Below, in pieces: positions 1 to 64,000 of a DNA stretch of 64,000 bases. Origin of the DNA: Syntrophotalea carbinolica DSM 2380 (GTDB lineage Bacteria > Desulfobacterota > Desulfuromonadia > Desulfuromonadales > Syntrophotaleaceae). Positions within the stretch are counted from its first letter, which is position 1. Each line of letters opens with the position of its first letter. Below the pieces are notes generated by a model that saw only the letters and a program-made list of their open reading frames with translations, had not been told where the DNA came from and did no database searches. The DNA lies in assembly GCF_000012885.1 (NCBI RefSeq), contig NC_007498.2, positions 744,001-808,000 on the forward strand, in the 5' to 3' direction. The position numbers and the translations under genes were made by a program.

Positions 1-7
1 CATGGGG

Positions 8-1075
8 TCAGGAAATGGCCCGGCCACCGCATTTCTTCAATTGTTGATGGGCGTAGCGCAGCATACGTTCGGTATTGGCCCAGTCGACGCATTTGTCCGT
101 AATGGAGACCCCGTATTTCAGCTGTTTGATATCGGCGTTCAGGCTCTGGTTGCCGGCTTGCAGGTTGCTTTCGACCATTAATGAGCCGATGGAGCGGTTG
201 CCCGCCACCACCTGTTCGATGGCACTGATCAGAACCTCTTCCTGGCGCTCGTGGTCCTTGAAGGAGTTGGCATGGCTGCAGTCCACCATGATGGCCTGGG
301 GCAGACCGGCTTTTTGCAGCAGGGTTTCTGCCTGGGCGATGTCTTCCGGAGCGTAATTGGGCTTACCGCCGCCACCGCGCAGAACGATATGGGTGTCGGG
401 ATTGCCGGTTGTCTCCACAATCGAAGGACGGCCGTCGCGGCTGAGGCCGAGGAAACTGTGGGAATGGCAGGCTGCACCCATGGCATCGATGGCGATTTGC
501 AGACTGCCGTCGGTACCGTTTTTGAAACCGACCGGGAACGACAGGCCGCTGGCCATCTCCCGATGAGGCTGGGATTCCGAGGTTCGCGCGCCGATAGCCC
601 CCCAGCTGATCATGTCGGACAGATACTGAATCGTAATGGGATCGAGCATTTCAGTGGCGATGGGCAGCCCCATTTCGGTGATGGCGGACAGCAGGCCGCG
701 GGCAACGCCGAGCCCCTTGGAAATCTTGTGGGTACCGTTGAGGTCCGGGTCGTTGATAAGACCTTTCCAGCCGATGGTGGTGCGTGGTTTCTCGAAATAG
801 ACGCGCATCACCAGGAACAGTTGGTCCTTTAACTCCTCATTCAGCGCGGCCAGCCGCTCGGCGTATTCCAGGGCGGCCTTGGTATCGTGGATGGAACATG
901 GTCCGACGACCACCATGATGCGACGATCCTTTTGATTGAGGATGTCGCGAATGGTCTGCCGGCAGTTCAAAACGAACTCGGCCATCTCCTCGCTGAGGGG
1001 AAAAACCTGCTTCAGATCGGCGGGTGCGATAATGGGGGTCAGGGAACGGATATTGAGATTAGTGGTCCGGATCAT
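8..1075 (-). CDS. 3-deoxy-7-phosphoheptulonate synthase (class I DAHP synthase)
   Basis: First enzyme of the shikimate pathway: condenses phosphoenolpyruvate with erythrose 4-phosphate in the cytosol, with a divalent metal. The 355 residues match the AroF/AroG/AroH family length. Seen: VVGPCSIHD near residue 56, FEKPRTTIGWKG near 95, GARTSESQPHR near 160 and VDCSHANS near 265, all hallmark segments that bind PEP, phosphate and metal. The ATG at 1075 follows an AAGGA ribosome site. It faces left and diverges from yggT with about 380 bases between. Which feedback type (Tyr, Phe or Trp sensitive) cannot be read from the sequence, so no single aro symbol is given. Confidence 0.95.
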   Translation of the reverse strand: MIRTTNLNIRSLTPIIAPADLKQVFPLSEEMAEFVLNCRQTIRDILNQKDRRIMVVVGPCSIHDTKAALEYAERLAALNEELKDQLFLVMRVYFEKPRTTIGWKGLINDPDLNGTHKISKGLGVARGLLSAITEMGLPIATEMLDPITIQYLSDMISWGAIGARTSESQPHREMASGLSFPVGFKNGTDGSLQIAIDAMGAACHSHSFLGLSRDGRPSIVETTGNPDTHIVLRGGGGKPNYAPEDIAQAETLLQKAGLPQAIMVDCSHANSFKDHERQEEVLISAIEQVVAGNRSIGSLMVESNLQAGNQSLNADIKQLKYGVSITDKCVDWANTERMLRYAHQQLKKCGGRAIS

Positions 1076-1459
1076 GGCAGTTCCTTATCTGGTTTCCAGT
1101 GCAGTGAATCCTGTCTGCTGAATTGTCGCTTTGGGTCTGCTGTTCTGGCCCGGGCGGTGGCTTTGTGCCCCAGGGCGGCACGTATCGGGGAGCCTTGAGC
1201 GTAACCGGCAGCGTCGAATCCTCTGATGCGATGTGCCGAACGGACATGAACAACGGATTCGTGCATGGTCGTTATGTTGCCGTGAAGGTATCCCCAAGTG
1301 AAGGCAAAATGTAGCGGTTTTTTGGGTGTTTGTCAAAGGTTGACGACTGTTGAGGGGACTGTTGTGTCGAAACCGTTGACACCTCGGTCGCGGATTGGGT
1401 ATAAAATGGGGTTAATTATCTAAAAAACCGATAAAATTTACGTCAAGCGAGGTTGAACC
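1076..1459. other. Divergent intergenic region, aro / yggT
   Basis: About 380 bases between two divergent genes. It contains the sigma-70-like promoter listed at 1376-1405. No gene with a ribosome site was seen. No Trp- or Phe-rich leader peptide or clear attenuator was found in front of the DAHP synthase. Confidence 0.6.
1376..1405 (+). promoter_or_regulatory. Sigma-70 promoter for yggT-divIVA-yggU
   Basis: TTGACA (1376-1381), an 18-base spacer, then TATAAA (1400-1405). This is one of the best consensus matches in the window, about 55 bases before the yggT start, facing the rightward gene set. Confidence 0.75.
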
Positions 1460-1741
1460 GTGGGTATTGTTCAAGGGCTTCAGTATACGTTGATAAAAAT
1501 GTTTGCTTCCATCTTCGAGATTTATGCCTATATTGTGGTGGCGCGGGCGATTCTCTCCTGGGTCAACCCAGATCCCTATAATCCCATCGTGCGGTTTCTT
1601 TACAGTGCCACCGAACCGGTATTGCAACGCATGCGCCGTATCGTGCCCCTGCAGTTCGGAGGTCTGGATTTCACCCCGATGGTATTGATTTTCGGCCTGT
1701 TTTTTGTGAGTAATTTCCTGCGGACTTTGCTGCTCCGCTGA
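1460..1741 (+). CDS. YggT family integral membrane protein
   Basis: A 93-residue YggT-family protein with two hydrophobic stretches (about 10-35 and 70-88) around a short loop holding SWVNPDPYNPIV, the conserved motif of the family. Members are inner-membrane proteins often found beside YggS/YggU and division genes; their exact role is unsettled, with links to osmotic tolerance and cell-division clusters. The start is GTG at 1460, preceded by GAGG. It is first in a rightward run with divIVA and yggU, behind a strong promoter, which matches the division-cluster setting known for this family. Confidence 0.88.
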   Translation: MGIVQGLQYTLIKMFASIFEIYAYIVVARAILSWVNPDPYNPIVRFLYSATEPVLQRMRRIVPLQFGGLDFTPMVLIFGLFFVSNFLRTLLLR

Positions 1742-1896
1742 TCCGGCTCGGTTCGGCGAGGGGTTTGTCTTCCTGCCGCGTTTGTCTGCGGATTTGCCTG
1801 GACATTTGCGTTCAGGTGCCGCAATCCAAGCCATCGATTTTTCAGCCTGAGCGAAGTTATTGCTCAGACAACAAAAACTGCATCGGGATCTTTTTC

Positions 1897-2442
1897 ATGT
1901 CCATCACCCCCATCGATATTCAGCAGCACCGTTTTAAAACACGCCCTTTGGGTTACGATAAGTCCGGAGTCGACAGCTTCCTCGAACAGGTGGCCGACGA
2001 ACTGGAACGCTTTCACCTGGAAGTTCAGAAGCTCAAGGAAGAGCTGTCGCGTACCCGTGACAGCCTCGACGAAATGAAGCAGCGCGAGGTGACGCTCAAG
2101 GAAACCCTGCTGACCGCTCAGCGTATGACCGATGAATTGAAGGCCAATGCATCCAAGGAGGCGGAAATTATTGTCGCCGAAGCGGAACTGAAGGGTGAAA
2201 AGATCGTGCAGGAGGCGCGCAACCGGCATATGGATCTGCTGTCTGAAATCCAGGAATTGCGTCGCCAGAAAGTTTCCTTCGAATCGGGACTGCGGGCCGT
2301 GGTTGAAAGTCATATGCGGCTGTTGGATATGAACACCCTGTCCATTCAGGATGCAGGGCGCTTCCAGCCCGTGCTGATGGAGATCCTCGAGGATGACGCG
2401 TCTGCGCAGATTGCCCCTCCTGCCCGGGAGGATGCGGATTGA
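1897..2442 (+). CDS. DivIVA-domain coiled-coil protein
   Basis: A 181-residue cytoplasmic protein. The N-terminal DivIVA motif (residues 1-35, ITPIDIQQHRFKTRPLGYD, then VDSFLEQVADELE) is followed by a long heptad-rich coiled coil (about 25-140). DivIVA proteins sense membrane curvature and recruit division or polar-growth factors in Gram-positives; in delta-proteobacteria similar genes sit beside yggT/yggU and their role is less studied. The ATG at 1897 is preferred over upstream in-frame starts because the family motif begins directly after it. The stop overlaps the yggU start by one base (TGATG), so the two are probably translationally coupled. Confidence 0.85.
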   Translation: MSITPIDIQQHRFKTRPLGYDKSGVDSFLEQVADELERFHLEVQKLKEELSRTRDSLDEMKQREVTLKETLLTAQRMTDELKANASKEAEIIVAEAELKGEKIVQEARNRHMDLLSEIQELRRQKVSFESGLRAVVESHMRLLDMNTLSIQDAGRFQPVLMEILEDDASAQIAPPAREDAD

Positions 2443-2729
2443 TGGCGGAATGTCTGTCGCAAACCGATAAGGGCGTTGTGCTCAGTGTCCATGTGCAACC
2501 GCGGGCCAGTCGGAATGAATTGGCCGGTTTGCAGGGGGAAAGTCTCAAAATCCGCCTCACCTCACCGCCGGTTGAAGGTGCCGCCAATAAATTGTGCCGG
2601 GAATTTCTCGCCAAATTGCTGGGGGTGGCCAAAAGTCGGGTGACCCTCGTGTCCGGTGATAAATCGCGTCATAAACGTCTCCTTATCGAGGGTGTTACTC
2701 TCGATGAAGTACGCAATAAACTGCTTTAA
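2442..2729 (+). CDS. DUF167 / YggU family protein
   Basis: A small soluble protein of 95 residues in the DUF167 (YggU) family. The segments VQPRASRNELAG, LKIRLTSPPVEGAANKLC and VSGDKSRHKRLLIEG follow the family pattern. Function is unknown; the gene usually travels with yggT and division genes, as here. The ATG at 2442 overlaps the divIVA stop; a TTG three bases upstream is the alternative start. Last of the three closely spaced genes behind the promoter at 1376. Confidence 0.88.
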   Translation: MAECLSQTDKGVVLSVHVQPRASRNELAGLQGESLKIRLTSPPVEGAANKLCREFLAKLLGVAKSRVTLVSGDKSRHKRLLIEGVTLDEVRNKLL

Positions 2730-2878
2730 CACGCCTTCCTCGGTTGACCGCCACGCCTCCGCCTCCTTTGCTGCCAAATGTTTGGCGAATGCCCATTTAC
2801 CTTCGGCCGTTTTAAAGGTAAAATTATAACCAGCCAGGTCACAAGGATTCGATAGGGATCAGAAAGGGACGGTGGACC

Positions 2879-3121
2879 ATGGCATCCAAGGTTGTAAGTG
2901 TCGACATGCACAGCAAGCATCTCGAGGAAATTCGCAGTCTGAAGCGGGAAAATGAAGAGTTGAAGACGATGAACAAGGAGTTGATGAAGCGTCTGGAGGA
3001 GCTTCACGGCGAGTATCAGGAATTGCGCTATTACCTCAAGGGGATGGCCTCCCATGGTGAGGTGCTGGCCTTGCGTAAAAAAATCCTCGAGCTGCAGAAC
3101 GAACTGCATTTTAGGCGTTAA
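2879..3121 (+). CDS. Small coiled-coil protein of unknown function
   Basis: 80 residues, almost wholly a charged heptad-like helix (HLEEIRSLKRENEELK onward to the C-terminus), with no signal peptide or membrane segment. It starts with ATG at 2879, 149 bases after yggU, and has the same direction. Its setting after DivIVA and YggU, and its ZapB-like small coiled-coil form, suggest a division or structural factor, but no family motif was recognised and this is inference from shape and position only. Confidence 0.7.
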   Translation: MASKVVSVDMHSKHLEEIRSLKRENEELKTMNKELMKRLEELHGEYQELRYYLKGMASHGEVLALRKKILELQNELHFRR

Positions 3122-3210
3122 GATCTCAACGGCATGAGTGAACCACCCATCCGGATTTGCCGTAAGCAGCGTTTTGCATTGGCTGGTTGGCTCGACAGGA
3201 GCGAGGCAAG

Positions 3211-3246
3211 GGTCTGCCGGTATCGCCCCAGCCGTGCGGCCTTTTT
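3211..3246 (+). terminator. Possible intrinsic terminator
   Basis: GGTCTGCCGG (3211-3220) pairs imperfectly with CCGTGCGGCC (3232-3241), followed by five T residues. It lies 90 bases after the coiled-coil gene and would end that rightward transcript. Confidence 0.45.
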
Positions 3247-3272
3247 AAACATACGATCGGCTATGTGCTGGC

Positions 3273-3300
3273 AGCGGCGCCCGAACCAGGGGGCGCCGCT
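3273..3300. terminator. GC-rich hairpin between convergent genes
   Basis: AGCGGCGCC (3273-3281) and GGCGCCGCT (3292-3300) form a perfect 9-bp stem just after the stop of the leftward lipoprotein gene. The T tract is poor on both strands, so it may act as a weak terminator or an mRNA 3-prime end stabiliser. Confidence 0.4.
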
Positions 3301-3306
3301 GTTCGT

Positions 3307-3819
3307 TTATGGGTTGGTGCCGCCGGAGTCGGACTCGGACTCGCCGGTGAGTTCGGAGAGATCGAGAATACCTTCTTTGTCAAAGGGGAAGCCGTGGCTG
3401 CCGATCAGGGATTTGCCGAGGATGACTGTCCCGGTGATTTTGTAAGGCAGAGGCTTGTGTTGCTCGAGCAGGGGCCCCAGGCGCAACAGGTTGAAATAGG
3501 CGGTGGAGAGTCGCAGGGGCAGGTGGCCGTATTGGTGGGCTGCGAGTCGGACGCTTTCCAGAGATGTGCCCTGGGCCACGCGGATGTCGCCGATGGACAG
3601 GGCGTAGCGCACTTCACGTACGTTGATGCCGAAGTTGTTGGGGTTGAACAGACTCAGGTCCGCAGAGAGTATGGCGTGACTCAGGGTCAGGTTTTCCACC
3701 TGCAGTCCGGCCAGTGCGACTTCCGGCGGTTCCGCGCGCAGCGCGGCGCAGCCCCAGAGCAAAGGCAGAAGAATCACCGCGGGAAGCAGGCGCTGCAAAA
3801 GCAAGGTGCGAAGGTTCAT
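3307..3819 (-). CDS. LEA type 2 / WHy-domain lipoprotein
   Basis: 170 residues. The N-terminus carries a signal peptide ending in a lipobox (LLPLLWGCAA, Cys near residue 24), so it is probably a lipoprotein of the cell envelope. The mature part has the water-stress/LEA-2 pattern (VENLTLSHAILSADLSLFNPNNFGINV), an immunoglobulin-like fold seen in bacterial and plant desiccation proteins. The ATG at 3819 is used because the signal peptide begins there; an in-frame ATG ten codons upstream would lie inside the previous gene. It follows the DUF362 gene after one base and is last of a four-gene leftward run. Confidence 0.8.
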   Translation of the reverse strand: MNLRTLLLQRLLPAVILLPLLWGCAALRAEPPEVALAGLQVENLTLSHAILSADLSLFNPNNFGINVREVRYALSIGDIRVAQGTSLESVRLAAHQYGHLPLRLSTAYFNLLRLGPLLEQHKPLPYKITGTVILGKSLIGSHGFPFDKEGILDLSELTGESESDSGGTNP

Positions 3820-3820
3820 G

Positions 3821-5017
3821 TCAGTCTCCTCGGTCTTTGCCGGAATCATTTGGAGATTGTTCGGACAAATGGCGCCGTTTGCGCTCGCCCAGTCGGCGGG
3901 TCAGGCGCAACAGCCAACCCTGGCGGGTCAGCAGGGCACCGTAAGGGCACAATTCCTGACAGCAAAAACAATGAATGCAACGTCGGTAGTCGATATGCAG
4001 GCGACCATGTTTCAAAACCATGGCCTGCGGGGGACAGTGCTTTACGCACAGGCCACAGTGGCGACATAACTGCGGATCTGCATAAGGACGTGAGCTCAAG
4101 GCGCGCTGGAGGGGAGCTTGCAGCCAGGTCGGGATCCCCCAGACCATGTCGGCGCTGTGGGCCGCGCAAATGCGGGGCAGCGCCAGATCCTGGAGGGCGT
4201 CGCCGCGCAACGCGATGTCCTCCAGGCGGCTGCCGTATCGCTGGGTCTGTTGCGCCAGACGCTGGGTCCAGACGTCCGCTGCCGTCATGCCGACCAGATT
4301 GATGGCGACGCTGTCGACAGCCAAGGCGTTGGTGCCGGCCAGCAGGGCCCCCATAGTGATCGGATCCCCGCTGCCGGGGCCGTTGCCTTCCATGCCGACG
4401 ATGGCATCAACGATGGTCAGGGTCGGTCGAATATGTTCCGCCAGTTCCAGCAGCATCAGGGCAAACAGACCTTTGTCGGCCCCGGCTTGCAGGTGCAGCG
4501 CCGGTTTTCGCATGCCGACTACCGCTCCGAAAAGATTTTTGACGCCGCAGGTCAATCCCATCATGCCGTGGGTTTTGAGCTTGGGGATGTTGATTATGAC
4601 GTCGGCATCCAGAATATCGCGTGCCAGCTCCAGTTGCCGGAAGGTCCGCCCCACCGGTCCCACACGAACCGATTCGACAAAAGGCGCAAAACGCGCCCCG
4701 GTCTCTTCGATGACTTGCATGATGCCGCAACGGCGGGCGACCTCGGCGGGGGTGCCGACTCCTGGCGAGTCGCCTACGGAAACACTGCCGCCCGCCTCCT
4801 GAACCATGCGGATCACTGCGCGCACCACCTCCGGATGGGTGGTTACCGCTTTGTCGTGCGACTTGCCGGCCAGCATGTTCGGCTTGATCAGTACCTTTTG
4901 ACCAGGCCGCACGAAGGCGTTCATCCCCCCCAGTTCCGCCATCACACGTGCGAGGGCCTGCTCCACGGTATCTCGCTGATAATCGCCGGCCGCTGCCAGC
5001 GCCACAGGCAAGGTCAT
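3821..5017 (-). CDS. DUF362 domain protein with C-terminal 4Fe-4S ferredoxin domain
   Basis: 398 residues. The DUF362 domain occupies about residues 1-300 (for example KVLIKPNMLAGK near 45 and IINIPKLKTHGMMGLT near 145). The C-terminal part, about 310-370, holds two cysteine clusters, CRHCGLCVKHCPP and CIHCFCCQELCP, which would bind two 4Fe-4S clusters. No signal peptide is seen. Such proteins are common in anaerobes, are annotated only as iron-sulfur proteins, and lack a settled reaction. The start overlaps the end of the YjbQ gene by four bases (ATGA), implying coupled translation. Confidence 0.88.
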   Translation of the reverse strand: MTLPVALAAAGDYQRDTVEQALARVMAELGGMNAFVRPGQKVLIKPNMLAGKSHDKAVTTHPEVVRAVIRMVQEAGGSVSVGDSPGVGTPAEVARRCGIMQVIEETGARFAPFVESVRVGPVGRTFRQLELARDILDADVIINIPKLKTHGMMGLTCGVKNLFGAVVGMRKPALHLQAGADKGLFALMLLELAEHIRPTLTIVDAIVGMEGNGPGSGDPITMGALLAGTNALAVDSVAINLVGMTAADVWTQRLAQQTQRYGSRLEDIALRGDALQDLALPRICAAHSADMVWGIPTWLQAPLQRALSSRPYADPQLCRHCGLCVKHCPPQAMVLKHGRLHIDYRRCIHCFCCQELCPYGALLTRQGWLLRLTRRLGERKRRHLSEQSPNDSGKDRGD

Positions 5018-5409
5018 TTCTCGAGTATCCGGATATGCAGCCTGCGGCGTCGCGGACCGTCGAATTCGCAGAAATAAATCCCCTGCCAGGTGCCCAGCAC
5101 CGGTTCGCCGTTTTCGACCAACAGGGTCTGATCCACGCCCAGCAGGGAGCTTTTGATGTGGGCGTCGCTGTTGCCTTCCGCATGGCGATAGCCGGCATCG
5201 CGCGGCGCGAGTCGTTCCAGACCGAGAAGCAGGTCGTGCAGCACATCGGGATCGGCGTTTTCGTTGATGGTAACGGCGGCGGTGGTATGCGGCACATGCA
5301 GGCAGGCGATGCCCCGGTTGACACCCGCGTTGCGAATTGCCTGCCGGACCTGGGCGCTGATATCGATGAATTCCTCACGCTGCCGGCTGTTGACTTCCAG
5401 GGTAATCAT
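5014..5409 (-). CDS. YjbQ / UPF0047 family protein
   Basis: 131 residues, the usual length of the UPF0047 (YjbQ) family. The conserved segments CLHVPHTTAAVTINENADPDV, shown here in part as HVPHTTAAVTINEN, and GTWQGIYFCEFDGPRRR are present; His and Asp residues line a metal-binding pocket in known structures. The family is annotated as secondary thiamine-phosphate synthase from weak in vitro activity, but its true role is uncertain. A good AAGGAG ribosome site precedes the ATG at 5409. It overlaps both neighbours by four bases. Confidence 0.92.
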   Translation of the reverse strand: MITLEVNSRQREEFIDISAQVRQAIRNAGVNRGIACLHVPHTTAAVTINENADPDVLHDLLLGLERLAPRDAGYRHAEGNSDAHIKSSLLGVDQTLLVENGEPVLGTWQGIYFCEFDGPRRRRLHIRILEK

Positions 5410-6260
5410 GGCTGCTCCTTTTTGAGATGGTCGATGATACAGCGGATGGCCGATGGCCGAAACAGCAGGGAGGTGTGACCCATGCCGATCATTTCCCGGT
5501 TGGCAACTTCCGGCAGCACGGCATTGTCAAACGGCAGAATCATGTTGTCGTGGCGGGAATAGATATTGACGACTCCGGTATCTGCGGGCCAGGCGGCTGC
5601 CGCCAGACGTTTCAGGAACTCGGAGCCCGGTAACAGCAGCATGCCCAGCGGCGACAGGGCAAAAGGGGCCAGTTTCGATCCCCGGTGGGGTGCGCCGAGT
5701 AGCACGCAACGGTCAATTTTGCCCGCGCCGCCGCGAATCTGCAGATAGTTGCGGGCAATCAGAGCGCCCATGGAATGACCTATCAGGTGAACCTGGCGCA
5801 CGCCATGGCGGTGACGCAGGGTATCTACGATATGAGCCACCCGTTCGGTGAGGACTTCCACGTTCTTCCAGGGAGGCAGTGCGACAGCGTAGACCGTTTT
5901 CCAGCCCTGGCGCCGCAGGTGCAGTCTTAACCACCACCAGCAGGCGCGGCTGTGAAACAGGCCGTGCAACAGGATGATCGGGGTGCGATCGCTGTTGACG
6001 GGCGGTGCTTTGCGGTTGAACCATCCAAAGGGGTGCAGTAGGATGGTCAGCATCAGGAAAAGCGTTTCGCCCAGGATCAAGCCGCCTGCCAGGACCAGCC
6101 TGCCGGGCCGGAAACGCTGATTGACCAGCTCGGGACGCCGGTTGGCGGTTTCATACCAGTACAAGGCGTAACTCAGTGTCGTCAAGCCGCCTACGGCCCC
6201 GAAAAAACATGTCAATATCTTGAAGAAAGTCTGCAAGGTTCCTCCTGTTTTGTGGCTCAT
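5406..6260 (-). CDS. Membrane-anchored alpha/beta hydrolase (triacylglycerol lipase-like)
   Basis: 284 residues. Two hydrophobic segments (about 10-32 and 55-80) precede an alpha/beta-hydrolase domain starting near 95 with ILLHGLFHSRACWW. The nucleophile elbow GHSMGA sits near residue 160, with an oxyanion-type HG near 97, and LLGAPHRGSKLA follows it, as in esterases and lipases of the LipA/PGAP1-like group. The substrate is unknown. The ATG at 6260 gives an N-terminal membrane anchor; starts further upstream would run into the divergent xerC promoter region. First gene of the run hydrolase-yjbQ-DUF362-lipoprotein, joined by ATGA overlaps. Confidence 0.82.
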   Translation of the reverse strand: MSHKTGGTLQTFFKILTCFFGAVGGLTTLSYALYWYETANRRPELVNQRFRPGRLVLAGGLILGETLFLMLTILLHPFGWFNRKAPPVNSDRTPIILLHGLFHSRACWWWLRLHLRRQGWKTVYAVALPPWKNVEVLTERVAHIVDTLRHRHGVRQVHLIGHSMGALIARNYLQIRGGAGKIDRCVLLGAPHRGSKLAPFALSPLGMLLLPGSEFLKRLAAAAWPADTGVVNIYSRHDNMILPFDNAVLPEVANREMIGMGHTSLLFRPSAIRCIIDHLKKEQP

Positions 6261-6341
6261 TATGGCACGCCCATAGGTAGGCGTCAACGCGCTCATAATA
6301 CAGTTCGACAACCATTTGATGCTGCCTTGAAAGGCTTTGAC

Positions 6342-7250
6342 ATGGATCGTCTGATCGCTCGATTCTGCCGGCACCTTGAAGTGGAACGCAACCTGTCGCC
6401 CCATACCTTGCGGGCTTACCGGCAGGATCTGACGGAGTTTTCCCGATTTCTCAAACAGGAGGCCGGGGAGGAAGGTTCGTCAAATACGGCTTCTGCCATA
6501 GAGCAGGTCGATGCCCTTGTTTTGCGGCGTTATCTCGCCCGCTTGCACAAACGCAATCGCAAGACCACCATCGGTCGCAAGCTTTCGGCCGTTCGTAGTT
6601 TTTTCCGCTATCTCGTCCGCCAGGGCGAGCTGGCCGTCAGTCCTGCTGAGACTGTGGCGACTCCCAAACGGGAGCAGTATCTGCCCAAGGTTCTGACCGT
6701 GGACGAGGTGTTTGCCCTGATCAAGGCCGCCGATGGTGACGAGCCGCTGACGGTGCGCGACCGCGCGATCCTGGAGTTATTCTATTCCAGCGGTCTGCGC
6801 GTGGGGGAGCTGGAGGGCCTCGACGTCGGCCATGTCGATCTTCGCGACGGCCTGGTACGGGTCAGGGGGAAAGGGGATAAGGAGCGCATCGTACCCATGG
6901 GCCGTCCGGCCCGACAGGCCCTGGGACGTTATCTGGCCGAGCGTGGCGTTCCGGATCGGGAACAACCGCTGTTTCTCAATTACCGGGGTGGGCGGCTTTC
7001 ATCCAGGAGCATCGAACGCAACCTTAAAAAATGGCTGTTGTGTGCCGGTATCCTCAAGGATGCCTCCCCCCATGCCTTGCGTCATACCTTTGCCACCCAC
7101 CTGTTGGACGGCGGTGCGGATCTGCGTGCCATCCAGGAATTGCTTGGCCATGCCTCCTTGTCCACCACGCAGAAATATACCCAGGTCAGCCTCGATCGGC
7201 TGATGGAAGTTTATGACCGTACCCATCCCCGGGGGCGCAAAAAAAAATGA
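6342..7250 (+). CDS. xerC: Tyrosine recombinase XerC
   Basis: 302 residues, the XerC/XerD length. The N-terminal SAM-like core-binding domain (about 1-100) is followed by the catalytic domain with the full tyrosine-recombinase set: Arg in SSGLRVGEL, Lys in RGKGDKERIV, His-x-x-Arg in HALRHTFATH, His in LGHASLSTTQ and Tyr in TQKYTQVS. It resolves chromosome dimers at dif with a partner Xer protein and FtsK (an ftsK gene lies at 36.9 kb). The ATG at 6342 fits the family N-terminus. Divergent from the hydrolase with about 80 bases between. XerC is chosen over XerD from general resemblance, so the subtype is less certain than the family. Confidence 0.88.
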   Translation: MDRLIARFCRHLEVERNLSPHTLRAYRQDLTEFSRFLKQEAGEEGSSNTASAIEQVDALVLRRYLARLHKRNRKTTIGRKLSAVRSFFRYLVRQGELAVSPAETVATPKREQYLPKVLTVDEVFALIKAADGDEPLTVRDRAILELFYSSGLRVGELEGLDVGHVDLRDGLVRVRGKGDKERIVPMGRPARQALGRYLAERGVPDREQPLFLNYRGGRLSSRSIERNLKKWLLCAGILKDASPHALRHTFATHLLDGGADLRAIQELLGHASLSTTQKYTQVSLDRLMEVYDRTHPRGRKKK

Positions 7251-7330
7251 GTTTTGCTTGGTATTTTTGCTTGGTACGGACAGCCGCGCTTTGCTGACGG
7301 TTGTGCGAAACAGCTGCAACCCTAGCGCGT

Positions 7331-8713
7331 TTAGTTGCTTTTTTCGGTGATCTTGGTAGCCTCTTCCATGGCGGTAATTCGATAGATGAGGCCGGCGCGA
7401 TCGTCGGACAGGTACAAGGCGCCGTCGGGACCGACGGCCGGGCTTACAGGGCGTCCCCAGGCCCTGCGGCCCTGCAGCCAGCCACGGACAATATCCTGCG
7501 GCGGTCCCGTGGGGCGGCCGTTCTCGACGGGGATGCCGACCAATTTGTAGCCGGTGGGGATGCTGCGGTTCCAGGAACCGTGGAAAGCTACATAGAGCAT
7601 GTCGCGATAGGCTTTGGGAAACGCCAGCTTGTGGCCGAAAGTGATGCCCAGGGGTGCGGAGTGGGCCTGCATTTCGACCTCCGGCGGCAGGGTCTGACGG
7701 CAACGGGAGACGCTGCCGTAATCGGGATCGGGGATCCGCCGGCCATAGCAGAACGGCCAACCGTAATCACCGCCCGGGACGATACGATTGATTTCCTCAG
7801 GAGGCAGATCGTCCCCGAGTCGGTCACGTCCGTTGTTGCTGGCCCACAGCTCGCCGGTTGCGGGATGGAAGGCCAGACCGACACTGTTGCGAAGCCCCCG
7901 GGCATGAATTTTCGCCTGTCCGCCACCGGCCGGGATGCGCAGGATGGCTGCGCGGCGCGGATCTTTTTCCATGCAGGCGTTGCAGCTGGAGCCGGCCGCC
8001 ACGAAATAGTCGCCCGTCGGTCCGATGGCCACGCTACGGGTCCAGTGACCGCCGCCGACGGGAAGATCGTTGGAAAGCACTTCGATACGGTCGGCACGGA
8101 GATCCGTGTTGCCATCCGGCAGGCGTATCAACCGTCCATTTTCGGCGGCGATCAGATCCTGCCCGGCAAAAGCCAAACCGTGAGGCAGGTCGAGATCGTC
8201 GGCAAAAGTCATATGACGGTCTGCGACGCCGTCATGGTTTTCATCGGGCAGGACCATGATCCGGCCGGCTCTGGGCAGCGATACGTAAAGATCGCCAGCC
8301 GGACTGAAAGCCAACATTCGTGGACCCGTCAGGCCGGAGGCAAAAACCGATATTTCGAACCCCGGGACGGTCTGCAATATTGGCGATTCGGGTTTTATGG
8401 TTCCGGACCAAGCGGGCGGGATATGCAGGGGCACGGTAACCAGACCGTCGTTGCCGGTTTTGGCCGGAAGCGTGCCTATTCGCGGAACAACGAAGGTCAA
8501 AGCCAGTGTGGCGAAAAAAGCTGTCGTGAGTTGAATCATAGCCCATCGGAGGTGGACAAGATTGACCATGGCGCCGAATGCCAAAATGGTTAGAATCAGC
8601 GGCAGCAGGCAGTACCACAGGGGAAGGTCCGGTATGAGATAAAGAGCACGGGCCAGCAGGCAACCGGCAAACAGGGCGGCAAATCCCATTATGGCTAGCA
8701 GGATACGGGACAT
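7331..8713 (-). CDS. Membrane-anchored PQQ-type sugar (sorbosone) dehydrogenase-like protein
   Basis: 460 residues. Three hydrophobic helices fill about residues 1-80, followed by a six-bladed beta-propeller of the glucose/sorbosone dehydrogenase (GSDH) family: FEISVFASGLTGPRMLAFSP, GLRNSVGLAFHPATGELWASNNGRD, and PSPAVGPDGALYLSDD-like blade repeats near the end. Family members bind PQQ and act on periplasmic sugars; here the propeller would be membrane-held facing the periplasm. No PQQ synthesis genes occur in the window, so activity is unproven. ATG 8713 begins the first membrane helix. Confidence 0.8.
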   Translation of the reverse strand: MSRILLAIMGFAALFAGCLLARALYLIPDLPLWYCLLPLILTILAFGAMVNLVHLRWAMIQLTTAFFATLALTFVVPRIGTLPAKTGNDGLVTVPLHIPPAWSGTIKPESPILQTVPGFEISVFASGLTGPRMLAFSPAGDLYVSLPRAGRIMVLPDENHDGVADRHMTFADDLDLPHGLAFAGQDLIAAENGRLIRLPDGNTDLRADRIEVLSNDLPVGGGHWTRSVAIGPTGDYFVAAGSSCNACMEKDPRRAAILRIPAGGGQAKIHARGLRNSVGLAFHPATGELWASNNGRDRLGDDLPPEEINRIVPGGDYGWPFCYGRRIPDPDYGSVSRCRQTLPPEVEMQAHSAPLGITFGHKLAFPKAYRDMLYVAFHGSWNRSIPTGYKLVGIPVENGRPTGPPQDIVRGWLQGRRAWGRPVSPAVGPDGALYLSDDRAGLIYRITAMEEATKITEKSN

Positions 8714-8820
8714 AAGGGCAACGCTCCGGCGTAAGAGAGTTTGGGAAAAGAATATCACAGTCAAAGGTCGTGCACGCGAACCTGTATTTTTTTACTCTTT
8801 TTACAACGTATGGGTAGGAC

Positions 8821-9594
8821 ATGAACCATATCGGCATCGTCTTGCTATATTTGGTGTGTATCCTTGGCGGGATCTTCATCTATGTGCGCCTGCACAAGAT
8901 GCACGGCCAGATTAAACGCCTGAAGAAAAGCCTGTCGGCTGAAGTCGCATCCCAAAACCGGGGTCTCTATGAACAACTGGAGTGCCTGATAGGGCTCTAT
9001 CGGGAACTGGACATGCATAATAGCCTTCCCCTGATGCGCGGTTGGGCAGGTTCCCCCGATTTTTTGTGGCACCTTGCCCGTCATGCGCGCCGCTGCAGCC
9101 CGCGGGTTGTTGTGGAATGCGGCAGCGGGGTCAGTACGGTGGTTTTGGCCAGGTGCATGCAGCTGAACGGCGAGGGGCACGTCTACAGTATGGATCATGA
9201 CCCCGTTTTTGCCGAAAAGACCCGCCGGGAAATCATCGCTCAGGGTCTGGAAGGGTGGGCAACGGTTCTTGATGCGCCGTTGCAGGCGTATGACCTCAGC
9301 GGCGATTCCTGGCTCTGGTACGCAAGTGGAGTTTTGCCGCAGGACATCGGCATCGATATGTTGGTCGTCGATGGGCCGCCGGACACAACGGGTGACCTTG
9401 CACGTTATCCGGCGGGACCGATATTGCTGCCCAGGTTAAACCGGGACGGGACGGTTTTCATGGATGACTATGCCCGCTCCGGCGAGTCGGCGGTCGCCCG
9501 GCGCTGGCGGCAAGAGTGGCCCGATTTCCAGTTTACCGACCTCAAGGCAGAAAAAGGGCTTTTGCATATGGCCCGGACCGTGCCGGAGGGGTAA
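8821..9594 (+). CDS. Membrane-anchored class I SAM-dependent methyltransferase-like protein
   Basis: 257 residues with one N-terminal membrane helix (about 4-22), a short coiled region (25-60), then a Rossmann methyltransferase fold: VVVECGSGVSTVVLARCM near 98-115 is motif I, HVYSMDHDPVFAE carries the acidic residue for SAM ribose, and IDMLVVDGPP near 180 is motif IV. The pattern resembles methyltransferases found in surface-polysaccharide loci. The substrate is unknown. It faces right, next to the end of the leftward phosphonate-type cluster, but is not in that operon. Confidence 0.75.
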   Translation: MNHIGIVLLYLVCILGGIFIYVRLHKMHGQIKRLKKSLSAEVASQNRGLYEQLECLIGLYRELDMHNSLPLMRGWAGSPDFLWHLARHARRCSPRVVVECGSGVSTVVLARCMQLNGEGHVYSMDHDPVFAEKTRREIIAQGLEGWATVLDAPLQAYDLSGDSWLWYASGVLPQDIGIDMLVVDGPPDTTGDLARYPAGPILLPRLNRDGTVFMDDYARSGESAVARRWRQEWPDFQFTDLKAEKGLLHMARTVPEG

Positions 9595-9613
9595 GCTTCT
9601 GGCGATGTCTTTG

Positions 9614-10483
9614 CTAATCGTGTCCGGTCAGGCGATAGTAGGCGTGAGGGCGCAGCTTTTTAACGATTCTGCCGGTCAACGGGGCGAACCATATGCGTGC
9701 CGGTACGTGTACGACCGACAGCCCCAACTCTTCCTTGTAGCGGCATAATCCCGGCGCCTCCCTGGCGTGCAGGCCGTGAACGATTTCGCGAATCGATCCG
9801 GCCCGGCGGCAGATCTGCACCCATTCGAAAAACAGGCCGAGGCTGATGTTGGTGCGCAGATAGGCGGAGTGCAGAAACAGGTCGTCCACGTAGGCGGTTG
9901 CGCCGACCGCGTAACTTGTTATATATCCCCCGAGTTTTCCCTCTATCAACCCTCCAATCACCAAGCCACGCCCGGCATCATAATAGCGTTCGATCTCTTT
10001 GCGGTAGGCGGATCGGCCGGGAATCCTGCCATAACCGTTGCGGGCGTGGGCCGAGGAAAGTATGTCGTAGCCCTGCTCCAGCAGCAGGTCCGGCTTGTGC
10101 AATTCGACAATGCTAACCTGCTTGCGGAGATTACGCAGTTTGTTGCGACAGCGTGCGCTTCGGGTTTGCAATGTATAGTTCTTGATATCCGCCAACAAAT
10201 GCAGCGGCATGCTGCCATTGGCCCCGTGGGCGTCGGTTTCGCCCAAAGAGGTGCGAAATCCCCAGCAAAGAGGGCTTGGACGGCTGGCTTCCGCCAGCTT
10301 CATTCTGGCCATGGGGTGGGTTGCGGAATAAAATCCGGGGTGCGTCGCCATCCAATAACGCCCATGGTGGCGGATGACTTTTGTTCCTCTTTGCATCAGC
10401 CAGGCGGCGAGTTCCTCTTCTGTCAGAATCGGCAGAGAGGTTTCTGATACATCCCGTGTATTTTGGGTGGCGATAACACTCAT
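9614..10483 (-). CDS. FemAB/GNAT-like acyl- or aminoacyl-transferase
   Basis: About 289 residues. The C-terminal half (about 150-280) resembles a GNAT/FemAB fold: GLVIGGLIEGKLGGYITSYA, then YVDDLFLHSAYLRTNISLGL, then a helix and a final strand. Proteins of this kind move acetyl or aminoacyl groups onto amines, including peptide-bridge and polysaccharide targets. ATG 10483 is preferred, with GAGG about 11 bases upstream; a longer TTG-started form to 10570 is possible. It is last in a leftward run with PEP mutase, dehydrogenase, ATP-grasp ligase and a membrane protein, so it may tailor the same product. That role is inference. Confidence 0.65.
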   Translation of the reverse strand: MSVIATQNTRDVSETSLPILTEEELAAWLMQRGTKVIRHHGRYWMATHPGFYSATHPMARMKLAEASRPSPLCWGFRTSLGETDAHGANGSMPLHLLADIKNYTLQTRSARCRNKLRNLRKQVSIVELHKPDLLLEQGYDILSSAHARNGYGRIPGRSAYRKEIERYYDAGRGLVIGGLIEGKLGGYITSYAVGATAYVDDLFLHSAYLRTNISLGLFFEWVQICRRAGSIREIVHGLHAREAPGLCRYKEELGLSVVHVPARIWFAPLTGRIVKKLRPHAYYRLTGHD

Positions 10484-10597
10484 AGGGGCGGTATCCTCAA
10501 TCCTTCCGGCTTCGAGCGAGACAGGTAAGGCCACGTTTTTTCGAATGCGGTGCACAAGGTACAAAAACAACGAATGCCTTGTGGTTTTTTTGCTGCC

Positions 10598-11242
10598 TCA
10601 GCCATCGGGCCGAAACATCATGTATAGAGATTTCTCGCCGAAATAGCCCAGCCAGCTGGCAAGTCCGAAAAGTTTAAAGCCATCCTCAAACAGGTGATAG
10701 TCGAGTACGAGAGTCTCCATTTTCGTGGCCATACAGTCCACCGCGACCGACAGAAAGAAAAACCCGAGGGCCAACGCCAGCAGCAGGAAATTGTTTTTGA
10801 AGATGATGTGCCGGAATGCTGTCAGGTACACAAGGACGATGGACACGTAACTCAGGTAGATATAGCGCTGTCGCCAGTGCAGATATTCCGGGAAAATCCT
10901 TTCATGCAGCAGGAATAGATCGTCCAACATGAGCATGCTGGTGAGCAGGCCGGAGAACAGGAAAAAGATGGCGGCGCTGTTTGCCCCGGTTTTCCGCAAG
11001 ACAAAAAAGGAAAAGAAGCAAATGGCGGCCGATGCACACCACAGCAGGATGCAGATGTTCGACACGACCCCTAAAAACGGCGATGTATGGGTAATGTCGG
11101 CCGGATCCCTGGTAAACATGGCCAGAGGAATATCCATATGTACGCTTGCCAGCAGAACAGTCAGCAGTAGTACGCCCGCCGGTAGATACAGACAGAGCAA
11201 TAATTTATAGGATATGCAGCGGTTAAGCGAGAAGAAGGTCAT
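10598..11242 (-). CDS. Polytopic membrane protein of unknown function
   Basis: 214 residues with about six hydrophobic helices (near 12-32, 58-80, 87-105, 125-142, 147-165 and 180-200). Charged residues sit within or beside helices: DDLFLLHER near 105-113, AVDCMATKMET near 166 and FEDGFKLFGLASW near 183. Such buried Asp/His/Glu patterns are seen in membrane hydrolases and metal sites, but no family was recognised. It lies 69 bases after PEP mutase and before the FemAB-like gene, all in one direction, so a role in export of, or lipid attachment of, the cluster product is possible. Confidence 0.7.
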   Translation of the reverse strand: MTFFSLNRCISYKLLLCLYLPAGVLLLTVLLASVHMDIPLAMFTRDPADITHTSPFLGVVSNICILLWCASAAICFFSFFVLRKTGANSAAIFFLFSGLLTSMLMLDDLFLLHERIFPEYLHWRQRYIYLSYVSIVLVYLTAFRHIIFKNNFLLLALALGFFFLSVAVDCMATKMETLVLDYHLFEDGFKLFGLASWLGYFGEKSLYMMFRPDG

Positions 11243-11311
11243 GACAGTCGTCGCTTTGCTAGAGGGTTTCGGTGGCCGATGGCCAACCGGTTGGTGCCGG
11301 GGTAGCGCTTT

Positions 11312-12214
11312 TTATCCGCCGGAGGGATCGGGGGTGCGGGTCGGTGGCAGATAACGTTCCTCGGCCTTTTTCAGTTCGTCGGTGTTTTGTAAACGGAAGA
11401 CTTCCTTTACCGGGGTGATCTCTTTTTCGACCCCGAGCAGCGACTGTTGTTCATGAATTATGGCCGCGGTTTTCTGCATGGCGGCTACGCTCGAGCGCAG
11501 CAGCTGGTTGGCCCAGATCACCAGACTGATACCGGCCTCTTGAAATACCGAGGTCGGTGTCGTGTAATACTTGGTCGGGACCACAACGATGGGACAGGTA
11601 TCCTGCCATTCGTTCATGAAGGCCAGGATCTCTTCCGCCGTCGACAGTTTGCTGTGGATCAACAAGGCATCCGCCCCCGCTTTATGGTAGGCTTCGGCGC
11701 GTTTGAGCGCTTCGCCCAGCCCCCATTTGGCAATGAAGGCTTCGATTCTTGCGATGACGCAAAAATCCTCATCCTGCTGGGTGTCTTTGGCTGCCTTGAT
11801 TTTTCCGGCGAAAACATCGATAGCTTCCAATGGCTGACGGGCGTCGTCCAGCAACGAGTTGTTTTTCGGAAACAGCTTGTCCTCGATGCAGACGGCGCCG
11901 ACCCCTCGCTGTTCCAGTTTACGCACCAACCTGCGCACATTGTTGAAATTGCCATAGCCGGTGTCGGCATCCAGCATGATCGGGATGCTGGATGCATCGC
12001 TCATGAACTCGACAACGTCCAGTACCTGGGTCCAGCTGGCTTCGTTGTTGTCCCGCACCCCTAGGGCAGCCGATATGGCCAGTCCGCTGCCCCAGATGCC
12101 TTTGAAACCAGCCTCTTCGACGATCTTGGCGCTTAAGCCGTTATGGGCTTCCATGAGGAATTGAACATCCGGCGAATGCAACAGAGATTTGAACTGGGAC
12201 GTTTTTTTCTGCAT
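11312..12214 (-). CDS. pepM: Phosphoenolpyruvate mutase (phosphonate biosynthesis)
   Basis: 300 residues of the isocitrate-lyase/PEP-mutase fold. The diagnostic PEP-mutase motif EDKxxxKxNS is present as [10 protein letters not shown] at residues 111-120, after [10 protein letters not shown] (80-89), which binds Mg and phosphate. The enzyme converts PEP to phosphonopyruvate, forming the C-P bond that begins nearly all phosphonate pathways; equilibrium strongly favours PEP, so a coupled second step is needed. The ATG at 12214 has an ideal AAGGAGG six bases upstream (12221-12227); a GTG at 12241 overlapping the preceding stop is less likely. It follows the dehydrogenase gene directly. Confidence 0.92.
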
Positions 12215-12237
12215 GACAACCCTCCTTGGGGGACGGT

Positions 12238-13203
12238 TCACAGGGGGTGACCGGTTCCCGGTGCGCTGCCTCCGGGTGTTTGTTCTGCCGGGTCGAAATC
12301 GTCCATGATGTCGATGATTCTGCGGCCGATTTCACGCTGGGAATCGATGGTCATGGCGCCGATATGGGGCGTCAGAACAACATTCGGTAGATCGGCCAGG
12401 GGCGAAATCTGGTTTTCCCCTTCGGTTTGGTGCACGTCGAGGGCGGCACCGGCCAACCGGCCCTGGCGAAGTGCTTCGCTCAGGGCGGCCTCGTCGATGA
12501 TGCCGCCTCTGGCCATATTCAGAACAAAACTTCCGGGTTTTACCATGGCCAGTTCGTCGTGGCCGATAAGGCCGCTGGTGGTGGTTTTGAGGGGTACGCA
12601 TACGCAGAGATAATCGGCCGTCGACAGGACGGTGTTGAGGTCGGTCAGGTGGAGGCCCTTGGCTTCAAATTGAGCGGCGCGTTCTGGAGAGGGGTGTTCC
12701 ACGCAACCCAGCACCTGCATTCCCCAGGCCAGGCCCATCTGTCCGAGCAGGGTGCCGATGTTGCCCAGGCCGACGATACCCAGCTGCTTGTTGACCAGCA
12801 GGTGTCCCCTCAATTGGTGTTTGGCCCACGTTCCTTTGCGAAGCAACTGATCTGCAACGAGAATCTGACGGGATAGCGCCAGCATCATGCCGAAGGCCAG
12901 TTCTGCCACCGCCCGGGCTCCCGGCTGCGGGATTCGCACCAGTTTCAGATCGTGGTTGCGCAGATAATCCAGATCGACGTTGTCGAGGCCGGATCCGGCC
13001 CGGATAAGTAGTTGCAGGTCGGGAGCGCAGGCCATGATCCCGGCGGTGATGTTCACGCCGCTTCGGAAAATCAAGGCTTCGCGATCGCGTATCAGATTTT
13101 TCAGGGCTGCTTCCGTTTCACCGACGCCCGACACCACATCATGGCGCTGACTCAAAATCTCCAGGGCTCCGGTATCGATTTTGCTGGCCAGCAGGATCTT
13201 CAT
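12238..13203 (-). CDS. D-2-hydroxyacid dehydrogenase, candidate phosphonopyruvate reductase
   Basis: 321 residues, the length of SerA/GyaR-like NAD-dependent D-2-hydroxyacid dehydrogenases without regulatory domains. The Rossmann motif GIVGLGNIG lies near 143-151; catalytic residues are Arg in [11 protein letters not shown], Glu in DVHQTEGEN and His in LTPHIGA. Substrate is not shown by sequence. Placed between the ATP-grasp gene (ATGA overlap) and PEP mutase (23 bases), with no phosphonopyruvate decarboxylase in view, it is a good candidate to reduce phosphonopyruvate to phosphonolactate, as reported for the valinophos-type route. 3-phosphoglycerate dehydrogenase or glyoxylate reductase activity is the alternative. 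Confidence 0.85.
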
Positions 13204-14426
13204 TTTTCCTCCCCGATGGTTCGATCCGGATTTCGTTTGCCGCGTTCTTCCTTGTTGAAAAACAGGCGCGCTGCGCGCCACAGATCCCCCAGGAAGGGAT
13301 ACGGATCGGTCCAGGAAAAAATGGCGAAAGTCTTGGGTCCGCGTACCGATTTACGCCATTGGTTGAAAGTCAATTCTCCTTTGCGCCAGTAATAGAATGC
13401 CGACCTGAGATCCTGTCTGAGGTTGATCCATTTGACGCCACCGTAATGCTGAACCCGGTTGGACGGCAGGGGCCGGCCGAGGGCGTCGCAGTACATGGTG
13501 TAGAGCAACTCGACCCCACCGGCCTCGGCAATGGCCGATCTGCCGGTGGGACGGCCGATGTTCGGTTCAACGATGAAATACTCTCCTGTCCGCTGGTCGC
13601 GCTTGATCTCCAGATAGGCCAGTCCGTGAAATCCGACCGTCTGGAAAAGCCTTAGCGTCTCGGCAAGGACAACATCGTCGCGGCATTCCTCGCCCAGCGA
13701 ACTCTGCCCCATGACCGGCGGCCATTGCCGGATTTTTCTCGCCACGAAGGATGCCAGAGGTTTTGTATTGGCATCGAAATAGGCATTGCATGAATACAGG
13801 TTGGCGTCGGGACCTTCGATCCAATTTTGCAGGATGAAGCATTCCGTGGCGGCTTTGTATTGCTCGTAGGTAGCTGTCAGCTGTTCCGCCGTGACGATTC
13901 TGAACGCTTTAAAAGGCGAGAGTTCGTTCCATTTGGCGGTCCTGTAATGGGGTTTGAGAACGCAGGGGAAGACAACCTTTCGGGCGGCGCTATCCAGCTC
14001 TTGACGGTTATGAATGAACCATGTGTCGGGTACGCGAAATCCTGCTTCCCGGGCAAAAGCGTAAAACTGCAATTTGTCCATCAGCATTTCGACCACTTCC
14101 GCTGGCGGTAAACACATGTGGAACCACTGGGATAATTGGCGGCGATTTTGCGAGATGAGCAATACGTCCGCATCGGTACCGGGGAACAACACGGCTTTTT
14201 CTGCCAGCTGCCGACCTATAACGATCAGATCTTCAATCAGGTTGTTGTCGGTACAGACGACCTGGTGACAGCAGTTGGTTAAGTTATAAGGATGATTTTT
14301 GTTGGTGGATACCGCGATAACCGGTAGGTGATGACGCTTCGCAAGTATTCGGGCCGCTTGAATGCCTTGCATGTATTCAAGGCCGGTAACCACGGCGAAG
14401 GGGTTGTTGTCTGCAGTAGCATGCAT
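13200..14426 (-). CDS. ATP-grasp carboxylate-amine ligase-like protein
   Basis: 408 residues. An N-terminal Rossmann-like preATP-grasp domain (about 1-110) leads into an ATP-grasp domain (about 115-310): FPCVLKPHYRTAKW binds ATP phosphate, ECFILQNWIEGPDANLYS spans the hinge, and YFIVEPNIGRPTGRS holds the Mg-binding Glu and Asn. Such enzymes activate a carboxylate as acyl phosphate and join it to an amine. A tail of about 90 residues with many aromatic and basic residues follows. ATG 14426 has AAGGAT ten bases upstream. First gene of the leftward cluster, overlapping the dehydrogenase by four bases (ATGA). It may make a phosphono-peptide or amide bond; this is inferred from context. Confidence 0.82.
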   Translation of the reverse strand: MHATADNNPFAVVTGLEYMQGIQAARILAKRHHLPVIAVSTNKNHPYNLTNCCHQVVCTDNNLIEDLIVIGRQLAEKAVLFPGTDADVLLISQNRRQLSQWFHMCLPPAEVVEMLMDKLQFYAFAREAGFRVPDTWFIHNRQELDSAARKVVFPCVLKPHYRTAKWNELSPFKAFRIVTAEQLTATYEQYKAATECFILQNWIEGPDANLYSCNAYFDANTKPLASFVARKIRQWPPVMGQSSLGEECRDDVVLAETLRLFQTVGFHGLAYLEIKRDQRTGEYFIVEPNIGRPTGRSAIAEAGGVELLYTMYCDALGRPLPSNRVQHYGGVKWINLRQDLRSAFYYWRKGELTFNQWRKSVRGPKTFAIFSWTDPYPFLGDLWRAARLFFNKEERGKRNPDRTIGEEK

Positions 14427-14702
14427 ACCCGGAATCCTTCGTCAAGCGGATGAATAAGTCGGCATCAGGACAGGCTGTTTTAACGGCCGGTACCTCGTTC
14501 TTATAAAAAACCATATCCTTGTTGGAATTAAAGTCAAGCTCACCCCGCAGGAGCGGGGAAGCCCTGTCGATAAGGCTAGATGCCGGTGATAGTTGCTGGC
14601 CGGGGATATAAAAATCCAGCGAACTGATATACTGTTTATCTACTGTCCGGCCGGAGTTTCCGGTCGGGCACGATCTGCCTTCCGGATAAAGGAGGTGTCT
14701 GC
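14427..14702. promoter_or_regulatory. Divergent control region with hairpins
   Basis: Separates the leftward ATP-grasp gene from a rightward 56-codon gene. It holds a perfect hairpin CCCCGC-agga-GCGGGG at 14543-14558 and a second one near 14602-14635 (TTGCTGG with CCAGCGAA). No riboswitch class was recognised. Promoters for both directions should lie here, but no strong consensus pair was found. Confidence 0.4.
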
Positions 14703-14873
14703 ATGACTGAAAATGGAATCAGGACAAAAGGTTCGCGAGAGGTGGATATTCGAAAGCTTCCTGCTCAGGATGTTTACGGTGGCAAGCGGCCCTACTATTG
14801 GAGCTGGTATCGTACCGTTTTCGATGAGTCTGACTCCGTGTGCAGGATGCAGAAGGAGTTCCCCAACGGTTGA
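14703..14873 (+). CDS. Small protein of unknown function (56 residues)
   Basis: A 56-codon reading frame with an almost perfect ribosome site: AAAGGAGGTG at about 14689-14698, then ATG at 14703. The product is hydrophilic, begins MTENGIRTKGSREVD, has an aromatic patch KRPYYWSWYR near 28-37 and ends at a TGA at 14871. It has no signal peptide or membrane segment. It stands alone between the phosphonate-type cluster and the sirtuin gene. The strong start signal is the main reason to believe it; no homologous family was recognised. Confidence 0.5.
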   Translation: MTENGIRTKGSREVDIRKLPAQDVYGGKRPYYWSWYRTVFDESDSVCRMQKEFPNG

Positions 14874-15010
14874 CAGGATGCGGGTGTTTGAATGGATCCG
14901 CCATACAACCGGGGTAAACCTGAGATTTTGACTTGCAAATAACAGGTCGGCTGGTTACGCTACTTCAGTCTGTGCGTAAACCCCATTCCCGATGCGGTAC
15001 CCCCCGAGGT

Positions 15011-15847
15011 ATGAACTCCGGAGCGGTGGCCGTAACCGATGCCATGTCCGTACCTGAACCCCACATACTCGAACCGGCTCGTTGCGCCGACATGATTCGA
15101 CGTTCCCGCTGCGTGGTGACCCTGTCCGGTGCGGGGATCTCCACGGCGGCGGGCATCCCGGACTTTCGAGGGCCGCAGGGGCTCTATGTGACCCGACGAT
15201 ACGATCCCGAGAAGGTTTTCGATATCGACTGGTTTCATCGGGAGCCTCGGTATTTCTACGAATTCACACGGGATTTTGTGAGTACGGTCAAGGCTATCCG
15301 GCCGACCTTTACCCACCGGTTCCTGGCCGGCCTGGAAAAAGCCGGGGGGTTGGCGGGGCTCATCACTCAGAATATCGACATGCTTCACCAGTTGGCCGGC
15401 AGCCGCAAGGTCATCGACCTTCACGGTTCGTACCGTTCCGCGCAATGCCTCTTTTGTGGCAAAAGCTATGAGGCGCTTTCCTATACCTGGTGGGAACGGG
15501 CCATGTCCACCAGTTCCAAGCCTCCTCTGGCTTATTGCAGTGCCTGCAACAGTGTGCTTAAGCCCGATATTGTCTTTTTCGGTGAGATGGTACACGCTTT
15601 TGAAGCCGCCGAGCAGCTAATCGCCCAGTGCGATCTGTTGCTGGTACTGGGCTCCTCCCTTAAAGTTACTCCGGCCTCGTTACTCCCGTATCATACCCAA
15701 GCAACAACAGTCGTCGTGAATCGGGGGGCGGTGATGCTGCCTCCCGCACCTCACCGGTTTTTTGTCGATGGCGATCTCGACGTTTATTTCAGGGCGGTTG
15801 CAAAGCACCTGGATATAACGGTGCCGGGATCGACCGCATCCGATTGA
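15011..15847 (+). CDS. Sir2 family NAD-dependent protein deacylase
   Basis: About 278 residues with the full sirtuin signature: TLSGAGISTAAGIPDFRGPQGLY near 40-60 (NAD binding, here quoted in part as GAGISTAAGIPDFRGPQG), TQNIDMLHQLAG, the catalytic His in DLHGSY, two zinc-binding pairs CLFC and CSAC, and VFFGEM. Sirtuins remove acyl groups from lysines using NAD. ATG 15011 is used; ATG 15044 or a TTG at 14933 are alternatives because no start has a well-spaced ribosome site. It converges on the DUF748 gene with only seven bases between stops. Confidence 0.9.
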   Translation: MNSGAVAVTDAMSVPEPHILEPARCADMIRRSRCVVTLSGAGISTAAGIPDFRGPQGLYVTRRYDPEKVFDIDWFHREPRYFYEFTRDFVSTVKAIRPTFTHRFLAGLEKAGGLAGLITQNIDMLHQLAGSRKVIDLHGSYRSAQCLFCGKSYEALSYTWWERAMSTSSKPPLAYCSACNSVLKPDIVFFGEMVHAFEAAEQLIAQCDLLLVLGSSLKVTPASLLPYHTQATTVVVNRGAVMLPPAPHRFFVDGDLDVYFRAVAKHLDITVPGSTASD

Positions 15848-15854
15848 ACGTCGG

Positions 15855-18800
15855 CTATTTGATGCCGAAGGTGACGCGATGCCCTTCCCCCGGAACCTTG
15901 GGCGGTTCAATGCTGATGCGGCTTTCCAGCTCCGGGTGCAGGGCGACGAATGCTGCGCGCAGGTGGCGGGCCCTTTCCAGCGCCAGCTGTTCAAGGGTGT
16001 TGTCGTCCCTGGGATAATGGTCGCGGATGGCCTCCATCATTTCCTGCGGGGGCAATTTACGAATCATACCAATCAGATTTTTCGGTTTGTCAAAAGGCTG
16101 TTCGGCATACACGTCAAACAGCAGGTCCTCGTATTCGTCGGCATCCACTTCGGGACCGACCGGCAGTTCCTGCGGTTTGATCCGGTCACGTTCCTGCTTG
16201 GGCAGGTCGGCGTGCTTGATTTCCTGCATGCGCCGCCGCACATAGGCCTCTGCCAGCAATGCACGATCTTCCTCATCGGCCTGGGGGATGAGTAGCAGAT
16301 CGATTTTTGGCCGCGACAGCAACATCTCGGCGACGGCCGGTACCGCTTTGGCGTCTTTGGCGAGCAGCCTTCCTTCTCCCGGATCGAAAGCGACAAATTC
16401 CAGTCCCTCTTCGCCGGCTCCCATAAGATTGCCGAGGAATACGAACGGCGAGGTCACCGCTTTTAAAAGCAGGTTGGCGATAACCTTGAACACCAGGCCG
16501 CCGACGCTGAAACTCGGATCGTCGAGGTCGCCGCGCACCGGCAGGGTAAGATGGATGTTGCCGGCAGGATCCTGAAGCAGGCTGACTCCCAGTTTGACCG
16601 GCAGATTGGGGGCGTCGGGAGCCTCAACCTTGTCGCCCAGTTCCAGTCCGTCGAGCTGGATGCTGTGGGTGGAATCGAGCTTGCCCTGTGCGATGGAAAT
16701 CTTGCTGTCGAGGGTGAACATCCCCTTTTGCAGCGGATAGGCGATGAAACGTTCCGACATGGGAGAGAGCGCCGTCAAATCAAGGGTTTTAAGTTGTGCC
16801 TGGAGCTCGGTGGCGGCGTCTGCGCGAAGGGGGTTTATAGATCCTTCTCCCTGGATCGGCGCGTCGTCCAGTTCGCCGGCAAAGCTGATTTTGGCGAGGC
16901 TGTCCGGGGTGTTTTCCACTGCTTCGACGGTCACCGCCAACTTGTCGAGCCGGTTGATGACGGCGGGCTGGTAGCGTTCGTCCCGCATCACCAGGTTGGC
17001 ATCGCTGATCTGCAATCCGCCGATCCCCAGGGTCACATCTGTCTGCGCTTCTTTTTTAGTTTGGGATGGCGGGGAGGAAGTTGTCGTTCCGGCGGCGTTG
17101 TCGGCTGTCTGGCCAAACAGGCGTGCCAGGTTGTTCACGCCATCGTCGCCCACAATCAGATTGATATGCGGGCGGACCAATGTTATCGGGCCGGTGGTAT
17201 AGCGTTGCCGCCCGGGTTGGATGTCGAGATCCTGAATCCGCAGGGAGCGCAGGGCGGCGAACTCCTGTTTGCCGTCGAGCACCGACAAGGACTCCATAGC
17301 AGCCTGCCCCCGGATCCGCAGTCGATTTTTACCGGTATCTTTCAGGTCGGTCCGCAAGCTCAGGGTCAGGGTGCCGGCGCCAAGCCGCAGGGCCGGGTTG
17401 ACCTGCCCCAGCAGGGGCGAGAACGGTTTGAGATTGAGTTTGGCGGTGCGAACGCGCAGGTTCATGGCGAGGGGGGCAAGGGTCCCCTTGCCGTCGATGC
17501 GTAACGTTCCCCCCTGTTTTTCCCGCCCGCTGAGGGCGATGTCCAGGGGAGGATTGGTGGCCGAGTCGTAGCCGGTTATGCTGCCGGTGAGTTTATGAAA
17601 AACCGCCGTCGAGGTTTGTCGCGGTCCCTCAAGGCCGATGCTGATCTGTCCGTCCACAAGTTTCAGTTCCGCCAGCTGCGTCTGCCAGGGCTTGCCCGGC
17701 TCTGGCGTCGCCGTTCCGGTATTTCGGGGCGCTGCGGGCGGTCGCAACTGCAAAAGGTCGATGGTCCCCTGACGGTCCCGGCGAAGACCCAGCTCAGGTT
17801 TTTCAAGCAGCAGTTGTTTCGCTACCAGGCGATGCTGCGGCATATCCACGGTTACCCCCGTAAGAGCCAGGGCTCCCATCCGGAAGAAGTCCTTGCCGGT
17901 GTCGTTGCGCTTTACAGATATCTCCTGCAAATGCGCCTCCCCCTCTTTGAATAACAGAGCCGGGCCCTCCTGGTTCGCGGTTATTTCCAGGCGGCCGCCA
18001 GCAGAGAATATGCCCTTTTGAAGGGTGACCGGGATACCGCTTGCCGCAATGTACGGTTGAAAATCGGGTGTCGACAGACCGTCGAGCTGCAACAGCAGAT
18101 CCCCCTGCAGAGGATCCGGCAGGAGCGTGCCCTGCAGCGACAGGTGGGCCGTTCGGTTGAGGGTCAGATCGGCCTGAAGCTCGGCGGGATCGCTGCCGGG
18201 CAGATCCAGGTCGGTGAGTGTTACGGCGATGTGTTCCGCTTCGGCTTTGAACCCGCCCTTGACTTTTTGGTCCTGCCAAAGCAGGCGGGCGTCGCGAAGC
18301 TCAAAGCGTTTCAGGTGCAGCGGCAGGTGGGGTTGCTGTGGGGTGTCCTGCGGCGGGACCTCTTGGGCCGCGTTTTTTTTCAGCCAGGTCTGCCAGTCGA
18401 GCCGGCCGTCCTTCAGCAGTGTCAGGTGGGCTTGCAGGCCCTGCACATCCACCTTCTTCAAGGTCATTCCCTCGGAAGTATTGAGCGCCCCATCCAGTTC
18501 GACGTTCAGGCGGGGCAGGCGCAGCGCCTCTTCGCCGTCTGGCGCCAGCACCTCGAGGCCGGCCAGTGTCAGCTGACCGCTCAGGCCCAGCCGGATGCCG
18601 GTTTCAGGCTGTTGGCGCATGCTGAAGATAAGGTCCGTGCTGAATTGGCCGTCATTGAGGATGGCACTGGTGAAGGGTTGCACATAGGGTTGGAAACGGA
18701 CCAGATCCAGGTTGTCGAGGCGGATGTCGAATTCGGTATGCAGTTGTTCGGCAAAGGGTGCCAGGCGTCCATCCACTCGCAGCGGCCGTCCGTTGATGAC

Positions 18801-19448
18801 CGCTTCCAGGTAAGGGGTGATGGCACGCTCGCGATGGCGTTTGAGGGTGGAGGTGAAGGGTACGTAAAATCCCAGATCGGCCACCGTATGTTCCGTTACG
18901 CGGATGTCGTCGCGAAAATGGATCAGACCGCCGGTAATCTCCAGATCGGTGAGCATGACGCCGAACAGATTCCACTCTTTTTGAGTTGTATCGGATGTCT
19001 GTGGTTGTGACGTTTCGTCAGGCGATGCTTTCTGCAAGGCCTGGCCCAGGTCGGCCAGGGAGAGACTGCCATCCGGGCGCAATCTCATCTCCAGGTGCGG
19101 ATCGGTTAACTTCAGGTCGCTCAGAACGGGGGCAAATCTATAGATGCCGGCTGGGCTGACGCGTATTTCGAAACGTTCCAGGCTGAAACATTCTTCCCCG
19201 TCAGGGAGCGGTACCCGCAGCTTGTCCGCCGTCAAACGCAGGGTAAAGGGGTTGAAACGCACTTTTCCCAGCGAGCAGGCACTGCCGAGTTTTTCAGAAA
19301 GCTGATTCTCGGCCACGTGGCGAATGATCGGCGGCAGGATCAGGCCCGCCACCACCGCCCACAGGGCGATGAATCCGGCTGTCCAGAGGGCGATACGCCT
19401 AATGTCCTGTTTTTTTTCGCTGATAAATACTGCGAGACGACTGATCAT
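15855..19448 (-). CDS. Giant AsmA/DUF748 family membrane-anchored protein
   Basis: 1197 residues. One membrane helix at about 20-42 (TAGFIALWAVVAGLILPPII) is followed by a long periplasmic beta-rich region of AsmA/DUF748 type, with repeated segments such as LRVRTAKLNLKPFSPLLGQ and LKTLDLTALSPMSERFIAYP, and an OmpA-like C-terminal part near 1080-1197. These proteins belong to the wider AsmA/TamB/Vps13-like group thought to carry lipids between inner and outer membranes; the exact cargo is unknown. ATG 19448 has AAGGA eight bases upstream. It stands alone, facing left. Confidence 0.85.
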   Translation of the reverse strand: MISRLAVFISEKKQDIRRIALWTAGFIALWAVVAGLILPPIIRHVAENQLSEKLGSACSLGKVRFNPFTLRLTADKLRVPLPDGEECFSLERFEIRVSPAGIYRFAPVLSDLKLTDPHLEMRLRPDGSLSLADLGQALQKASPDETSQPQTSDTTQKEWNLFGVMLTDLEITGGLIHFRDDIRVTEHTVADLGFYVPFTSTLKRHRERAITPYLEAVINGRPLRVDGRLAPFAEQLHTEFDIRLDNLDLVRFQPYVQPFTSAILNDGQFSTDLIFSMRQQPETGIRLGLSGQLTLAGLEVLAPDGEEALRLPRLNVELDGALNTSEGMTLKKVDVQGLQAHLTLLKDGRLDWQTWLKKNAAQEVPPQDTPQQPHLPLHLKRFELRDARLLWQDQKVKGGFKAEAEHIAVTLTDLDLPGSDPAELQADLTLNRTAHLSLQGTLLPDPLQGDLLLQLDGLSTPDFQPYIAASGIPVTLQKGIFSAGGRLEITANQEGPALLFKEGEAHLQEISVKRNDTGKDFFRMGALALTGVTVDMPQHRLVAKQLLLEKPELGLRRDRQGTIDLLQLRPPAAPRNTGTATPEPGKPWQTQLAELKLVDGQISIGLEGPRQTSTAVFHKLTGSITGYDSATNPPLDIALSGREKQGGTLRIDGKGTLAPLAMNLRVRTAKLNLKPFSPLLGQVNPALRLGAGTLTLSLRTDLKDTGKNRLRIRGQAAMESLSVLDGKQEFAALRSLRIQDLDIQPGRQRYTTGPITLVRPHINLIVGDDGVNNLARLFGQTADNAAGTTTSSPPSQTKKEAQTDVTLGIGGLQISDANLVMRDERYQPAVINRLDKLAVTVEAVENTPDSLAKISFAGELDDAPIQGEGSINPLRADAATELQAQLKTLDLTALSPMSERFIAYPLQKGMFTLDSKISIAQGKLDSTHSIQLDGLELGDKVEAPDAPNLPVKLGVSLLQDPAGNIHLTLPVRGDLDDPSFSVGGLVFKVIANLLLKAVTSPFVFLGNLMGAGEEGLEFVAFDPGEGRLLAKDAKAVPAVAEMLLSRPKIDLLLIPQADEEDRALLAEAYVRRRMQEIKHADLPKQERDRIKPQELPVGPEVDADEYEDLLFDVYAEQPFDKPKNLIGMIRKLPPQEMMEAIRDHYPRDDNTLEQLALERARHLRAAFVALHPELESRISIEPPKVPGEGHRVTFGIK

Positions 19449-19632
19449 ATCTGTATCCTTCGGATATATCGCATAGCATAGGTTGCAGACGCAGTTGAAG
19501 TCTATGGAAGAGATGTAACAGGGCGGTTCCAAAGGGAACGAAGTCAGAAAGCAGGATGGGGTGCACGGTTCCCTGTCTTCCTTGCCCATGAAAAAAGGAA
19601 CGCCGATTGCGGCCCATGGGGCGCCTGAATTT

Positions 19633-20121
19633 TCAGGAACGGGTCTTATCCCGGTATAAGCGGCAGCGCAGTTGGAACAGGTCATCCACTTCCGCCAGGC
19701 CTTCATCGAAAAGATTGAGGGCCTCCTTCGCGCGTTCCGGCGAGTCGGTTCCTTCCAGTGAATCCAACGGGGTGTGCAGACCCGCGACCTTGTCGAGTAA
19801 AATCAGGTCGGCATCCAGTATCCTTTCCTCGTCCTGCCGGGAAAGGCCTTTCGTTTTTTTCTCCTCAATGTCCGTCGGGGACAATTCTGTTTTGACATAG
19901 GCCAGAGTTTTCAGCGAATAGCCGAAGTTTTCAGCCAACGGATCGTGCTCCGGCCGATTGACCATGATATCGGCCAGGCGGTCGCTCACCTTTTCCAATG
20001 CGTCGGCGAGGTGTTTGCGCAACTGCCAGTCGGCCTGCGCGCAGCGGTGGGAATCGTATCCTGCAAAGCCGGCAATCTTTTGTTCAAGTTTCGTTTTTTT
20101 TAATGCGAAATCAGGTTTCAT
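19633..20121 (-). CDS. Hypothetical soluble protein
   Basis: 162 residues, mainly helical and charged, with no signal peptide or membrane helix. No family was recognised. Segments like LADALEKVSDRLADIMVNRP and LDADLILLDKVAGLHTPLDS suggest a four-helix bundle. The ATG at 20121 is preceded by AAGGAG ten bases upstream, which supports a real gene. It lies upstream of the DUF748 gene in the same direction with 184 bases between, and a perfect inverted repeat stands directly before its ribosome site (20145-20174). Confidence 0.65.
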   Translation of the reverse strand: MKPDFALKKTKLEQKIAGFAGYDSHRCAQADWQLRKHLADALEKVSDRLADIMVNRPEHDPLAENFGYSLKTLAYVKTELSPTDIEEKKTKGLSRQDEERILDADLILLDKVAGLHTPLDSLEGTDSPERAKEALNLFDEGLAEVDDLFQLRCRLYRDKTRS

Positions 20122-20144
20122 GGACGCAGGCTCCTTCCTCGGCG

Positions 20145-20174
20145 ATCGCCCGGATTCGAAATATCCCGGGCGAT
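20145..20174 (-). promoter_or_regulatory. Inverted repeat before a hypothetical gene
   Basis: ATCGCCCGG (20145-20153) and CCGGGCGAT (20166-20174) form a perfect 9-bp inverted repeat about ten bases upstream of the ribosome site of the leftward gene starting at 20121. It could be a leader hairpin or a protein operator; no T tract follows. Confidence 0.35.
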
Positions 20175-20390
20175 AATGGGGACTGTGAAATCCATATGCT
20201 TTTAGAAAGCAGGCAACCGGGACTTTGCCTTAAACGATAGCAGGGTAGGAAAGACTGTGAAGCTGAAGAGGTGAATTTATCGGAAAATAGCTGCGCAACG
20301 GTGGGGCATGGCGCCCCTGCATCCGACAGCCCATCCGCTAAATGGTTATGTCCGGCCGATAAGGGCAGAATTTTCATGCCGCGAGACGCT

Positions 20391-21803
20391 TTAAAACATA
20401 GCGGTGGAACAACAGAACCGATTTTTTCCTGATTTCTTGGCCTCGTACATGGCGTCGTCGGCGAGGTGGAGCAATTCGCTATAGGACGCCACGTTATGGT
20501 TGCTATAGGTCGAGGTACCTATGCTGACCGTGACATGTTCCCCTTTGAGTTGTTGAATGGAAAGCTCCCGGATCATCACCAGGAGTCTTTCCGCCAGTTC
20601 GTTTGCGGCAACACCGCCGGTGTTGGGGAGGCATATGGCGAACTCTTCACCGCCATAACGTGCGGAGATGTCACTTTTACGGATAACCTGGCTGATGAGT
20701 CGGGCAATTTGCCGTAGCACCATGTCGCCGGCGAGGTGCCCATAGCGGTCATTGATATTTTTGAAATTGTCGATATCCAAAAAGATACAGGACAAATCCA
20801 GATTGTAGCGCTGCGCCCTGGAAAACTCGTCCTCCAGCCGTGAATGATAATGCTGATGATTATACAGTTTCGTCAGACTGTCCCGTACGGATAAATCCTC
20901 GAGCAGCTTCTTGTTCGTCTCCATGGACTCAAAAATAATCGCATTCTCAAGGGCGTTTCCCGATATGCTGGCGATGACCTGACACAACTTGAAAATTCTG
21001 TCGGTGATGCCCCCTTTTTGCAGGCATGCGGTTCGCAGGAAAAAGGTCCCGATCACGTTTTGCTTCTTGATAATCGGCACGACGAAAACCGCATTGTCCG
21101 ACAAAGCCTCGATGTGTTTTTTGACCGGTTTCATAAGGGCGCTATTGGTGATATCTTGCAAAACGACGGGGCGCTGGGTTTCCAGCGCTTTTTCGATTTC
21201 CGGATATTTCTTCAAATCGAGCTTGATTTCCTGATTTTCCGGCAGATCGCTGCTGGCCAATACCAGCAATTCACCGAAGTCATTGATCCCGATAATAGAA
21301 CATCGTGAGACGTCGATTGTTTTGATCAGTCTTTCAACGATGATGGAGAGAATCCTTCTGGGGTTTCTGGTAACGGAAATGGTCTCCGTTAACTCCAGCA
21401 ACATGAGTAAATCGTTTTTCCGGAGATCCGAATAATAATTTTGAGTGCGGAGATGGATTTCGATTCTTGATAAAAGATCATTTCGATTGAATGGCTTGGT
21501 CAGGTAGTCGTCTGCGCCGGAATGCAGACCATTAACAATAGCCTCCTTATGTTCACTCGAAAATAACAGTATCAATGGGACGTTTTTTAATCCTTTGGAT
21601 CTTTTGAGTTTTAAACATAAATTGGGACTGTTTTCGCCTATGATATCCATATCCAGGATAACCAGGTCCGGATGATGGTGGTCGATTTGTTCAAGCGCTT
21701 CTTTTTCATTTTTTGATTCTATGACAAGATATTCAGAATCCAGGAAGTTCTTTAATTCAATCCGGGAAAAATCCTGTTGATCAATGATGAGGATTTTCTT
21801 CAT
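20391..21803 (-). CDS. Response regulator diguanylate cyclase (REC-GAF-GGDEF)
   Basis: 470 residues. The receiver domain (about 1-120) has DxxDF-like acidic residues replaced by IIDQQD, the phospho-acceptor Asp in LVILDMDIIGEN and Lys in YLTKPFNRND. A GAF-like domain follows (about 135-290), then GGDEF (about 310-470) with the active signature RYGGEEF and an intact inhibitory RxxD site, RKSD, five residues before it. The product would make cyclic di-GMP in answer to a partner kinase, none of which is adjacent. ATG 21803 follows AGAGGAG. Confidence 0.9.
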   Translation of the reverse strand: MKKILIIDQQDFSRIELKNFLDSEYLVIESKNEKEALEQIDHHHPDLVILDMDIIGENSPNLCLKLKRSKGLKNVPLILLFSSEHKEAIVNGLHSGADDYLTKPFNRNDLLSRIEIHLRTQNYYSDLRKNDLLMLLELTETISVTRNPRRILSIIVERLIKTIDVSRCSIIGINDFGELLVLASSDLPENQEIKLDLKKYPEIEKALETQRPVVLQDITNSALMKPVKKHIEALSDNAVFVVPIIKKQNVIGTFFLRTACLQKGGITDRIFKLCQVIASISGNALENAIIFESMETNKKLLEDLSVRDSLTKLYNHQHYHSRLEDEFSRAQRYNLDLSCIFLDIDNFKNINDRYGHLAGDMVLRQIARLISQVIRKSDISARYGGEEFAICLPNTGGVAANELAERLLVMIRELSIQQLKGEHVTVSIGTSTYSNHNVASYSELLHLADDAMYEAKKSGKNRFCCSTAMF

Positions 21804-22411
21804 GGTAATCTCGCTGCTCCTCTGTGCAACAAAATGATAAGAGATCTGCCCGCCCTGTGAGCTTTCTTACGGGCAATTGACAGAGATTCTTTTCCTGCGT
21901 TCAAAAATTATGTGTTCCACCGGTTTGGCTGTGAGCTTGGCTCGGAAACAGGTAATTGCCAAAATTATTTCAAGAATGAGAAAAATAATGAGGGAATATA
22001 AAATGGGAATACTATAGCATAGGATGCGAAGTGCAACCAGAATTCCCGGTGCTTCAGGCTGTCGTTTGCCGGTATTCAAGGAAACACGATAATCAGACCA
22101 TCGGCCAGCCTGAACTCTTCTTCGCAGGTGAAACAGGTTGAACTGATTTATTTTGGGTGTCAGGTTCGGGGCTCAGAACATTCAGGATGCATCGTTTTGT
22201 AACCCTCCCTAAAATAGAACCGGCAATTTTTAGAGTTTTCCGGCATAATCAAGCCCTCAAGGGGGGGGGCGGCAGAAGCGGAAAATTCTATTTATCGGTG
22301 GTCCTGAAAGAGTTGGTTTTACATACATCTTTTAGGTGATTTACCCTTGTTGTCAATTTTTATGCTTGGCGTGAGAAACGCCGGAAAAATGTAAAATGGA
22401 GGAGTGTTGTC
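21804..22411. other. Long AT-rich intergenic region
   Basis: About 600 bases between the leftward response regulator and the rightward porin gene. It must hold both promoters, though no convincing -35/-10 pair was seen. A short hairpin GGCGT-gagaa-ACGCC sits at 22368-22382 in the porin leader. A TTG-started 70-codon frame on the minus strand (21867-22079) encodes a possible membrane helix but lacks a ribosome site and was not accepted. Confidence 0.5.
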
Positions 22412-23788
22412 ATGAGAGTTAACTTGAGTATCGCCTTTCTGGCGCTTCTGGTGGCCATGATGCCTTTGACGGTCGGCGCGGATCAAAACGGGAAAGCAAC
22501 ATCGGAGGGAAGCCCGCCAGGTACGGTGGGCGGTTTGAAGGCGAATACCGCGTCTGCTCATCCGGAATTTCTGTTCGGGGGCGATATCCGGCTACGTGAA
22601 GTCTATCTTGACAATATTCCCTACTCCAACGGCGGTGAAGCGCGAGGTGGCGTGAATCATTTTCAGCGTTATCGGACCCGTCTTTGGGGGGAATACCATC
22701 TGAACGAAAAATTCATGTTAAGAGCCCGCCTCGTCAATGAATTCCGTACTTATCCGGAGGCGGATAACCATGTCTGGAACTCCGTAGACGAGATTTTATT
22801 CGACCACCTGTTTTTCGACTGGAAATGGAATGATTGGACTCTTCGCGTCGGGCGTCAGGATCTGTTCTACGGAACAGGGAAACTGATCCTTGAAGGAACG
22901 CCGAAAGATGGTTCCAGAACGCTTTATTTCGATGCCGTGAAATTGACTTATTCCGGTTTTGCAGACACAACGGTCGATTTTCTTTATATAAACACCCACG
23001 CGAAGGATCCGATCGTCATGCACTCCGAAGACCGCGACATTGTCGGTTTCGCAGGTGGAAATGATTATGACGGTACGGAGTCGGGCGGCGGTGTTTATGT
23101 TAAGAACAAATCCATCGAAAAGCTTCCGTTTGAGGCGTATTATCTCGTTAAGACCCATGAACAGGATGTCGCTTTTCTTAACAACAATGACCGCCATACC
23201 GTTGGTGCCCGCCTGATGCCGGTCTTCAGCAATCATCTCAAAGGCAATCTTGAGGCAGCCTATCAGGTAGGCAATGACATCTCAGCGTTTATGGTCGACG
23301 CCAAGGCTGTCTTGTCCATAGAATCCCTTGCCGCGCAGAAAGCACGTATGGGGCTGGGCTGGTACTATCTTTCCGGCGATGATCCCGAAACGTCCGAGGA
23401 TGAGGGCTGGAATCCTCTCTGGGCGCGTTATCCGCAATACAGCGAATTATATGTATATGCCTTTGATACCGACGGTGCAGGTCGCTGGTCCAACGTGAAT
23501 ATGCCCTATATCGATTTTTCAATTTCACCCATTGAAAAACTGAAAATGGAACTCCTGCTCGGATACATGTGGGCACCTGAGGACAACGGTGCGGGTGGCG
23601 GGAATGATCGCGGTTTGCTTTTTACCTGGAAAAACCGCTTTACCCTCAAGGAAAAACTGTTTACTGCAAAAGACAAACTTTCAGGACATCTTTGGTTTGA
23701 ACTTCTGGATCCCGGGAATTACTATACGGACGAACAACAGGACCATACGGCCTTGTTCCTTCGTGCCGAACTGAGTTATTCTTTCTGA
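22412..23788 (+). CDS. Outer-membrane porin of alginate-export (AlgE-like) type
   Basis: 458 residues. A signal peptide ending near residue 23 (AMMPLTVGADQ) is followed by about 430 residues rich in alternating aromatic and polar residues, with the alginate-export-type pattern FQRYRTRLWGEYHLNEKFMLRARL near 75-98 (quoted here in part as FQRYRTRLWGEYHLNEKF) and WTLRVGRQDLFYGTGKLI. The C-terminus ends in ELSYSF, with the terminal Phe that signals BAM-mediated assembly. Substrate unknown; the family name does not prove alginate transport. A GGAGGAG ribosome site precedes ATG 22412. It stands alone, with its own terminator. Confidence 0.8.
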   Translation: MRVNLSIAFLALLVAMMPLTVGADQNGKATSEGSPPGTVGGLKANTASAHPEFLFGGDIRLREVYLDNIPYSNGGEARGGVNHFQRYRTRLWGEYHLNEKFMLRARLVNEFRTYPEADNHVWNSVDEILFDHLFFDWKWNDWTLRVGRQDLFYGTGKLILEGTPKDGSRTLYFDAVKLTYSGFADTTVDFLYINTHAKDPIVMHSEDRDIVGFAGGNDYDGTESGGGVYVKNKSIEKLPFEAYYLVKTHEQDVAFLNNNDRHTVGARLMPVFSNHLKGNLEAAYQVGNDISAFMVDAKAVLSIESLAAQKARMGLGWYYLSGDDPETSEDEGWNPLWARYPQYSELYVYAFDTDGAGRWSNVNMPYIDFSISPIEKLKMELLLGYMWAPEDNGAGGGNDRGLLFTWKNRFTLKEKLFTAKDKLSGHLWFELLDPGNYYTDEQQDHTALFLRAELSYSF

Positions 23789-23800
23789 CGATGATATGCA

Positions 23801-23856
23801 AAAGCGGCGGATCTGTTTTTCCCAGGTGTGGAAACAACGGTTCCGTCGCTTTTTTT
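23801..23856 (+). terminator. Intrinsic terminator after the porin gene
   Basis: AAAGCGGCGGA on the left arm (from 23801) pairs with TTCCGTCGCTTT on the right arm, with a few mismatches, and a run of seven T residues follows. It lies 13 bases after the porin stop. Confidence 0.75.
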
Positions 23857-24020
23857 CAGCAAGCTGGCTGGGAAGGACATCCAAGGCAAAGACCCAATAC
23901 GACTGAAGAAATCGCTTTCCCGTAAATTCGGGCAATCAAATTCCGGTTTATCGATAACGCCGGGCCAGCCTTAACCCGCAAGGTTTTGAATAAAGGGGGC
24001 AAGGGCAGCGCCAAAGCAAA

Positions 24021-24057
24021 AGACCCCAGGGCCGGAAAAACCGGGCACCTGGGGTCT
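24021..24057 (-). terminator. Strong hairpin, probable terminator on the minus strand
   Basis: AGACCCCAGG (24021-24030) and CCTGGGGTCT (24048-24057) form a perfect 10-bp stem with a further CCGG/CCGG pair inside. Read on the minus strand it is followed by TTTTGCTTT, as expected for an intrinsic terminator of a leftward transcript. Confidence 0.6.
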
Positions 24058-24081
24058 CTGAGAGTATGAGCTGCTTGTAGA

Positions 24082-24118
24082 AAGCCCCAACCACCTGGAG
24101 ATAAAGGGGTTGGGGCTT
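24082..24118. repeat. Second perfect hairpin in tandem
   Basis: AAGCCCCAACC (24082-24092) and GGTTGGGGCTT (24108-24118) form an 11-bp perfect stem, 24 bases from the hairpin at 24021-24057. The T tract is weak on both strands. The pair lies downstream of the broken symporter gene. Confidence 0.6.
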
Positions 24119-24252
24119 GTTGTTCGACAAAACCTGAAAAGGTGTCGGTCAGAAGGGTTATATATGGCTATAAAATGTAAACTAAGAATTTTTTCTAGAG
24201 TTGCTGCCACTTACAACCATTTAGGACTGTCCTTTAGTTATATTTGTTAACT

Positions 24253-24507
24253 TTAAGCGAAAAACAGGGCCAAAAATAGCTTGCCAGGAAAAGCCAGCCA
24301 ATCACCAACCACGGCCGAAGTCGTCGGTCTCACCCACCCGATTGATGGGCCGATAAGGATTCCCGTACCAATGCCCAGCACCATTCCGATCAGCACCTGG
24401 AGCCACAGGCGCCCATGAACCAGAGTTTGCAGATAGTCGGCCAGAAATTTGAGCGATCGGGGATGCAGAAGTTCGAGGGGATGGGCGGTTTCCGGTGAGG
24501 GCTGCAT
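24253..24507 (-). pseudogene. Truncated dicarboxylate/amino acid:cation symporter (N-terminal fragment)
   Basis: Only 84 codons remain. The beginning is that of a GltP/DAACS-type sodium symporter: a cytoplasmic lead, then GRLWLQVLIGMVLGIGTGIL (first helix) and WLAFPGKLFLAL, which in intact members runs on into the second helix. Here the frame ends three residues later at a TAA. The intact family is about 400-430 residues, so roughly 80 per cent is missing. The start retains a good AAAGGAG site before ATG 24507. It looks like a deletion scar at the left edge of the transporter segment. Confidence 0.75.
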
Positions 24508-24586
24508 GGCGAGTCTCCTTTAGGGCAAAATTAATTATGCTCTGGGTGTCCAGTCAGGAAATGCCTTTCGATGAATAATGGGAAAC

Positions 24587-26449
24587 TCAGAGCGGCCATA
24601 CTAAAAGCAGCATAGGTACGCTGACCGCTACTACAATGATCTCCAAAACCAAGCCCATCCGCCAATAATCACCAAACTTGAAACCACCGGGCCCCAGTAT
24701 CAGCGTATTATTTTGATGGCCAATGGGAGTCAGAAAGGCACAGGATGCCCCTACCGCGATAGCCATTAGAAAGGTGTCCGCATTGACTCCGAGTTGATTG
24801 GAGGTGCTGATGGCGATCGGGCACATAACCGCCGCTGTAGCAGCGTTGTTCATAAGGTCAGACATGAACATGGTCACCACCAACAGCATTACCAGCCCAA
24901 AGACAGCATCTCCTCGGGCCACATCCTCCAGCAAAACACGTGCAATCAAATCGGCCGTACCGGTGGTTTCCATGGCCTCGGCAACCGGCAGCATCGCAGC
25001 TAACAGCACGATAACTGGCCAATCGATGGCCGTATAAATCGAACGCGCCGGTACTAGCCCGATGACGATATAAACCAGTGCGCCGGCTGCGAACGAAATT
25101 GCTGTAGGCATCAAACCGAAGGCAGCACAAGCTAAGGAAAGGACCATAACAAGTGCTGCGGTAAGGGCCTTTCCTGTTTTCGGCACCCGGATGTCGCGCT
25201 TGGCCAGTGGCAGGCAGCCGAATTGTGTGGCGAAGCCTGTCAGCGCCTCAGGAGCGCCATCCATCAACAGGACGTCGCCAGGTTTGATGACTGTGGACCG
25301 CAATCGCTTGATTGAACGTCGCCCCTGGCGCGATATGGCCAACAGGTTGATGTGGTATCGGGTGCGCAACCTTATGTCGGTAGCGGAACGGTTAACCAGC
25401 GGCGAGTTCAGCATCACGACGAGTTCCTGAACAACCATCTCTTCCCGTTTGGGTTTTGTTTTTTTCTTCTCTTGCGGTTGCTTGCTTTCCAAATACTCTT
25501 GTTTGCCCGGTTTTTCCGTTTTGCCATTTCTTTTCTCTTCGGGTTCCTCGTCGGTTTCTGAAACGTCCTCTTCAAGCTTGAAGCCCATGGCTGAAAGCGT
25601 TGAGGCCAGGGTTTCCGGATCGACCTCGATGACAAGAATATCGTTTTCCCGCAACACCCGCCTGGAATCCGGGGCAGAAATACGAACATCGCCGCGTATC
25701 ATTCCGATGATCTGGGCATCCGATTCTTCGAGCATTAGGTCCACTTCGCCCAGAGTCTTGCCAACAGATTTACTGTCTGCGAGGATTCTGACCTCGCTCA
25801 GGTAATTGCCCGATTCGAAGCCGGTGGTATCGACTTGTTCGCGCGCTGGCACCATCCGCCAGCCCACCAAGGCCACAAAGACAACGCCTAAAACCGCGAC
25901 GGCAACACCGACTGGAGTAAAATCGAATATGGCGAAGGGTCCCATGTCTGTCGTTGCACGAAACCCGGAGACAACCAGGTTGGGAGGGGTCCCGATTAGA
26001 GTTGTCATGCCGCCCAGAATGGAACCAAAAGCCAACGGCATAAGGATCTGCCCTGGCTTCAGGCTCTGTTTGTTCGCCATCTGAATGGCAATGGGCATCA
26101 GCAACGCCAGGGCGCCGACATTGTTCATGAAACAAGACAATAAAGCGGCCAGGCCAACCAACACCAGAATGCTTACTGTCGGACCGGTCGATTTTGGCAG
26201 TAGTCGCTGCGCTAGCATATCGACAGCTCCGGTGATCTGAAGACCGTAACCGAGCACCAAAACGCAAGCGACCGTGATTACCGCAGGATGCCCTAGGCCC
26301 GAAAAAGCCATGTTTTCGGGCACAAGCCCAGTGAATACGCAAGCCAGCAGCGCTGCCACGCCTACCATGTCATGCCGCCATCGCCCCCAAAGGAATATGG
26401 CCATCGTTGCCGCCAGCACCACAATAATTACAACTTGATCATTTGTCAT
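24587..26449 (-). CDS. SLC13/DASS permease with two RCK-C (TrkA-C) domains
   Basis: 620 residues. About ten membrane helices in two halves (near 5-190 and 420-620) flank a cytoplasmic part with two TrkA-C domains, near 205-285 (LGEVDLMLEESDAQIIGMIR) and 335-415 (RYHINLLAISRQGRR), separated by an unusual Lys/Glu-rich linker (EEPEEKRNGKTEKPGKQ). Members move sulfate, dicarboxylates or other anions with sodium; RCK-C domains bind regulatory ligands. ATG 26449 begins the first helix. It faces left and is separated by about 500 bases from the divergent three-gene set. Confidence 0.88.
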   Translation of the reverse strand: MTNDQVVIIVVLAATMAIFLWGRWRHDMVGVAALLACVFTGLVPENMAFSGLGHPAVITVACVLVLGYGLQITGAVDMLAQRLLPKSTGPTVSILVLVGLAALLSCFMNNVGALALLMPIAIQMANKQSLKPGQILMPLAFGSILGGMTTLIGTPPNLVVSGFRATTDMGPFAIFDFTPVGVAVAVLGVVFVALVGWRMVPAREQVDTTGFESGNYLSEVRILADSKSVGKTLGEVDLMLEESDAQIIGMIRGDVRISAPDSRRVLRENDILVIEVDPETLASTLSAMGFKLEEDVSETDEEPEEKRNGKTEKPGKQEYLESKQPQEKKKTKPKREEMVVQELVVMLNSPLVNRSATDIRLRTRYHINLLAISRQGRRSIKRLRSTVIKPGDVLLMDGAPEALTGFATQFGCLPLAKRDIRVPKTGKALTAALVMVLSLACAAFGLMPTAISFAAGALVYIVIGLVPARSIYTAIDWPVIVLLAAMLPVAEAMETTGTADLIARVLLEDVARGDAVFGLVMLLVVTMFMSDLMNNAATAAVMCPIAISTSNQLGVNADTFLMAIAVGASCAFLTPIGHQNNTLILGPGGFKFGDYWRMGLVLEIIVVAVSVPMLLLVWPL

Positions 26450-26944
26450 AATCGCCCATGTCCCAAATTCGATGAATGCAGTAAAAAACAAGAAACATTA
26501 AAGGACCCAGAAACAAGCCGGTAGGCTTATGTTAGATGAAGCAGGGAAAGACACGGCAGTAGATTTAAAAAACGTCCTTGATGGTCAACTTTAAACCTTC
26601 GTAGGCAGTTCCTTCCATTCTTGAAAGAATCTGATTGAACGGCATCGGGAATTTTGAGCCTATCACGAAGAGTTGGCACCAAATCGAGCGTAACTTATGT
26701 CAGGAAGACCTGCCTAAAGCCTAACTCAGTCTCCACTACAGTCAAAAAGATATATTAAGCCATAGCAATGGAAGCATCGGGGCAGCATGGTAAAATTAAG
26801 ATCATAATTTTAAAGCGAAATCGCTTGTAAAAACATCACCCAAAATTCTGTTCCGCAGAGATTGCCACAACGAGCGCATTACCAAGTGGCCCTTTTCATA
26901 AAACGATCGAGGCCGTTGCGCAGTGTGCCTAAAGGAGGAAACTC
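26450..26944. other. Divergent intergenic region in the transporter segment
   Basis: About 495 bases, AT-rich, between a leftward DASS permease and the rightward MscS-like gene. No protein gene with a start signal was found; a 21-codon frame at 26529 lacks a ribosome site. Promoters for both sides are expected here, but none could be fixed with confidence. Confidence 0.5.
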
Positions 26945-27781
26945 ATGCCATGGCAGCCGGAATTCTGGGAAAAAACCCTGAGTCGAATGCTTGCCGATCT
27001 GATAAACTGGCTTCCGGCCTTGGGGGCGGTATTGCTCCTGCTCATCATAGGCTGGGTGGTGGCTCGCCTGGCACAAGCCATTTTGACCGGAGTTCTGCGC
27101 CGTCTGCGCTTTGACCGTCTTGGGGAGAGATCGGGGGCGGCTACGGTGCTGCGCAGTCTGGGGATGGATCCCTCTGCCTCCCTTCTGGTCGCCCGACTGA
27201 TTTTTTGGCTGGTTCTGCTGGTGTTTCTTCTGACGGCGGCCGAAACCTTGAACATACGCGGCCTGACGAGCGCCTTGGAGAGCCTCATCGCTTACCTGCC
27301 CCGATTGCTAGCAGCCGGCCTGATTCTTCTGTTAGGAGCGATGGCGTCACGGTTGGCAGGCAAGGCCATGGACTCCTTGGCGGGACAATCCGGCATCAGG
27401 GGCGGACTGGCCTTCGGCTTGGCGGGTCGTTACCTTATTCTGACTTTTGCCGTAGTTTTGGCCCTGGGGCAGCTTGGGTTGGATACGACACTGCTTATAG
27501 TCACGGCTACCGTCCTGCTTGCCTCGGCTGCCCTGGCCTTAACTGTGGCTTTTGGCTTGGGGAGCCGTGATTTGGCGCGCAACATAATGGCCGGTTTGTA
27601 CGTCCGGGAGGAGTTCACCATCGGCCTGAAACTTGAAGTCGGTGACTTTCTGGGCCGTCTGAAAAGTATCGGTCCAAGTAAATCGGTACTGGAAACCGAG
27701 TCCGGCCTGGTCTCTCTTCCCAATTCCCTACTGATCGAGATGGCTGTTACCATCATCTCAGAGGAGAGGACGGTCGAGTGA
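26945..27781 (+). CDS. MscS-like small membrane protein with conserved TM-helix repeats
   Basis: 278 residues. About five hydrophobic helices (near 22-42, 80-100, 118-140, 160-180 and 183-205) include the conserved TM-helix pattern ALGAVLLLLIIGWVVARL. The end (about 225-265) resembles the MscS beta domain, GDFLGRLKSIGPSKSVLETE followed by GLVSLPNSLLIE. The large C-terminal cage of full MscS channels is absent. A consensus AAAGGAGG precedes ATG 26945. The stop overlaps the next start by four bases (GTGA), so translation with the DASS fusion gene is likely coupled. Confidence 0.8.
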   Translation: MPWQPEFWEKTLSRMLADLINWLPALGAVLLLLIIGWVVARLAQAILTGVLRRLRFDRLGERSGAATVLRSLGMDPSASLLVARLIFWLVLLVFLLTAAETLNIRGLTSALESLIAYLPRLLAAGLILLLGAMASRLAGKAMDSLAGQSGIRGGLAFGLAGRYLILTFAVVLALGQLGLDTTLLIVTATVLLASAALALTVAFGLGSRDLARNIMAGLYVREEFTIGLKLEVGDFLGRLKSIGPSKSVLETESGLVSLPNSLLIEMAVTIISEERTVE

Positions 27782-29490
27782 TCGAGAAACACGTCTCTGC
27801 AGTCGATTATGTCGAGGGTCGGCTGGCACCCGACGAACAGAAGGAGGCCGATGACCATTTGGCCATCTGCGCCCGGTGTCGTGAACAAGTAGCGGCGGTA
27901 CGCGCTAAACGAGGCCAAAGTATTCCCTCAACGTTGCGTCGTTTCACCGGCCGGATGCTGGTGGGCGGGATGACCCTCCTCGAACCACTAGTGCGTCGCC
28001 TGCCTTTCGCGCCCCAGCCTGACAAAGAGAATGCGGATACTGCACTCGCCCCGGTCCGGGTACTGACCCCCCGCGCAAAGACAGGCCTGGGCCAGGTGAC
28101 GGCACTGATCGGTCGTTTCGGGCTGGTGCTGCTCATCACCTTCGGAGTGCTGTTGCTCCCCGTTCCGCCGACCCTTTCAGTGCAGGGACACCGTGCCTTG
28201 GCAGCCTTTGCCTTTACCGCTGCGATCCTCGCCCTCGAACCGGTATCTCTGCCCATCGCCGCGCTAATGGTGCCCCTGGCCCAGGTGGCCTTGGGGGTAG
28301 CGACCACTCCCCAAGTTTTTGAAACCTTTTCCCGGCCCGTGGTGTTTCTCATCCTTGGCAGCCTCTTCATGGCTGAAGCCTTGCGCAAACACGGCCTGAC
28401 TCGCCGGCTAGCCCTACTGGTAATTGTCCGTTCGGGCGGTGGAGTGAAGATGATGCTGCTGGGCCTCATGACTCTGGCGGCCCTGTTTTCCATGTGGATA
28501 GTGAACACCGCCACGACTGCAATGCTCATCCCGGTGGCCATGACTATCTCCAGTCAGGTCGAAGATCCGGACGATGCCCGTGGTTTATTGGTGTTGCTGG
28601 TGTTGGGCCTGGCTTACAGTGCCAGCCTTGGCGGCATGGCAACGATCACAGGGGCTGCTCCAAACGCAGTGGCTTCCAGTTTCCTGGCACAGATTGGTCG
28701 TTGGACCTTTCTCCACTGGATGAAGTATGGCCTGCCGGCTTTTCTGGTGATCTTTCCACTTACCTGGTGGATACTGCTCAAACTGGTCAAGGTTCCGGTC
28801 CAGCGTCTTGATGTGGAGCCGGCTCGTCAGCAGGTGCTGGCCATGGGCCCGATGAGTCGCACAGAGCGGGAAATTCTTCTTTTGCTTGCTGCGGCGGCAA
28901 TACTATGGATCGGCGGGCCTTCTATCGAAGCGGTATTAGGTCTTCCATCAACCTTGCTTTCCGCTGCCATGGTCGCGGTAATTGCTGTCTCCTATCTGGC
29001 GATTCGCGAGATTATCAATTGGGAAGACCTTAAGGGGGTGAGTTGGGGAATCTTTCTTATCATCGGTGCCGGTCTTTCCTTAGGGGAGACCCTGGTTCGC
29101 AACGGTGTCACTGACTGGTTTGCCTCTCTATTCAGCCCGGTATTTTCAAATTCCCCCATGTTGGTAAGCCTGTTATTGATGGTTTTTGTTTCGGCGCTGC
29201 TGACTAATCTTCTAAATAATACCACCATCACAGCCGTGCTCGTCCCTATCCTCATAACCCTGGCGCTAAATAATCCCTCCTTGAATGCAGTACAATTAGT
29301 CCTCCCCATCACTATGGCCACAACCTTCGGCTATTCACTCCCATCGGCATCGGGACGCATGGCATTAATCGCTGCTACCGGCATTATCAGTCGCATCGAG
29401 ATGATGCGATATGGCCTTATTCTCACTCTGGTCAGCTCCATGGTACTCACCTTGTTTTTCTATGCCTTGGCATTGTTGAACTGGATCTAG
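27778..29490 (+). CDS. DASS/SLC13 permease with N-terminal zinc-finger (zf-HC2-like) domain
   Basis: 570 residues. Residues 1-45 resemble the anti-sigma zinc-finger domain: DYVEGRLAPDEQKEADDHL, then ICARCREQVAAV, giving the His-x3-Cys-x2-Cys arrangement. A linker with basic residues (45-110) leads to a full SLC13/DASS permease of about eleven helices with MWIVNTATTAMLIPVA and LLNNTTITAVLVP, the paired Asn-Thr motifs that bind sodium and substrate. The start is GTG 27778. Substrate unknown. The fusion is unusual and may let the carrier sense or bind a partner. It lies in a three-gene run with an MscS-like protein and a TrkA-N protein. Confidence 0.85.
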   Translation: MIEKHVSAVDYVEGRLAPDEQKEADDHLAICARCREQVAAVRAKRGQSIPSTLRRFTGRMLVGGMTLLEPLVRRLPFAPQPDKENADTALAPVRVLTPRAKTGLGQVTALIGRFGLVLLITFGVLLLPVPPTLSVQGHRALAAFAFTAAILALEPVSLPIAALMVPLAQVALGVATTPQVFETFSRPVVFLILGSLFMAEALRKHGLTRRLALLVIVRSGGGVKMMLLGLMTLAALFSMWIVNTATTAMLIPVAMTISSQVEDPDDARGLLVLLVLGLAYSASLGGMATITGAAPNAVASSFLAQIGRWTFLHWMKYGLPAFLVIFPLTWWILLKLVKVPVQRLDVEPARQQVLAMGPMSRTEREILLLLAAAAILWIGGPSIEAVLGLPSTLLSAAMVAVIAVSYLAIREIINWEDLKGVSWGIFLIIGAGLSLGETLVRNGVTDWFASLFSPVFSNSPMLVSLLLMVFVSALLTNLLNNTTITAVLVPILITLALNNPSLNAVQLVLPITMATTFGYSLPSASGRMALIAATGIISRIEMMRYGLILTLVSSMVLTLFFYALALLNWI

Positions 29491-29504
29491 AAGGAGAAAC
29501 GACG

Positions 29505-29852
29505 ATGCGAATTCTGGTCATCGGTGCCGGCCGTACCGGTGCAAAAGTTATTCAGCAATTGAAAAAAAATCCGGGCATCGAGATTTTGATCGCCGATCCG
29601 CGTCAACAGCTCTATGCTGTGGACGAAGGCATCATCGAGAAAGTTGATATTCATGAGGCCCTGACGCCCATGACGTTGCAGCATGTATTGAAGCAGACTG
29701 TTCCGGACATGGTGTTGCTGGCAATGCCGACTGAGGACATGGGGCTGGGAAAAGCGCCAGGCATAGACATACTTGCAGAGGCCTTACGGGAAGAGCTTGC
29801 CGCTCTGGCCAAAGTACCTGTGATAGAAGTGGCGCGAGCGGCCCGCTGCTAA
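29505..29852 (+). CDS. TrkA-N type NAD-binding protein
   Basis: 115 residues, only the Rossmann nucleotide-binding half of a TrkA/RCK subunit. MRILVIGAGRTGAKVIQQL carries the GxGxxG motif and IEILIADPRQQ ends with the acidic residue that binds the ribose. No TrkA-C domain is attached. It follows the DASS fusion gene after 14 bases with an AGAAGGAG-like ribosome site. It may be the soluble regulatory subunit for the neighbouring MscS-like or DASS protein; this is inference from position. Confidence 0.8.
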   Translation: MRILVIGAGRTGAKVIQQLKKNPGIEILIADPRQQLYAVDEGIIEKVDIHEALTPMTLQHVLKQTVPDMVLLAMPTEDMGLGKAPGIDILAEALREELAALAKVPVIEVARAARC

Positions 29853-30038
29853 TGGAAAATTATCAGGCGGTTTCGGCACACGATATCCTTTCACTTTCCA
29901 TTCCGGCGTTACTTCTACCTAAAGGTTGCCCGCCCCCCTGCGTGAATTCAGGTTTGCGCTTTATTGAGGCAATGATTTGGCAAATTACCAAGTTGGGCTG
30001 AGGGAATAAAGGCTTGAAGTATGAAGTAACGACCAAAT

Positions 30039-30932
30039 TCAGGATTGGGGGGGGCTGTAAAAATCGAAGATATGACGGCAAGCCTGTTCGGCGCTGTCAA
30101 CAAAAGAAAACAGTTGCAGATCCTCGGCAGAGATCATGCCTTCTTCAGCAAGGGCATTAAAATTGATCACACGCTCCCAATAGGACCTGCCAAAAAGCAA
30201 GACGGGAACCGGTTTGATTTTTTTTGTCTGAATCAGGGTCAGTGTTTCAAATAACTCATCGAGCGTGCCGTAACCTCCGGGAAATGCGACAAGGGCCTTT
30301 GCCCGCATGAGGAAATGCATTTTGCGAATGGCAAAATAGTGGAACTGAAAGCAGAGCTCAGGGGTGATATAGGGATTGGGTTCCTGCTCCATCGGCAGAA
30401 CGATGTTGAGGCCGATATTCTCGGCACCGACATCGTAGGCACCGCGATTGGCCGCTTCCATGATTCCCGCGCCACCGCCCGTAATGACGATCAGCTCGCA
30501 GCCGATTTGACTTTGGCACTCCTTGGACAGAAGTGCGGTAAAGCGACGAGCCTCCTCATAGTATCGAGCATTCTCGCAGGCCCGTTCAGCTGCAGCAAGT
30601 TCGGTTAACAGCTCCTCTTCATCCGGTGCAGCCGCTAATGCCTTGCGCACCCTTTTCAGGCGTTCTTCAGCTTTTTCCGGATCCATGGTTCTGGCGCTGC
30701 CAAACACCACCACAGTACTGTCGATGCCAACATCCTGTTGAATCAGTTCTGGCTTTAAAAGTTCAAGCTGAAGGCGAACCGGGCGCAACTCATCGCGCAG
30801 CAGGAAATCATCGTCGTGATAGGCCAGCAGGTAGGACGGCGATTCTGTTTGCGGCGAAGGCACGCAGAGTTTGGCCGCTTCAGCATCTTCGGCGGCATTT
30901 GGGAAAGGCCGTTGTTTGCTATGGTTCGGCAT
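30039..30932 (-). CDS. LOG family protein (TIGR00730-type nucleoside-monophosphate phosphoribohydrolase)
   Basis: 297 residues. The LOG signature is complete: VVFGSARTMDP near 78, TGGGAGIMEAANRGA near 165-180 and FPGGYGTLDELFE near 229-241. Such proteins cleave ribose from nucleoside 5'-monophosphates (cytokinin-activating in plants) and are often misnamed lysine decarboxylase. An added N-terminal extension of about 60 residues is longer than in small bacterial LOGs. ATG 30932 has AAGGAG eleven bases upstream. It faces left after the beta-CASP gene in the same direction (about 120 bases). Confidence 0.87.
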   Translation of the reverse strand: MPNHSKQRPFPNAAEDAEAAKLCVPSPQTESPSYLLAYHDDDFLLRDELRPVRLQLELLKPELIQQDVGIDSTVVVFGSARTMDPEKAEERLKRVRKALAAAPDEEELLTELAAAERACENARYYEEARRFTALLSKECQSQIGCELIVITGGGAGIMEAANRGAYDVGAENIGLNIVLPMEQEPNPYITPELCFQFHYFAIRKMHFLMRAKALVAFPGGYGTLDELFETLTLIQTKKIKPVPVLLFGRSYWERVINFNALAEEGMISAEDLQLFSFVDSAEQACRHIFDFYSPPQS

Positions 30933-31052
30933 CTGTCTATTTTCTCCTTGCTGACAGGCAATAACCTGGTATTTCCGTTGTAGTATCTGAACACCGAAAG
31001 CTCCGGAAGTGTCTCAAGATCTGTATCAATTGTTTTAGGTTGCCGCTTCAGT

Positions 31053-32462
31053 TCATACGTTGAATGATTGCAGGGGCTCCGGAATTACCACGTTGTCGAG
31101 GGCCAGCTCTGTTTGGAGGGCCTGCCGCAGACTACTGGAAGCGTCCTCTTCGCCATGAACTATGAACGTGTGCTCCGGCTTCTTTTCCATAACCCGCACA
31201 AATTCCAGGAGCCCGTCCCGGTCAGCGTGGCCAGAGAAGCCGGTAAAAATTTCCACGTTGGCTTTCACCTGGTATTCCTCACCGTAAATACCAACGGACG
31301 GCTTCTTTTCTACAATATATCGGCCTAGAGTATTCGGTGCCTGCCAACCGGTCAGGAGGATGGTGTTTCGGGAGTTCCCGATACGGTTTCGAAGATGATG
31401 GAGGATGCGCCCCCCCTCCAGCATGCCACTGGCGCTAATAATTATCGCTGGGATTTTGAGGCTGTTGAGAGCTTTGGACTCCTCCACCGTTTTGGTGTAT
31501 TGGAGACGCCCGAAACCAAAGGGGTTTTTATCTTCGTCCGTTAGCAGAAATTCCCGGATCTCGGCATCGAAATCCTCCAGATGAAGGCGGAAGATGTCGG
31601 TGACCCGGGTTGCTAATGGGCTGTCGACGAAGATCGGCAGGTCGGGAATCCGCCCAGCGTTGTGGAGTTTGTGCAAAGCGTAGACGAGTTGTTGAGTCCG
31701 ACCGACGGCAAAGGCCGGGATCAAAAGCGAGCCACCACGAGTGACGGTCTCATTGACGATGCGTTCCAGCTCCTCTTCAGACTCAAGATAAGGAGGATGC
31801 AGTCGGTTGCCGTAGGTGCTCTCCATGATGAGAATATCGGCACCGTCGCCGATCGGCACGGGATCGCGGATGATGGGGATCCCCGGTCTTCCTATATCGC
31901 CGCTGAACACGAGCCGTCGGTTTCGGCCGGTTTCTTGATCGTCGATGTCGAGGATTACGTGAGCGCTGCCCAGCATATGTCCGGCATCAACAAAAGTGAC
32001 ATAGACACCGGGAAAGAGACGGTGCCGCCGCTCGTAGCCGATACCTACAAACTGTTTCATGGCCTTAGTTACGTCTGCTCTGGTGTAGAGAGGTTCGAAA
32101 AGACGCTGGCCCTTTTTTTTGCGCCGGCGGTTGACAAACTCTACATCTTTCTCCTGGATAAATGCACTGTCCATAAGCATGACTTCGCATAGGTCTCGTG
32201 TTGCCGCGGTGCAGAAGATTTCGCCAGCAAAGCCGTTCTTAACGAAACAGGGGATGCGTCCGGAATGATCGATGTGTGCGTGGGAGAGAACCAGGCAATC
32301 GATCTCTTTGCCTTGGCAAAATTCGCTGCGATTTCGTTCGAACGATTCCTTTCTCTTGCCCTGAAACAAGCCGCAGTCGAGCAAGATTTTTTTGCCATTG
32401 ACTTCCAGTAAATGCTGGGAGCCGGTGACCGTCTGAACGGCGCCGTGAAAGGTGATTTTCAT
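31053..32462 (-). CDS. Metallo-beta-lactamase fold, beta-CASP family RNA-processing exonuclease-like protein
   Basis: 469 residues. Metallo-beta-lactamase part (about 1-200) with LSHAHIDHSGRIP near 57-69 (HxHxDH zinc motif) and DAGHMLGSAHV; the beta-CASP region (about 240-370) includes SASGMLEGGRILHH, and a C-terminal zinc-related RNA-specificity segment holds FSGHADRDGLL. This is the archaeal CPSF/YSH1-like group that also occurs in bacteria, distinct from RNase J at 34.3 kb. Substrate is unproven, likely RNA. Faces left, upstream of the LOG gene. Confidence 0.9.
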   Translation of the reverse strand: MKITFHGAVQTVTGSQHLLEVNGKKILLDCGLFQGKRKESFERNRSEFCQGKEIDCLVLSHAHIDHSGRIPCFVKNGFAGEIFCTAATRDLCEVMLMDSAFIQEKDVEFVNRRRKKKGQRLFEPLYTRADVTKAMKQFVGIGYERRHRLFPGVYVTFVDAGHMLGSAHVILDIDDQETGRNRRLVFSGDIGRPGIPIIRDPVPIGDGADILIMESTYGNRLHPPYLESEEELERIVNETVTRGGSLLIPAFAVGRTQQLVYALHKLHNAGRIPDLPIFVDSPLATRVTDIFRLHLEDFDAEIREFLLTDEDKNPFGFGRLQYTKTVEESKALNSLKIPAIIISASGMLEGGRILHHLRNRIGNSRNTILLTGWQAPNTLGRYIVEKKPSVGIYGEEYQVKANVEIFTGFSGHADRDGLLEFVRVMEKKPEHTFIVHGEEDASSSLRQALQTELALDNVVIPEPLQSFNV

Positions 32463-32639
32463 TTTTCCCCTCTATCAGAAACACTGCAGAGCGTTTCACA
32501 AATCTTTTCTTTATCAATAACAATGATCTGAACTTTCTGCCAAATTTTATCATTGTCTAGTAAGTTGTCTAATCAGGGCTCATCCTTTTAAACTTTCACA
32601 GGAAAGTAAGTGAGCGAGTGAAAAGATAGAAGAGTAACC

Positions 32640-32699
32640 GGTGTCAGCCTCCTTGAGAATGGCAACGATCTGCGTTTCCGTGAATCGTGATTTTTTCAT
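32640..32699 (-). pseudogene. Relic of IS3-family transposase OrfA (first 20 codons)
   Basis: Read on the minus strand from the ATG at 32699, 20 codons spell MKKSRFTETQIVAILKEADT, an almost exact match to the start of IS3-family OrfA proteins (IS407/ISxac-like helix-turn-helix). Homology then stops: the next codons read GYSSIFSLAHLLS and end at a stop. The rest of OrfA, OrfB and both clear terminal repeats are missing. It marks past insertion and deletion at the right edge of the 24-32.7 kb transporter segment. Confidence 0.8.
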
Positions 32700-32790
32700 A
32701 AGAGCCTACTGGTCGTAGTGTGCCAGAAAGTTCTGCTTTTGCCATGTCTGTCATTTGGGGAAGCTTAGGTTTCCATTTTGACAAAAGAAA

Positions 32791-32820
32791 AAGGCTGCAA
32801 GATCAATGTCTTGCAGCCTT
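32791..32820 (-). terminator. Intrinsic terminator of ssb
   Basis: AAGGCTGCAAG (32791-32801) and CTTGCAGCCTT (32810-32820) form a perfect 11-bp stem with an 8-base loop. On the minus strand it is followed by TTTTTCTTTTG, 28 bases after the ssb stop. Confidence 0.85.
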
Positions 32821-32847
32821 TGTTTACATTTTTTGTAGGCACCTATC

Positions 32848-33321
32848 CTAAAACGGAATATCGTCGTCCGGATTGAACGGGGGCTCTTCGTACTGATTTT
32901 GCTGGGGTTGGTTGTTGCTTGCCGGGCGTTCCTGGCGTTCCGGATGCGGTTCGCGACGTTGATAGCCGCCACCTCCACCGCTGTTGTCGTCGCCGGGACG
33001 ACCGAGCATCTGCATCTGGTCGGCGACGATTTCGGTGATGTAGCGCCGGTTGCCGTCGCGATCCTCGTAGGAGCGGGTCTGGATTTTGCCCTCGATATAA
33101 ACCTGCCGGCCTTTGCTCAGATATTTGCCGCAGATTTCGGCCAGTTGCCGCCACGCAACGATATTGTGCCACTCGGTTTTTTCCTGGCTGTTGCCGTCGC
33201 GATCCTTGTAACGCTCTGTTGTCGCCAGCGAAAAGTTGGCAACGGCAGTGCCGGACGCCGTGTAGCGCAGTTCGGGATCTTTGCCGAGATTGCCGACCAG
33301 AATGACTTTGTTAACCGACAT
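32848..33321 (-). CDS. ssb: Single-stranded DNA-binding protein
   Basis: 157 residues. OB-fold core at about 1-110 ([19 protein letters not shown], then [12 protein letters not shown], then [19 protein letters not shown] and [20 protein letters not shown]) and a flexible Gly/Pro/Gln-rich tail ending in the acidic tip DDDIPF, which docks replication and repair partners. It coats single-stranded DNA during replication, recombination and repair. ATG 33321 follows a GGAGG site. Own promoter and terminator suggest a single-gene unit. Confidence 0.97.
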
Positions 33322-33371
33322 GAGCTATAGCCTCCATGAGTATTTGTTTATCTTTGTGTTCTGTTCACGCG

Positions 33372-33400
33372 AGTCTAACGGAAATACGTGGGGGTGTAAA
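33372..33400 (-). promoter_or_regulatory. Probable sigma-70 promoter of ssb
   Basis: On the minus strand TTTACA (33400-33395), a 17-base spacer, then TAGACT (33377-33372). It lies about 50 bases before the ssb start and faces it. Confidence 0.5.
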
Positions 33401-33561
33401 GGACTCTTTGCCCCGTTTTATCCATGGTGCGACGCCGTAAAAACGTCCATGGCCTATGATTCCATCCCTGCCGGTCGCGTACACGGCTGAAAAGGTTTGA
33501 CTCTCCTCGGGCAGGTTTCGTAAACTGGCGCGATATATATAAAATATAGGGAGTTTATTTT

Positions 33562-34269
33562 ATGCTGCGTACCTTGTTTTATGCCGTTACCTTTGTGCCC
33601 TGGACTCTGCTCGTTATCTTGACAGGGTTGCCGTTTTCCTACGTTCACAAGAACTTCCTGCATAGCTATGCCACCTTTTGGGCCAAGGTAAGCCTGCGGT
33701 TGGCCGGTGTGCGGTTGGTGGTGGAAGGCCGGGAGAATCTGCCAGCGGAGGGCGCCGTGGTGTTTATGCCCAATCACCAGAGCAACTTCGACATTCTGGC
33801 TCTGTTTGCGGCGTTGTCGAGGCAGTTTCGCTGGTTGGCCAAGGAAGAGTTGTTTCACATTCCGCTGTTCGGGTTGACCATGCGGCGCGCCGGCTATATT
33901 CCGGTTGACCGCTCCAATCGCAAAAAGAGTGTGGAGAGTATGCGCCACGCCATCGAGCGCATTTCCGACGGAACCTCGGTAGTGATTTTCCCCGAGGGTA
34001 CGCGCTCGCCGGATGGGCACTTAAAGGAATTCAAGGCCGGCAGCTTTACCCTGGCCATTCAGGCGCAGGTGCCTATCGTTCCCATTGCCATCACCGGCAG
34101 TCGCGATGTCATGCCGAAGCACAGTCGCTGGATTCGCGGCGGCCGCGTAACCGTAACCATCATGCCGCCTGTATCGACCGCAGACCGGGCGGTCAAGGAA
34201 CGTAACGAGCTGATGCAGGAAGTTCGCGGCCCTATTGAGGCGCTGGTGGAAAAGGCCCTGCAATCATGA
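33562..34269 (+). CDS. plsC: 1-acyl-sn-glycerol-3-phosphate acyltransferase
   Basis: 235 residues, the PlsC length. It moves an acyl chain onto the sn-2 position of lysophosphatidic acid to give phosphatidic acid at the inner membrane. Seen: an N-terminal hydrophobic helix (5-25), the HX4D motif as NHQSNFD near 72-78, GYIPVDRSN, and FPEGTRSPDG near 143. The stop overlaps the RNase J start by four bases (ATGA), so the two are coupled. plsY, the other step of the pathway, lies at 42 kb. Confidence 0.92.
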   Translation: MLRTLFYAVTFVPWTLLVILTGLPFSYVHKNFLHSYATFWAKVSLRLAGVRLVVEGRENLPAEGAVVFMPNHQSNFDILALFAALSRQFRWLAKEELFHIPLFGLTMRRAGYIPVDRSNRKKSVESMRHAIERISDGTSVVIFPEGTRSPDGHLKEFKAGSFTLAIQAQVPIVPIAITGSRDVMPKHSRWIRGGRVTVTIMPPVSTADRAVKERNELMQEVRGPIEALVEKALQS

Positions 34270-35960
34270 CCGAGGCGTTTGCCGCGACATGGCAACCTTT
34301 GCCGCCCGAGGCGGTGCGGATTCTGCCGCTGGGAGGCCTGGGAGAAATCGGTCTCAACATGATGGTGGTGGAATACCGGGACGAGTTGCTGATTATCGAC
34401 TGCGGCCTGATGTTTCCCGAACCGCACATGCCCGGTATCGATCTGGTGATCCCGGATATCAGCTGCCTGGAGGATCACACCCACCGCATTCGCGGCCTGG
34501 TGCTCACGCACGGCCATGAAGATCACATCGGTGCGGTGCCGTTTTTGCTCCGTAAGCTCGGCTTCCCGACGGTGTACGGTTCGCCTTTGACGCTTGGTCT
34601 GTTGCGCCACAGGCTGGCGGAACATGATCTTCTCGGGCTGGCCGAGCTTGTCGAGGTGGCACCCCGGCAGGCCCTTGAGCTGGGCGCCTTTCATGTCGAG
34701 CTGTTTCGCGTCACCCACTCCATCGTCGATGGCCTCGGTCTGGCTATTCGTACCCATATGGGCTGGATTGTTCACACCGGTGATTTCAAGTTGGATCAGA
34801 CCCCTGTCGACAATCAGCCGACCGATCTGGTACGGCTGGCTGCCTACGGCGAAGAAGGGGTACTGCTGCTGCTGTCCGATTCCACCAATGTGGAAAAAAA
34901 AGGATTTACCCTCTCGGAGCGGGAAGTGGCGACGGCGTTTGGCGAGATTATGCCGCAAGCCAGGGGCCTGGTGGTGGTGGCCACCTTTTCGTCCAACATC
35001 CATCGGATTCAGCAGGTGGTACAGGCGGCCGTCGCGTGTGGACGCAAAGTCGTCATCACCGGCCGCAGCATGGAAGCCAATACCCGCATTGCCCGGGAGT
35101 TGGGGTATCTGAAGATTCCCGACGATGTGTTGATCGATGTCAGGCAGGCCCGGGATCTGCCGCGTCACCGCGTCGCCATGTTGACGACCGGTAGTCAGGG
35201 TGAGCCGCAGAGTTGTCTGGTGCGCATGTCCAGAGATGAGTTCAAGCAGCTGCCCCTGGAAAAGGGGGACACGGTCATCCTTTCTTCCAAGTTTATTCCC
35301 GGCAACGAAAAGGCCATCAACCGGCTGATCAATCATCTGTACCGCCGCGGCTCTGAAGTGTTCTATGAAACCACCAGCGAAGTGCACGTGTCGGGACACG
35401 CCAGTCAGGGGGAACTGAAAATGGTTCTGTCGCTGGTGCGGCCCGATTATTTCGTGCCTATTCACGGTGAATACCGGCATTTGGTCAAACATGCCGAGCT
35501 GGCGCGCGGCATGGGGGTGGCCGGGGAGTGCATCGAGGTGCTGGAAGACGGTTATCCGCTTTGTGTTTCCGCCGATGGGCTGGTGCGCGAGCCGCGACTG
35601 GAGACGGGACGCGTGCTGGTCGATGGACGTGGCGTCGGTGATGTGGGGCACATGGAGTTGCGCGATCGGCGCCATGTCGCCAACCATGGCCTGGTGGTGG
35701 TGATGTTGACCGTCAGTACCTCGGACGGCAGCATTCTGTATGGACCGGAGCTGCTGACCCGGGGGTTTGTCGCCGAAGAAGAAACCGACCTTCTGGAAGC
35801 CGCCCGGAGTCAGCTTTGGGAAACCCTGGAGGAGATTGCGCCGGAAACCTCCGGGGAACGGGAAACCCTGGAGGTGGAGGTGCGCAAGTGTCTGCGGCGC
35901 TTTTTCAACCGCAGCGTTGAACGTCGTCCCCTTATTCTGCCGATTATCCTTGAACAGTAG
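34266..35960 (+). CDS. rnj: Ribonuclease J
   Basis: 564 residues, the RNase J length. Metallo-beta-lactamase motif LTHGHEDHIGAVP near 78-90, beta-CASP domain (about 220-360) with TGSQGEPQSCL and GNEKAINRLI, and FVPIHGEYRHL near 397, then a C-terminal domain. It acts as 5'-3' exonuclease and endonuclease in mRNA decay and rRNA maturation in the cytosol. The start overlaps plsC. RNase J in a Gram-negative-type envelope setting fits delta-proteobacteria and relatives. Confidence 0.95.
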   Translation: MTEAFAATWQPLPPEAVRILPLGGLGEIGLNMMVVEYRDELLIIDCGLMFPEPHMPGIDLVIPDISCLEDHTHRIRGLVLTHGHEDHIGAVPFLLRKLGFPTVYGSPLTLGLLRHRLAEHDLLGLAELVEVAPRQALELGAFHVELFRVTHSIVDGLGLAIRTHMGWIVHTGDFKLDQTPVDNQPTDLVRLAAYGEEGVLLLLSDSTNVEKKGFTLSEREVATAFGEIMPQARGLVVVATFSSNIHRIQQVVQAAVACGRKVVITGRSMEANTRIARELGYLKIPDDVLIDVRQARDLPRHRVAMLTTGSQGEPQSCLVRMSRDEFKQLPLEKGDTVILSSKFIPGNEKAINRLINHLYRRGSEVFYETTSEVHVSGHASQGELKMVLSLVRPDYFVPIHGEYRHLVKHAELARGMGVAGECIEVLEDGYPLCVSADGLVREPRLETGRVLVDGRGVGDVGHMELRDRRHVANHGLVVVMLTVSTSDGSILYGPELLTRGFVAEEETDLLEAARSQLWETLEEIAPETSGERETLEVEVRKCLRRFFNRSVERRPLILPIILEQ

Positions 35961-36002
35961 TGCCGTATAGCGTCGCTACCCTTTTAAAAATAGAGAGTGC
36001 CA

Positions 36003-36794
36003 ATGAGTTTTTTGCATGCTATTCTGTTAGGCCTGTTACAGGGGCTTACCGAGTTTCTACCCGTTTCGTCCAGTGGCCACCTGGCCATTGCCCAGCATTT
36101 TCTGCCCGGATTCAGTCAGCCCGGCGTTTTGTTCGATGTGCTGCTGCATGCCGGAACCATGGCGGCGGTGCTGGTGTATTTTCGTTACGACTGCCGCCAC
36201 CTGGCCTTGGCTTATTTCAGGCCGCACGAGGAGGCGCATCAATACCGGCGTCTGTTACGGTTGCTGATTATCGCTACGGTGCCCACGGCCATTATCGGTT
36301 TGAGTTTCAAGGATTTTTTTGTGGGCGCGTTTCACAACCTGCCCCTGATCTCGCTGATGCTGGTGGTGACCGGAGGGCTGCTGTTTTTTTCCGAGCGGCT
36401 TCGCAAAAACGGCCGCAGCCAGGGGCATTTGCAGCATTGGGATGCGTTGATCGCCGGTGTGGCCCAAGCCGGTGCCATCATGCCGGGTATTTCGCGGTCG
36501 GGATCGACCATCTCCGTGCTGTTGTTCAAGGGGGTTTCCGGGGAAACCGCCGCGCGATTTTCCTTCTTGATGGCTCTTCCTGCGGTATTCGGGGCCACAT
36601 TGGTTTCGCTGCTTGAATGGCCTGCCGGAGTCTCTGCGGAGATCCCGGTTTATGCGGCCGGCGCCGTGATGGCCTTTCTCAGCGGACTGGCTTCCATTCA
36701 TCTGCTGATGGGGGTTGTGCGTCGTCGTCGCCTGTACGCCTTCGCTGTCTACTGTTGGCTGATGGGAGGCATGTTTTTTGCTATATCCTCATAG
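36003..36794 (+). CDS. uppP: Undecaprenyl-diphosphatase UppP (BacA)
   Basis: 263 residues with about eight membrane helices. Conserved motifs are complete: LLQGLTEFLPVSSSGHL near 10-26, with catalytic Glu and Ser residues, and PGISRSGSTISVLLFKG near 160-176 with the key Arg. It removes the terminal phosphate of undecaprenyl diphosphate so that the lipid carrier can be reused for peptidoglycan and polysaccharides; it also gives bacitracin tolerance. ATG 36003 is used; GTG 35997 is an in-frame alternative. It follows rnj by about 40 bases. Confidence 0.95.
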   Translation: MSFLHAILLGLLQGLTEFLPVSSSGHLAIAQHFLPGFSQPGVLFDVLLHAGTMAAVLVYFRYDCRHLALAYFRPHEEAHQYRRLLRLLIIATVPTAIIGLSFKDFFVGAFHNLPLISLMLVVTGGLLFFSERLRKNGRSQGHLQHWDALIAGVAQAGAIMPGISRSGSTISVLLFKGVSGETAARFSFLMALPAVFGATLVSLLEWPAGVSAEIPVYAAGAVMAFLSGLASIHLLMGVVRRRRLYAFAVYCWLMGGMFFAISS

Positions 36795-36878
36795 TGATTC
36801 CGCCGCTTCGTTGAAAACATCGGGGCGGATCGGACCGGTTCTTTTCCCATTCCTTCTGTCCCGGGCCAGAGGCGTATT

Positions 36879-39134
36879 ATGAGCAAGGAGCAGACGGCCA
36901 CATCGGCTGCAACATTCAAAGAGCGATTCAAGTACGAGTTTCTGGGGGTGTTCTGGCTGGCAGCCGGTGTGCTTCTGGTGCTTGCACTGGTCTCGTTCAA
37001 CGGCAATGATCCCTCCATCAACAATGCTTCCCATTCCTCCCCGCCCCACAACCTCGCGGGAGTGGTCGGTGCCTATCTGGCGGATCTGCTGTTTCAGGGA
37101 TTTGGCCTGGCGGCTTTGCTGTTGCCGGTGGGTGCCTTCGGCCTGGCCTGGCATTATTTCGCCTGCAGGCAAATCCAATTTAGGCCGTTAAGGGCCGCGG
37201 CTTTTTTCTGCATGCTGCTGTCGCTGGATGGCCTGATTGCCCTGGAATTCCGTGCTGCATCATGGTTCGGCGAACCGATCGGCGAGGCCGGCGGCCTCGC
37301 CGGCCGACTGCTGGCCAATCTGCTGGCCTCCGGGCTGAATACGGCCGGATCGGCGATTCTGCTGGTGGTGATGTTGCTCGTGTCCCTGATGCTGGCCGTG
37401 CGTTTTTCGCTGGTGCTGGTGTTCGATCAGTTGCTCGCTAAGTGGGGGACTTTCCTGGAGGGCCGTCAGCAGCAGCGCATCGCACGCAAGGAGGCCGCCC
37501 GGAAAAAACGAGCCAAGATCGCCGAGGGACCGGTTATTGCCCCCACCCAGAAAGCGTCCCCTGTACCCTCTAAACCCAAACAAAAGCGTTTGAACAAACC
37601 GGTGCAGGAGGCTTTCGATTTTATCGAGTGCAGTGGCAGTTACCAGCGCCCCCCATTGAGTCTGCTGGATCATGAAGAAGAGGGGCCGCTGCCTGTCGAT
37701 CGCGAAGCGCTGGCCATGAACGCGCGTATCTTAGAGAAAAAGCTCAAGGATTTCGGCGTGGACGGGGAGGTCACCGAGGTCAAACCCGGCCCCGTCGTGA
37801 CCATGTACGAGTTTGCGCCGGCACCTGGTGTCAAGGTCAACAAAATAGCCGGCCTGGCCGATGATCTGGCCATGGCCCTGTCGGCCATCGCCATTCGCAT
37901 CGTGGCGCCGATTCCCGGCCGTCCGGTGGTCGGTATCGAAATTCCCAACAAACAGCGTGAAACGGTGTATCTCAAGGAAATCTTCACCGCTGAGCAGTTT
38001 CAGAAATTCGGCGGCCGGTTGCCCATGGCGCTGGGCAAGGATATCTTCGGTAATACCGTGGTGTCCGATCTGGCCAAGATGCCGCATCTGCTGGTAGCGG
38101 GCGCCACCGGCAGCGGTAAATCGGTGTCCGTCAATACCATGATTCTGTCGCTGTTGTACTGCGCCGCGCCGGAAGACGTGCGCATTATTCTTATCGATCC
38201 TAAAATGCTGGAGCTCTCCATCTACGAGGGGATTCCGCATCTGCTGTTGCCGGTGGTGACCAATCCCAAAAAGGCTGCTATGGCATTTGCCTGGGCGGTG
38301 CGTGAAATGGAGCGGCGTTACCGCCTGATGGCCGATAAAGGGGTGCGCGATGTTGACGGTTACAACAAGCGTCTGGAAAAAGAAGCCAAGCAGGCTCCTG
38401 CGGCTCCGGCCGAAAGCGATTTGCAGGACGTCGAGGTTGTAGACGATACGGAAGTTGTGGCCGATGGCGAAGTACTCGACCACGGCCATTTGCCGCGTAT
38501 CGTGGTGATTGTCGACGAACTGGCCGATTTGATGATGGTGGCGGGTCGAGAAATCGAGGAGTCCATTGCACGTCTGGCACAGATGGCCCGTGCTGCCGGT
38601 ATCCATCTGATCCTGGCGACCCAGCGCCCGAGTGTCGATGTTATTACCGGGTTGATCAAGGCCAACCTGCCGACCCGGATTTCCTTCAAGGTGTTTTCAC
38701 GAATCGATTCCCGTACCATTCTTGATCAGATGGGCGCCGAAAACCTCCTCGGCATGGGGGATATGCTGTTCCTGCCGCCGGGTACGGGCGCATTGCAACG
38801 TGTCCACGGTGCTTTCGTGTCCGAAAAAGAGGTCAAGCATGTGGTCGATTTCCTCTCCGAGCATGGCCAGCCGGAATACGACTCCTCGATCCTCGAGACC
38901 CCGGCCGGAACCGATGGCGGCGGCAGTGAGGACGAAGAGGTCGATGAGAAGTGGGACGAGGCTCTGGCCATGGTGGCCGATACGCAACAGGCCTCCATTT
39001 CCATGCTTCAGCGACGATTGCGTGTCGGTTACAACCGGGCCGCGCGCATGATCGAAAAGATGGAACAGGAGGGTATTGTCGGACCTTCGGACGGTACCAG
39101 CCGGCCGCGGGAAGTGTTTATCAATAAGCTCTAG
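36879..39134 (+). CDS. ftsK: DNA translocase FtsK
   Basis: 751 residues. Four membrane helices at the N-terminus (about 25-45, 60-85, 95-115 and 145-185), a short basic linker (200-250), then the alpha-beta-gamma motor: FGVDGEVTEVKPGPVVTMYE near 290, Walker A GATGSGKSVSVN near 410, Walker B VVIVDELADLMMV near 545, and a C-terminal winged-helix gamma domain (about 690-751) that reads KOPS-like sequences. It pumps DNA at the septum and activates XerCD at dif; xerC lies at 6.3 kb. Shorter linker than in E. coli, as in the SpoIIIE/SftA-like forms. Confidence 0.96.
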   Translation: MSKEQTATSAATFKERFKYEFLGVFWLAAGVLLVLALVSFNGNDPSINNASHSSPPHNLAGVVGAYLADLLFQGFGLAALLLPVGAFGLAWHYFACRQIQFRPLRAAAFFCMLLSLDGLIALEFRAASWFGEPIGEAGGLAGRLLANLLASGLNTAGSAILLVVMLLVSLMLAVRFSLVLVFDQLLAKWGTFLEGRQQQRIARKEAARKKRAKIAEGPVIAPTQKASPVPSKPKQKRLNKPVQEAFDFIECSGSYQRPPLSLLDHEEEGPLPVDREALAMNARILEKKLKDFGVDGEVTEVKPGPVVTMYEFAPAPGVKVNKIAGLADDLAMALSAIAIRIVAPIPGRPVVGIEIPNKQRETVYLKEIFTAEQFQKFGGRLPMALGKDIFGNTVVSDLAKMPHLLVAGATGSGKSVSVNTMILSLLYCAAPEDVRIILIDPKMLELSIYEGIPHLLLPVVTNPKKAAMAFAWAVREMERRYRLMADKGVRDVDGYNKRLEKEAKQAPAAPAESDLQDVEVVDDTEVVADGEVLDHGHLPRIVVIVDELADLMMVAGREIEESIARLAQMARAAGIHLILATQRPSVDVITGLIKANLPTRISFKVFSRIDSRTILDQMGAENLLGMGDMLFLPPGTGALQRVHGAFVSEKEVKHVVDFLSEHGQPEYDSSILETPAGTDGGGSEDEEVDEKWDEALAMVADTQQASISMLQRRLRVGYNRAARMIEKMEQEGIVGPSDGTSRPREVFINKL

Positions 39135-39189
39135 CGGTTTGTGAGGAAATCCATAGGCTCAAGGTCTTGTCTGTTTGATCGGGGGGGGG

Positions 39190-39642
39190 ATGACGGAAAT
39201 TTTGTGGTGGTACTGGGTGGTGTTCGGTCTGGTGTTGGTGGCTTTGGAGTTGGTAATCCCCTCCTTTACCATTATCTGGTTCGGGCTCGGAGCCTGTTGC
39301 GTGGGGTTACTGATGTTGCCTTTCCCGACGCTGCCGTTGGCCGGGCAGTTGCTTCTTTGGGGCGGTTTTTCGACCTTGTGGACCGTTTTGTGGTTTCGCA
39401 GGTTCAAGCCGTATATGACCGATCGTACCAAGGCCGGCATGTCCAAGGATGCCATTATCGGCGAAACCGGCATCGTGATTCAGGCTGTGCAACCGCCCCA
39501 TGTCAAGGGGCGCATTCGTTTTGTCGTACCCTTGCTGGGAGATGAAGAGTGGCCCTGCATTTGCGATGAGGCACTCAAGGCCGGTGACGAAGCACGAGTA
39601 CTCGATATCGAGGGCCATGTGTTGCGCGTGGCAAGGAAGTAA
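39190..39642 (+). CDS. NfeD family membrane protein
   Basis: 150 residues. Two or three helices in the first 75 residues (ILWWYWVVFGLVLVALEL, IIWFGLGACCVGLLMLPF), followed by a small OB-fold domain (about 85-150) with GETGIVIQAVQPPHVKGRIR. Short NfeD (NfeD1b type) proteins pair with SPFH/stomatin proteins and organise membrane microdomains. ATG 39190 begins the first helix. The SPFH gene follows after about 97 bases and is the expected partner. Confidence 0.9.
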   Translation: MTEILWWYWVVFGLVLVALELVIPSFTIIWFGLGACCVGLLMLPFPTLPLAGQLLLWGGFSTLWTVLWFRRFKPYMTDRTKAGMSKDAIIGETGIVIQAVQPPHVKGRIRFVVPLLGDEEWPCICDEALKAGDEARVLDIEGHVLRVARK

Positions 39643-39739
39643 CCGACGCCGGCACCTGATCGGCGAAAAAAAACGACCATTATCCGTTTTATATGGGCAG
39701 TTTTATTGTTGTAGTCAATTTACTCAGGGAGGTAGGAAC

Positions 39740-40615
39740 ATGGGCTTTTTTCTGGCCGCAGTGCTGATGATGCTGGTCTTCTTGACCATTTTTTTGGGGG
39801 TGCGCATCGTTCCCCAGGGGTACAAGTTTGTGGTGCAGCGTTTGGGGAAGTATCATAAGACGCTCAACCCCGGTCTTAATTTCGTTATTCCCTATCTGGA
39901 TACCATTGCCTATCGGGTTCTGACCAAAGATATCTCTCTGGATATTCCCAGCCAGGAAGTTATTACCAAGGATAACGCCGTTATCATGACCAATGCTATC
40001 GCCTTCATCAGCATTATTGATCCTCCCAAGGCGGTGTATGGTATCGATAACTACAGTATCGCCATTACCAACCTGGTGCAGACCTCTTTGCGCAGCATTG
40101 TTGGTGAAATGAACCTGGACGATGCCTTGAGTTCGCGGGATATGATCAAGACGCGACTGAAAGAAGCGATTTCCGATGATGTGGCGGCATGGGGTATCGT
40201 GGTCAAAACGGTGGAAATCCAGGATATCAAACCCTCCCAGACCATGCAGATGGCCATGGAGCAGCAGGCCGCGGCCGAGCGTACCCGCCGTGCCGCGATC
40301 ACCGAGGCGGAAGGCAAGAAGGCCGCTGCAGTGCTGAATGCCGAAGGCGCCAAGGAAGCTGCCATCCGCGAGTCGGAAGGTAACCTGGAAGCGTCCCGGC
40401 GGGATGCCGAGGCGAAGATGATTCTGGCCGACGCTACCCGCGAGGCCATTGCCCGGGTGACCGCCGCGATCGGCGATAAGCAATTACCCGCCACCTATCT
40501 GCTTGGTGAGCAGTATGTCAAGGCGGTGCGGGATCTCTCCGCATCGGGCAACGCCAAGATGGTGGTGCTGCCTTCCGATGTGTTGCAGGCGGTGAAGGGG
40601 CTGTTGGGCAAATAA
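39740..40615 (+). CDS. SPFH/Band 7 family protein (stomatin/slipin type)
   Basis: 291 residues. One N-terminal membrane helix (about 2-22), then the SPFH domain (about 25-185) with VPQGYKFVVQRLGKYHKTLN and LRSIVGEMNLDDALSSRD, then an Ala/Glu-rich coiled coil (about 185-250). These proteins form large membrane-bound rings with NfeD proteins and hold FtsH-type proteases or lipid domains. ATG 39740 is preceded by GGGAGG. The gene ends just before a strong terminator. QmcA-like by length and motif. Confidence 0.93.
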   Translation: MGFFLAAVLMMLVFLTIFLGVRIVPQGYKFVVQRLGKYHKTLNPGLNFVIPYLDTIAYRVLTKDISLDIPSQEVITKDNAVIMTNAIAFISIIDPPKAVYGIDNYSIAITNLVQTSLRSIVGEMNLDDALSSRDMIKTRLKEAISDDVAAWGIVVKTVEIQDIKPSQTMQMAMEQQAAAERTRRAAITEAEGKKAAAVLNAEGAKEAAIRESEGNLEASRRDAEAKMILADATREAIARVTAAIGDKQLPATYLLGEQYVKAVRDLSASGNAKMVVLPSDVLQAVKGLLGK

Positions 40616-40642
40616 GGCGTTATTCGCCAAAGCATTGATACG

Positions 40643-40675
40643 AAAAAGGGGAGCGGCTTTGCCGCTCCCCTTTTT
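40643..40675. terminator. Strong bidirectional intrinsic terminator
   Basis: AAAAAGGGGAGCGGC (40643-40657) pairs perfectly with GCCGCTCCCCTTTTT (40661-40675). The flanking A and T runs let it end both the SPFH transcript and the converging mltG transcript. Confidence 0.92.
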
Positions 40676-40802
40676 TGCGATCTGGTTGTGTCGACCCCCC
40701 TTGCCAGGGAGCTGTCTGCTTATCTCCGGAGGTGGTGGTGTGCAGGTTCGGGTGCGCGAAACGATCCGAACGGGGGTGGAGACCGCTAGGTCCGGATCGG
40801 GA

Positions 40803-41873
40803 TCAATTCGCCTCGATGGCCTGGGATTCAGGCGTTTCGTCTGAACCCTCGACTTCGCTGCTTTCGACTTTGGCTACGTGGCGCAGTTGAAAGCGTCTGA
40901 CAGCGGCATTGTGCTCTCGCAAGGTACGCGAAAACTGGTGGCTGCCATTGCCCTTGGAAACAAAATAGAGATAGGCCACGTTGGCCGGATTGGCCGCTGC
41001 GCGCAGGGCCCGGGCGCCGGGGTTGGCAATGGGGCCGATGGGCAAACCGCGCTGGGTATAGGTGTTGTATGGCGTGTGGGTGCGCAGGTCGCGGCGGGTC
41101 AGGTTGCCGTTGAAATTTTCAATACCGTAAATAACGGTGGGATCGGCCTGCAGGGGCATGTTGCGTTTCAGGCGGTTGTGGAAAACGGCCGAGATAACCG
41201 GCATTTCCGATTTTCTGGCGGTTTCTTTTTGAATGATGGATGCCATTGTTACCAGCTGATGGCGGTCGAGGCCGAGAGCTTCGGCTGACTCAACTACTTG
41301 TTGAGGCAGGTGCTTTTTAAATTGATCCACCATGAAACGCAGCAGATGCCGACTGGGCAGGTTGGCCCCGAAACGGTAGGTTTCGGGGAACAGGTAGCCT
41401 TCCAGGGTGGGTGCATCGATGCCGAGTTTGTGCGCAAACGCAGGATCCGTGGCCAGTCGCAGGAATTCCTTATGATCGGTGTAGCCGGCTTGCTCCAAAC
41501 GCTCGGCGATCTGTACCGTGGTCAAACCCTCCGGCAAGGTGACGCGCAGTCGCAGGGTGTCGCCCGCAATAAGCCGATCGAGTACCTGCCCAGGCCGGGT
41601 CGCGGCGGCAAAATTGAAGTCACCGGCCTGTACCTGGCGGGCGGCGCCGCGCAGAGTTGCCAGTATCTTGAGGTTGAACGCACTGCTGACGATGCCCTGC
41701 CGTTCCAGATTGCTGGCGATCCGGCTGAACGACTGGCCCGGCTCAACGGTAATGATGGTCGGAGCTTGTGGCAGGATGGGGCGCAGAACAAACAAGCCGA
41801 AGGGCAAGCCGAAGACAAGCGTTGCCGTCAGTACTACAGCGGCACTACTTAAAAGTAGGGGACGTATTCTCAT
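40803..41873 (-). CDS. mltG: Endolytic transglycosylase MltG
   Basis: 356 residues. One membrane helix (about 6-28), a LysM-like segment (about 38-80, TIITVEPGQSFSRIASNLER), then the YceG catalytic domain with the active Glu in MASIIQKETARKSEMP near 218 and FHNRLKRNMPLQADPTVIYG near 238. It cuts nascent glycan strands next to the inner membrane and sets peptidoglycan strand length. ATG 41873 begins the membrane anchor. The C-terminus carries an acidic tail. It follows plsY in the same direction with about 65 bases between. Confidence 0.94.
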   Translation of the reverse strand: MRIRPLLLSSAAVVLTATLVFGLPFGLFVLRPILPQAPTIITVEPGQSFSRIASNLERQGIVSSAFNLKILATLRGAARQVQAGDFNFAAATRPGQVLDRLIAGDTLRLRVTLPEGLTTVQIAERLEQAGYTDHKEFLRLATDPAFAHKLGIDAPTLEGYLFPETYRFGANLPSRHLLRFMVDQFKKHLPQQVVESAEALGLDRHQLVTMASIIQKETARKSEMPVISAVFHNRLKRNMPLQADPTVIYGIENFNGNLTRRDLRTHTPYNTYTQRGLPIGPIANPGARALRAAANPANVAYLYFVSKGNGSHQFSRTLREHNAAVRRFQLRHVAKVESSEVEGSDETPESQAIEAN

Positions 41874-41937
41874 GACTCCATGAGGCCATTCCGAAGCGGC
41901 TGCTGCTCGCGGAAAAGAGCAGCGGCGGCATCGAGCG

Positions 41938-42528
41938 TCAGGCCTTAAAACGGTTTTCGCTGCCGTTAAGCAGGCGTTGGATGTTCTGGTGATGGCGGCA
42001 TATGACAATCAGGCTGATAAACATGGTGGTCGCAACCAGCGCTGGATTGCCCTCTGTGAAGTATACCAGAATTGGAATAGCTGCGGCGGCGCAGATGGAG
42101 CCGAGGGATACGTAACGCCATTTCCATACCAACAGGGCGAAGACGGCGAAGGCTCCCAGCACGGCCAGGGGCGAGAGGACCAGGAAGATGCCCAGCGCGG
42201 TGGCTACGCCTTTACCGCCCTTGAATTTCAGGTACACCGGATAGCAGTGTCCGATAAAGGCTGCGGCGGCCACGGCCCCCACCTGTGCATCTCCCAGATC
42301 AGTCAGCTTGATGGCGATCAATACCGGGACGGCACCTTTCAGCGCATCGCCGATCAAGGTCAGAACGCCGAGCTTTTTGCCGGCCACCCGGTAGACGTTG
42401 GTGGCACCGATGTTGCCGCTGCCTGAATTGCGGATATCGCTGGCGCCGACCAGTCGCGTAAGAACTACGCCGGTGGGGATGGCTCCGATCAGGTAGGCGG
42501 CAAGTAACATTATGTAGAAACTTGTCAT
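41938..42528 (-). CDS. plsY: Glycerol-3-phosphate acyltransferase PlsY
   Basis: 196 residues with about seven hydrophobic helices. The three PlsY motifs are present: SGSGNIGATNVYRV near 34-47, GHCYPVYLKFKGGKGVATALG near 90-110 (quoted in part as KFKGGKGVATALG), and a late Asn/Glu segment FTEGNPALVATT. It transfers acyl from acyl-phosphate to glycerol 3-phosphate in the first step of phospholipid synthesis; plsC at 33.6 kb performs the second step. ATG 42528 has GGAG about seven bases upstream. Its leader contains the candidate attenuator or small RNA at 42545-42692. Confidence 0.95.
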   Translation of the reverse strand: MTSFYIMLLAAYLIGAIPTGVVLTRLVGASDIRNSGSGNIGATNVYRVAGKKLGVLTLIGDALKGAVPVLIAIKLTDLGDAQVGAVAAAAFIGHCYPVYLKFKGGKGVATALGIFLVLSPLAVLGAFAVFALLVWKWRYVSLGSICAAAAIPILVYFTEGNPALVATTMFISLIVICRHHQNIQRLLNGSENRFKA

Positions 42529-42544
42529 GACAGACTCCATATAC

Positions 42545-42692
42545 CAAAAAAGCGGCCATGGCCGCTTCGACGTAAGATAGAAAGTCGGGAGACGGAAAAA
42601 GTCGGCGGCCCCCCGGATTTCGCTGCCCGCGACGACTTATTCTTTGCGCAGCTGAAGAGCGAAATTTACCAATAAGACGAACCCGCTTTGTA
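42545..42692 (-). ncRNA. Candidate structured leader or small RNA upstream of plsY
   Basis: On the minus strand a promoter-like pair TTGCCT (42715-42710) and TACAAA (42692-42687), spaced 17 bases, would start an RNA near 42680. The RNA can form ATTTCGCT/AGCGAAAT (42658-42665 with 42617-42624) or, mutually exclusive with it, AAGTCG/CGACTT (42633-42638 with 42599-42604) followed by TTTTCC. It ends in a palindromic stem (42551-42566) with a run of T residues, just before the plsY ribosome site. The layout resembles an attenuator or a free small RNA of about 135 bases. No known RNA family was recognised. Confidence 0.45.
42551..42566 (-). terminator. Terminator-like palindrome just before plsY
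   Basis: AGCGGCCATGGCCGCT is a perfect 16-base palindrome. On the minus strand it is followed by TTTTTTGG, so it has the form of an intrinsic terminator only about 20 bases upstream of the plsY start. Confidence 0.6.
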
Positions 42693-42762
42693 TCATGCTG
42701 CCGGATAAAAGGCAAGAACCTTGCCGGAGCGCAGCGGCTGGCGGGAAGGAAACGGTCCCATA

Positions 42763-42801
42763 AAAATAAAAAGCCCCACTCCCTGTGAAGGGGTGGGGCT
42801 A
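42763..42801 (-). terminator. Intrinsic terminator after tRNA-Pro
   Basis: AAGCCCCACTCCC (from 42771) pairs with GGGGTGGGGCT (to 42800). On the minus strand it is followed by TTTTTATTTTTA, 27 bases after the tRNA 3' end. Confidence 0.88.
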
Positions 42802-42827
42802 ACCGTTTTCGGGGAAACGGTAATCTT

Positions 42828-42904
42828 TGGTCGGGATGACTGGATTTGAACCAGCGGCCCCCTGCTCCCGAAGCAGGTGCGCTACCAGACTGCGCTACAT
42901 CCCG
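42828..42904 (-). tRNA. tRNA-Pro (anticodon CGG)
   Basis: A 77-base cloverleaf on the minus strand. The acceptor arm CGGGATG (42904-42898) pairs with CATCCCG (42838-42832), followed by A and an encoded CCA (42830-42828). The anticodon arm CCTGC-TTCGGGA-GCAGG places CGG at the anticodon, which reads CCG proline codons. The T arm CTGG-TTCAAAT-CCAG is standard. Confidence 0.96.
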
Positions 42905-43027
42905 TTCTGACTGGACGCAAATAACTATCACGCCTCGCCGCAAATTGCAACCCCCTTTTTCCATTCCCGATACCTGTCGGCACTCCGAATGCCGTATCTC
43001 ATCCCCGTAACGCAAATATAGCTGCAC

Positions 43028-43047
43028 TTTAACTGCAGGTTAACATT
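43028..43047 (+). promoter_or_regulatory. Pho-box-like direct repeat before the porin gene
   Basis: TTTAACTGCAG GTTAACATT shows two TTAAC-type units spaced 11 bases apart, about 94 bases before the porin start. It resembles the boxes at 44781 and 47405, though less closely than those resemble each other. Confidence 0.45.
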
Positions 43048-43140
43048 CGGATTGCATAGTCCACTCGCTCGATGAGCAGGTCGTGCCGCAAGGCATCTTT
43101 ATCTATTTTTTTGTTTACATGACTGAAAGGAGTACCAACC

Positions 43141-44487
43141 GTGAAGAAGTGGCAAGTTCTGTTAGCGGCCGTGTTGGGGGCAGCGTTGGCAACCCCGGCC
43201 ATGGCTATCAATGTGGAGTGGCATGGGGATCTGAACAATCGCTTTTCGTACAGCACCCAGGCGGATCTTTCCAAGAGGACCGTCAAGGACAGCGCCAAAT
43301 ACGTCAGCATCGGCGGGGCCAGCAGTTATTCCAATCTCAAAAACTCGGGAGCAACCAAAAAAGGCGAAAATGACAGCGATTTTTTCGGCGAGCTCAAGTA
43401 TCGCATGTGGTTGCAGGCTTCCGATGACGAAAACAAAGTCAAGGGCGTGGTAGCTTTTGAGTTCGGTTCCTCCAAGTTCGGCGGTGAAGGCGCTGATTTC
43501 GGCGGCGACGATAACGTTTTCGAACTGCGCTGGGCTTATACCGACATCGAGGTGCCTTTCGATCCGGCTTCCCGCCTGACCGTCGGTCTGCAGCCGGTCG
43601 GCTACAATGCACTGCTCTGGTCCGACAATGCCGCCGGTGTCAAATGGAAGCGCAAAAGCGGTTCCTGGACGTACTCTCTTGGCTGGTTCCGTGACGATGT
43701 GGCCAGCAACAAGGTCGCCGGTGGTGACGACAAGAGCGATTATGATGACGCTTATGCCGCCGATCTGACCTATCGGTTCGAAAACGGTAACTCCCTCAAT
43801 ACCTTCGTCGTTTTCATGGATTCGGGAGAAGTCGATAGCGAAGTCGACGATGTTGTGACCAACGCTCAGGATACCGAAATCTGGCTGGGACTTTCCGGCA
43901 AGGGTAAATGGGGCGCGCTTTCCGGTACCGCCACCGGTATTTACCTGGTCGGGGAACTGTCCGCCGATGAAGGCGATTATGACCGCAGTGCCTTTTTGTT
44001 CCACGGGCAGCTCGATTATACGGTGGGTGCCAATACCTTCATCCTCGGCGGCCTGTACGCATCCGGCGATGACGATCCGAATGATGACGATCTGGAAAAC
44101 TTCGATGTCATCGACATCTCCACCTCGATGCTCGGTTCGGTGGTTATTTTCGACAACTACTGCGACGACAACTCCTTCAGCCAGGCACCCTATATCTTCG
44201 ACCAGGGATATAAACTGCTGTATGCCGGTTTGACCCACAAGCTGAACAAAAAGACCAAGGTGTGGGCCAAGTATTTCTGGCATAACACCGCCGAAGACGA
44301 GTTGCTCGGCGATGATGAAATCGGGCACGAGTTTGTGGCAGGTGTCAGCTACACCATCATGAAAGGTCTCAAAGCCGAAATCAATGCCGGTTACCTGGTC
44401 GGTGGCGATGCCTGGGATGCCCTGGGAACCGATGGCGACAGTGACGATGTCTTCCGTACCGATGCGCGCCTGCGTTTCAAATTCTAA
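43141..44487 (+). CDS. Outer-membrane porin, probably phosphate-starvation linked
   Basis: 448 residues. A signal peptide of about 22 residues ends in LATPAMA, then a very acidic (Asp/Gly-rich) beta-barrel sequence with SDFFGELKYRMWLQAS, FELRWAYTDIEVPFDP and LTVGLQPVGYNALLWSD, ending in RLRFKF with terminal Phe. The start is GTG 43141 with AAAGGAG nine bases before it. No sequence family fixes its cargo. It lies directly upstream of phoBR-pst and has a Pho-box-like repeat, so phosphate or other anion passage under low phosphate is likely, though the acidic loops argue for care. Confidence 0.78.
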   Translation: MKKWQVLLAAVLGAALATPAMAINVEWHGDLNNRFSYSTQADLSKRTVKDSAKYVSIGGASSYSNLKNSGATKKGENDSDFFGELKYRMWLQASDDENKVKGVVAFEFGSSKFGGEGADFGGDDNVFELRWAYTDIEVPFDPASRLTVGLQPVGYNALLWSDNAAGVKWKRKSGSWTYSLGWFRDDVASNKVAGGDDKSDYDDAYAADLTYRFENGNSLNTFVVFMDSGEVDSEVDDVVTNAQDTEIWLGLSGKGKWGALSGTATGIYLVGELSADEGDYDRSAFLFHGQLDYTVGANTFILGGLYASGDDDPNDDDLENFDVIDISTSMLGSVVIFDNYCDDNSFSQAPYIFDQGYKLLYAGLTHKLNKKTKVWAKYFWHNTAEDELLGDDEIGHEFVAGVSYTIMKGLKAEINAGYLVGGDAWDALGTDGDSDDVFRTDARLRFKF

Positions 44488-44514
44488 TCGCCTTAAGTAA
44501 AAATCCCGCCCCCA

Positions 44515-44547
44515 GCCCGGTCCTCTTCTCTTCTTCTCGGACCGGGC
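44515..44547 (+). terminator. First hairpin after the porin gene
   Basis: GCCCGGTCC (44515-44523) and GGACCGGGC (44539-44547) form a perfect 9-bp stem, with GGTTTTCC after it. A probable first terminator. Confidence 0.5.
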
Positions 44548-44561
44548 GGTTTTCCCGCCGT

Positions 44562-44592
44562 TGGCCGTCCGTTTTACGGACGGCCATTTTTT
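44562..44592 (+). terminator. Intrinsic terminator of the porin gene
   Basis: TGGCCGTCCG (44562-44571) and CGGACGGCCA (44577-44586) form a perfect 10-bp stem with a 5-base loop, followed by six T residues. Confidence 0.9.
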
Positions 44593-44780
44593 GATTGTAC
44601 GCCAGGCATGGTGCGTAGTGCCTTGACCGACGCTGCTTTGGCTGCTGCGGTGGCCGTCGGATGGCCTGTAGCCATAACTTGACGAACCGGGGTTTTGAAT
44701 GGAGTCGCGTCCGGAGAATAAACTGCCAGGTTCAACTATCTTCATTACCTTCTCTTGGCGAGAAGGTCGCTTGGCGGTAT

Positions 44781-44800
44781 TCTAATACGAGCCTAACATT
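44781..44800 (+). promoter_or_regulatory. Pho box upstream of phoB
   Basis: TCTAATACGAGCCTAACATT has CTAAT and CTAAC units 11 bases apart. It is 57 bases before the phoB start and differs in only a few positions from the element before pstS (47405-47424), consistent with PhoB self-regulation. Confidence 0.65.
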
Positions 44801-44856
44801 TGTGCGATACATGCTGAGGCGACAGACTCATTCAAGGAGAGGAGTTGGATTGCCCT

Positions 44857-45549
44857 ATGGCAAAAAAACATATTCTGGTGGTAGAGGACGAAGAGGATAT
44901 CCTTGCTTTGCTGCACTATAACCTGGTTCGGGAAGGATTTCGCGTATCCCTCGCCGGGACCGGCGAAGAAGGGCTCGAAACGTTGGCTGAAGATCCCCCC
45001 GATCTGGTGGTTCTGGATCTGATGTTGCCCGGTATGGACGGTTTGCAGGTCTGCCGGGCGCTTAAGGAAAATGCCGATACGCGGCATATAGCGGTGGTGA
45101 TGGTGACCGCCAAGGGGGAGGAAGCGGACGTGGTGGCTGGTCTGGAACTGGGTGCCGACGACTATGTCACCAAGCCTTTCAGCCCCAAGATCCTCATTGC
45201 ACGTATACGCTCGGTTCTGCGGCGCAGGGAAAGCGCCGACGAGACGGGTGCCGATCAGGTGGTGGTGCACATCGACGATTTGGTGATCCACCCGGGGCGC
45301 AACCAGGTGACCGTAAAAGGTGTGCCGGTCGATCTGACGTTTACCGAGTTTCGGGTTCTGCATTTTCTGGCCAGCCGGCCGGGGTGGGTCTTCACCCGCT
45401 ACCAGATTGTCAATGCGGTGCGCGGCGATGATTATTCGGTCACCGACCGGGCGGTCGATGTGCAGATTGTGGGTTTGCGCAAGAAGTTGGGGGCGTACGG
45501 TAAATACATCGAGACAGTGCGGGGCGTCGGCTACCGCTTCAAGGGCTGA
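44857..45549 (+). CDS. phoB: Phosphate regulon response regulator PhoB
   Basis: 230 residues of OmpR/PhoB type. The receiver domain (1-120) has VVEDEEDILAL, the phospho-acceptor Asp in LVVLDLMLPGMDG near 52 and Lys in YVTKPFSPK near 103. The winged-helix DNA-binding domain (about 135-230) includes LTFTEFRVLHFLASRPGWVF and ends with TVRGVGYRF. It binds Pho boxes after phosphorylation by PhoR. ATG 44857 is used; an upstream TTG at 44845 next to AAGGAGAGGAG is possible. phoR follows after two bases. Confidence 0.93.
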   Translation: MAKKHILVVEDEEDILALLHYNLVREGFRVSLAGTGEEGLETLAEDPPDLVVLDLMLPGMDGLQVCRALKENADTRHIAVVMVTAKGEEADVVAGLELGADDYVTKPFSPKILIARIRSVLRRRESADETGADQVVVHIDDLVIHPGRNQVTVKGVPVDLTFTEFRVLHFLASRPGWVFTRYQIVNAVRGDDYSVTDRAVDVQIVGLRKKLGAYGKYIETVRGVGYRFKG

Positions 45550-45551
45550 GT

Positions 45552-47327
45552 ATGCGTAAAAAACCGCTTTTTTGGCAGATCTATCCATCCTATGTGCTTA
45601 TTATCCTGCTTGCCATGGTGGCCGCGACCTGGCTTTTTTCGCACCAGTTGCGGGTGTTTTATCTGGGCCAGGTCAAAGCGGATCTCGAGGCAAGGGGTCA
45701 TTTGTTCGAGAATCGGGTCGGCAGCATGCTGTCTTCCGATGATCACGCTGCCCTGGATGCGCTCTGCAAGGAGCTGGGAGAGCTTACCGCAACCCGCTTC
45801 ACGGTGATTCTACCCTCGGGAGTGGTGGTCGGCGATACCCGGGAGGATCCACGGCGCATGGAAAATCATGCCGGGCGGCAGGAAGTGTCCCAGGCCTTGC
45901 GGGGGGAGGTGGCGCAGGCGGTACATTACAGTCGCACTTTGCAGAAACATATGATGTACGTGGCCCTGCCGGTTCGTAGCCAGGACCAGGTCATCGGTGT
46001 GGTTCGCACGGCGCGCGCGGTGAATGATATCCGCTGGGAGCTGGAGGCTGTCTACCGTGACGTGGTTATCAGCGGACTGCTCGTCGCTTTGGCAGCCGGC
46101 CTGGTCGGTTTGTATCTTTCCCGGCGCTTGAGTCGTCCGCTGGAATTGATGAAACGGGGTGCCGAACAGTTTGCCCAGGGGCGTTTCGATCATCAGCTTT
46201 CGGCGTCCGGGTCGCGGGAAATCTGCGCTCTGGCCGGAGCTATGAATGTCATGGCCGGGCAACTAGACGACCGCATCCGGACCATTATCCGTCAGCGCAA
46301 CGAACAGCAGGCGGTATTGACCAGCATGGTGGAGGGGGTTCTGGCCCTCGACAACGACGAGCGTATCATTCACCTCAATCGCGCCGCGGCCGATCTGTTT
46401 CAGGTGTCTCCGGAGGCCGTGGAAGGACGTGGCATCCAGGAGGTGTTGCGCAAGGCCGGCCTGCAGCGATTTGTGGAGCGTGCCTTGTCCAGCAGAGTTC
46501 CCGTGGAAGGGGAAGTGGTGCTGCCCGGCACCGACGGCGATCGCTTTTTGCAGGCCCACGGAACCGTGCTCCAGGAAGAGGAAGGCCGGGGGATCGGGGT
46601 GCTGATCGTGCTCAACGATGTAACGCGGTTGCATCGGCTGGAAAATATCCGCCGGGATTTCGTCGCCAACGTTTCGCATGAATTGAAGACCCCGATCACC
46701 GGCATCAAGGGGTCGGTTGAAACCCTGCTCGACGGTGCCATGGAGCGCCCCGAAGATGCCGTGAGATTTTTGAGGATCATTGCCAAACAGGCCGAACGGC
46801 TCAATGCCATTATTGACGATCTGCTTGACCTGTCCCGCATCGAACAAGGTCAGAACGACCAGGCTCTCGAGCTGTCCATGGCGCCTGTCGTGCCGGTGTT
46901 GCAGGCGGCTGTACATGCCTGCGACATGAAGGCCAGGGATAAATCCATCGAGCTTGTGCTGTCGTGCGCTGCCGAGATCAGTGCGGAGATCAATCCGCAC
47001 TTGCTGGAGCAGGCTGTCGTTAATCTTGTCGATAACGCCATCAAATACAGCGATGCCGGCGGAACCGTGTGGATCGAGGCGCGGCGTGACGCCCGGCAAA
47101 CCGTTATTGAAGTCCGAGACCAGGGATGCGGTATCGACAACGAGCATCTGCCCCGTTTGTTTGAGCGATTTTATCGTGTCGACAAGGCCCGCAGTCGTCG
47201 TGCGGGCGGCACCGGTCTGGGACTGTCGATTGTCAAGCATATCGTTCAGGCCCATGGCGGGCGCGTAACGGTTGACAGCGAAGCGGGTAAGGGCAGTGTC
47301 TTCCGGATTATTCTGCCTCATGGTTAA
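45552..47327 (+). CDS. phoR: Phosphate regulon sensor histidine kinase PhoR
   Basis: 591 residues. Two membrane helices (about 12-32 and 165-187) enclose a periplasmic/extracytoplasmic domain of about 130 residues, then HAMP (SRRLSRPLELMKRGAEQFA near 191-210), a PAS domain (about 245-350), the HisKA box FVANVSHELKTPITGIKG with the phosphorylated His near 376, and HATPase (N box LVDNAIKYSDAG, G1 DQGCGID, G2 GTGLGLSIV). Unlike short E. coli PhoR it has a sizeable sensor loop, as in many non-enteric forms. Regulated with PstSCAB-PhoU. Confidence 0.93.
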   Translation: MRKKPLFWQIYPSYVLIILLAMVAATWLFSHQLRVFYLGQVKADLEARGHLFENRVGSMLSSDDHAALDALCKELGELTATRFTVILPSGVVVGDTREDPRRMENHAGRQEVSQALRGEVAQAVHYSRTLQKHMMYVALPVRSQDQVIGVVRTARAVNDIRWELEAVYRDVVISGLLVALAAGLVGLYLSRRLSRPLELMKRGAEQFAQGRFDHQLSASGSREICALAGAMNVMAGQLDDRIRTIIRQRNEQQAVLTSMVEGVLALDNDERIIHLNRAAADLFQVSPEAVEGRGIQEVLRKAGLQRFVERALSSRVPVEGEVVLPGTDGDRFLQAHGTVLQEEEGRGIGVLIVLNDVTRLHRLENIRRDFVANVSHELKTPITGIKGSVETLLDGAMERPEDAVRFLRIIAKQAERLNAIIDDLLDLSRIEQGQNDQALELSMAPVVPVLQAAVHACDMKARDKSIELVLSCAAEISAEINPHLLEQAVVNLVDNAIKYSDAGGTVWIEARRDARQTVIEVRDQGCGIDNEHLPRLFERFYRVDKARSRRAGGTGLGLSIVKHIVQAHGGRVTVDSEAGKGSVFRIILPHG

Positions 47328-47404
47328 CGTCTTGGAATAACAGAACTTCAAGGCTTTTCAGGTTTGTCGGCAGGGCGTCCGGGCTTGCAAACTATTCATG
47401 TCAA

Positions 47405-47424
47405 TCTAATATGAACCTAACACT
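47405..47424 (+). promoter_or_regulatory. Pho box upstream of pstS
   Basis: TCTAATATGAACCTAACACT carries CTAAT and CTAAC units 11 bases apart; a further degenerate unit (TGTCAAT) lies just before it. It is about 93 bases before the pstS ATG and nearly copies the element at 44781. Confidence 0.68.
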
Positions 47425-47516
47425 TCATGACCAGAATGGCTCACGTTTCAAAGGTTATTGATTATTTCCCTTGTCAAATGATGAGCAACCGCATTTTCTC
47501 AAAAAAGGAGAGCAGA

Positions 47517-48518
47517 ATGAGCATCAAGGTAGTGAAGGGTTGGAAAAAAGCCGTCGGCCTGGCGCTGGCGGCGGTTGTCGCAATGCCTTTGGTGGCATCC
47601 ACCGGGCATGCCGCCAATATCAAGGTTGATCCCAAGCTGAAAAGCTATACCAAGGTTCAGGGGGTGTCGGGAAACCTGAACTCGATCGGTTCCGATACGC
47701 TCAATAATCTCATGGCCTTGTGGTCTGAAGGCTTCCGCAAGCAGTATCCTAATGTCAACATTCAGGTCGAGGGTAAAGGTTCCAGTACCGCACCTCCGGC
47801 GTTGGTTGAAGGGACTTCCCAGATCGGCCCCATGTCCCGCAAGATGAAGCGTGTGGAAATCGAAGCTTTCGAGAAAAAGCACGGTTTCAAGCCGACCATG
47901 ATCGGCGTGGCCCTCGATTCCCTGGCGGTTTATGTGAACAAGGATAATCCTGTGGACAGTCTGTCCCTGCCCCAGGTCGATGCCATCTTCTCCAAAACCC
48001 GCAAGGGCGGTCATGCGCAGGATATCGTGACCTGGGGGCAGGTCGGCCTCACCGGTTCCTGGGCACAGCAGCCCATCAGTGTCTATGGCCGTAACAGCGC
48101 CTCGGGTACCTACGGTTACTTCAAGAAACATGCGCTGTTCAAAGGCGATTACAAGGATATCGTTAAGGAACAGCCCGGTTCGGCTTCTGTGGTACTGTCC
48201 GTTACGGAAGATCGCGGCGGTATCGGCTACTCCGGTATCGGCTACAAAACCTCCGGTGTCAAGGCGATCGCTCTGGCCAAGCAGGCAGGCGGCACCGCCT
48301 ACGGGCCTACCTACGAAAACGTGCTGGCCGGCAAGTATCCCCTGGGCCGCATGCTCTACCTTTACGTGGCCAAAGCCCCCAACAAGCCGTTGGCCAAAAA
48401 CATCGAACAATTCCTGAGATACGTGCTGTCCAAGGAAGGTCAGGAAATCGTGGTCAAAGACGGTTATCTGCCTCTCCCGGCGCAGGTTGTGGCCAAACAG
48501 CTGGAAGCTTTGAAGTAA
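47517..48518 (+). CDS. pstS: Phosphate-binding periplasmic protein PstS
   Basis: 333 residues. A signal peptide (about 1-30, ending ASTGHAAN) precedes a type II solute-binding fold. Motifs: [18 protein letters not shown] near 61-78, [20 protein letters not shown] near 88-107 (phosphate contacts), and [17 protein letters not shown] near 190. It delivers inorganic phosphate to PstCA. ATG 47517 has AAGGAG six bases upstream. It lies between phoR and pstC, with a stable hairpin after it. Confidence 0.95.
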
Positions 48519-48568
48519 AAATGCCGCCGTATATGGCCGCAATGGCCACGGCATATTAAATTACGCAA

Positions 48569-48595
48569 GCCTGCCGGTTCCTGGAGCCGGCAGGC
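48569..48595 (+). repeat. Hairpin between pstS and pstC
   Basis: GCCTGCCGG (48569-48577) and CCGGCAGGC (48587-48595) form a perfect stem with no T tract behind it. Such hairpins commonly protect the pstS mRNA or thin out downstream transcription. Confidence 0.55.
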
Positions 48596-48634
48596 ACAGT
48601 TGCATTTTGAACAGATTGCATTGGTAAGGTGTCG

Positions 48635-50863
48635 ATGAATCATAAAATCCTCAAACGGGTCAAGCGCAGGGACCGCATTGCCCGCCATGTCATCACCGTA
48701 GGCGGCATGGCGATCATTTTCAGCGTGCTGCTGATTCTTTTCCTCATCGCCCGTGTTACCTTTCCGCTTTTTCAGGGGGCACGGACGGATGAGGTCACCC
48801 AGTTTCCGTTGACCTCATCCGCACCGGCGACGTCACTTGTCGCAGCAGGTCTGGATGATTATCTGGAGTATCCCTTTGTGTTCGACGCACAAGGGGTGGT
48901 GCGCTTTTATGCGCCGCCCACGGGACGGGTTGCGCGGGAGATACGACTGGAACCTCCCGCGGCCGGCGCCACGGTAAAGTCCGTCGAGCGCTTTGCCGGG
49001 CTGTCTTTCGGCGTTCTGTGGGATGACGGATCGCAAACCCTCGAGCACGTCCGTTTTACGACAAGCTTCGATGAACAGGGCCGGCGTCTGCAGGATCAGC
49101 AGGTGGTGCGGTTGGCAGCCTTTCCCGCACCCCGCGAAGGTGCTGTCAAGCAGGCCCTGACACGGGTTTCCGAAGACGGCCGTCAGACGCAGGTGGCGCT
49201 GCTGGCGGACGGCAGCCTGCTGGTGCGACAGCATGTCGAGAGCGAAGACCTGTTCGGCAACCTGGAGACGGCGGATCACGCATTTACCCTGACCGGCCAG
49301 CCCGATGAGGCTGTCGCCGCTCTTGCCATGGATCACGCGGGCGGGGCACTGTACGCAGGTACCGACCAGGGCACGTTGTTGCGTTGGGATCTCTCCGAGC
49401 CGGGCGAGGCGGAGCTTCTCGATCGATTGCCCGCTTTTCCGGATCGCAGAGCCATTACCGCGCTGGCCCTGGTTTTCGGAGATGTGTCGCTGGCTGTCGG
49501 CGATGCCAAAGGAGGGCTTTCCACCTGGTTCCCGGTGCGCGTATCGGAACAGGCGCAGGGCAAGCATCTACAGCGCATACACACGCTGACCTCCCACAAT
49601 GCGGCGGTAAAGACCATCTATCCCTCGTTGCGGGATAAATCCCTGATAAGCGTCGATGCGGCCGGTGTGCTGCATCTGGATCATATGACCAGTGAGCGTC
49701 ACTTGCTCAGTCTTCAGACCCGGGCTCCGATGCTGAACAGTACCCTGTCCCCCGACGGACGCGGTCTGTTTGCAGTCGATGCCGATGGCATGGCGTATTT
49801 GTGGAGGGTGCATAATCCGCATCCGGAAGTCGGATGGAAGACCCTGTTCGGCAAGGTGTGGTACGAGGGGTACGACGAGCCGGGGTACGTGTGGCAGTCG
49901 TCGGCGGCCACGGACGATTTCGAACCGAAAATGAGTCTTACGCCTCTGATTTTCGGTACCATAAAGGGCACTCTCTATGCCATGTTGTTTGCTGTGCCGT
50001 TGGCGATCCTGGGGGCCATTTACACCAGCCAGTTCGGGCATCCCCGGTTGCGTGGCATGATCAAGCCGGCGGTCGAGGTGATGGCGGCCATACCGTCGGT
50101 CATCATCGGTTTTCTGGCGGCTTTGTGGCTCGCGCCCCTGCTGGAAAAATCGATTCCATCCCTGTTTTTAAGTCTGGCTTTTGTGCCGTTGTTCCTGCTC
50201 GGGGCCATGATCCTGTGGCAGTTCGTCTGTAAAAGTCCGCGCTTCAAAAATCTGGATCGCGGTCTGGAGTTTCTGCTTCTGGCACCGGTGCTTATCGCCG
50301 CAGTGTTTTGTGCTGTCAAGCTGGGGCCGGTGGCGGAGACGGCACTTTTTGGCGGTAATTTCAAGCTCTGGCTGTTTAGCGAAACCGGCATTCGTTACGA
50401 TACCCGGAACAACATCATTATCGCTTTCGCCCTCGGTTTTGCTGTGATTCCGATTATCTTCACCATGGCCGAGGACGCCCTTTCCAATGTACCGGGGAGC
50501 CTCAAGGCAGCGTCCCTGGCCCTTGGTGCCAGCCGTTGGCAGACGGTCTGGCGGGTGATTCTGCCGTCGGGCAGTCCCGGTATTTTCGCCGGCACCATGA
50601 TCGGTTTTGGCCGTGCCATCGGTGAAACCATGATCGTACTGATGGCCACCGGCAACACGGCCATCATGGACTGGAGTATTTTTAACGGCATGCGGCCGTT
50701 GTCATCGAATATCGCGGTCGAAATACCCGAAGCGCCAGTCGGCGGGACCCTTTATCGGGTGTTGTTCCTTTCCGCCGTTATTCTGTTTGTCATGACTTTT
50801 ATTCTGAATACCGTTGCCGAGCTGGTGCGTCAGCATTTGCGTAAAAAATACGGCCGGTTTTGA
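48635..50863 (+). CDS. pstC: Phosphate ABC transporter permease PstC, long form
   Basis: 742 residues. One membrane helix (about 22-45) is followed by a large insert of about 380 residues with beta-propeller/WD40-like repeats (for example LYAGTDQGTLLRWDLSEPG and LFAVDADGMAYLWRVHNP), then the six-helix permease with PGSLKAASLALGASRWQTVW, the coupling helix that touches PstB. This long PstC form is known in gamma- and delta-proteobacteria; the insert's role is unclear. ATG 48635 is used; a GTG at 48629 is close by. pstA follows after 11 bases. Confidence 0.92.
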   Translation: MNHKILKRVKRRDRIARHVITVGGMAIIFSVLLILFLIARVTFPLFQGARTDEVTQFPLTSSAPATSLVAAGLDDYLEYPFVFDAQGVVRFYAPPTGRVAREIRLEPPAAGATVKSVERFAGLSFGVLWDDGSQTLEHVRFTTSFDEQGRRLQDQQVVRLAAFPAPREGAVKQALTRVSEDGRQTQVALLADGSLLVRQHVESEDLFGNLETADHAFTLTGQPDEAVAALAMDHAGGALYAGTDQGTLLRWDLSEPGEAELLDRLPAFPDRRAITALALVFGDVSLAVGDAKGGLSTWFPVRVSEQAQGKHLQRIHTLTSHNAAVKTIYPSLRDKSLISVDAAGVLHLDHMTSERHLLSLQTRAPMLNSTLSPDGRGLFAVDADGMAYLWRVHNPHPEVGWKTLFGKVWYEGYDEPGYVWQSSAATDDFEPKMSLTPLIFGTIKGTLYAMLFAVPLAILGAIYTSQFGHPRLRGMIKPAVEVMAAIPSVIIGFLAALWLAPLLEKSIPSLFLSLAFVPLFLLGAMILWQFVCKSPRFKNLDRGLEFLLLAPVLIAAVFCAVKLGPVAETALFGGNFKLWLFSETGIRYDTRNNIIIAFALGFAVIPIIFTMAEDALSNVPGSLKAASLALGASRWQTVWRVILPSGSPGIFAGTMIGFGRAIGETMIVLMATGNTAIMDWSIFNGMRPLSSNIAVEIPEAPVGGTLYRVLFLSAVILFVMTFILNTVAELVRQHLRKKYGRF

Positions 50864-50874
50864 CAGGATTGCAT

Positions 50875-52473
50875 ATGAAAAGTTTTTGGAAAAAAGGCGA
50901 GCCGTTTATCTGGCTGACCGGTGCGGCATTATCCGTCACCCTGCTGATGGCGGCTGTGCTGATCGTAGTGGTGCTGGTTAACGGTCTCGGGGTTTTCTGG
51001 CCATCGCGGGTGGCGACAGCGACACTGCACGACGGTGGTTCCGTCATGGGCGAAATCATGCGCCGCGAACCGGTTTATGAAGGACAGGGCGAGCGTTTGC
51101 AGTTCAAGGTCGGCAATCGCGAACTCTACGGCCTCGATTTTCGCTGGGTCGACGAATCCGATATTTCAAGCATCGAGTATCTCGACGATGCGGTTGTGCT
51201 GGAGCGTATGGAGTACGGCAATTTTTACGGCTGCATCGTCGGTTTGAGTCCCGAGGCCCTGGCGGTTACCACTGGCGAGGAACCGATGCGGCAATTGCGG
51301 CAGGCCCATGAATATGTCCTGCAGCAAAAGGAGCATCTCGAAGCACTGGATGAAAAGGTTGCGGCTGTCAGTTACCGCATGGAGCGTCTCCAGCGTAAAG
51401 AGAAAAGTCTGCTTTACAAGGGGCGTAAAGCAACCGATGCCGACATTGTCGCGCTCCGGCAGCAGCAGGACGGCGAGCAGCAGGAGTTTCACCGGCTGCT
51501 TTTGCGACAGTCGGAAATGGCGGCCAAGGTGCATGCCTACCGCGCCACTTTTGCCGATGCTTCGGGCAGCGAACGGAGCATGCCGCTGATGGATCTGGTG
51601 CGTTTTTATCAGCCCAACAGCATGTCCGTTTTCAATAAGGTGCATTATTACCTGATAAAATTGGTAGAACTGTTTTGCGACTCGCCCCGTGAGTCGAATA
51701 CCGAAGGTGGGCTTTTCCCGGCCATTTTCGGCACGGTCATGCTGATTTTTATCATGAGTCTGTTTTCCTTTCCTCTCGGAGTGCTGGCAGCCGTTTATCT
51801 GCGTGAGTATGCCAGGGAGGGTCTGATTGTACGCTTGGTGCGTATTGCCGTGAACAATCTGGCCGGTATCCCCTCCATCGTGTACGGGATTTTCGGGCTG
51901 GCTTTTTTCGTCTATGGCATCGGCGGCAGTATCGACAGGATGTTTTTTCCGGAGCAGTTGCCGACCCCGACCTTCGGCACCGGCGGCATTTTGTGGGCCA
52001 GTCTGACCCTTTCGTTACTGACCGTGCCGGTGGTCATCGTGGCCACGGAAGAAGCTCTCGGCGCAATTCCTGCCGGTGTGCGCGAGGGATCGTTGGCTTT
52101 GGGGGCGACCAAATTCCAGACCCTGACGAGAATATTACTGCCCATGGCCTCTCCGGGGATCATGACCGGGCTGATCCTGGCCATGGCGCGCGCCGCCGGC
52201 GAAGTCGCGCCGCTGATGATTACCGGCGTCGTCAAGATCGCACCGGCGCTGCCGGTGGACGGTACGTTTCCCTTTGTGCACCTGGATCGCAAATTCATGC
52301 ACCTCGGGTTTCATATCTACGATATCGGCTTTCAGTCGCCCAATGTCGAGGCCGCCAAGCCGATGGTGTTTGTGACCACGTTGCTGTTGGTGCTTATCGT
52401 TCTGGTCATGAGCAGTGTGGCTATCTATCTGCGCAATAAAATGAAGAAGCGCTATACGTATGGGACATTTTAA
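50875..52473 (+). CDS. pstA: Phosphate ABC transporter permease PstA, long form
   Basis: 532 residues. One N-terminal helix (about 12-38), a soluble insert of about 200 residues with a coiled coil (EYVLQQKEHLEALDEKVAAV onward), then the permease domain with RIAVNNLAGIPSIVYGIFGL and PAGVREGSLALGATKFQTLT, the coupling loop for PstB. The insert matches the long-form PstC partner. ATG 50875 follows AGGA. Third transport gene of the pst operon; pstB starts 13 bases after. Confidence 0.92.
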   Translation: MKSFWKKGEPFIWLTGAALSVTLLMAAVLIVVVLVNGLGVFWPSRVATATLHDGGSVMGEIMRREPVYEGQGERLQFKVGNRELYGLDFRWVDESDISSIEYLDDAVVLERMEYGNFYGCIVGLSPEALAVTTGEEPMRQLRQAHEYVLQQKEHLEALDEKVAAVSYRMERLQRKEKSLLYKGRKATDADIVALRQQQDGEQQEFHRLLLRQSEMAAKVHAYRATFADASGSERSMPLMDLVRFYQPNSMSVFNKVHYYLIKLVELFCDSPRESNTEGGLFPAIFGTVMLIFIMSLFSFPLGVLAAVYLREYAREGLIVRLVRIAVNNLAGIPSIVYGIFGLAFFVYGIGGSIDRMFFPEQLPTPTFGTGGILWASLTLSLLTVPVVIVATEEALGAIPAGVREGSLALGATKFQTLTRILLPMASPGIMTGLILAMARAAGEVAPLMITGVVKIAPALPVDGTFPFVHLDRKFMHLGFHIYDIGFQSPNVEAAKPMVFVTTLLLVLIVLVMSSVAIYLRNKMKKRYTYGTF

Positions 52474-52486
52474 GTAAGGTGAGGTT

Positions 52487-53269
52487 ATGAGCGAAACACT
52501 TTCCGTCGCGGTGACGGATCCGATAGTCCAGGTCAAAAATCTGGCCTTTTATTATGGGGCTTCCAAGGCGTTGCACAATATCAGTCAGGACTTTCCGCGC
52601 AACAAGGTTACGGCATTGATCGGACCTTCGGGGTGCGGCAAGTCAACCCTGCTGCGCTGCCTTAACCGGATGAACGATCTGGTGGACGGGGCGCGTGTGG
52701 AGGGCAGCATCTTGTTGGATGGTACCGAGGTCAACACCCCGGCCATGGATGTCATCGAGCTTCGGCGCAGGGTCGGCATGGTTTTTCAGAAATCCAACCC
52801 GTTTCCCAAGTCCATTTACGAAAATGTCATTTACGGGTTGCGCATTGCCGGCGTTCGGGACAAGGCGGTGTTGGATCAGGCGGTGGAGCAGAGTCTGCGC
52901 AGTGCGGCGCTATGGGATGAAGTCAAGGACCGGCTGCATGAATCGGCCCTGGGGATGTCCGGCGGACAGATGCAGCGCCTGTGTATTGCGCGTGCCATTG
53001 CCGTCAACCCCGAGGTGGTGCTGATGGACGAACCCTGCTCGGCCCTTGATCCCAAGTCCACGGCGCGGGTCGAGGAGTTGATCAGCGAGTTGCGCGAGAA
53101 GTACACCATCATTATCGTCACCCACAATATGCAGCAGGCCGCAAGGGTTTCCGATTACACGGCTTTTCTGTTCGAAGGGGTGTTGGTCGAATACGGTGTC
53201 ACTGAAGATCTGTTTGTCAAACCGCGGAACAAGCAGACCGAGGACTACATTACGGGGCGCTTCGGCTGA
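52487..53269 (+). CDS. pstB: Phosphate ABC transporter ATP-binding protein PstB
   Basis: 260 residues. Complete ABC ATPase: Walker [19 protein letters not shown] near 44-61, Q loop [16 protein letters not shown], signature [14 protein letters not shown] near 157-170, Walker [14 protein letters not shown] and switch His in [10 protein letters not shown]. It powers phosphate uptake through PstCA and takes part in PhoR signalling. A GGTGAGG ribosome site precedes the ATG. Confidence 0.97.
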
Positions 53270-53294
53270 GGCCTAAAACATCAAAGAGGTAAGA

Positions 53295-53942
53295 ATGCAT
53301 ATTGCACGGGAAATCGATAGTCTTAAAAAACGGGTGCTGACTCTCAGTGCCATGGTCGAAGAGAGTTTCGACCGTTCGGTTGTGGCCCTTAACCGTATGG
53401 ACGCTGCTCTTGCCCGGCAGGTGATCGACGCGGATGAGCTGGTCGACCAGACCGAGGTCGATATCGAGGAGGAATGTCTGAAGGTGCTGGCGCTGCATCA
53501 GCCGGTCGCCAACGATCTGCGGTTTATTGTCTCCATTCTCAAGATCAACAACGACCTGGAGCGTATCGCGGACCTGGCGGTGAATATCGCCGAGCGAGTG
53601 CTCGATCTGCTGAAGATGGAAAAGACGCCCATCCCCTTTGATTTCACGGGCATGTCAAGTAAAGTGCACGACATGGTCAAAATGAGCCTGGATTCCCTGG
53701 TCAACCTCGATCCGCAGCTTGCCAGGGAGGTCATCAGTCTCGACGACGAAGTCGATAGCATGCACCATGAGACGTATCGACTGGTCATCGATCAGATCGA
53801 ACTGCATCCCGAGCGTATCCAGTCGTTGATCTGTTTTCTGGTCATCTCCCGTTATCTGGAGCGCATCGCCGACCAGACCACCAATATTGCCGAGGATACT
53901 CTGTATCTCATTGAGGGCAAGATCGTGCGACACCAGTATTAA
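53295..53942 (+). CDS. phoU: Phosphate signalling protein PhoU
   Basis: 215 residues forming two three-helix bundles, each with the PhoU metal motif: LERIADLAVNIAERV near 92-106 and LERIADQTTNIAEDTLY near 193-209 (ExxxDxxxN). It links PstSCAB transport state with PhoR kinase, keeping the Pho regulon off when phosphate is ample. Last gene of the operon; a strong terminator follows 28 bases after the stop. Confidence 0.96.
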   Translation: MHIAREIDSLKKRVLTLSAMVEESFDRSVVALNRMDAALARQVIDADELVDQTEVDIEEECLKVLALHQPVANDLRFIVSILKINNDLERIADLAVNIAERVLDLLKMEKTPIPFDFTGMSSKVHDMVKMSLDSLVNLDPQLAREVISLDDEVDSMHHETYRLVIDQIELHPERIQSLICFLVISRYLERIADQTTNIAEDTLYLIEGKIVRHQY

Positions 53943-53970
53943 GTTGCGGTGGATGCACATATGGATAGCT

Positions 53971-54001
53971 AAAAAGCCCCGCCGGACCGGCGGGGCTTTT
54001 T
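53971..54001. terminator. Strong intrinsic terminator after phoU
   Basis: AAAAAGCCCCGCCGG and its mirror CGGCGGGGCTTTTT enclose a tiny loop. The A run on one side and T run on the other allow it to stop both the pst operon and the converging deaminase transcript. Confidence 0.93.
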
Positions 54002-54048
54002 CAATAGTGGGTCTGGTTTCCCCATACGGAGTCGTTGCTTATTGCTGC

Positions 54049-54630
54049 TTACTTGTGCGCCCTGCCGTTATAGATCTCTCCCCCCATTCGGCGGTACTGT
54101 TGCAGGACGGCCACCGCCTGGGGGCGGCAGATGTCGCGCAACACACGGATGCCGCGCTTTTCGAGCAGCCCGGGCCATTGTGGCGGCTTGTCGCCTTCGT
54201 CGAAGCCTACCGCGCGGGCATCGGTTTCGCGCGCACCGCAGGCCAGTTGCTTCAAACCCGCCCAGGGCAGGGCGCCGAGGCACATGGCGCAGGGTTCGGT
54301 GGAGCTGGTCAGCTCCGCATTGCGGCCGGCATCCGCCAGAGAAAAGCTTCCCACGTATTTTTGGGCCAGCATCAGGGCCACCAACTCGGCATGGGCCACG
54401 GAGCAACAGGTCGAAGTGACCAGGTTGACGCCGGGGGCGATCAGCCGCCCGCTGTCCAGGTCAAAGACCGCGGCGCCAAAGGGGCCGCCGCTGCCGTGCC
54501 GGATATTGTGCTCGGCCAGTTCGATGGCCAGGCGCATGCGGCTTTCCGGAGTTTCGAACAGCTGTTCGGGGGGAGGCAGTACTTCGGACAGCCAGGCGGG
54601 CATGGGCAGGTGAATGGCCGGATCGCTCAT
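54049..54630 (-). CDS. Nucleoside/nucleobase deaminase of the CDA fold
   Basis: 193 residues. Zinc and catalytic motifs are complete: HAELVALMLA near 101-110 (HAE) and EPCAMCLGALPWAGLKQL near 134-151 (PCxxC). Overall pattern is like guanine deaminase or TadA-like nucleoside deaminases of the GuaD type. Substrate cannot be fixed. ATG 54630 overlaps the stop of the FRG gene by four bases (ATGA), so translation is coupled. It ends near the phoU terminator. Confidence 0.87.
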   Translation of the reverse strand: MSDPAIHLPMPAWLSEVLPPPEQLFETPESRMRLAIELAEHNIRHGSGGPFGAAVFDLDSGRLIAPGVNLVTSTCCSVAHAELVALMLAQKYVGSFSLADAGRNAELTSSTEPCAMCLGALPWAGLKQLACGARETDARAVGFDEGDKPPQWPGLLEKRGIRVLRDICRPQAVAVLQQYRRMGGEIYNGRAHK

Positions 54631-55469
54631 GGGGAACGCCTGGGCAACTGGCCTCCGATGCCTTGCACCAGTTCGCATTCCTCGATGCAGCGCGGGCTGT
54701 AATGCCGCTTGAGCCATAAGCCCAGACCGTCCAGACCCGGGAACAGAACGCGTTCGGTGATGTTGGACTGATCGAGTTTGTCCCGGATTTCCCACTTAAG
54801 CTCGGCGGGGATGATGATCTTGCGCCAGATGGCAGGATGTTCGTGCAGAAAATCGCATAGCGTCCGCTGCGGATCGGACATCACCGAAAAAAAGGCAAAT
54901 TGATTGACGATGCGATCCTCCATGGATGGCGGCTCCAGAAACAGCGCGGCATTATCCCGCGAGAGATCCTGCAGGTGCTGCAAACTGGGGATCGCTTCGT
55001 TGAGCATTTCAACGGTAAAGACGTTGGCCCCTTCCTCCTCCAGCTTGTTGCACAGGGGGCGAGGCAACAGTTTATGGGTCTTGACGTAATTGACTGCCCA
55101 GATCGCGCCATCGAGGTTGAACTTGCAGATGTTGGCCGTTGCAAAGTGCATGGCCACCAGCGGCGAATAGGTCCAGTCGAGCATGCGCGTCGGCAGGCCA
55201 TAGTGCTGGGCCACGGCCATCCAGTTCCAGAAAGCGTCGGACTCCACGGCCGAGCGATGGGCGTATTTTTTGAAATTGCGCATCAAATGGCGCTCCAGGT
55301 CGGCGTAATTACCGCCCAGGCGCATCAGGGTTGTTTTCAGAGAGTAACTGGCATCCGATAAGCCGCGGAAGGCGAATCGAGAACGAAAGCGGCCGATTTC
55401 CTCGTTCCATGAATCGGCAAACAGCTCTTTTTGAAGTTCGTCGTAACTGTGAACGCGAATCTCATTCAT
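54627..55469 (-). CDS. FRG-domain protein
   Basis: 280 residues. The FRG motif is at about 28-60, FRSRFAFRGLSDASYSLKTT, followed by NFKKYAHRSAVESDAFWNWM and QHYGLPTRMLDWTYSPLVAM, a segment shared by the family. FRG domains occur in phage, plasmid and host-conflict genes and are of unknown biochemical action. It is coupled to the deaminase by ATGA overlap and follows modE by 37 bases. No signal peptide or membrane segment. Confidence 0.85.
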   Translation of the reverse strand: MNEIRVHSYDELQKELFADSWNEEIGRFRSRFAFRGLSDASYSLKTTLMRLGGNYADLERHLMRNFKKYAHRSAVESDAFWNWMAVAQHYGLPTRMLDWTYSPLVAMHFATANICKFNLDGAIWAVNYVKTHKLLPRPLCNKLEEEGANVFTVEMLNEAIPSLQHLQDLSRDNAALFLEPPSMEDRIVNQFAFFSVMSDPQRTLCDFLHEHPAIWRKIIIPAELKWEIRDKLDQSNITERVLFPGLDGLGLWLKRHYSPRCIEECELVQGIGGQLPRRSP

Positions 55470-55506
55470 GCAAGGGTACTTTCTGCCTGATGTGGAAAAT
55501 CCGGGG

Positions 55507-56319
55507 TCAGACCCTGCCCAAAATCACGCTCGATTCCTGAACGACCGCCCAGGCTTCCTCGCCCTCGCGCAATTCGAGGGACTGGCCGCTGGCTTTGGTG
55601 AGGGTGGCGCTTACCGTATTGCCGCCGGGCAGTTCCAGGGTCACCTCGCAATCGACCTGGGCTTCGACAATGCGCTGGATGGTGCCGCGCAGGATATTGC
55701 AGGCACTGAGCTGGGCGGCGCCGAGTTCCTTGACGATCATGACGGCAGGCGCTTTGGCCATGGCCACAACCTTCTCCCCAAGAGCCAGATCGAGGGATTC
55801 GACACTTTCGTTGGTGATCAACGATGAGATGCAATCGCCGCCTTTGAGTTTGAGGGTGACCAGGGTGTTGATCGCCCCTTTTTCCAACTGTGTGATTTCC
55901 CCGGACCATATGTTTCTGGCGCTGACTTTCATGTTGACTTTCCTCAGGAATTGATAAAATCCTTCGCCGTCTTCCAGATGTTCGCCGATCGAGCGCAAAA
56001 AACGTTCGTGTTCTTTCTGGATCAGACGATAGCGGTGGATAACTTCTTTACCGGCTTCGGTCAATCGGGTGCCGCCACCGCCCCGTCCGCCGGTCTGTTT
56101 GATAACCAGCGGCTGATCCGAAAGATTGTTGAGCATTTCAACTTGCTCCCAGGCGGTCTTGTAGCTGATACCGACGGCTTTGCCGGCTTTGGTGATGGAT
56201 CCCAATTCGCCGACCTTTTCCAACAGCTGAATGCGGCTGCTGCCGAGAAAATCCTGCCCCGATTTTTTAAACCAGAGTGAACCTGTAAGACTGAGGTCTG
56301 CTGTCTTTTTGTTTTTCAC
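55507..56319 (-). CDS. modE: ModE family molybdate-responsive regulator
   Basis: 270 residues. The N-terminal winged helix (about 15-100) has the ModE pattern RIQLLEKVGELGSITKAGKA and ISYKTAWEQVEMLNNL; two C-terminal Mop/TOBE domains follow (SARNIWSGEITQLEKGAINT near 145 and SACNILRGTIQRIVEA near 212). It binds molybdate or tungstate and controls uptake and use of these metals. The start is GTG 56319 with AGGAG six bases upstream (56326-56330). The tungsten-type oxidoreductase at 60.8 kb is a plausible member of its wider network. Confidence 0.9.
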   Translation of the reverse strand: MKNKKTADLSLTGSLWFKKSGQDFLGSSRIQLLEKVGELGSITKAGKAVGISYKTAWEQVEMLNNLSDQPLVIKQTGGRGGGGTRLTEAGKEVIHRYRLIQKEHERFLRSIGEHLEDGEGFYQFLRKVNMKVSARNIWSGEITQLEKGAINTLVTLKLKGGDCISSLITNESVESLDLALGEKVVAMAKAPAVMIVKELGAAQLSACNILRGTIQRIVEAQVDCEVTLELPGGNTVSATLTKASGQSLELREGEEAWAVVQESSVILGRV

Positions 56320-56412
56320 GCAAAGCTCCTTACTGCATAAGCGGATTGAATGCTTCTTTACTAATTTAGTGGCTTTGCAGCGATAAGGCAAATGCAAATC
56401 TCTATTTTTATT

Positions 56413-58566
56413 TTAATGGACGGGACCGGCGGATGTCGCACGGGTGTTTTCGGGCGCTTTGCAATCGGAGTCGGTGAAGGGGGGCGCAATGGTGGGGAAG
56501 GCAGGCTGGAGTGGGCTGATTTCTGCTTGGAGGAAGGTTTGAAGTTCCCCGGGCCGGCAGGGTTCCCGGAATAAAAATCCCTGGCCGTAGTGACAGCCCA
56601 TGGCCAGCAGGAGGTGATGCTGGGCAAAGGTCTCAATCCCCTCGGCGATGGTCACCAGCCCCAGATTGCGGGCCATGGCGAGGATCGCTCCGACCATAGC
56701 GGCGTCGGTTTGGGTTTCGGGGAGATTTCTGATGAAATGCCGGTCGATTTTAAGATTGTCGAAGGGCAGGGTTTTCAGCCTTTGCAGGGAGGTATACCCC
56801 AGACCGAAATTATCCAGCGACCAGCTTACCCCGAGTCGCTTGATGCTGCGCAGTATTTCTTCGGCCCGCTCTTCGTTTTTCTGCAGTGTGCATTCGTTGA
56901 TTTCAAGTTCCAGGCAGTTTGCCGGCAGTCCCGTTTCCTGCAGAATGGTAGCGATGCTTTCATGCAGGTTCCTTTGCCTGAATTGACTGCAGGACAGATT
57001 GATCGCCACCGGGATATGGGGCATGCCGGCTTGTTGCAAGCTGGCGCCGAAGGCGCAAGCCTTGCGCAGAATGCGGTTGCCGAGGGACGCCATCAGCCCC
57101 ATTTCTTCAAGTCGGGGTAAAAAAGCCTTGGGAGACAGGATGTTGCCGTCGGACCGCTTCCAACGCAGAAAGCACTCGATGCTGACGACTTTCTCGGAAG
57201 CGAGGTGAAAGCGCGGTTGAAACAGCAGGAAGAATTCCCCGTTGTCCACGGCCTGTCGCAGGTTGGTTTCCAGCGCCAACTGATCCTTCAGCGCCTGATT
57301 CATCTCCTGGCAAAAGAGCTGGTAGCTGTTGCCTCGTTCTTCCTTTGCGACATACATGGCGATGTCCGCATTGCGCATCAGCAGATCGGCAGCGGTGCCG
57401 TCGTCCGGACAAACCGCAACCCCGATACTGGCTGTAACAACGATGCGGTGCATTTCGATGCGATAAGGCTTCGACAACGCATCGAAAATTTTATCCAGAA
57501 TTTTCGGCAGACTGGACGGGTGACGGAATCCGGACAGCACGATGATGAATTCGTCGCCGCCAAGGCGGGCAACGGTGTCGTTGCTGCGCAGACACTGTTG
57601 CAGACGCTGGCCGACCATTTTGAGCAGTTGGTCGCCGATGGCATGTCCCAAAGAGTCGTTGACCTGCTTGAAACGGTCCAAATCAACGAATAATACCGCC
57701 AGGGGGTGATGAGAGCGCAGCGCTTCGGCAAGGGATTGATCCAGCCGCTCCTGCAGCAAAACCCGGTTGGGCAGTTCGGTTAGAGGATCGTAATAGGCCA
57801 GCTGCTGGATGTGGCGATCCTGCGCGGTATGTCGCTGGCGATCGTAACATAGGCCGATGGTGTAGCGGCGTTTGTGTGTGGCGAAGGAGGCGAGGCTGAG
57901 GTCGACAGTGACCTGCGTGCCGTCCTTGCAACGGCAGGTGACCTCCCGAGGATCAAGGGCGAGGTCGGGACAGGGCGGCGGGTGTCCGGATATCTCGGTA
58001 GTCTGCGGAGCAGCCAGGTCGTGGCAGAGGGGGATGGCCGACCGTATGTCCCGGCGCAGGATGTCCTTGCTTCGATAGCCGAACAGGGCTTCGGCCTCGG
58101 GACTCCAATGACAGACCCGGCCGGAGTCGCAAAACATGACCATTGCGCCGTTGGTCTGTGTCGCCATCTGCCGCACCATGCGAAAACTCTGACGCGTAAG
58201 GAGTTTGGCCTGGTAGGAGATGCTGATATCCTGAAACGTGGCGCGGATGGCACCCTGTAATGCGGGGGTCGCCGGAGTGAAATGCCCCAGCAGGTAGAGA
58301 ATGCGTCCGTTGGCGGCCTCACAGCGCAGCAGGAGCGATGTCGCGTTGTGTGTTTGTAATTTGGCAAGGATGCGCGACCAGCAATGGTCCTGGCCCGGTG
58401 TCAGCAGATTTTGCAGCTTAAGAGCACGGAAACTTTCCGGCGGGTAGCCCAGCAGCGCCTGCCAGGCGAAGCTGCTGCCGACAATGTGACCATCGCGCAG
58501 CATAATGCAGAACAGGTCGCTGCGGGTTTTTATGGGGGGATTGCCGCTTGAGCATGGGCTGCGCAT
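56413..58566 (-). CDS. PAS-PAS-GGDEF-EAL protein with altered EAL domain
   Basis: 717 residues. Two PAS-like regions (about 20-125 and 140-250), GGDEF domain (about 255-420) with intact RLGGDEF and an RSND inhibitory site five residues before it, then an EAL domain (about 440-690). The EAL motif reads ECFLRW in place of EALLRW, and the metal-binding DDFG reads DNFG; AEGIE, LKID and QGFLF remain. It probably makes cyclic di-GMP, while phosphodiesterase activity is doubtful. Faces left; diverges from the PAS-LuxR gene. Start near 58566 has no strong ribosome site. Confidence 0.87.
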   Translation of the reverse strand: MRSPCSSGNPPIKTRSDLFCIMLRDGHIVGSSFAWQALLGYPPESFRALKLQNLLTPGQDHCWSRILAKLQTHNATSLLLRCEAANGRILYLLGHFTPATPALQGAIRATFQDISISYQAKLLTRQSFRMVRQMATQTNGAMVMFCDSGRVCHWSPEAEALFGYRSKDILRRDIRSAIPLCHDLAAPQTTEISGHPPPCPDLALDPREVTCRCKDGTQVTVDLSLASFATHKRRYTIGLCYDRQRHTAQDRHIQQLAYYDPLTELPNRVLLQERLDQSLAEALRSHHPLAVLFVDLDRFKQVNDSLGHAIGDQLLKMVGQRLQQCLRSNDTVARLGGDEFIIVLSGFRHPSSLPKILDKIFDALSKPYRIEMHRIVVTASIGVAVCPDDGTAADLLMRNADIAMYVAKEERGNSYQLFCQEMNQALKDQLALETNLRQAVDNGEFFLLFQPRFHLASEKVVSIECFLRWKRSDGNILSPKAFLPRLEEMGLMASLGNRILRKACAFGASLQQAGMPHIPVAINLSCSQFRQRNLHESIATILQETGLPANCLELEINECTLQKNEERAEEILRSIKRLGVSWSLDNFGLGYTSLQRLKTLPFDNLKIDRHFIRNLPETQTDAAMVGAILAMARNLGLVTIAEGIETFAQHHLLLAMGCHYGQGFLFREPCRPGELQTFLQAEISPLQPAFPTIAPPFTDSDCKAPENTRATSAGPVH

Positions 58567-58802
58567 GGCTATCGTCCGACGCGAGGATTTTTTAACAGAG
58601 ATGTTCCGCCGCCTGGAAAAGATTTTGGTTGATACGATAGGGCGCCATGGGATAATTCGCCTGAATGTGACGCCTATCTAATGACAAACATTTACAAAGT
58701 ATTATTTATGGTTATGGGGTGGGGGTCAAGGGTAAAATCCGCAGAGTAGCCTTTTATCAACCTGCGGCGGTTGTTCCCGGGCCTCTTTACTTTTGATGGC
58801 AG

Positions 58803-60368
58803 ATGAACCACTATGCTGGTCTGAAAGTTGGTGAGAGGAGTATGAAGGCCATGGAACGGATTGAGGGACGTGAACAAGAGGTGACTGAGATCCTGGACCG
58901 GATCAGGCTGCGGTTGGGGCGCCTGGGGATATCGTCGGGGGCACGGCAGGCCATCGGCGATGATGCGCAATTGTGTATCGACAGTCTGCGCGATGCCTTG
59001 GGGGTTGTGGCACGGCTGCTTCCATCGACATGTCAGGACCTCGAGGGGTTGCAGCAGCTCGTGGACAGTTTGGCCGTTGTCGGTGCCGTGGGTCGGCCTG
59101 AAGCTGCCGAACTGGGGATGAATAACGGTTTTGCCGACGCTGCGGACCGCTTTCAGGAACTGGAGCGTGAACAACTGCAGTGCATATTCTCCGCGACCAC
59201 CAATCTGGTCATGGTGTCGGATTCCCGCGGCATGGTGACGCATCTCAACCCGGCCGCCGAGCAGTTTTTCAGCGAGTGTGCCTGGCGCAGTGTCCCGTTT
59301 TGGCAATTGCTGGCCCTGTCCGGCAGCGGACTGGATGAGGTCCTTGCCGCTTATACGCCCGATTCCCACCATGAAATCTATCTGTCCTGGGCCGGGCAAT
59401 GGTTTAATCTTCGCTTGGTGCCCTTTGCCCCCCATGCCGATGTGCCGTCCGGATATATCCTGATTCTCAACGATATAACCTGGCTGGTGGATAGTCGCCA
59501 GCATCTTGAAAGATTGGTCGCCGAACGTACCCGAGCTCTGACGAACTCGGAAAAGATGCTGCGGCTCATATTTCAGTCGGTCGGTAACGGTATTTTGCTG
59601 CTAAGCGATGACTATCGTATTGTAAAGGCCAATCAGCGAGCCGGGCAGATTCATGGCTGCAGTGCGGATGAACTGATCGGCAAGGATTTGCGCGATCTGA
59701 CCGATAATCATGGCCGCTGGACACTTACCTCCTGCGTCGCGGCTCTAGGTGGCGAAACCAGCATGAGCGCGGAAATCCAGGTGCGACGGACCGACGGCAG
59801 CATGCTGCCGACCAGTTTCATGGTGACCTCTGTCGCCATTGACGGCCGTCACTTCTGGTCCATCATTGTGCGGGATATTTCCCGGCAAAAGGCCCTGGAA
59901 GAACGCCTGCGTATGGAAAAACAGCAGGTGGAAGAGATGAATGTGACCTTGCGCAACGTTATGAAAAGCGTCGACGGTGACCGCAAGGAGTTCGAAAATA
60001 CCCTCGCGCGCAGGATTCGTTCCCATCTGCTGCCGGCCATCGATCGCATTGAAGGCGAATCTTCCGAGAATATCCGCGCCAGCTATCTGGATCTCGTGCG
60101 GGAACAGCTTATCGGCCTGACCAGCGGTTCGGCGTCGGAAATCGATGCCAATCTGCTGAAATTGAGTAAGACGGAAATGCGCATCTGCCAGTTTATTCAG
60201 GCCGGGTGTTCCACCAAGGATATCTGCGAAGCCATGAACCTGGCTTTCGAAACCGTACAGACCCACCGCAAAAATATCCGCCGTAAATTGGGCTTGCGGG
60301 GCAAAAATGTCAATCTGCATTCCTACCTGATCGGGCGTCGTTCTCTCACCGTGGATCAAGACGCCTGA
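58803..60368 (+). CDS. PAS-domain regulator with LuxR-type DNA-binding domain
   Basis: About 521 residues. Two PAS domains (about 120-230 and 250-375), a coiled-coil linker (about 380-420), then a C-terminal LuxR/GerE helix-turn-helix (about 450-515) with LSKTEMRICQFIQAGCSTKD and LAFETVQTHRKNIRRKLGL. It should be a soluble sensor-regulator; ligand unknown. In-frame ATGs at 58842 and 58851 lie after a GAGAGGAG ribosome site and may be the true start. It is followed by the oxidoreductase control region and could regulate it; this is inference. Confidence 0.82.
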   Translation: MNHYAGLKVGERSMKAMERIEGREQEVTEILDRIRLRLGRLGISSGARQAIGDDAQLCIDSLRDALGVVARLLPSTCQDLEGLQQLVDSLAVVGAVGRPEAAELGMNNGFADAADRFQELEREQLQCIFSATTNLVMVSDSRGMVTHLNPAAEQFFSECAWRSVPFWQLLALSGSGLDEVLAAYTPDSHHEIYLSWAGQWFNLRLVPFAPHADVPSGYILILNDITWLVDSRQHLERLVAERTRALTNSEKMLRLIFQSVGNGILLLSDDYRIVKANQRAGQIHGCSADELIGKDLRDLTDNHGRWTLTSCVAALGGETSMSAEIQVRRTDGSMLPTSFMVTSVAIDGRHFWSIIVRDISRQKALEERLRMEKQQVEEMNVTLRNVMKSVDGDRKEFENTLARRIRSHLLPAIDRIEGESSENIRASYLDLVREQLIGLTSGSASEIDANLLKLSKTEMRICQFIQAGCSTKDICEAMNLAFETVQTHRKNIRRKLGLRGKNVNLHSYLIGRRSLTVDQDA

Positions 60369-60780
60369 CCATCCTGCACAATCCTCGCCCGTTCCTCAAT
60401 GGTTTGCCATGTACAGGTTTGATAGCGAACATCTTCGCGATGATGTATACAGCATCGAACACTGTTTTAGGCAGTAAAATGTTCGATCGGGTATGCGATA
60501 ATACCCTTAAATACCCCGAATCATGACCTGTCTGCCGAATTCGGCTTGTGCTATAACCCAATCAAGCGGTTCTTTCGCGCCCGCAACGGTTTTTAGCTGA
60601 CCCGTGCAGCTATGGCCGCTTCAATGCGCGGCAGTCTCCGAGCCAGGTCCGCCTAAGGGGATGGTCTTCAGGGCGTCTGGCCAAAGGGTTTCGCTGGAAA
60701 CGGCGATGCCTCCCGCGTTTGGAAAGGAGATAATCCCGGAGTTCCGTTCCATTAATTTCGCATTGGGAGGAAAACAAGCT
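60369..60780 (+). promoter_or_regulatory. Control region of the aldehyde oxidoreductase gene
   Basis: About 410 bases. Palindromes: ATCGAACA (60454-60461) with TGTTCGAT (60480-60487); GGGTAT-N6-ATACCC (60489-60506); and GCCGAATTCGGC (60534-60545). A third CGAACA lies at 60426-60431 inside GCGAA-catc-TTCGC. The riboswitch at 60630-60735 fills the downstream part. Confidence 0.6.
60630..60735 (+). ncRNA. Moco/Tuco (molybdenum/tungsten cofactor) riboswitch
   Basis: The stretch GCCTCCCGCGTTTGGAAAGG at 60708-60727 matches the highly conserved 3' part of the moco RNA motif (E. coli moaA leader: GCCUCCCGUAUCUGGAAAGG). The closing stem TCTCC (60635-60639) with GGAGA (60726-60730) and the inner GCCAG (60642-60646) with CTGGC (60677-60681) fit the known layout, as does the small GTTTC-gctg-GAAAC hairpin. 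Moco/Tuco riboswitches control cofactor synthesis, metal transport and cofactor-using enzymes; here one lies 45 bases before the oxidoreductase start. Confidence 0.88.
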
Positions 60781-62508
60781 ATGCACATTGTACGTGTCAA
60801 CATGTCTGATCTGACCGTCAAGACCGAAGAGGTACCCGCCGAATGGAAAACCCTCGGTGGCCGTGCCCTGACCACCACGATTGTGGCGGCCGAGGTAAAC
60901 CCCACCTGTCACCCGCTCGGTCCCAATAATAAACTCATTTTTGCCCCCGGAATGCTGTCGGGCACCCCGGCCGCAAACTCCGGTCGCATGTCCTGCGGCG
61001 GTAAAAGCCCTCTGACCTACGGCATCAAAGAGTCCAATGCCGGTGGGACGACCGCCCAGCAGTTCGCCAAGCTCGGCATTCAGGCCATGATCATCGAAGG
61101 GATTCCCGCCGAGGATAAGTGGTACCGTTTGCATGTGGACAAGGACGGCGTGACCATCAATGAAGAGTCGGAAGTCGTCGGCATGCAGAACTTTGCCGTC
61201 ATCGGCGAGATGGAAAAACGTTTCGGCCCCAAAGTCGGCGTCATGACCATCGGCATCCCCGGCGAAAAACGCATGGCCATGGCCAACATTTCCGTCAAGG
61301 ACCCGGATCACAAGATCCGTTCCCACGGCCGCGGCGGCATGGGCGCGGTCATGGGCTCCAAAAAGATCAAATGCATCACGGTTGACGGCACCGGCGCCGG
61401 CAAAGTGGCGATAGCCGACCCCGACAAGTTCAAGAAGGCCGCCCGGGTGTTTGCCAAAGCGCTGTTGGATCACCCCGTTTCGGGGCAGGGCCTGCCCACC
61501 TACGGTACCAACATCCTGGTCAATATCCTGCACGAAGCCGGTGGTCTGCCGACCAAGAACTTCCGTTATGGTCAGTGGGAACACCACGACAAGATCTCCG
61601 GTGAAACCATGCACGACACCATCGTGGAGCGCAACGGCCATCCCAAGCACGGTTGCCATGCCGGCTGCCTGATTCAGTGCTCCCAGGTCTACAACGACAA
61701 AGATGGCAACTATCTGACCTCCGGCTTCGAATATGAAACCATCTGGGGACTGGGTGCCGACTGTCTCATCGAAGACCTGGACGATATCGCGACCTGCGAC
61801 AATATCATGGATGATATCGGCGTCGATTCCATCGAAGGCGTGGTCTGCATGGGCGTGGTGATGGAAGCCGGCATCATTCCCTGGGGCGACGGCAAGGGCG
61901 CCATCCGACTGCTGCGCGAAGAAGTCGGTAAAGGCACCGCTCTGGGCCATATCATCGGCAACGGTACGGGATCGGTCGGCAATGCTTACGGCCTGACCCG
62001 GGTGCCGGTGGTCAAAAACCAGGGTATCCCCGCTTATGACCCCCGCTCGGTTAAAGGGATCGGCATTACCTATGCGACCTCGACGATGGGCGCGGACCAT
62101 ACCTCCGGTTATTCAATCGCTACCAATATCCTCAAGTGCGGCGGGTTCGTCGATCCTTTGAGCAAAGAAGGTCAGGTCGAATTGTCGCGTAACCTGCAGA
62201 TCGGCACGGCTTATATCGACAGCACCGGCATGTGCGTATTCGTAGCGTTCCCCATGCTCGACATTCCCGAATGTGCCGAGGCTCTCAACGATATGGTCTC
62301 TGCCCGTTACGGTATCGAGCTTGACAACGATGGCGTGGCTGAACTCGGTAAGAAGATTCTCAAACTTGAGCATGAGTTCAACCTGGCCGCCGGCATGAGC
62401 AATGCGGATGACCGGTTGCCTGAATTCTTCTCTCTTGAGGAGGTTCCGCCGCATAATGCCATCTGGGATTTCAGCGACGAGGAAATCGACGAATTCTGGA
62501 ATTTTTAA
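60781..62508 (+). CDS. aor: Aldehyde ferredoxin oxidoreductase (tungsten-type)
   Basis: 575 residues of the AOR family. N-terminal domain with GGRALTTTIVAAEVNPTC near 27-44; the motif GCHAGCLIQC places Cys 292, 296 and 300, and a distal Cys 485 completes the likely 4Fe-4S set; the spacing C-x3-C-x3-C differs from the C-x2-C-x3-C of the Pyrococcus enzyme. It oxidises aldehydes to acids with ferredoxin, using a tungsto-bispterin cofactor, in the cytosol. ATG 60781 follows GGGAGG. Control by the cofactor riboswitch just upstream. An anaerobic fermenter would use it on acetaldehyde or similar. Confidence 0.92.
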   Translation: MHIVRVNMSDLTVKTEEVPAEWKTLGGRALTTTIVAAEVNPTCHPLGPNNKLIFAPGMLSGTPAANSGRMSCGGKSPLTYGIKESNAGGTTAQQFAKLGIQAMIIEGIPAEDKWYRLHVDKDGVTINEESEVVGMQNFAVIGEMEKRFGPKVGVMTIGIPGEKRMAMANISVKDPDHKIRSHGRGGMGAVMGSKKIKCITVDGTGAGKVAIADPDKFKKAARVFAKALLDHPVSGQGLPTYGTNILVNILHEAGGLPTKNFRYGQWEHHDKISGETMHDTIVERNGHPKHGCHAGCLIQCSQVYNDKDGNYLTSGFEYETIWGLGADCLIEDLDDIATCDNIMDDIGVDSIEGVVCMGVVMEAGIIPWGDGKGAIRLLREEVGKGTALGHIIGNGTGSVGNAYGLTRVPVVKNQGIPAYDPRSVKGIGITYATSTMGADHTSGYSIATNILKCGGFVDPLSKEGQVELSRNLQIGTAYIDSTGMCVFVAFPMLDIPECAEALNDMVSARYGIELDNDGVAELGKKILKLEHEFNLAAGMSNADDRLPEFFSLEEVPPHNAIWDFSDEEIDEFWNF

Positions 62509-62542
62509 TTAGGCGAAAGGGGGCTCTTTCGCCGGGCCGGGG

Positions 62543-62578
62543 CAAGGGCACCCTTCCGGGTGGGTGTTCTTGCCCTGA
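62543..62578 (+). terminator. First hairpin after aor
   Basis: GGGCAAGGGCACCC pairs imperfectly with GGGTGGGTGTTCTTGCCC around a TTCC loop. It lies about 35 bases after the stop and precedes the stronger terminator at 62616. Confidence 0.45.
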
Positions 62579-62615
62579 CTGCTTTAATGCCTCCTGTTCA
62601 TGGTTGAGATTTATT

Positions 62616-62653
62616 GCCGTTCGGACCTTTCGGTCCGAGCGGCTTTTTTTTTT
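62616..62653 (+). terminator. Intrinsic terminator after aor
   Basis: GCCGTTCGGACC (62616-62627) and GGTCCGAGCGGC (62632-62643) form a stem with a TTTC loop and one mismatch, followed by ten T residues. Confidence 0.93.
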
Positions 62654-62702
62654 CGGTGTGCGATGTCTCTGCATCGTAAAAGTATCCTTGTGCAAAAAAG
62701 AC

Positions 62703-62730
62703 TTGACCCTCATTTAAACGTTTGTTTAAT
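62703..62730 (+). promoter_or_regulatory. Promoter and palindromic operator of the TetR gene
   Basis: TTGACC (62703-62708) and TTTAAT (62725-62730), spaced 16 bases, form a promoter. The inverted repeat TTAAAC-GTTT-GTTTAA at 62714-62729 covers the -10 region, as expected for a self-repressing TetR regulator. Confidence 0.65.
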
Positions 62731-62776
62731 TTGATCTGAGTGATGAGGAGATCGTATTAACGCGGAGTGTTGCCCT

Positions 62777-63394
62777 ATGGATCATGCCGATACTAAAAAG
62801 AAAATTCTGGACTGCGCCGAAGCGCTTTTTGCGCCACACGGTTTTCGCGGCACCTCGTTGCGCCGCATAACCTCTGCTGCCGGGGTGAATCTGGCAGCGG
62901 TGCATTACCATTTCGGATCCAAAGATGGTCTCATCGAGGCGGTGTTCAAACGTCGCATGGAGCCCCTGAATGCCGAACGCATAAAGGCTCTGCACGAATT
63001 GCGCAACCGTGCCGGTTACGGTGTGGAACAGGTGGTGCGCGCTTTCGTGGAGCCGACCGTGCGGTTTTCAGAACAGGATCAGGGCAGTCGCAATTTCGTG
63101 GCTCTGATTGGCAGGGCCCTGATCGAGCCGGATGAGGGCCTGAGGCAGATGTTTTACCGTCTGGTAGCTCCGTTGTTTCGGTTGTTGCTCGATATGCTGT
63201 GCGAAGCGCTGCCGCGTTTGGAGCGTGATCAGCTGTTCTGGCGATTGAATTTTGCTCTCGGATCCCTGGCGCGCTATCTGTGTCTGGCCGGACAGTTACC
63301 CGCGGTGGCCGAGGCCATGGAACTTGAAAACCCTGCATTGCCGCCGAGTGATTGGCTGGTCGATTTTATCGTTCACGGGATCGAGGCGCCATGA
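62777..63394 (+). CDS. TetR family repressor with CerR/DUF1956-type C-terminal domain
   Basis: 205 residues. N-terminal helix-turn-helix (about 5-55) with KKKILDCAEALFAPHGFRGT and AGVNLAAVHYHFGSKDGLIE, then a ligand domain of CerR type containing VRFSEQDQGSRNFVALIGRA. It likely represses itself and the following efflux genes until a toxic ligand binds. The stop overlaps the next start by four bases (ATGA). ATG 62777 is used. Its operator is proposed at 62714-62729. Confidence 0.9.
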   Translation: MDHADTKKKILDCAEALFAPHGFRGTSLRRITSAAGVNLAAVHYHFGSKDGLIEAVFKRRMEPLNAERIKALHELRNRAGYGVEQVVRAFVEPTVRFSEQDQGSRNFVALIGRALIEPDEGLRQMFYRLVAPLFRLLLDMLCEALPRLERDQLFWRLNFALGSLARYLCLAGQLPAVAEAMELENPALPPSDWLVDFIVHGIEAP

Positions 63395-64000
63395 GAAGTT
63401 TTTGGGGTATTGCCTTTCTGTTGGTGTTGGTCGGGTGTTCCGTACATCGTCCCGTTCCTGTGGAACTTCCGGTGCCGGTTCCGGATCGTTATCTCGAATC
63501 AACGGCCGCACCTGGCGAACCGGTTGCGCAACCCTGGTGGCATATTTTCGAGGATCCCGCCCTTGATCGCCTGATGCTGCAGGCTTTCGGCGCCAATCTT
63601 GAGCTGGATCAGGTTCTTGCCCGTTGGCAGCAGGCCGAGGCGGCGGTGCGGTCGGTCGAGTCGGCCCGCCGGCCGAGTTTAGGTTTGGATGGGCAGGCGG
63701 GGCGTCAGCGACAGATGACCTTTTTGGGGCCCGTTACGGCAGATCATTACAGTTTGTCGGTGGTGGCGGGTTTTGAACTCGACGTGTGGCGTAAGCTGGC
63801 ATCCCGATCCGAAGCGGCCAGGCGCGAACAAGCGGCGGCCGCAGCCGATGTGGAAGCGATTTGTCTGTCTTTGTCGGCGCGGTTGGCGGATCTTTATTAC
63901 ACGGCAGTCGAGCAGCGCGCCCAGCACGCTTTGCTCGAAAACACCATTGTTTCCTACCTCGATATCCTTGAACGCGTGGAGCGGCGTTATCGCGCCGGTA
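63391..64000 (+). CDS. Outer-membrane efflux lipoprotein (NodT/TolC family), 3' end beyond window
   Basis: Partial, about 203 residues visible. A signal peptide with lipobox LVLVGCSVH near 12-20, then the RND outer-membrane factor pattern: QPWWHIFEDPALDRLMLQAF near 48-67, ANLELDQVLARWQQAEAAV and FELDVWRKLASRSEAARRE, belonging to coiled helices of the trans-envelope tunnel. It would pair with a membrane-fusion protein and an inner-membrane pump, presumably past the window end. It is coupled with the TetR gene by ATGA overlap. Confidence 0.9.
   Translation, partial: MRSFWGIAFLLVLVGCSVHRPVPVELPVPVPDRYLESTAAPGEPVAQPWWHIFEDPALDRLMLQAFGANLELDQVLARWQQAEAAVRSVESARRPSLGLDGQAGRQRQMTFLGPVTADHYSLSVVAGFELDVWRKLASRSEAARREQAAAAADVEAICLSLSARLADLYYTAVEQRAQHALLENTIVSYLDILERVERRYRAG

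Follow-up and report, generated by a model that had tools for sequence, protein, structure and literature searches.

A candidate phosphonolactate operon in Syntrophotalea carbinolica and a recurrent dehydrogenase–PEP mutase–ligase module

Five leftward genes in the window (the whole stretch of 64,000 nucleotides that was analysed) probably form a phosphonolactate operon. Three of them, encoding an ATP-grasp ligase, a D-2-hydroxyacid dehydrogenase (DH) and a PEP mutase (PEPM), belong to a module that recurs in distant phyla, often beside exopolysaccharide (EPS) genes, and it is this recurrent module that is new here. The reductase idea itself is not new, since it appeared as a guess in the 2012 genome paper on P. 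carbinolicus (PMC3543383) and since a phosphonopyruvate reductase, VlpB, has been published for valinophos of Streptomyces durhamensis (PMC11867202). In the genome paper, Pcar_0629 was supposed to reduce the phosphonopyruvate made by Pcar_0628, the product being called phosphonoglycerate; these two genes are very probably the DH and PEPM genes of the window. The ligase, the cross-phylum module and the sulfolactate parallel described below are absent from the passages of that paper concerned with these genes.

Gene layout and conservation

The features of the cluster, in the order of transcription, are as follows:

13200..14426, minus strand: ATP-grasp ligase, 408 aa; ATP-grasp fold, no close characterised relative found
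13200..13203, minus strand: ATGA stop/start overlap from the ligase to the DH gene; equal overlap by coordinates in four relatives
12238..13203, minus strand: DH, probable phosphonopyruvate reductase, 321 aa; PF02826/PF00389, own clade, residues
11312..12214, minus strand: PEPM, 300 aa; TIGR02320, PDB match 1m1b
10598..11242, minus strand: membrane protein, 214 aa; no family match, identified by hydropathy
9614..10483, minus strand: fifth gene, possible acyltransferase, 289 aa; kept in four genus loci, with GNAT matches weak or below cut-off

As stated in the original prediction, all five genes are present on the minus strand between 9614 and 14426, and the first three are joined by the ATGA overlap and a 23-base gap. 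An alternative start of the fifth gene lies at an upstream TTG (10570), and the starts of its relatives lie near 10483. The five-gene order was found in three of the five other genus genomes searched; the remaining two, with completeness of 84–90%, gave no PEPM match. The first four genes occur in the same order in one of eight other genomes of the family, where the flanks differ. This recurrence of gene order within the genus and family next to different flanks is more than would be expected by chance.

The last two genes are less conserved. Among 18 PEPM loci bearing DH or ligase, both occur only in L013 (the same locus as L011), and the membrane protein occurs in L019. The membrane protein had been described as having six helices; a simple hydropathy scan gave five clear membrane segments. 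It matched no Pfam or NCBIfam family at a threshold of 0.01 and nothing in the PDB at E 1, and one of its relatives (the alignment comprised five loci) matched DUF5692 at E 0.027, below the cut-off. The fifth gene had been considered FemAB/GNAT-like, which could not be upheld: no Pfam family exceeded its cut-off for the window protein, and when profiles were compared, eight FemAB-type proteins from related loci gave no match to it (probability 1.6%). Two of its three relatives matched Acetyltransf_1 at E 0.012 and 0.033, the best score being 16.3 bits against a cut-off of 20.7, and a model built on two rows only had a pLDDT of 35. The two genes may have been added to the module within this family of bacteria and might serve to attach or transport the product.

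PEP mutase and dehydrogenase

PEPM scored 408.3 bits against TIGR02320, above the curated cut-off of 319.55, and is the only PEP_mutase-family match in the genome. The diagnostic ten-residue motif reported earlier is indeed present; it fits the pattern EDKxFPKxNS, which is carried by 83 of 86 rows of the PEPM superfamily. The best PDB match was the Mytilus PEP mutase 1m1b (430 bits), while the phosphonopyruvate hydrolase 2dua scored 223 bits. Phosphonopyruvate hydrolase and methylisocitrate lyase were rejected as identities on the TIGR02320 score and the PDB comparison, the hydrolase since PEPM is closer to 1m1b than to 2dua, and family membership together with the motif makes conversion of PEP to phosphonopyruvate the probable activity. 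In the PEPM tree, L012 was removed as the same gene as L019.

The claim that phosphonopyruvate decarboxylase (Ppd) is missing extends to the whole genome, where the best of five matches reached 35.2 bits against a family cut-off of 312.5. As had been noted, a scan of the five genes and of 14 further proteins of the window gave neither a cytidylyltransferase nor an aminotransferase.

DH exceeded the cut-offs of PF02826 and PF00389 and is thus a member of the D-2-hydroxyacid dehydrogenase family. It resembles phosphoglycerate dehydrogenase, yet by profile score it is not SerA, because two other genes of the genome exceed the cut-off of the SerA family TIGR01327 (454 bits) and DH itself reached 242–244 bits. 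In a quick tree, the 20 module DHs formed one clade (support 100, stem 1.9) separate from the SerA-like rows; ten rows under the label 'serlike' were module DHs fetched twice, and rows shorter than 220 aa, including L213, were left out. The module enzymes retain the arginines and catalytic residues common to SerA: R68, R232, E261 and H280 are conserved in all 20, and R47 in 19, with one gap. In addition, all 20 carry R90 and H258, where 14 of 14 SerA sequences have N and F/W/Y, respectively. The cut-off scores, the presence of SerA elsewhere in module genomes, the separate clade and these residues led us to reject SerA and glyoxylate reductase as identities of DH, which is probably a phosphonopyruvate reductase.

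The ATP-grasp ligase and its genomic partners

All matches of the ligase to Pfam and NCBIfam ATP-grasp families were below cut-off. Its predicted structure (pLDDT 91.3) has an ATP-grasp fold, with 2pn1 (Z 26.4, rmsd 3.2, 292 aligned) and PylC 4ffr (Z 25.3, rmsd 2.8, 293 aligned) among the matches; those listed, including purK, PylC, biotin carboxylase and others with Z from 22.6 to 26.4, indicate no single substrate. Among the papers listed, no title or abstract opening linked this ligase with phosphonate or sulfolactate; the literature covered also included two phosphonate surveys (PMC9381506, PMC8931226).

Among the best 80 of 453 confirmed PEPM loci, 16 from seven named phyla carry DH, PEPM and ligase together on one strand, in two gene orders, and two further loci carry two of the three. 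Each protein formed one clade in quick trees, with exceptions such as L183, whose ligase falls inside the PEPM/DH clade and has neither partner gene within about 8 kb (rows shorter than 300 aa, including L023, were left out of the ligase tree). In an even draw of 345 genomes from the phylum of the source genome, with genus-mates outside the draw, 13 ligase hits were obtained at E 1e-30, of which only the one in the source genome lies within 1.5 kb of PEPM and DH.

A second set of partners was found when the loci of ligase homologues were analysed. The product of ComA and ComB in the coenzyme M pathway and its relatives is 3-sulfolactate, which derives from PEP and is the sulfonate counterpart of phosphonolactate; the chemistry of ComA has (2R) handedness. 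ComA and/or ComB adjoin the ligase homologue in 7 of 91 loci and in none of 134 control stretches. These controls were not random genome but comprised the window and 133 loci obtained with different queries, PEPM and DH among them. ComA scored 148.6 bits against PF02679 (cut-off 25.2) and ComB 121 bits against PF04029 (cut-off 26.4); in L123 both were under the NCBIfam cut-offs. The seven linked ligases form one group (support 99) with 25–31% identity to the window ligase, and a sister relation of their clade to that of the window ligase was not recovered in the ligase tree. The ligase of L114 lies inside the ComA/ComB-linked clade and has neither gene in 18 kb; ComA and ComB were not found in the window either.

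PEPM and DH accompany the ligase in five of the 91 loci, four of them previously known and only L207 new. Five of the 91 (L104, L158, L181, L182 and L206) are known genes, namely those of the window, L024, L027, L080 and L014, and of 41 Chloroflexota hits the 30 that became loci were examined. A lactate/malate racemase homologue (LarA; PF09861 over cut-off) adjoins one further ligase. In 77 of the 91 loci, none of PEPM, DH, ComA, ComB or LarA lies within 1.5 kb, so that further acids may also be substrates of this ligase family.

Proposed pathway and comparison with known systems

In the proposed pathway, PEPM would convert PEP to phosphonopyruvate, and DH would reduce the latter with NAD(P)H to 3-phosphonolactate, pulling the unfavourable mutase reaction forward. 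The ATP-grasp enzyme could then turn the carboxylate of phosphonolactate into an acyl phosphate and couple it to an amine, giving an amide, or to a hydroxyl, giving an ester. A reductase-type phosphonate operon in which the ligase follows the reductase was also the core of the original prediction, and gene context, the DH clade and residues, and the PEPM linkage favour this part of it; the export and tailoring roles proposed there, like the FemAB/GNAT identity, were not supported.

The frequent association of the module with exopolysaccharide genes in other phyla makes us lean towards a surface decoration rather than a free metabolite as the product. A less probable alternative, although one deserving attention, is a secreted phosphonopeptide or phosphono-ester, made by the same first two steps and a ligase that uses a free amino acid or a peptide as the acceptor of phosphonolactate. 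In known phosphonate pathways ATP-grasp ligases form peptides and one ester (PMC11867202, PMC12723261), the structural matches include L-amino-acid ligases (3vot, Z 24.7; 4wd3, RizA), and no EPS-synthesis gene was found near the window cluster among the 14 other proteins scanned, an alginate-export-like protein 8 kb away being the sole surface-polymer gene of this kind. However, EPS- or FemAB-type genes, recognised through Pfam either directly or because they cluster with a protein that Pfam names, occur in 12 of the 18 related loci. Moreover, two ligases operate in the peptide pathways described to date, whereas the genome has no second member of the ligase family at E 1e-30.

It is improbable that PEPM and DH merely serve as an overflow sink for surplus PEP and NADH next to an unrelated ligase. 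Disposal of excess glycolytic intermediates was proposed for the mutase of P. carbinolicus (PMC3543383), but PEPM and DH have the ligase with them in 16 loci from seven named phyla and in both gene orders, and homologues of the ligase pair with ComA/ComB. Still less credible is an accidental neighbourhood of PEPM with a second serine-pathway or glyoxylate enzyme: the best PDB matches of DH are phosphoglycerate dehydrogenases, but apart from the two SerA genes of this genome, a gene over the SerA cut-off is present in 11 of 13 other module genomes, and the separate DH clade, the altered pocket-side residues and the linkage to PEPM across the seven phyla argue against it.

Returning to the phosphonolactate operon, one could tentatively hypothesise a single ligase family for PEP-derived acidic 2-hydroxyacids, with a 3-phosphonolactate clade (PEPM and reductase) and a 3-sulfolactate clade (ComA and ComB), both capping surface glycans through amides or esters. 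If so, bacteria of seven or more phyla, a strict anaerobe among them, would link phosphonoglycans via carboxylate activation, with no CMP-phosphonate; the sulfolactate parallel would assign a concrete substrate class to this ATP-grasp family and point to a new route for fixing phosphonates and sulfonates onto surface polymers. Phosphonate metabolism would have a widely used phosphonolactate branch with a dedicated ligase, and anaerobic sediment bacteria would join the likely phosphonate producers.

The valinophos/DHPPA pathway employs a kinase and a reductase making phosphonolactaldehyde; no kinase or aldehyde-forming reductase was matched among the five genes in the family profile scan, and in this the operon differs from that pathway. 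The proposed likeness lies in PEPM and a reductase of the 2-hydroxyacid dehydrogenase type leading to phosphonolactate, with ATP-grasp ligases acting later (PMC11867202, PMC12723261, PMC12871164), DH being set beside VlpB by description. The 2-aminoethylphosphonate pathways, which use nucleotidyl activation and supply cell-surface phosphonate in many bacteria (PMC6697681), differ in that the source genome has no decarboxylase over cut-off, and carboxylate activation by the ATP-grasp enzyme would replace their nucleotidyl activation. The ComA/ComB systems involve no C–P bond and other enzymes, but their PEP-derived 3-sulfolactate parallels phosphonolactate, and homologues of the ligase adjoin their genes.

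The five-gene cluster and its enzymes

The host genome, a single contig of 3,665,893 bases, carries the five leftward genes of the original prediction at 9614–14426, and their tight spacing was confirmed: an ATGA overlap joins the ligase and dehydrogenase genes, and 23 bases separate the latter from the mutase gene.

13200–14426, leftward, ATP-grasp ligase
12238–13203, leftward, D-2-hydroxyacid dehydrogenase (DH), probable phosphonopyruvate reductase
11312–12214, leftward, PEP mutase (PEPM)
10598–11242, leftward, membrane protein
9614–10483, leftward, fifth gene
14933–15847, divergent from the operon, Sir2-family protein

The five-gene order was found, with PEPM, in three of the five other genomes of the genus searched; among eight other genomes of the family, one had PEPM, with the first four genes. 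'Pelobacter sp. UBA5610' (locus L011, identical to L013) belongs to the same genus as the window organism. Comparison with four related loci showed no homologue of the Sir2-family protein close to the cluster.

The assignment of PEPM was borne out by its family score (TIGR02320, 408.3 bits, cut-off 319.55). Its closest solved relative is the Mytilus PEP mutase (430 bits), with phosphonopyruvate hydrolase far behind (223 bits), and it is the only PEP_mutase-family match in the genome. For P. carbinolicus, very probably the window organism, the genome paper reports a PEP mutase 63% identical to the Mytilus enzyme, whose operon also encodes a phosphoglycerate-dehydrogenase-related protein (PMC3543383). 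No phosphonopyruvate decarboxylase in the genome exceeded the cut-off; the best of five weaker matches scored 35.2 bits versus 312.5.

DH does belong to the proposed D-2-hydroxyacid dehydrogenase family. It is most similar to phosphoglycerate dehydrogenases, yet falls below the cut-off of SerA (3-phosphoglycerate dehydrogenase, TIGR01327), which is passed by two other genes of the host genome and by a gene in 11 of the 13 other genomes searched that bear the module (DH, PEPM and ligase on the same strand). A quick tree of 54 rows, 44 of them distinct, with long branches among some non-module rows, placed all 20 module DHs in one clade (support 100, stem 1.9). R232, E261, H280 and R68 are conserved in all 20; R47 is conserved in 19, the remaining row having a gap there. 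At position 90 all 20 module DHs have R, versus N in 14 of 14 SerA proteins, and at position 258 all 20 have H, versus F, W or Y in SerA. Substrate contacts among these positions are assigned from work on phosphoglycerate dehydrogenase; the residues would suit an enzyme acting on a phosphonate related to 3-phosphohydroxypyruvate.

Distribution of the module

Scanning named genomes with a PEPM alignment confirmed 453 stretches, of which the best 80 were retained. Both DH and ligase accompany PEPM in 16 of these best 80, on one strand and at most about 3.5 kb apart, in Thermodesulfobacteriota, Chloroflexota, Calditrichota, Kiritimatiellota, Planctomycetota, Acidobacteriota, Ignavibacteriota and one unassigned bacterium. 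The gene order is DH–PEPM–ligase in 12 loci and ligase–DH–PEPM in four (L013, L019, L024, L040); the linkage therefore survives rearrangement. Locus L023 has PEPM and ligase, DH being absent from its contig, and in L026, which has PEPM and DH, the contig stops just past PEPM. Of 22 module PEPMs, 21 formed one clade (support 96) in a quick tree of 86 superfamily rows; the other, from L207, is a divergent PEPM-like protein below the cut-off, on a long branch apart.

Between DH and ligase, L237:9860–10687 encodes a divergent PEP-mutase-like protein with EDNLFPKRNS, below the TIGR02320 cut-off; it could be a variant mutase or a different enzyme. In L014, DH, PEPM and ligase are followed by another ligase-like stretch (4619–6258), which the end of the contig truncates.

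The ligase and the sulfolactate parallel

Sequence searches placed the ligase only loosely. Its model (16 rows, mean pLDDT 91.3) has an ATP-grasp fold, with structural matches of similar score to 2pn1 (Z 26.4), purK, PylC and an L-amino-acid ligase, and so the substrate cannot be read from the fold. Among evenly drawn genomes, homologues were found in 13 of 345 of its own phylum (alignment A2, E 1e-30) and, with alignment A9 at E 1e-40, in 18 of 294 Planctomycetota (phylum of L024), 22 of 297 Acidobacteriota (L027) and 34 of 301 Chloroflexota (L014).

Neighbours within 1.5-kb flanks of 91 ligase loci
PEPM and DH: 5 (4 already known)
ComA and/or ComB (sulfolactate synthesis): 7
LarA homologue: 1
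DH-like gene alone: 1
no PEPM, DH, ComA, ComB or LarA: 77

The control, 133 loci from other queries plus the window (1.66 Mb in total), contained no ComA, ComB or LarA homologues. ComA and ComB of L123 exceed the Pfam cut-offs and fall below those of NCBIfam. In a quick ligase tree (104 rows), the 20 PEPM/DH-linked ligases lay on one side of a branch (support 99), with L183, lacking such neighbours, inside; the seven ComAB-linked ligases grouped likewise (99), with L114, which lacks ComAB, inside. The two clades were not shown as sisters.

3-Sulfolactate is the joint product of ComA and ComB, formed from PEP and sulfite, and sulfolactate has the same skeleton as malate and phosphonolactate. 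Mainly because ComA/ComB lie beside its homologues and sulfolactate shares this skeleton, the ligase probably acts on phosphonolactate.

At L120:8641–11195, a ligase homologue and a nickel-pincer lactate/malate racemase homologue overlap, at the start of the latter. In two families of the phylum, B12-binding radical SAM proteins adjoin ComA–ComB–ligase genes (L123:10059–11435, L125:4957–6339).

Destination of the product and known systems

Related loci encode Wzz/GNVR chain-length proteins, sugar transferases, export proteins, glycosyltransferases, polysaccharide deacetylases and FemAB-type transferases. At least one such surface-type gene, recognised through Pfam or because it clusters with a protein that Pfam names, occurs among the partly scanned flanking genes of 12 of 18 DH- or ligase-bearing loci (L014, L015, L017, L021–L024, L027, L040, L059, L078, L080), L015 being counted solely through a sugar-nucleotide epimerase and an alginate-lyase match. 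ComAB–ligase loci contain glycosyltransferase, flippase, UDP-GlcNAc epimerase and methyltransferase genes. We lean towards surface decoration as the use of the product, and no further, because the only surface-type protein among 14 others scanned in the window is alginate-export-like (PF13372, 22412–23788), about 8 kb beyond the cluster, and the module is adjoined instead by the membrane protein and fifth gene, neither assignable to a family.

Two protein groups each recur in five of 18 module loci. One is a conserved protein of about 385 aa near the ligase, with a P-loop-like GWxK(G/S)GK(T/S) stretch and no Pfam matches; a similar-looking protein follows the ligase at L183:2692–3582. The other comprises P-loop proteins that cluster together, one of which exceeds the Pfam thymidylate-kinase cut-off.

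About 385 aa: L017:12602–13756, L021:11014–12177, L027:13329–14504, L078:4225–5409, L080:6439–7551
Second group: L017:14974–16410, L021:12187–12903, L023:4032–4856, L024:7314–8159, L040:8059–8829

None of the literature matches listed links the ligase with phosphonolactate or sulfolactate; the module may already be described in the valinophos paper or in the branch-point inventory. The mutase-plus-reductase guess for P. carbinolicus dates from 2012 (PMC3543383), VlpB of the valinophos route has been named phosphonopyruvate reductase (PMC11867202), and a 2-hydroxyacid dehydrogenase is already among the known branches (PMC12871164).
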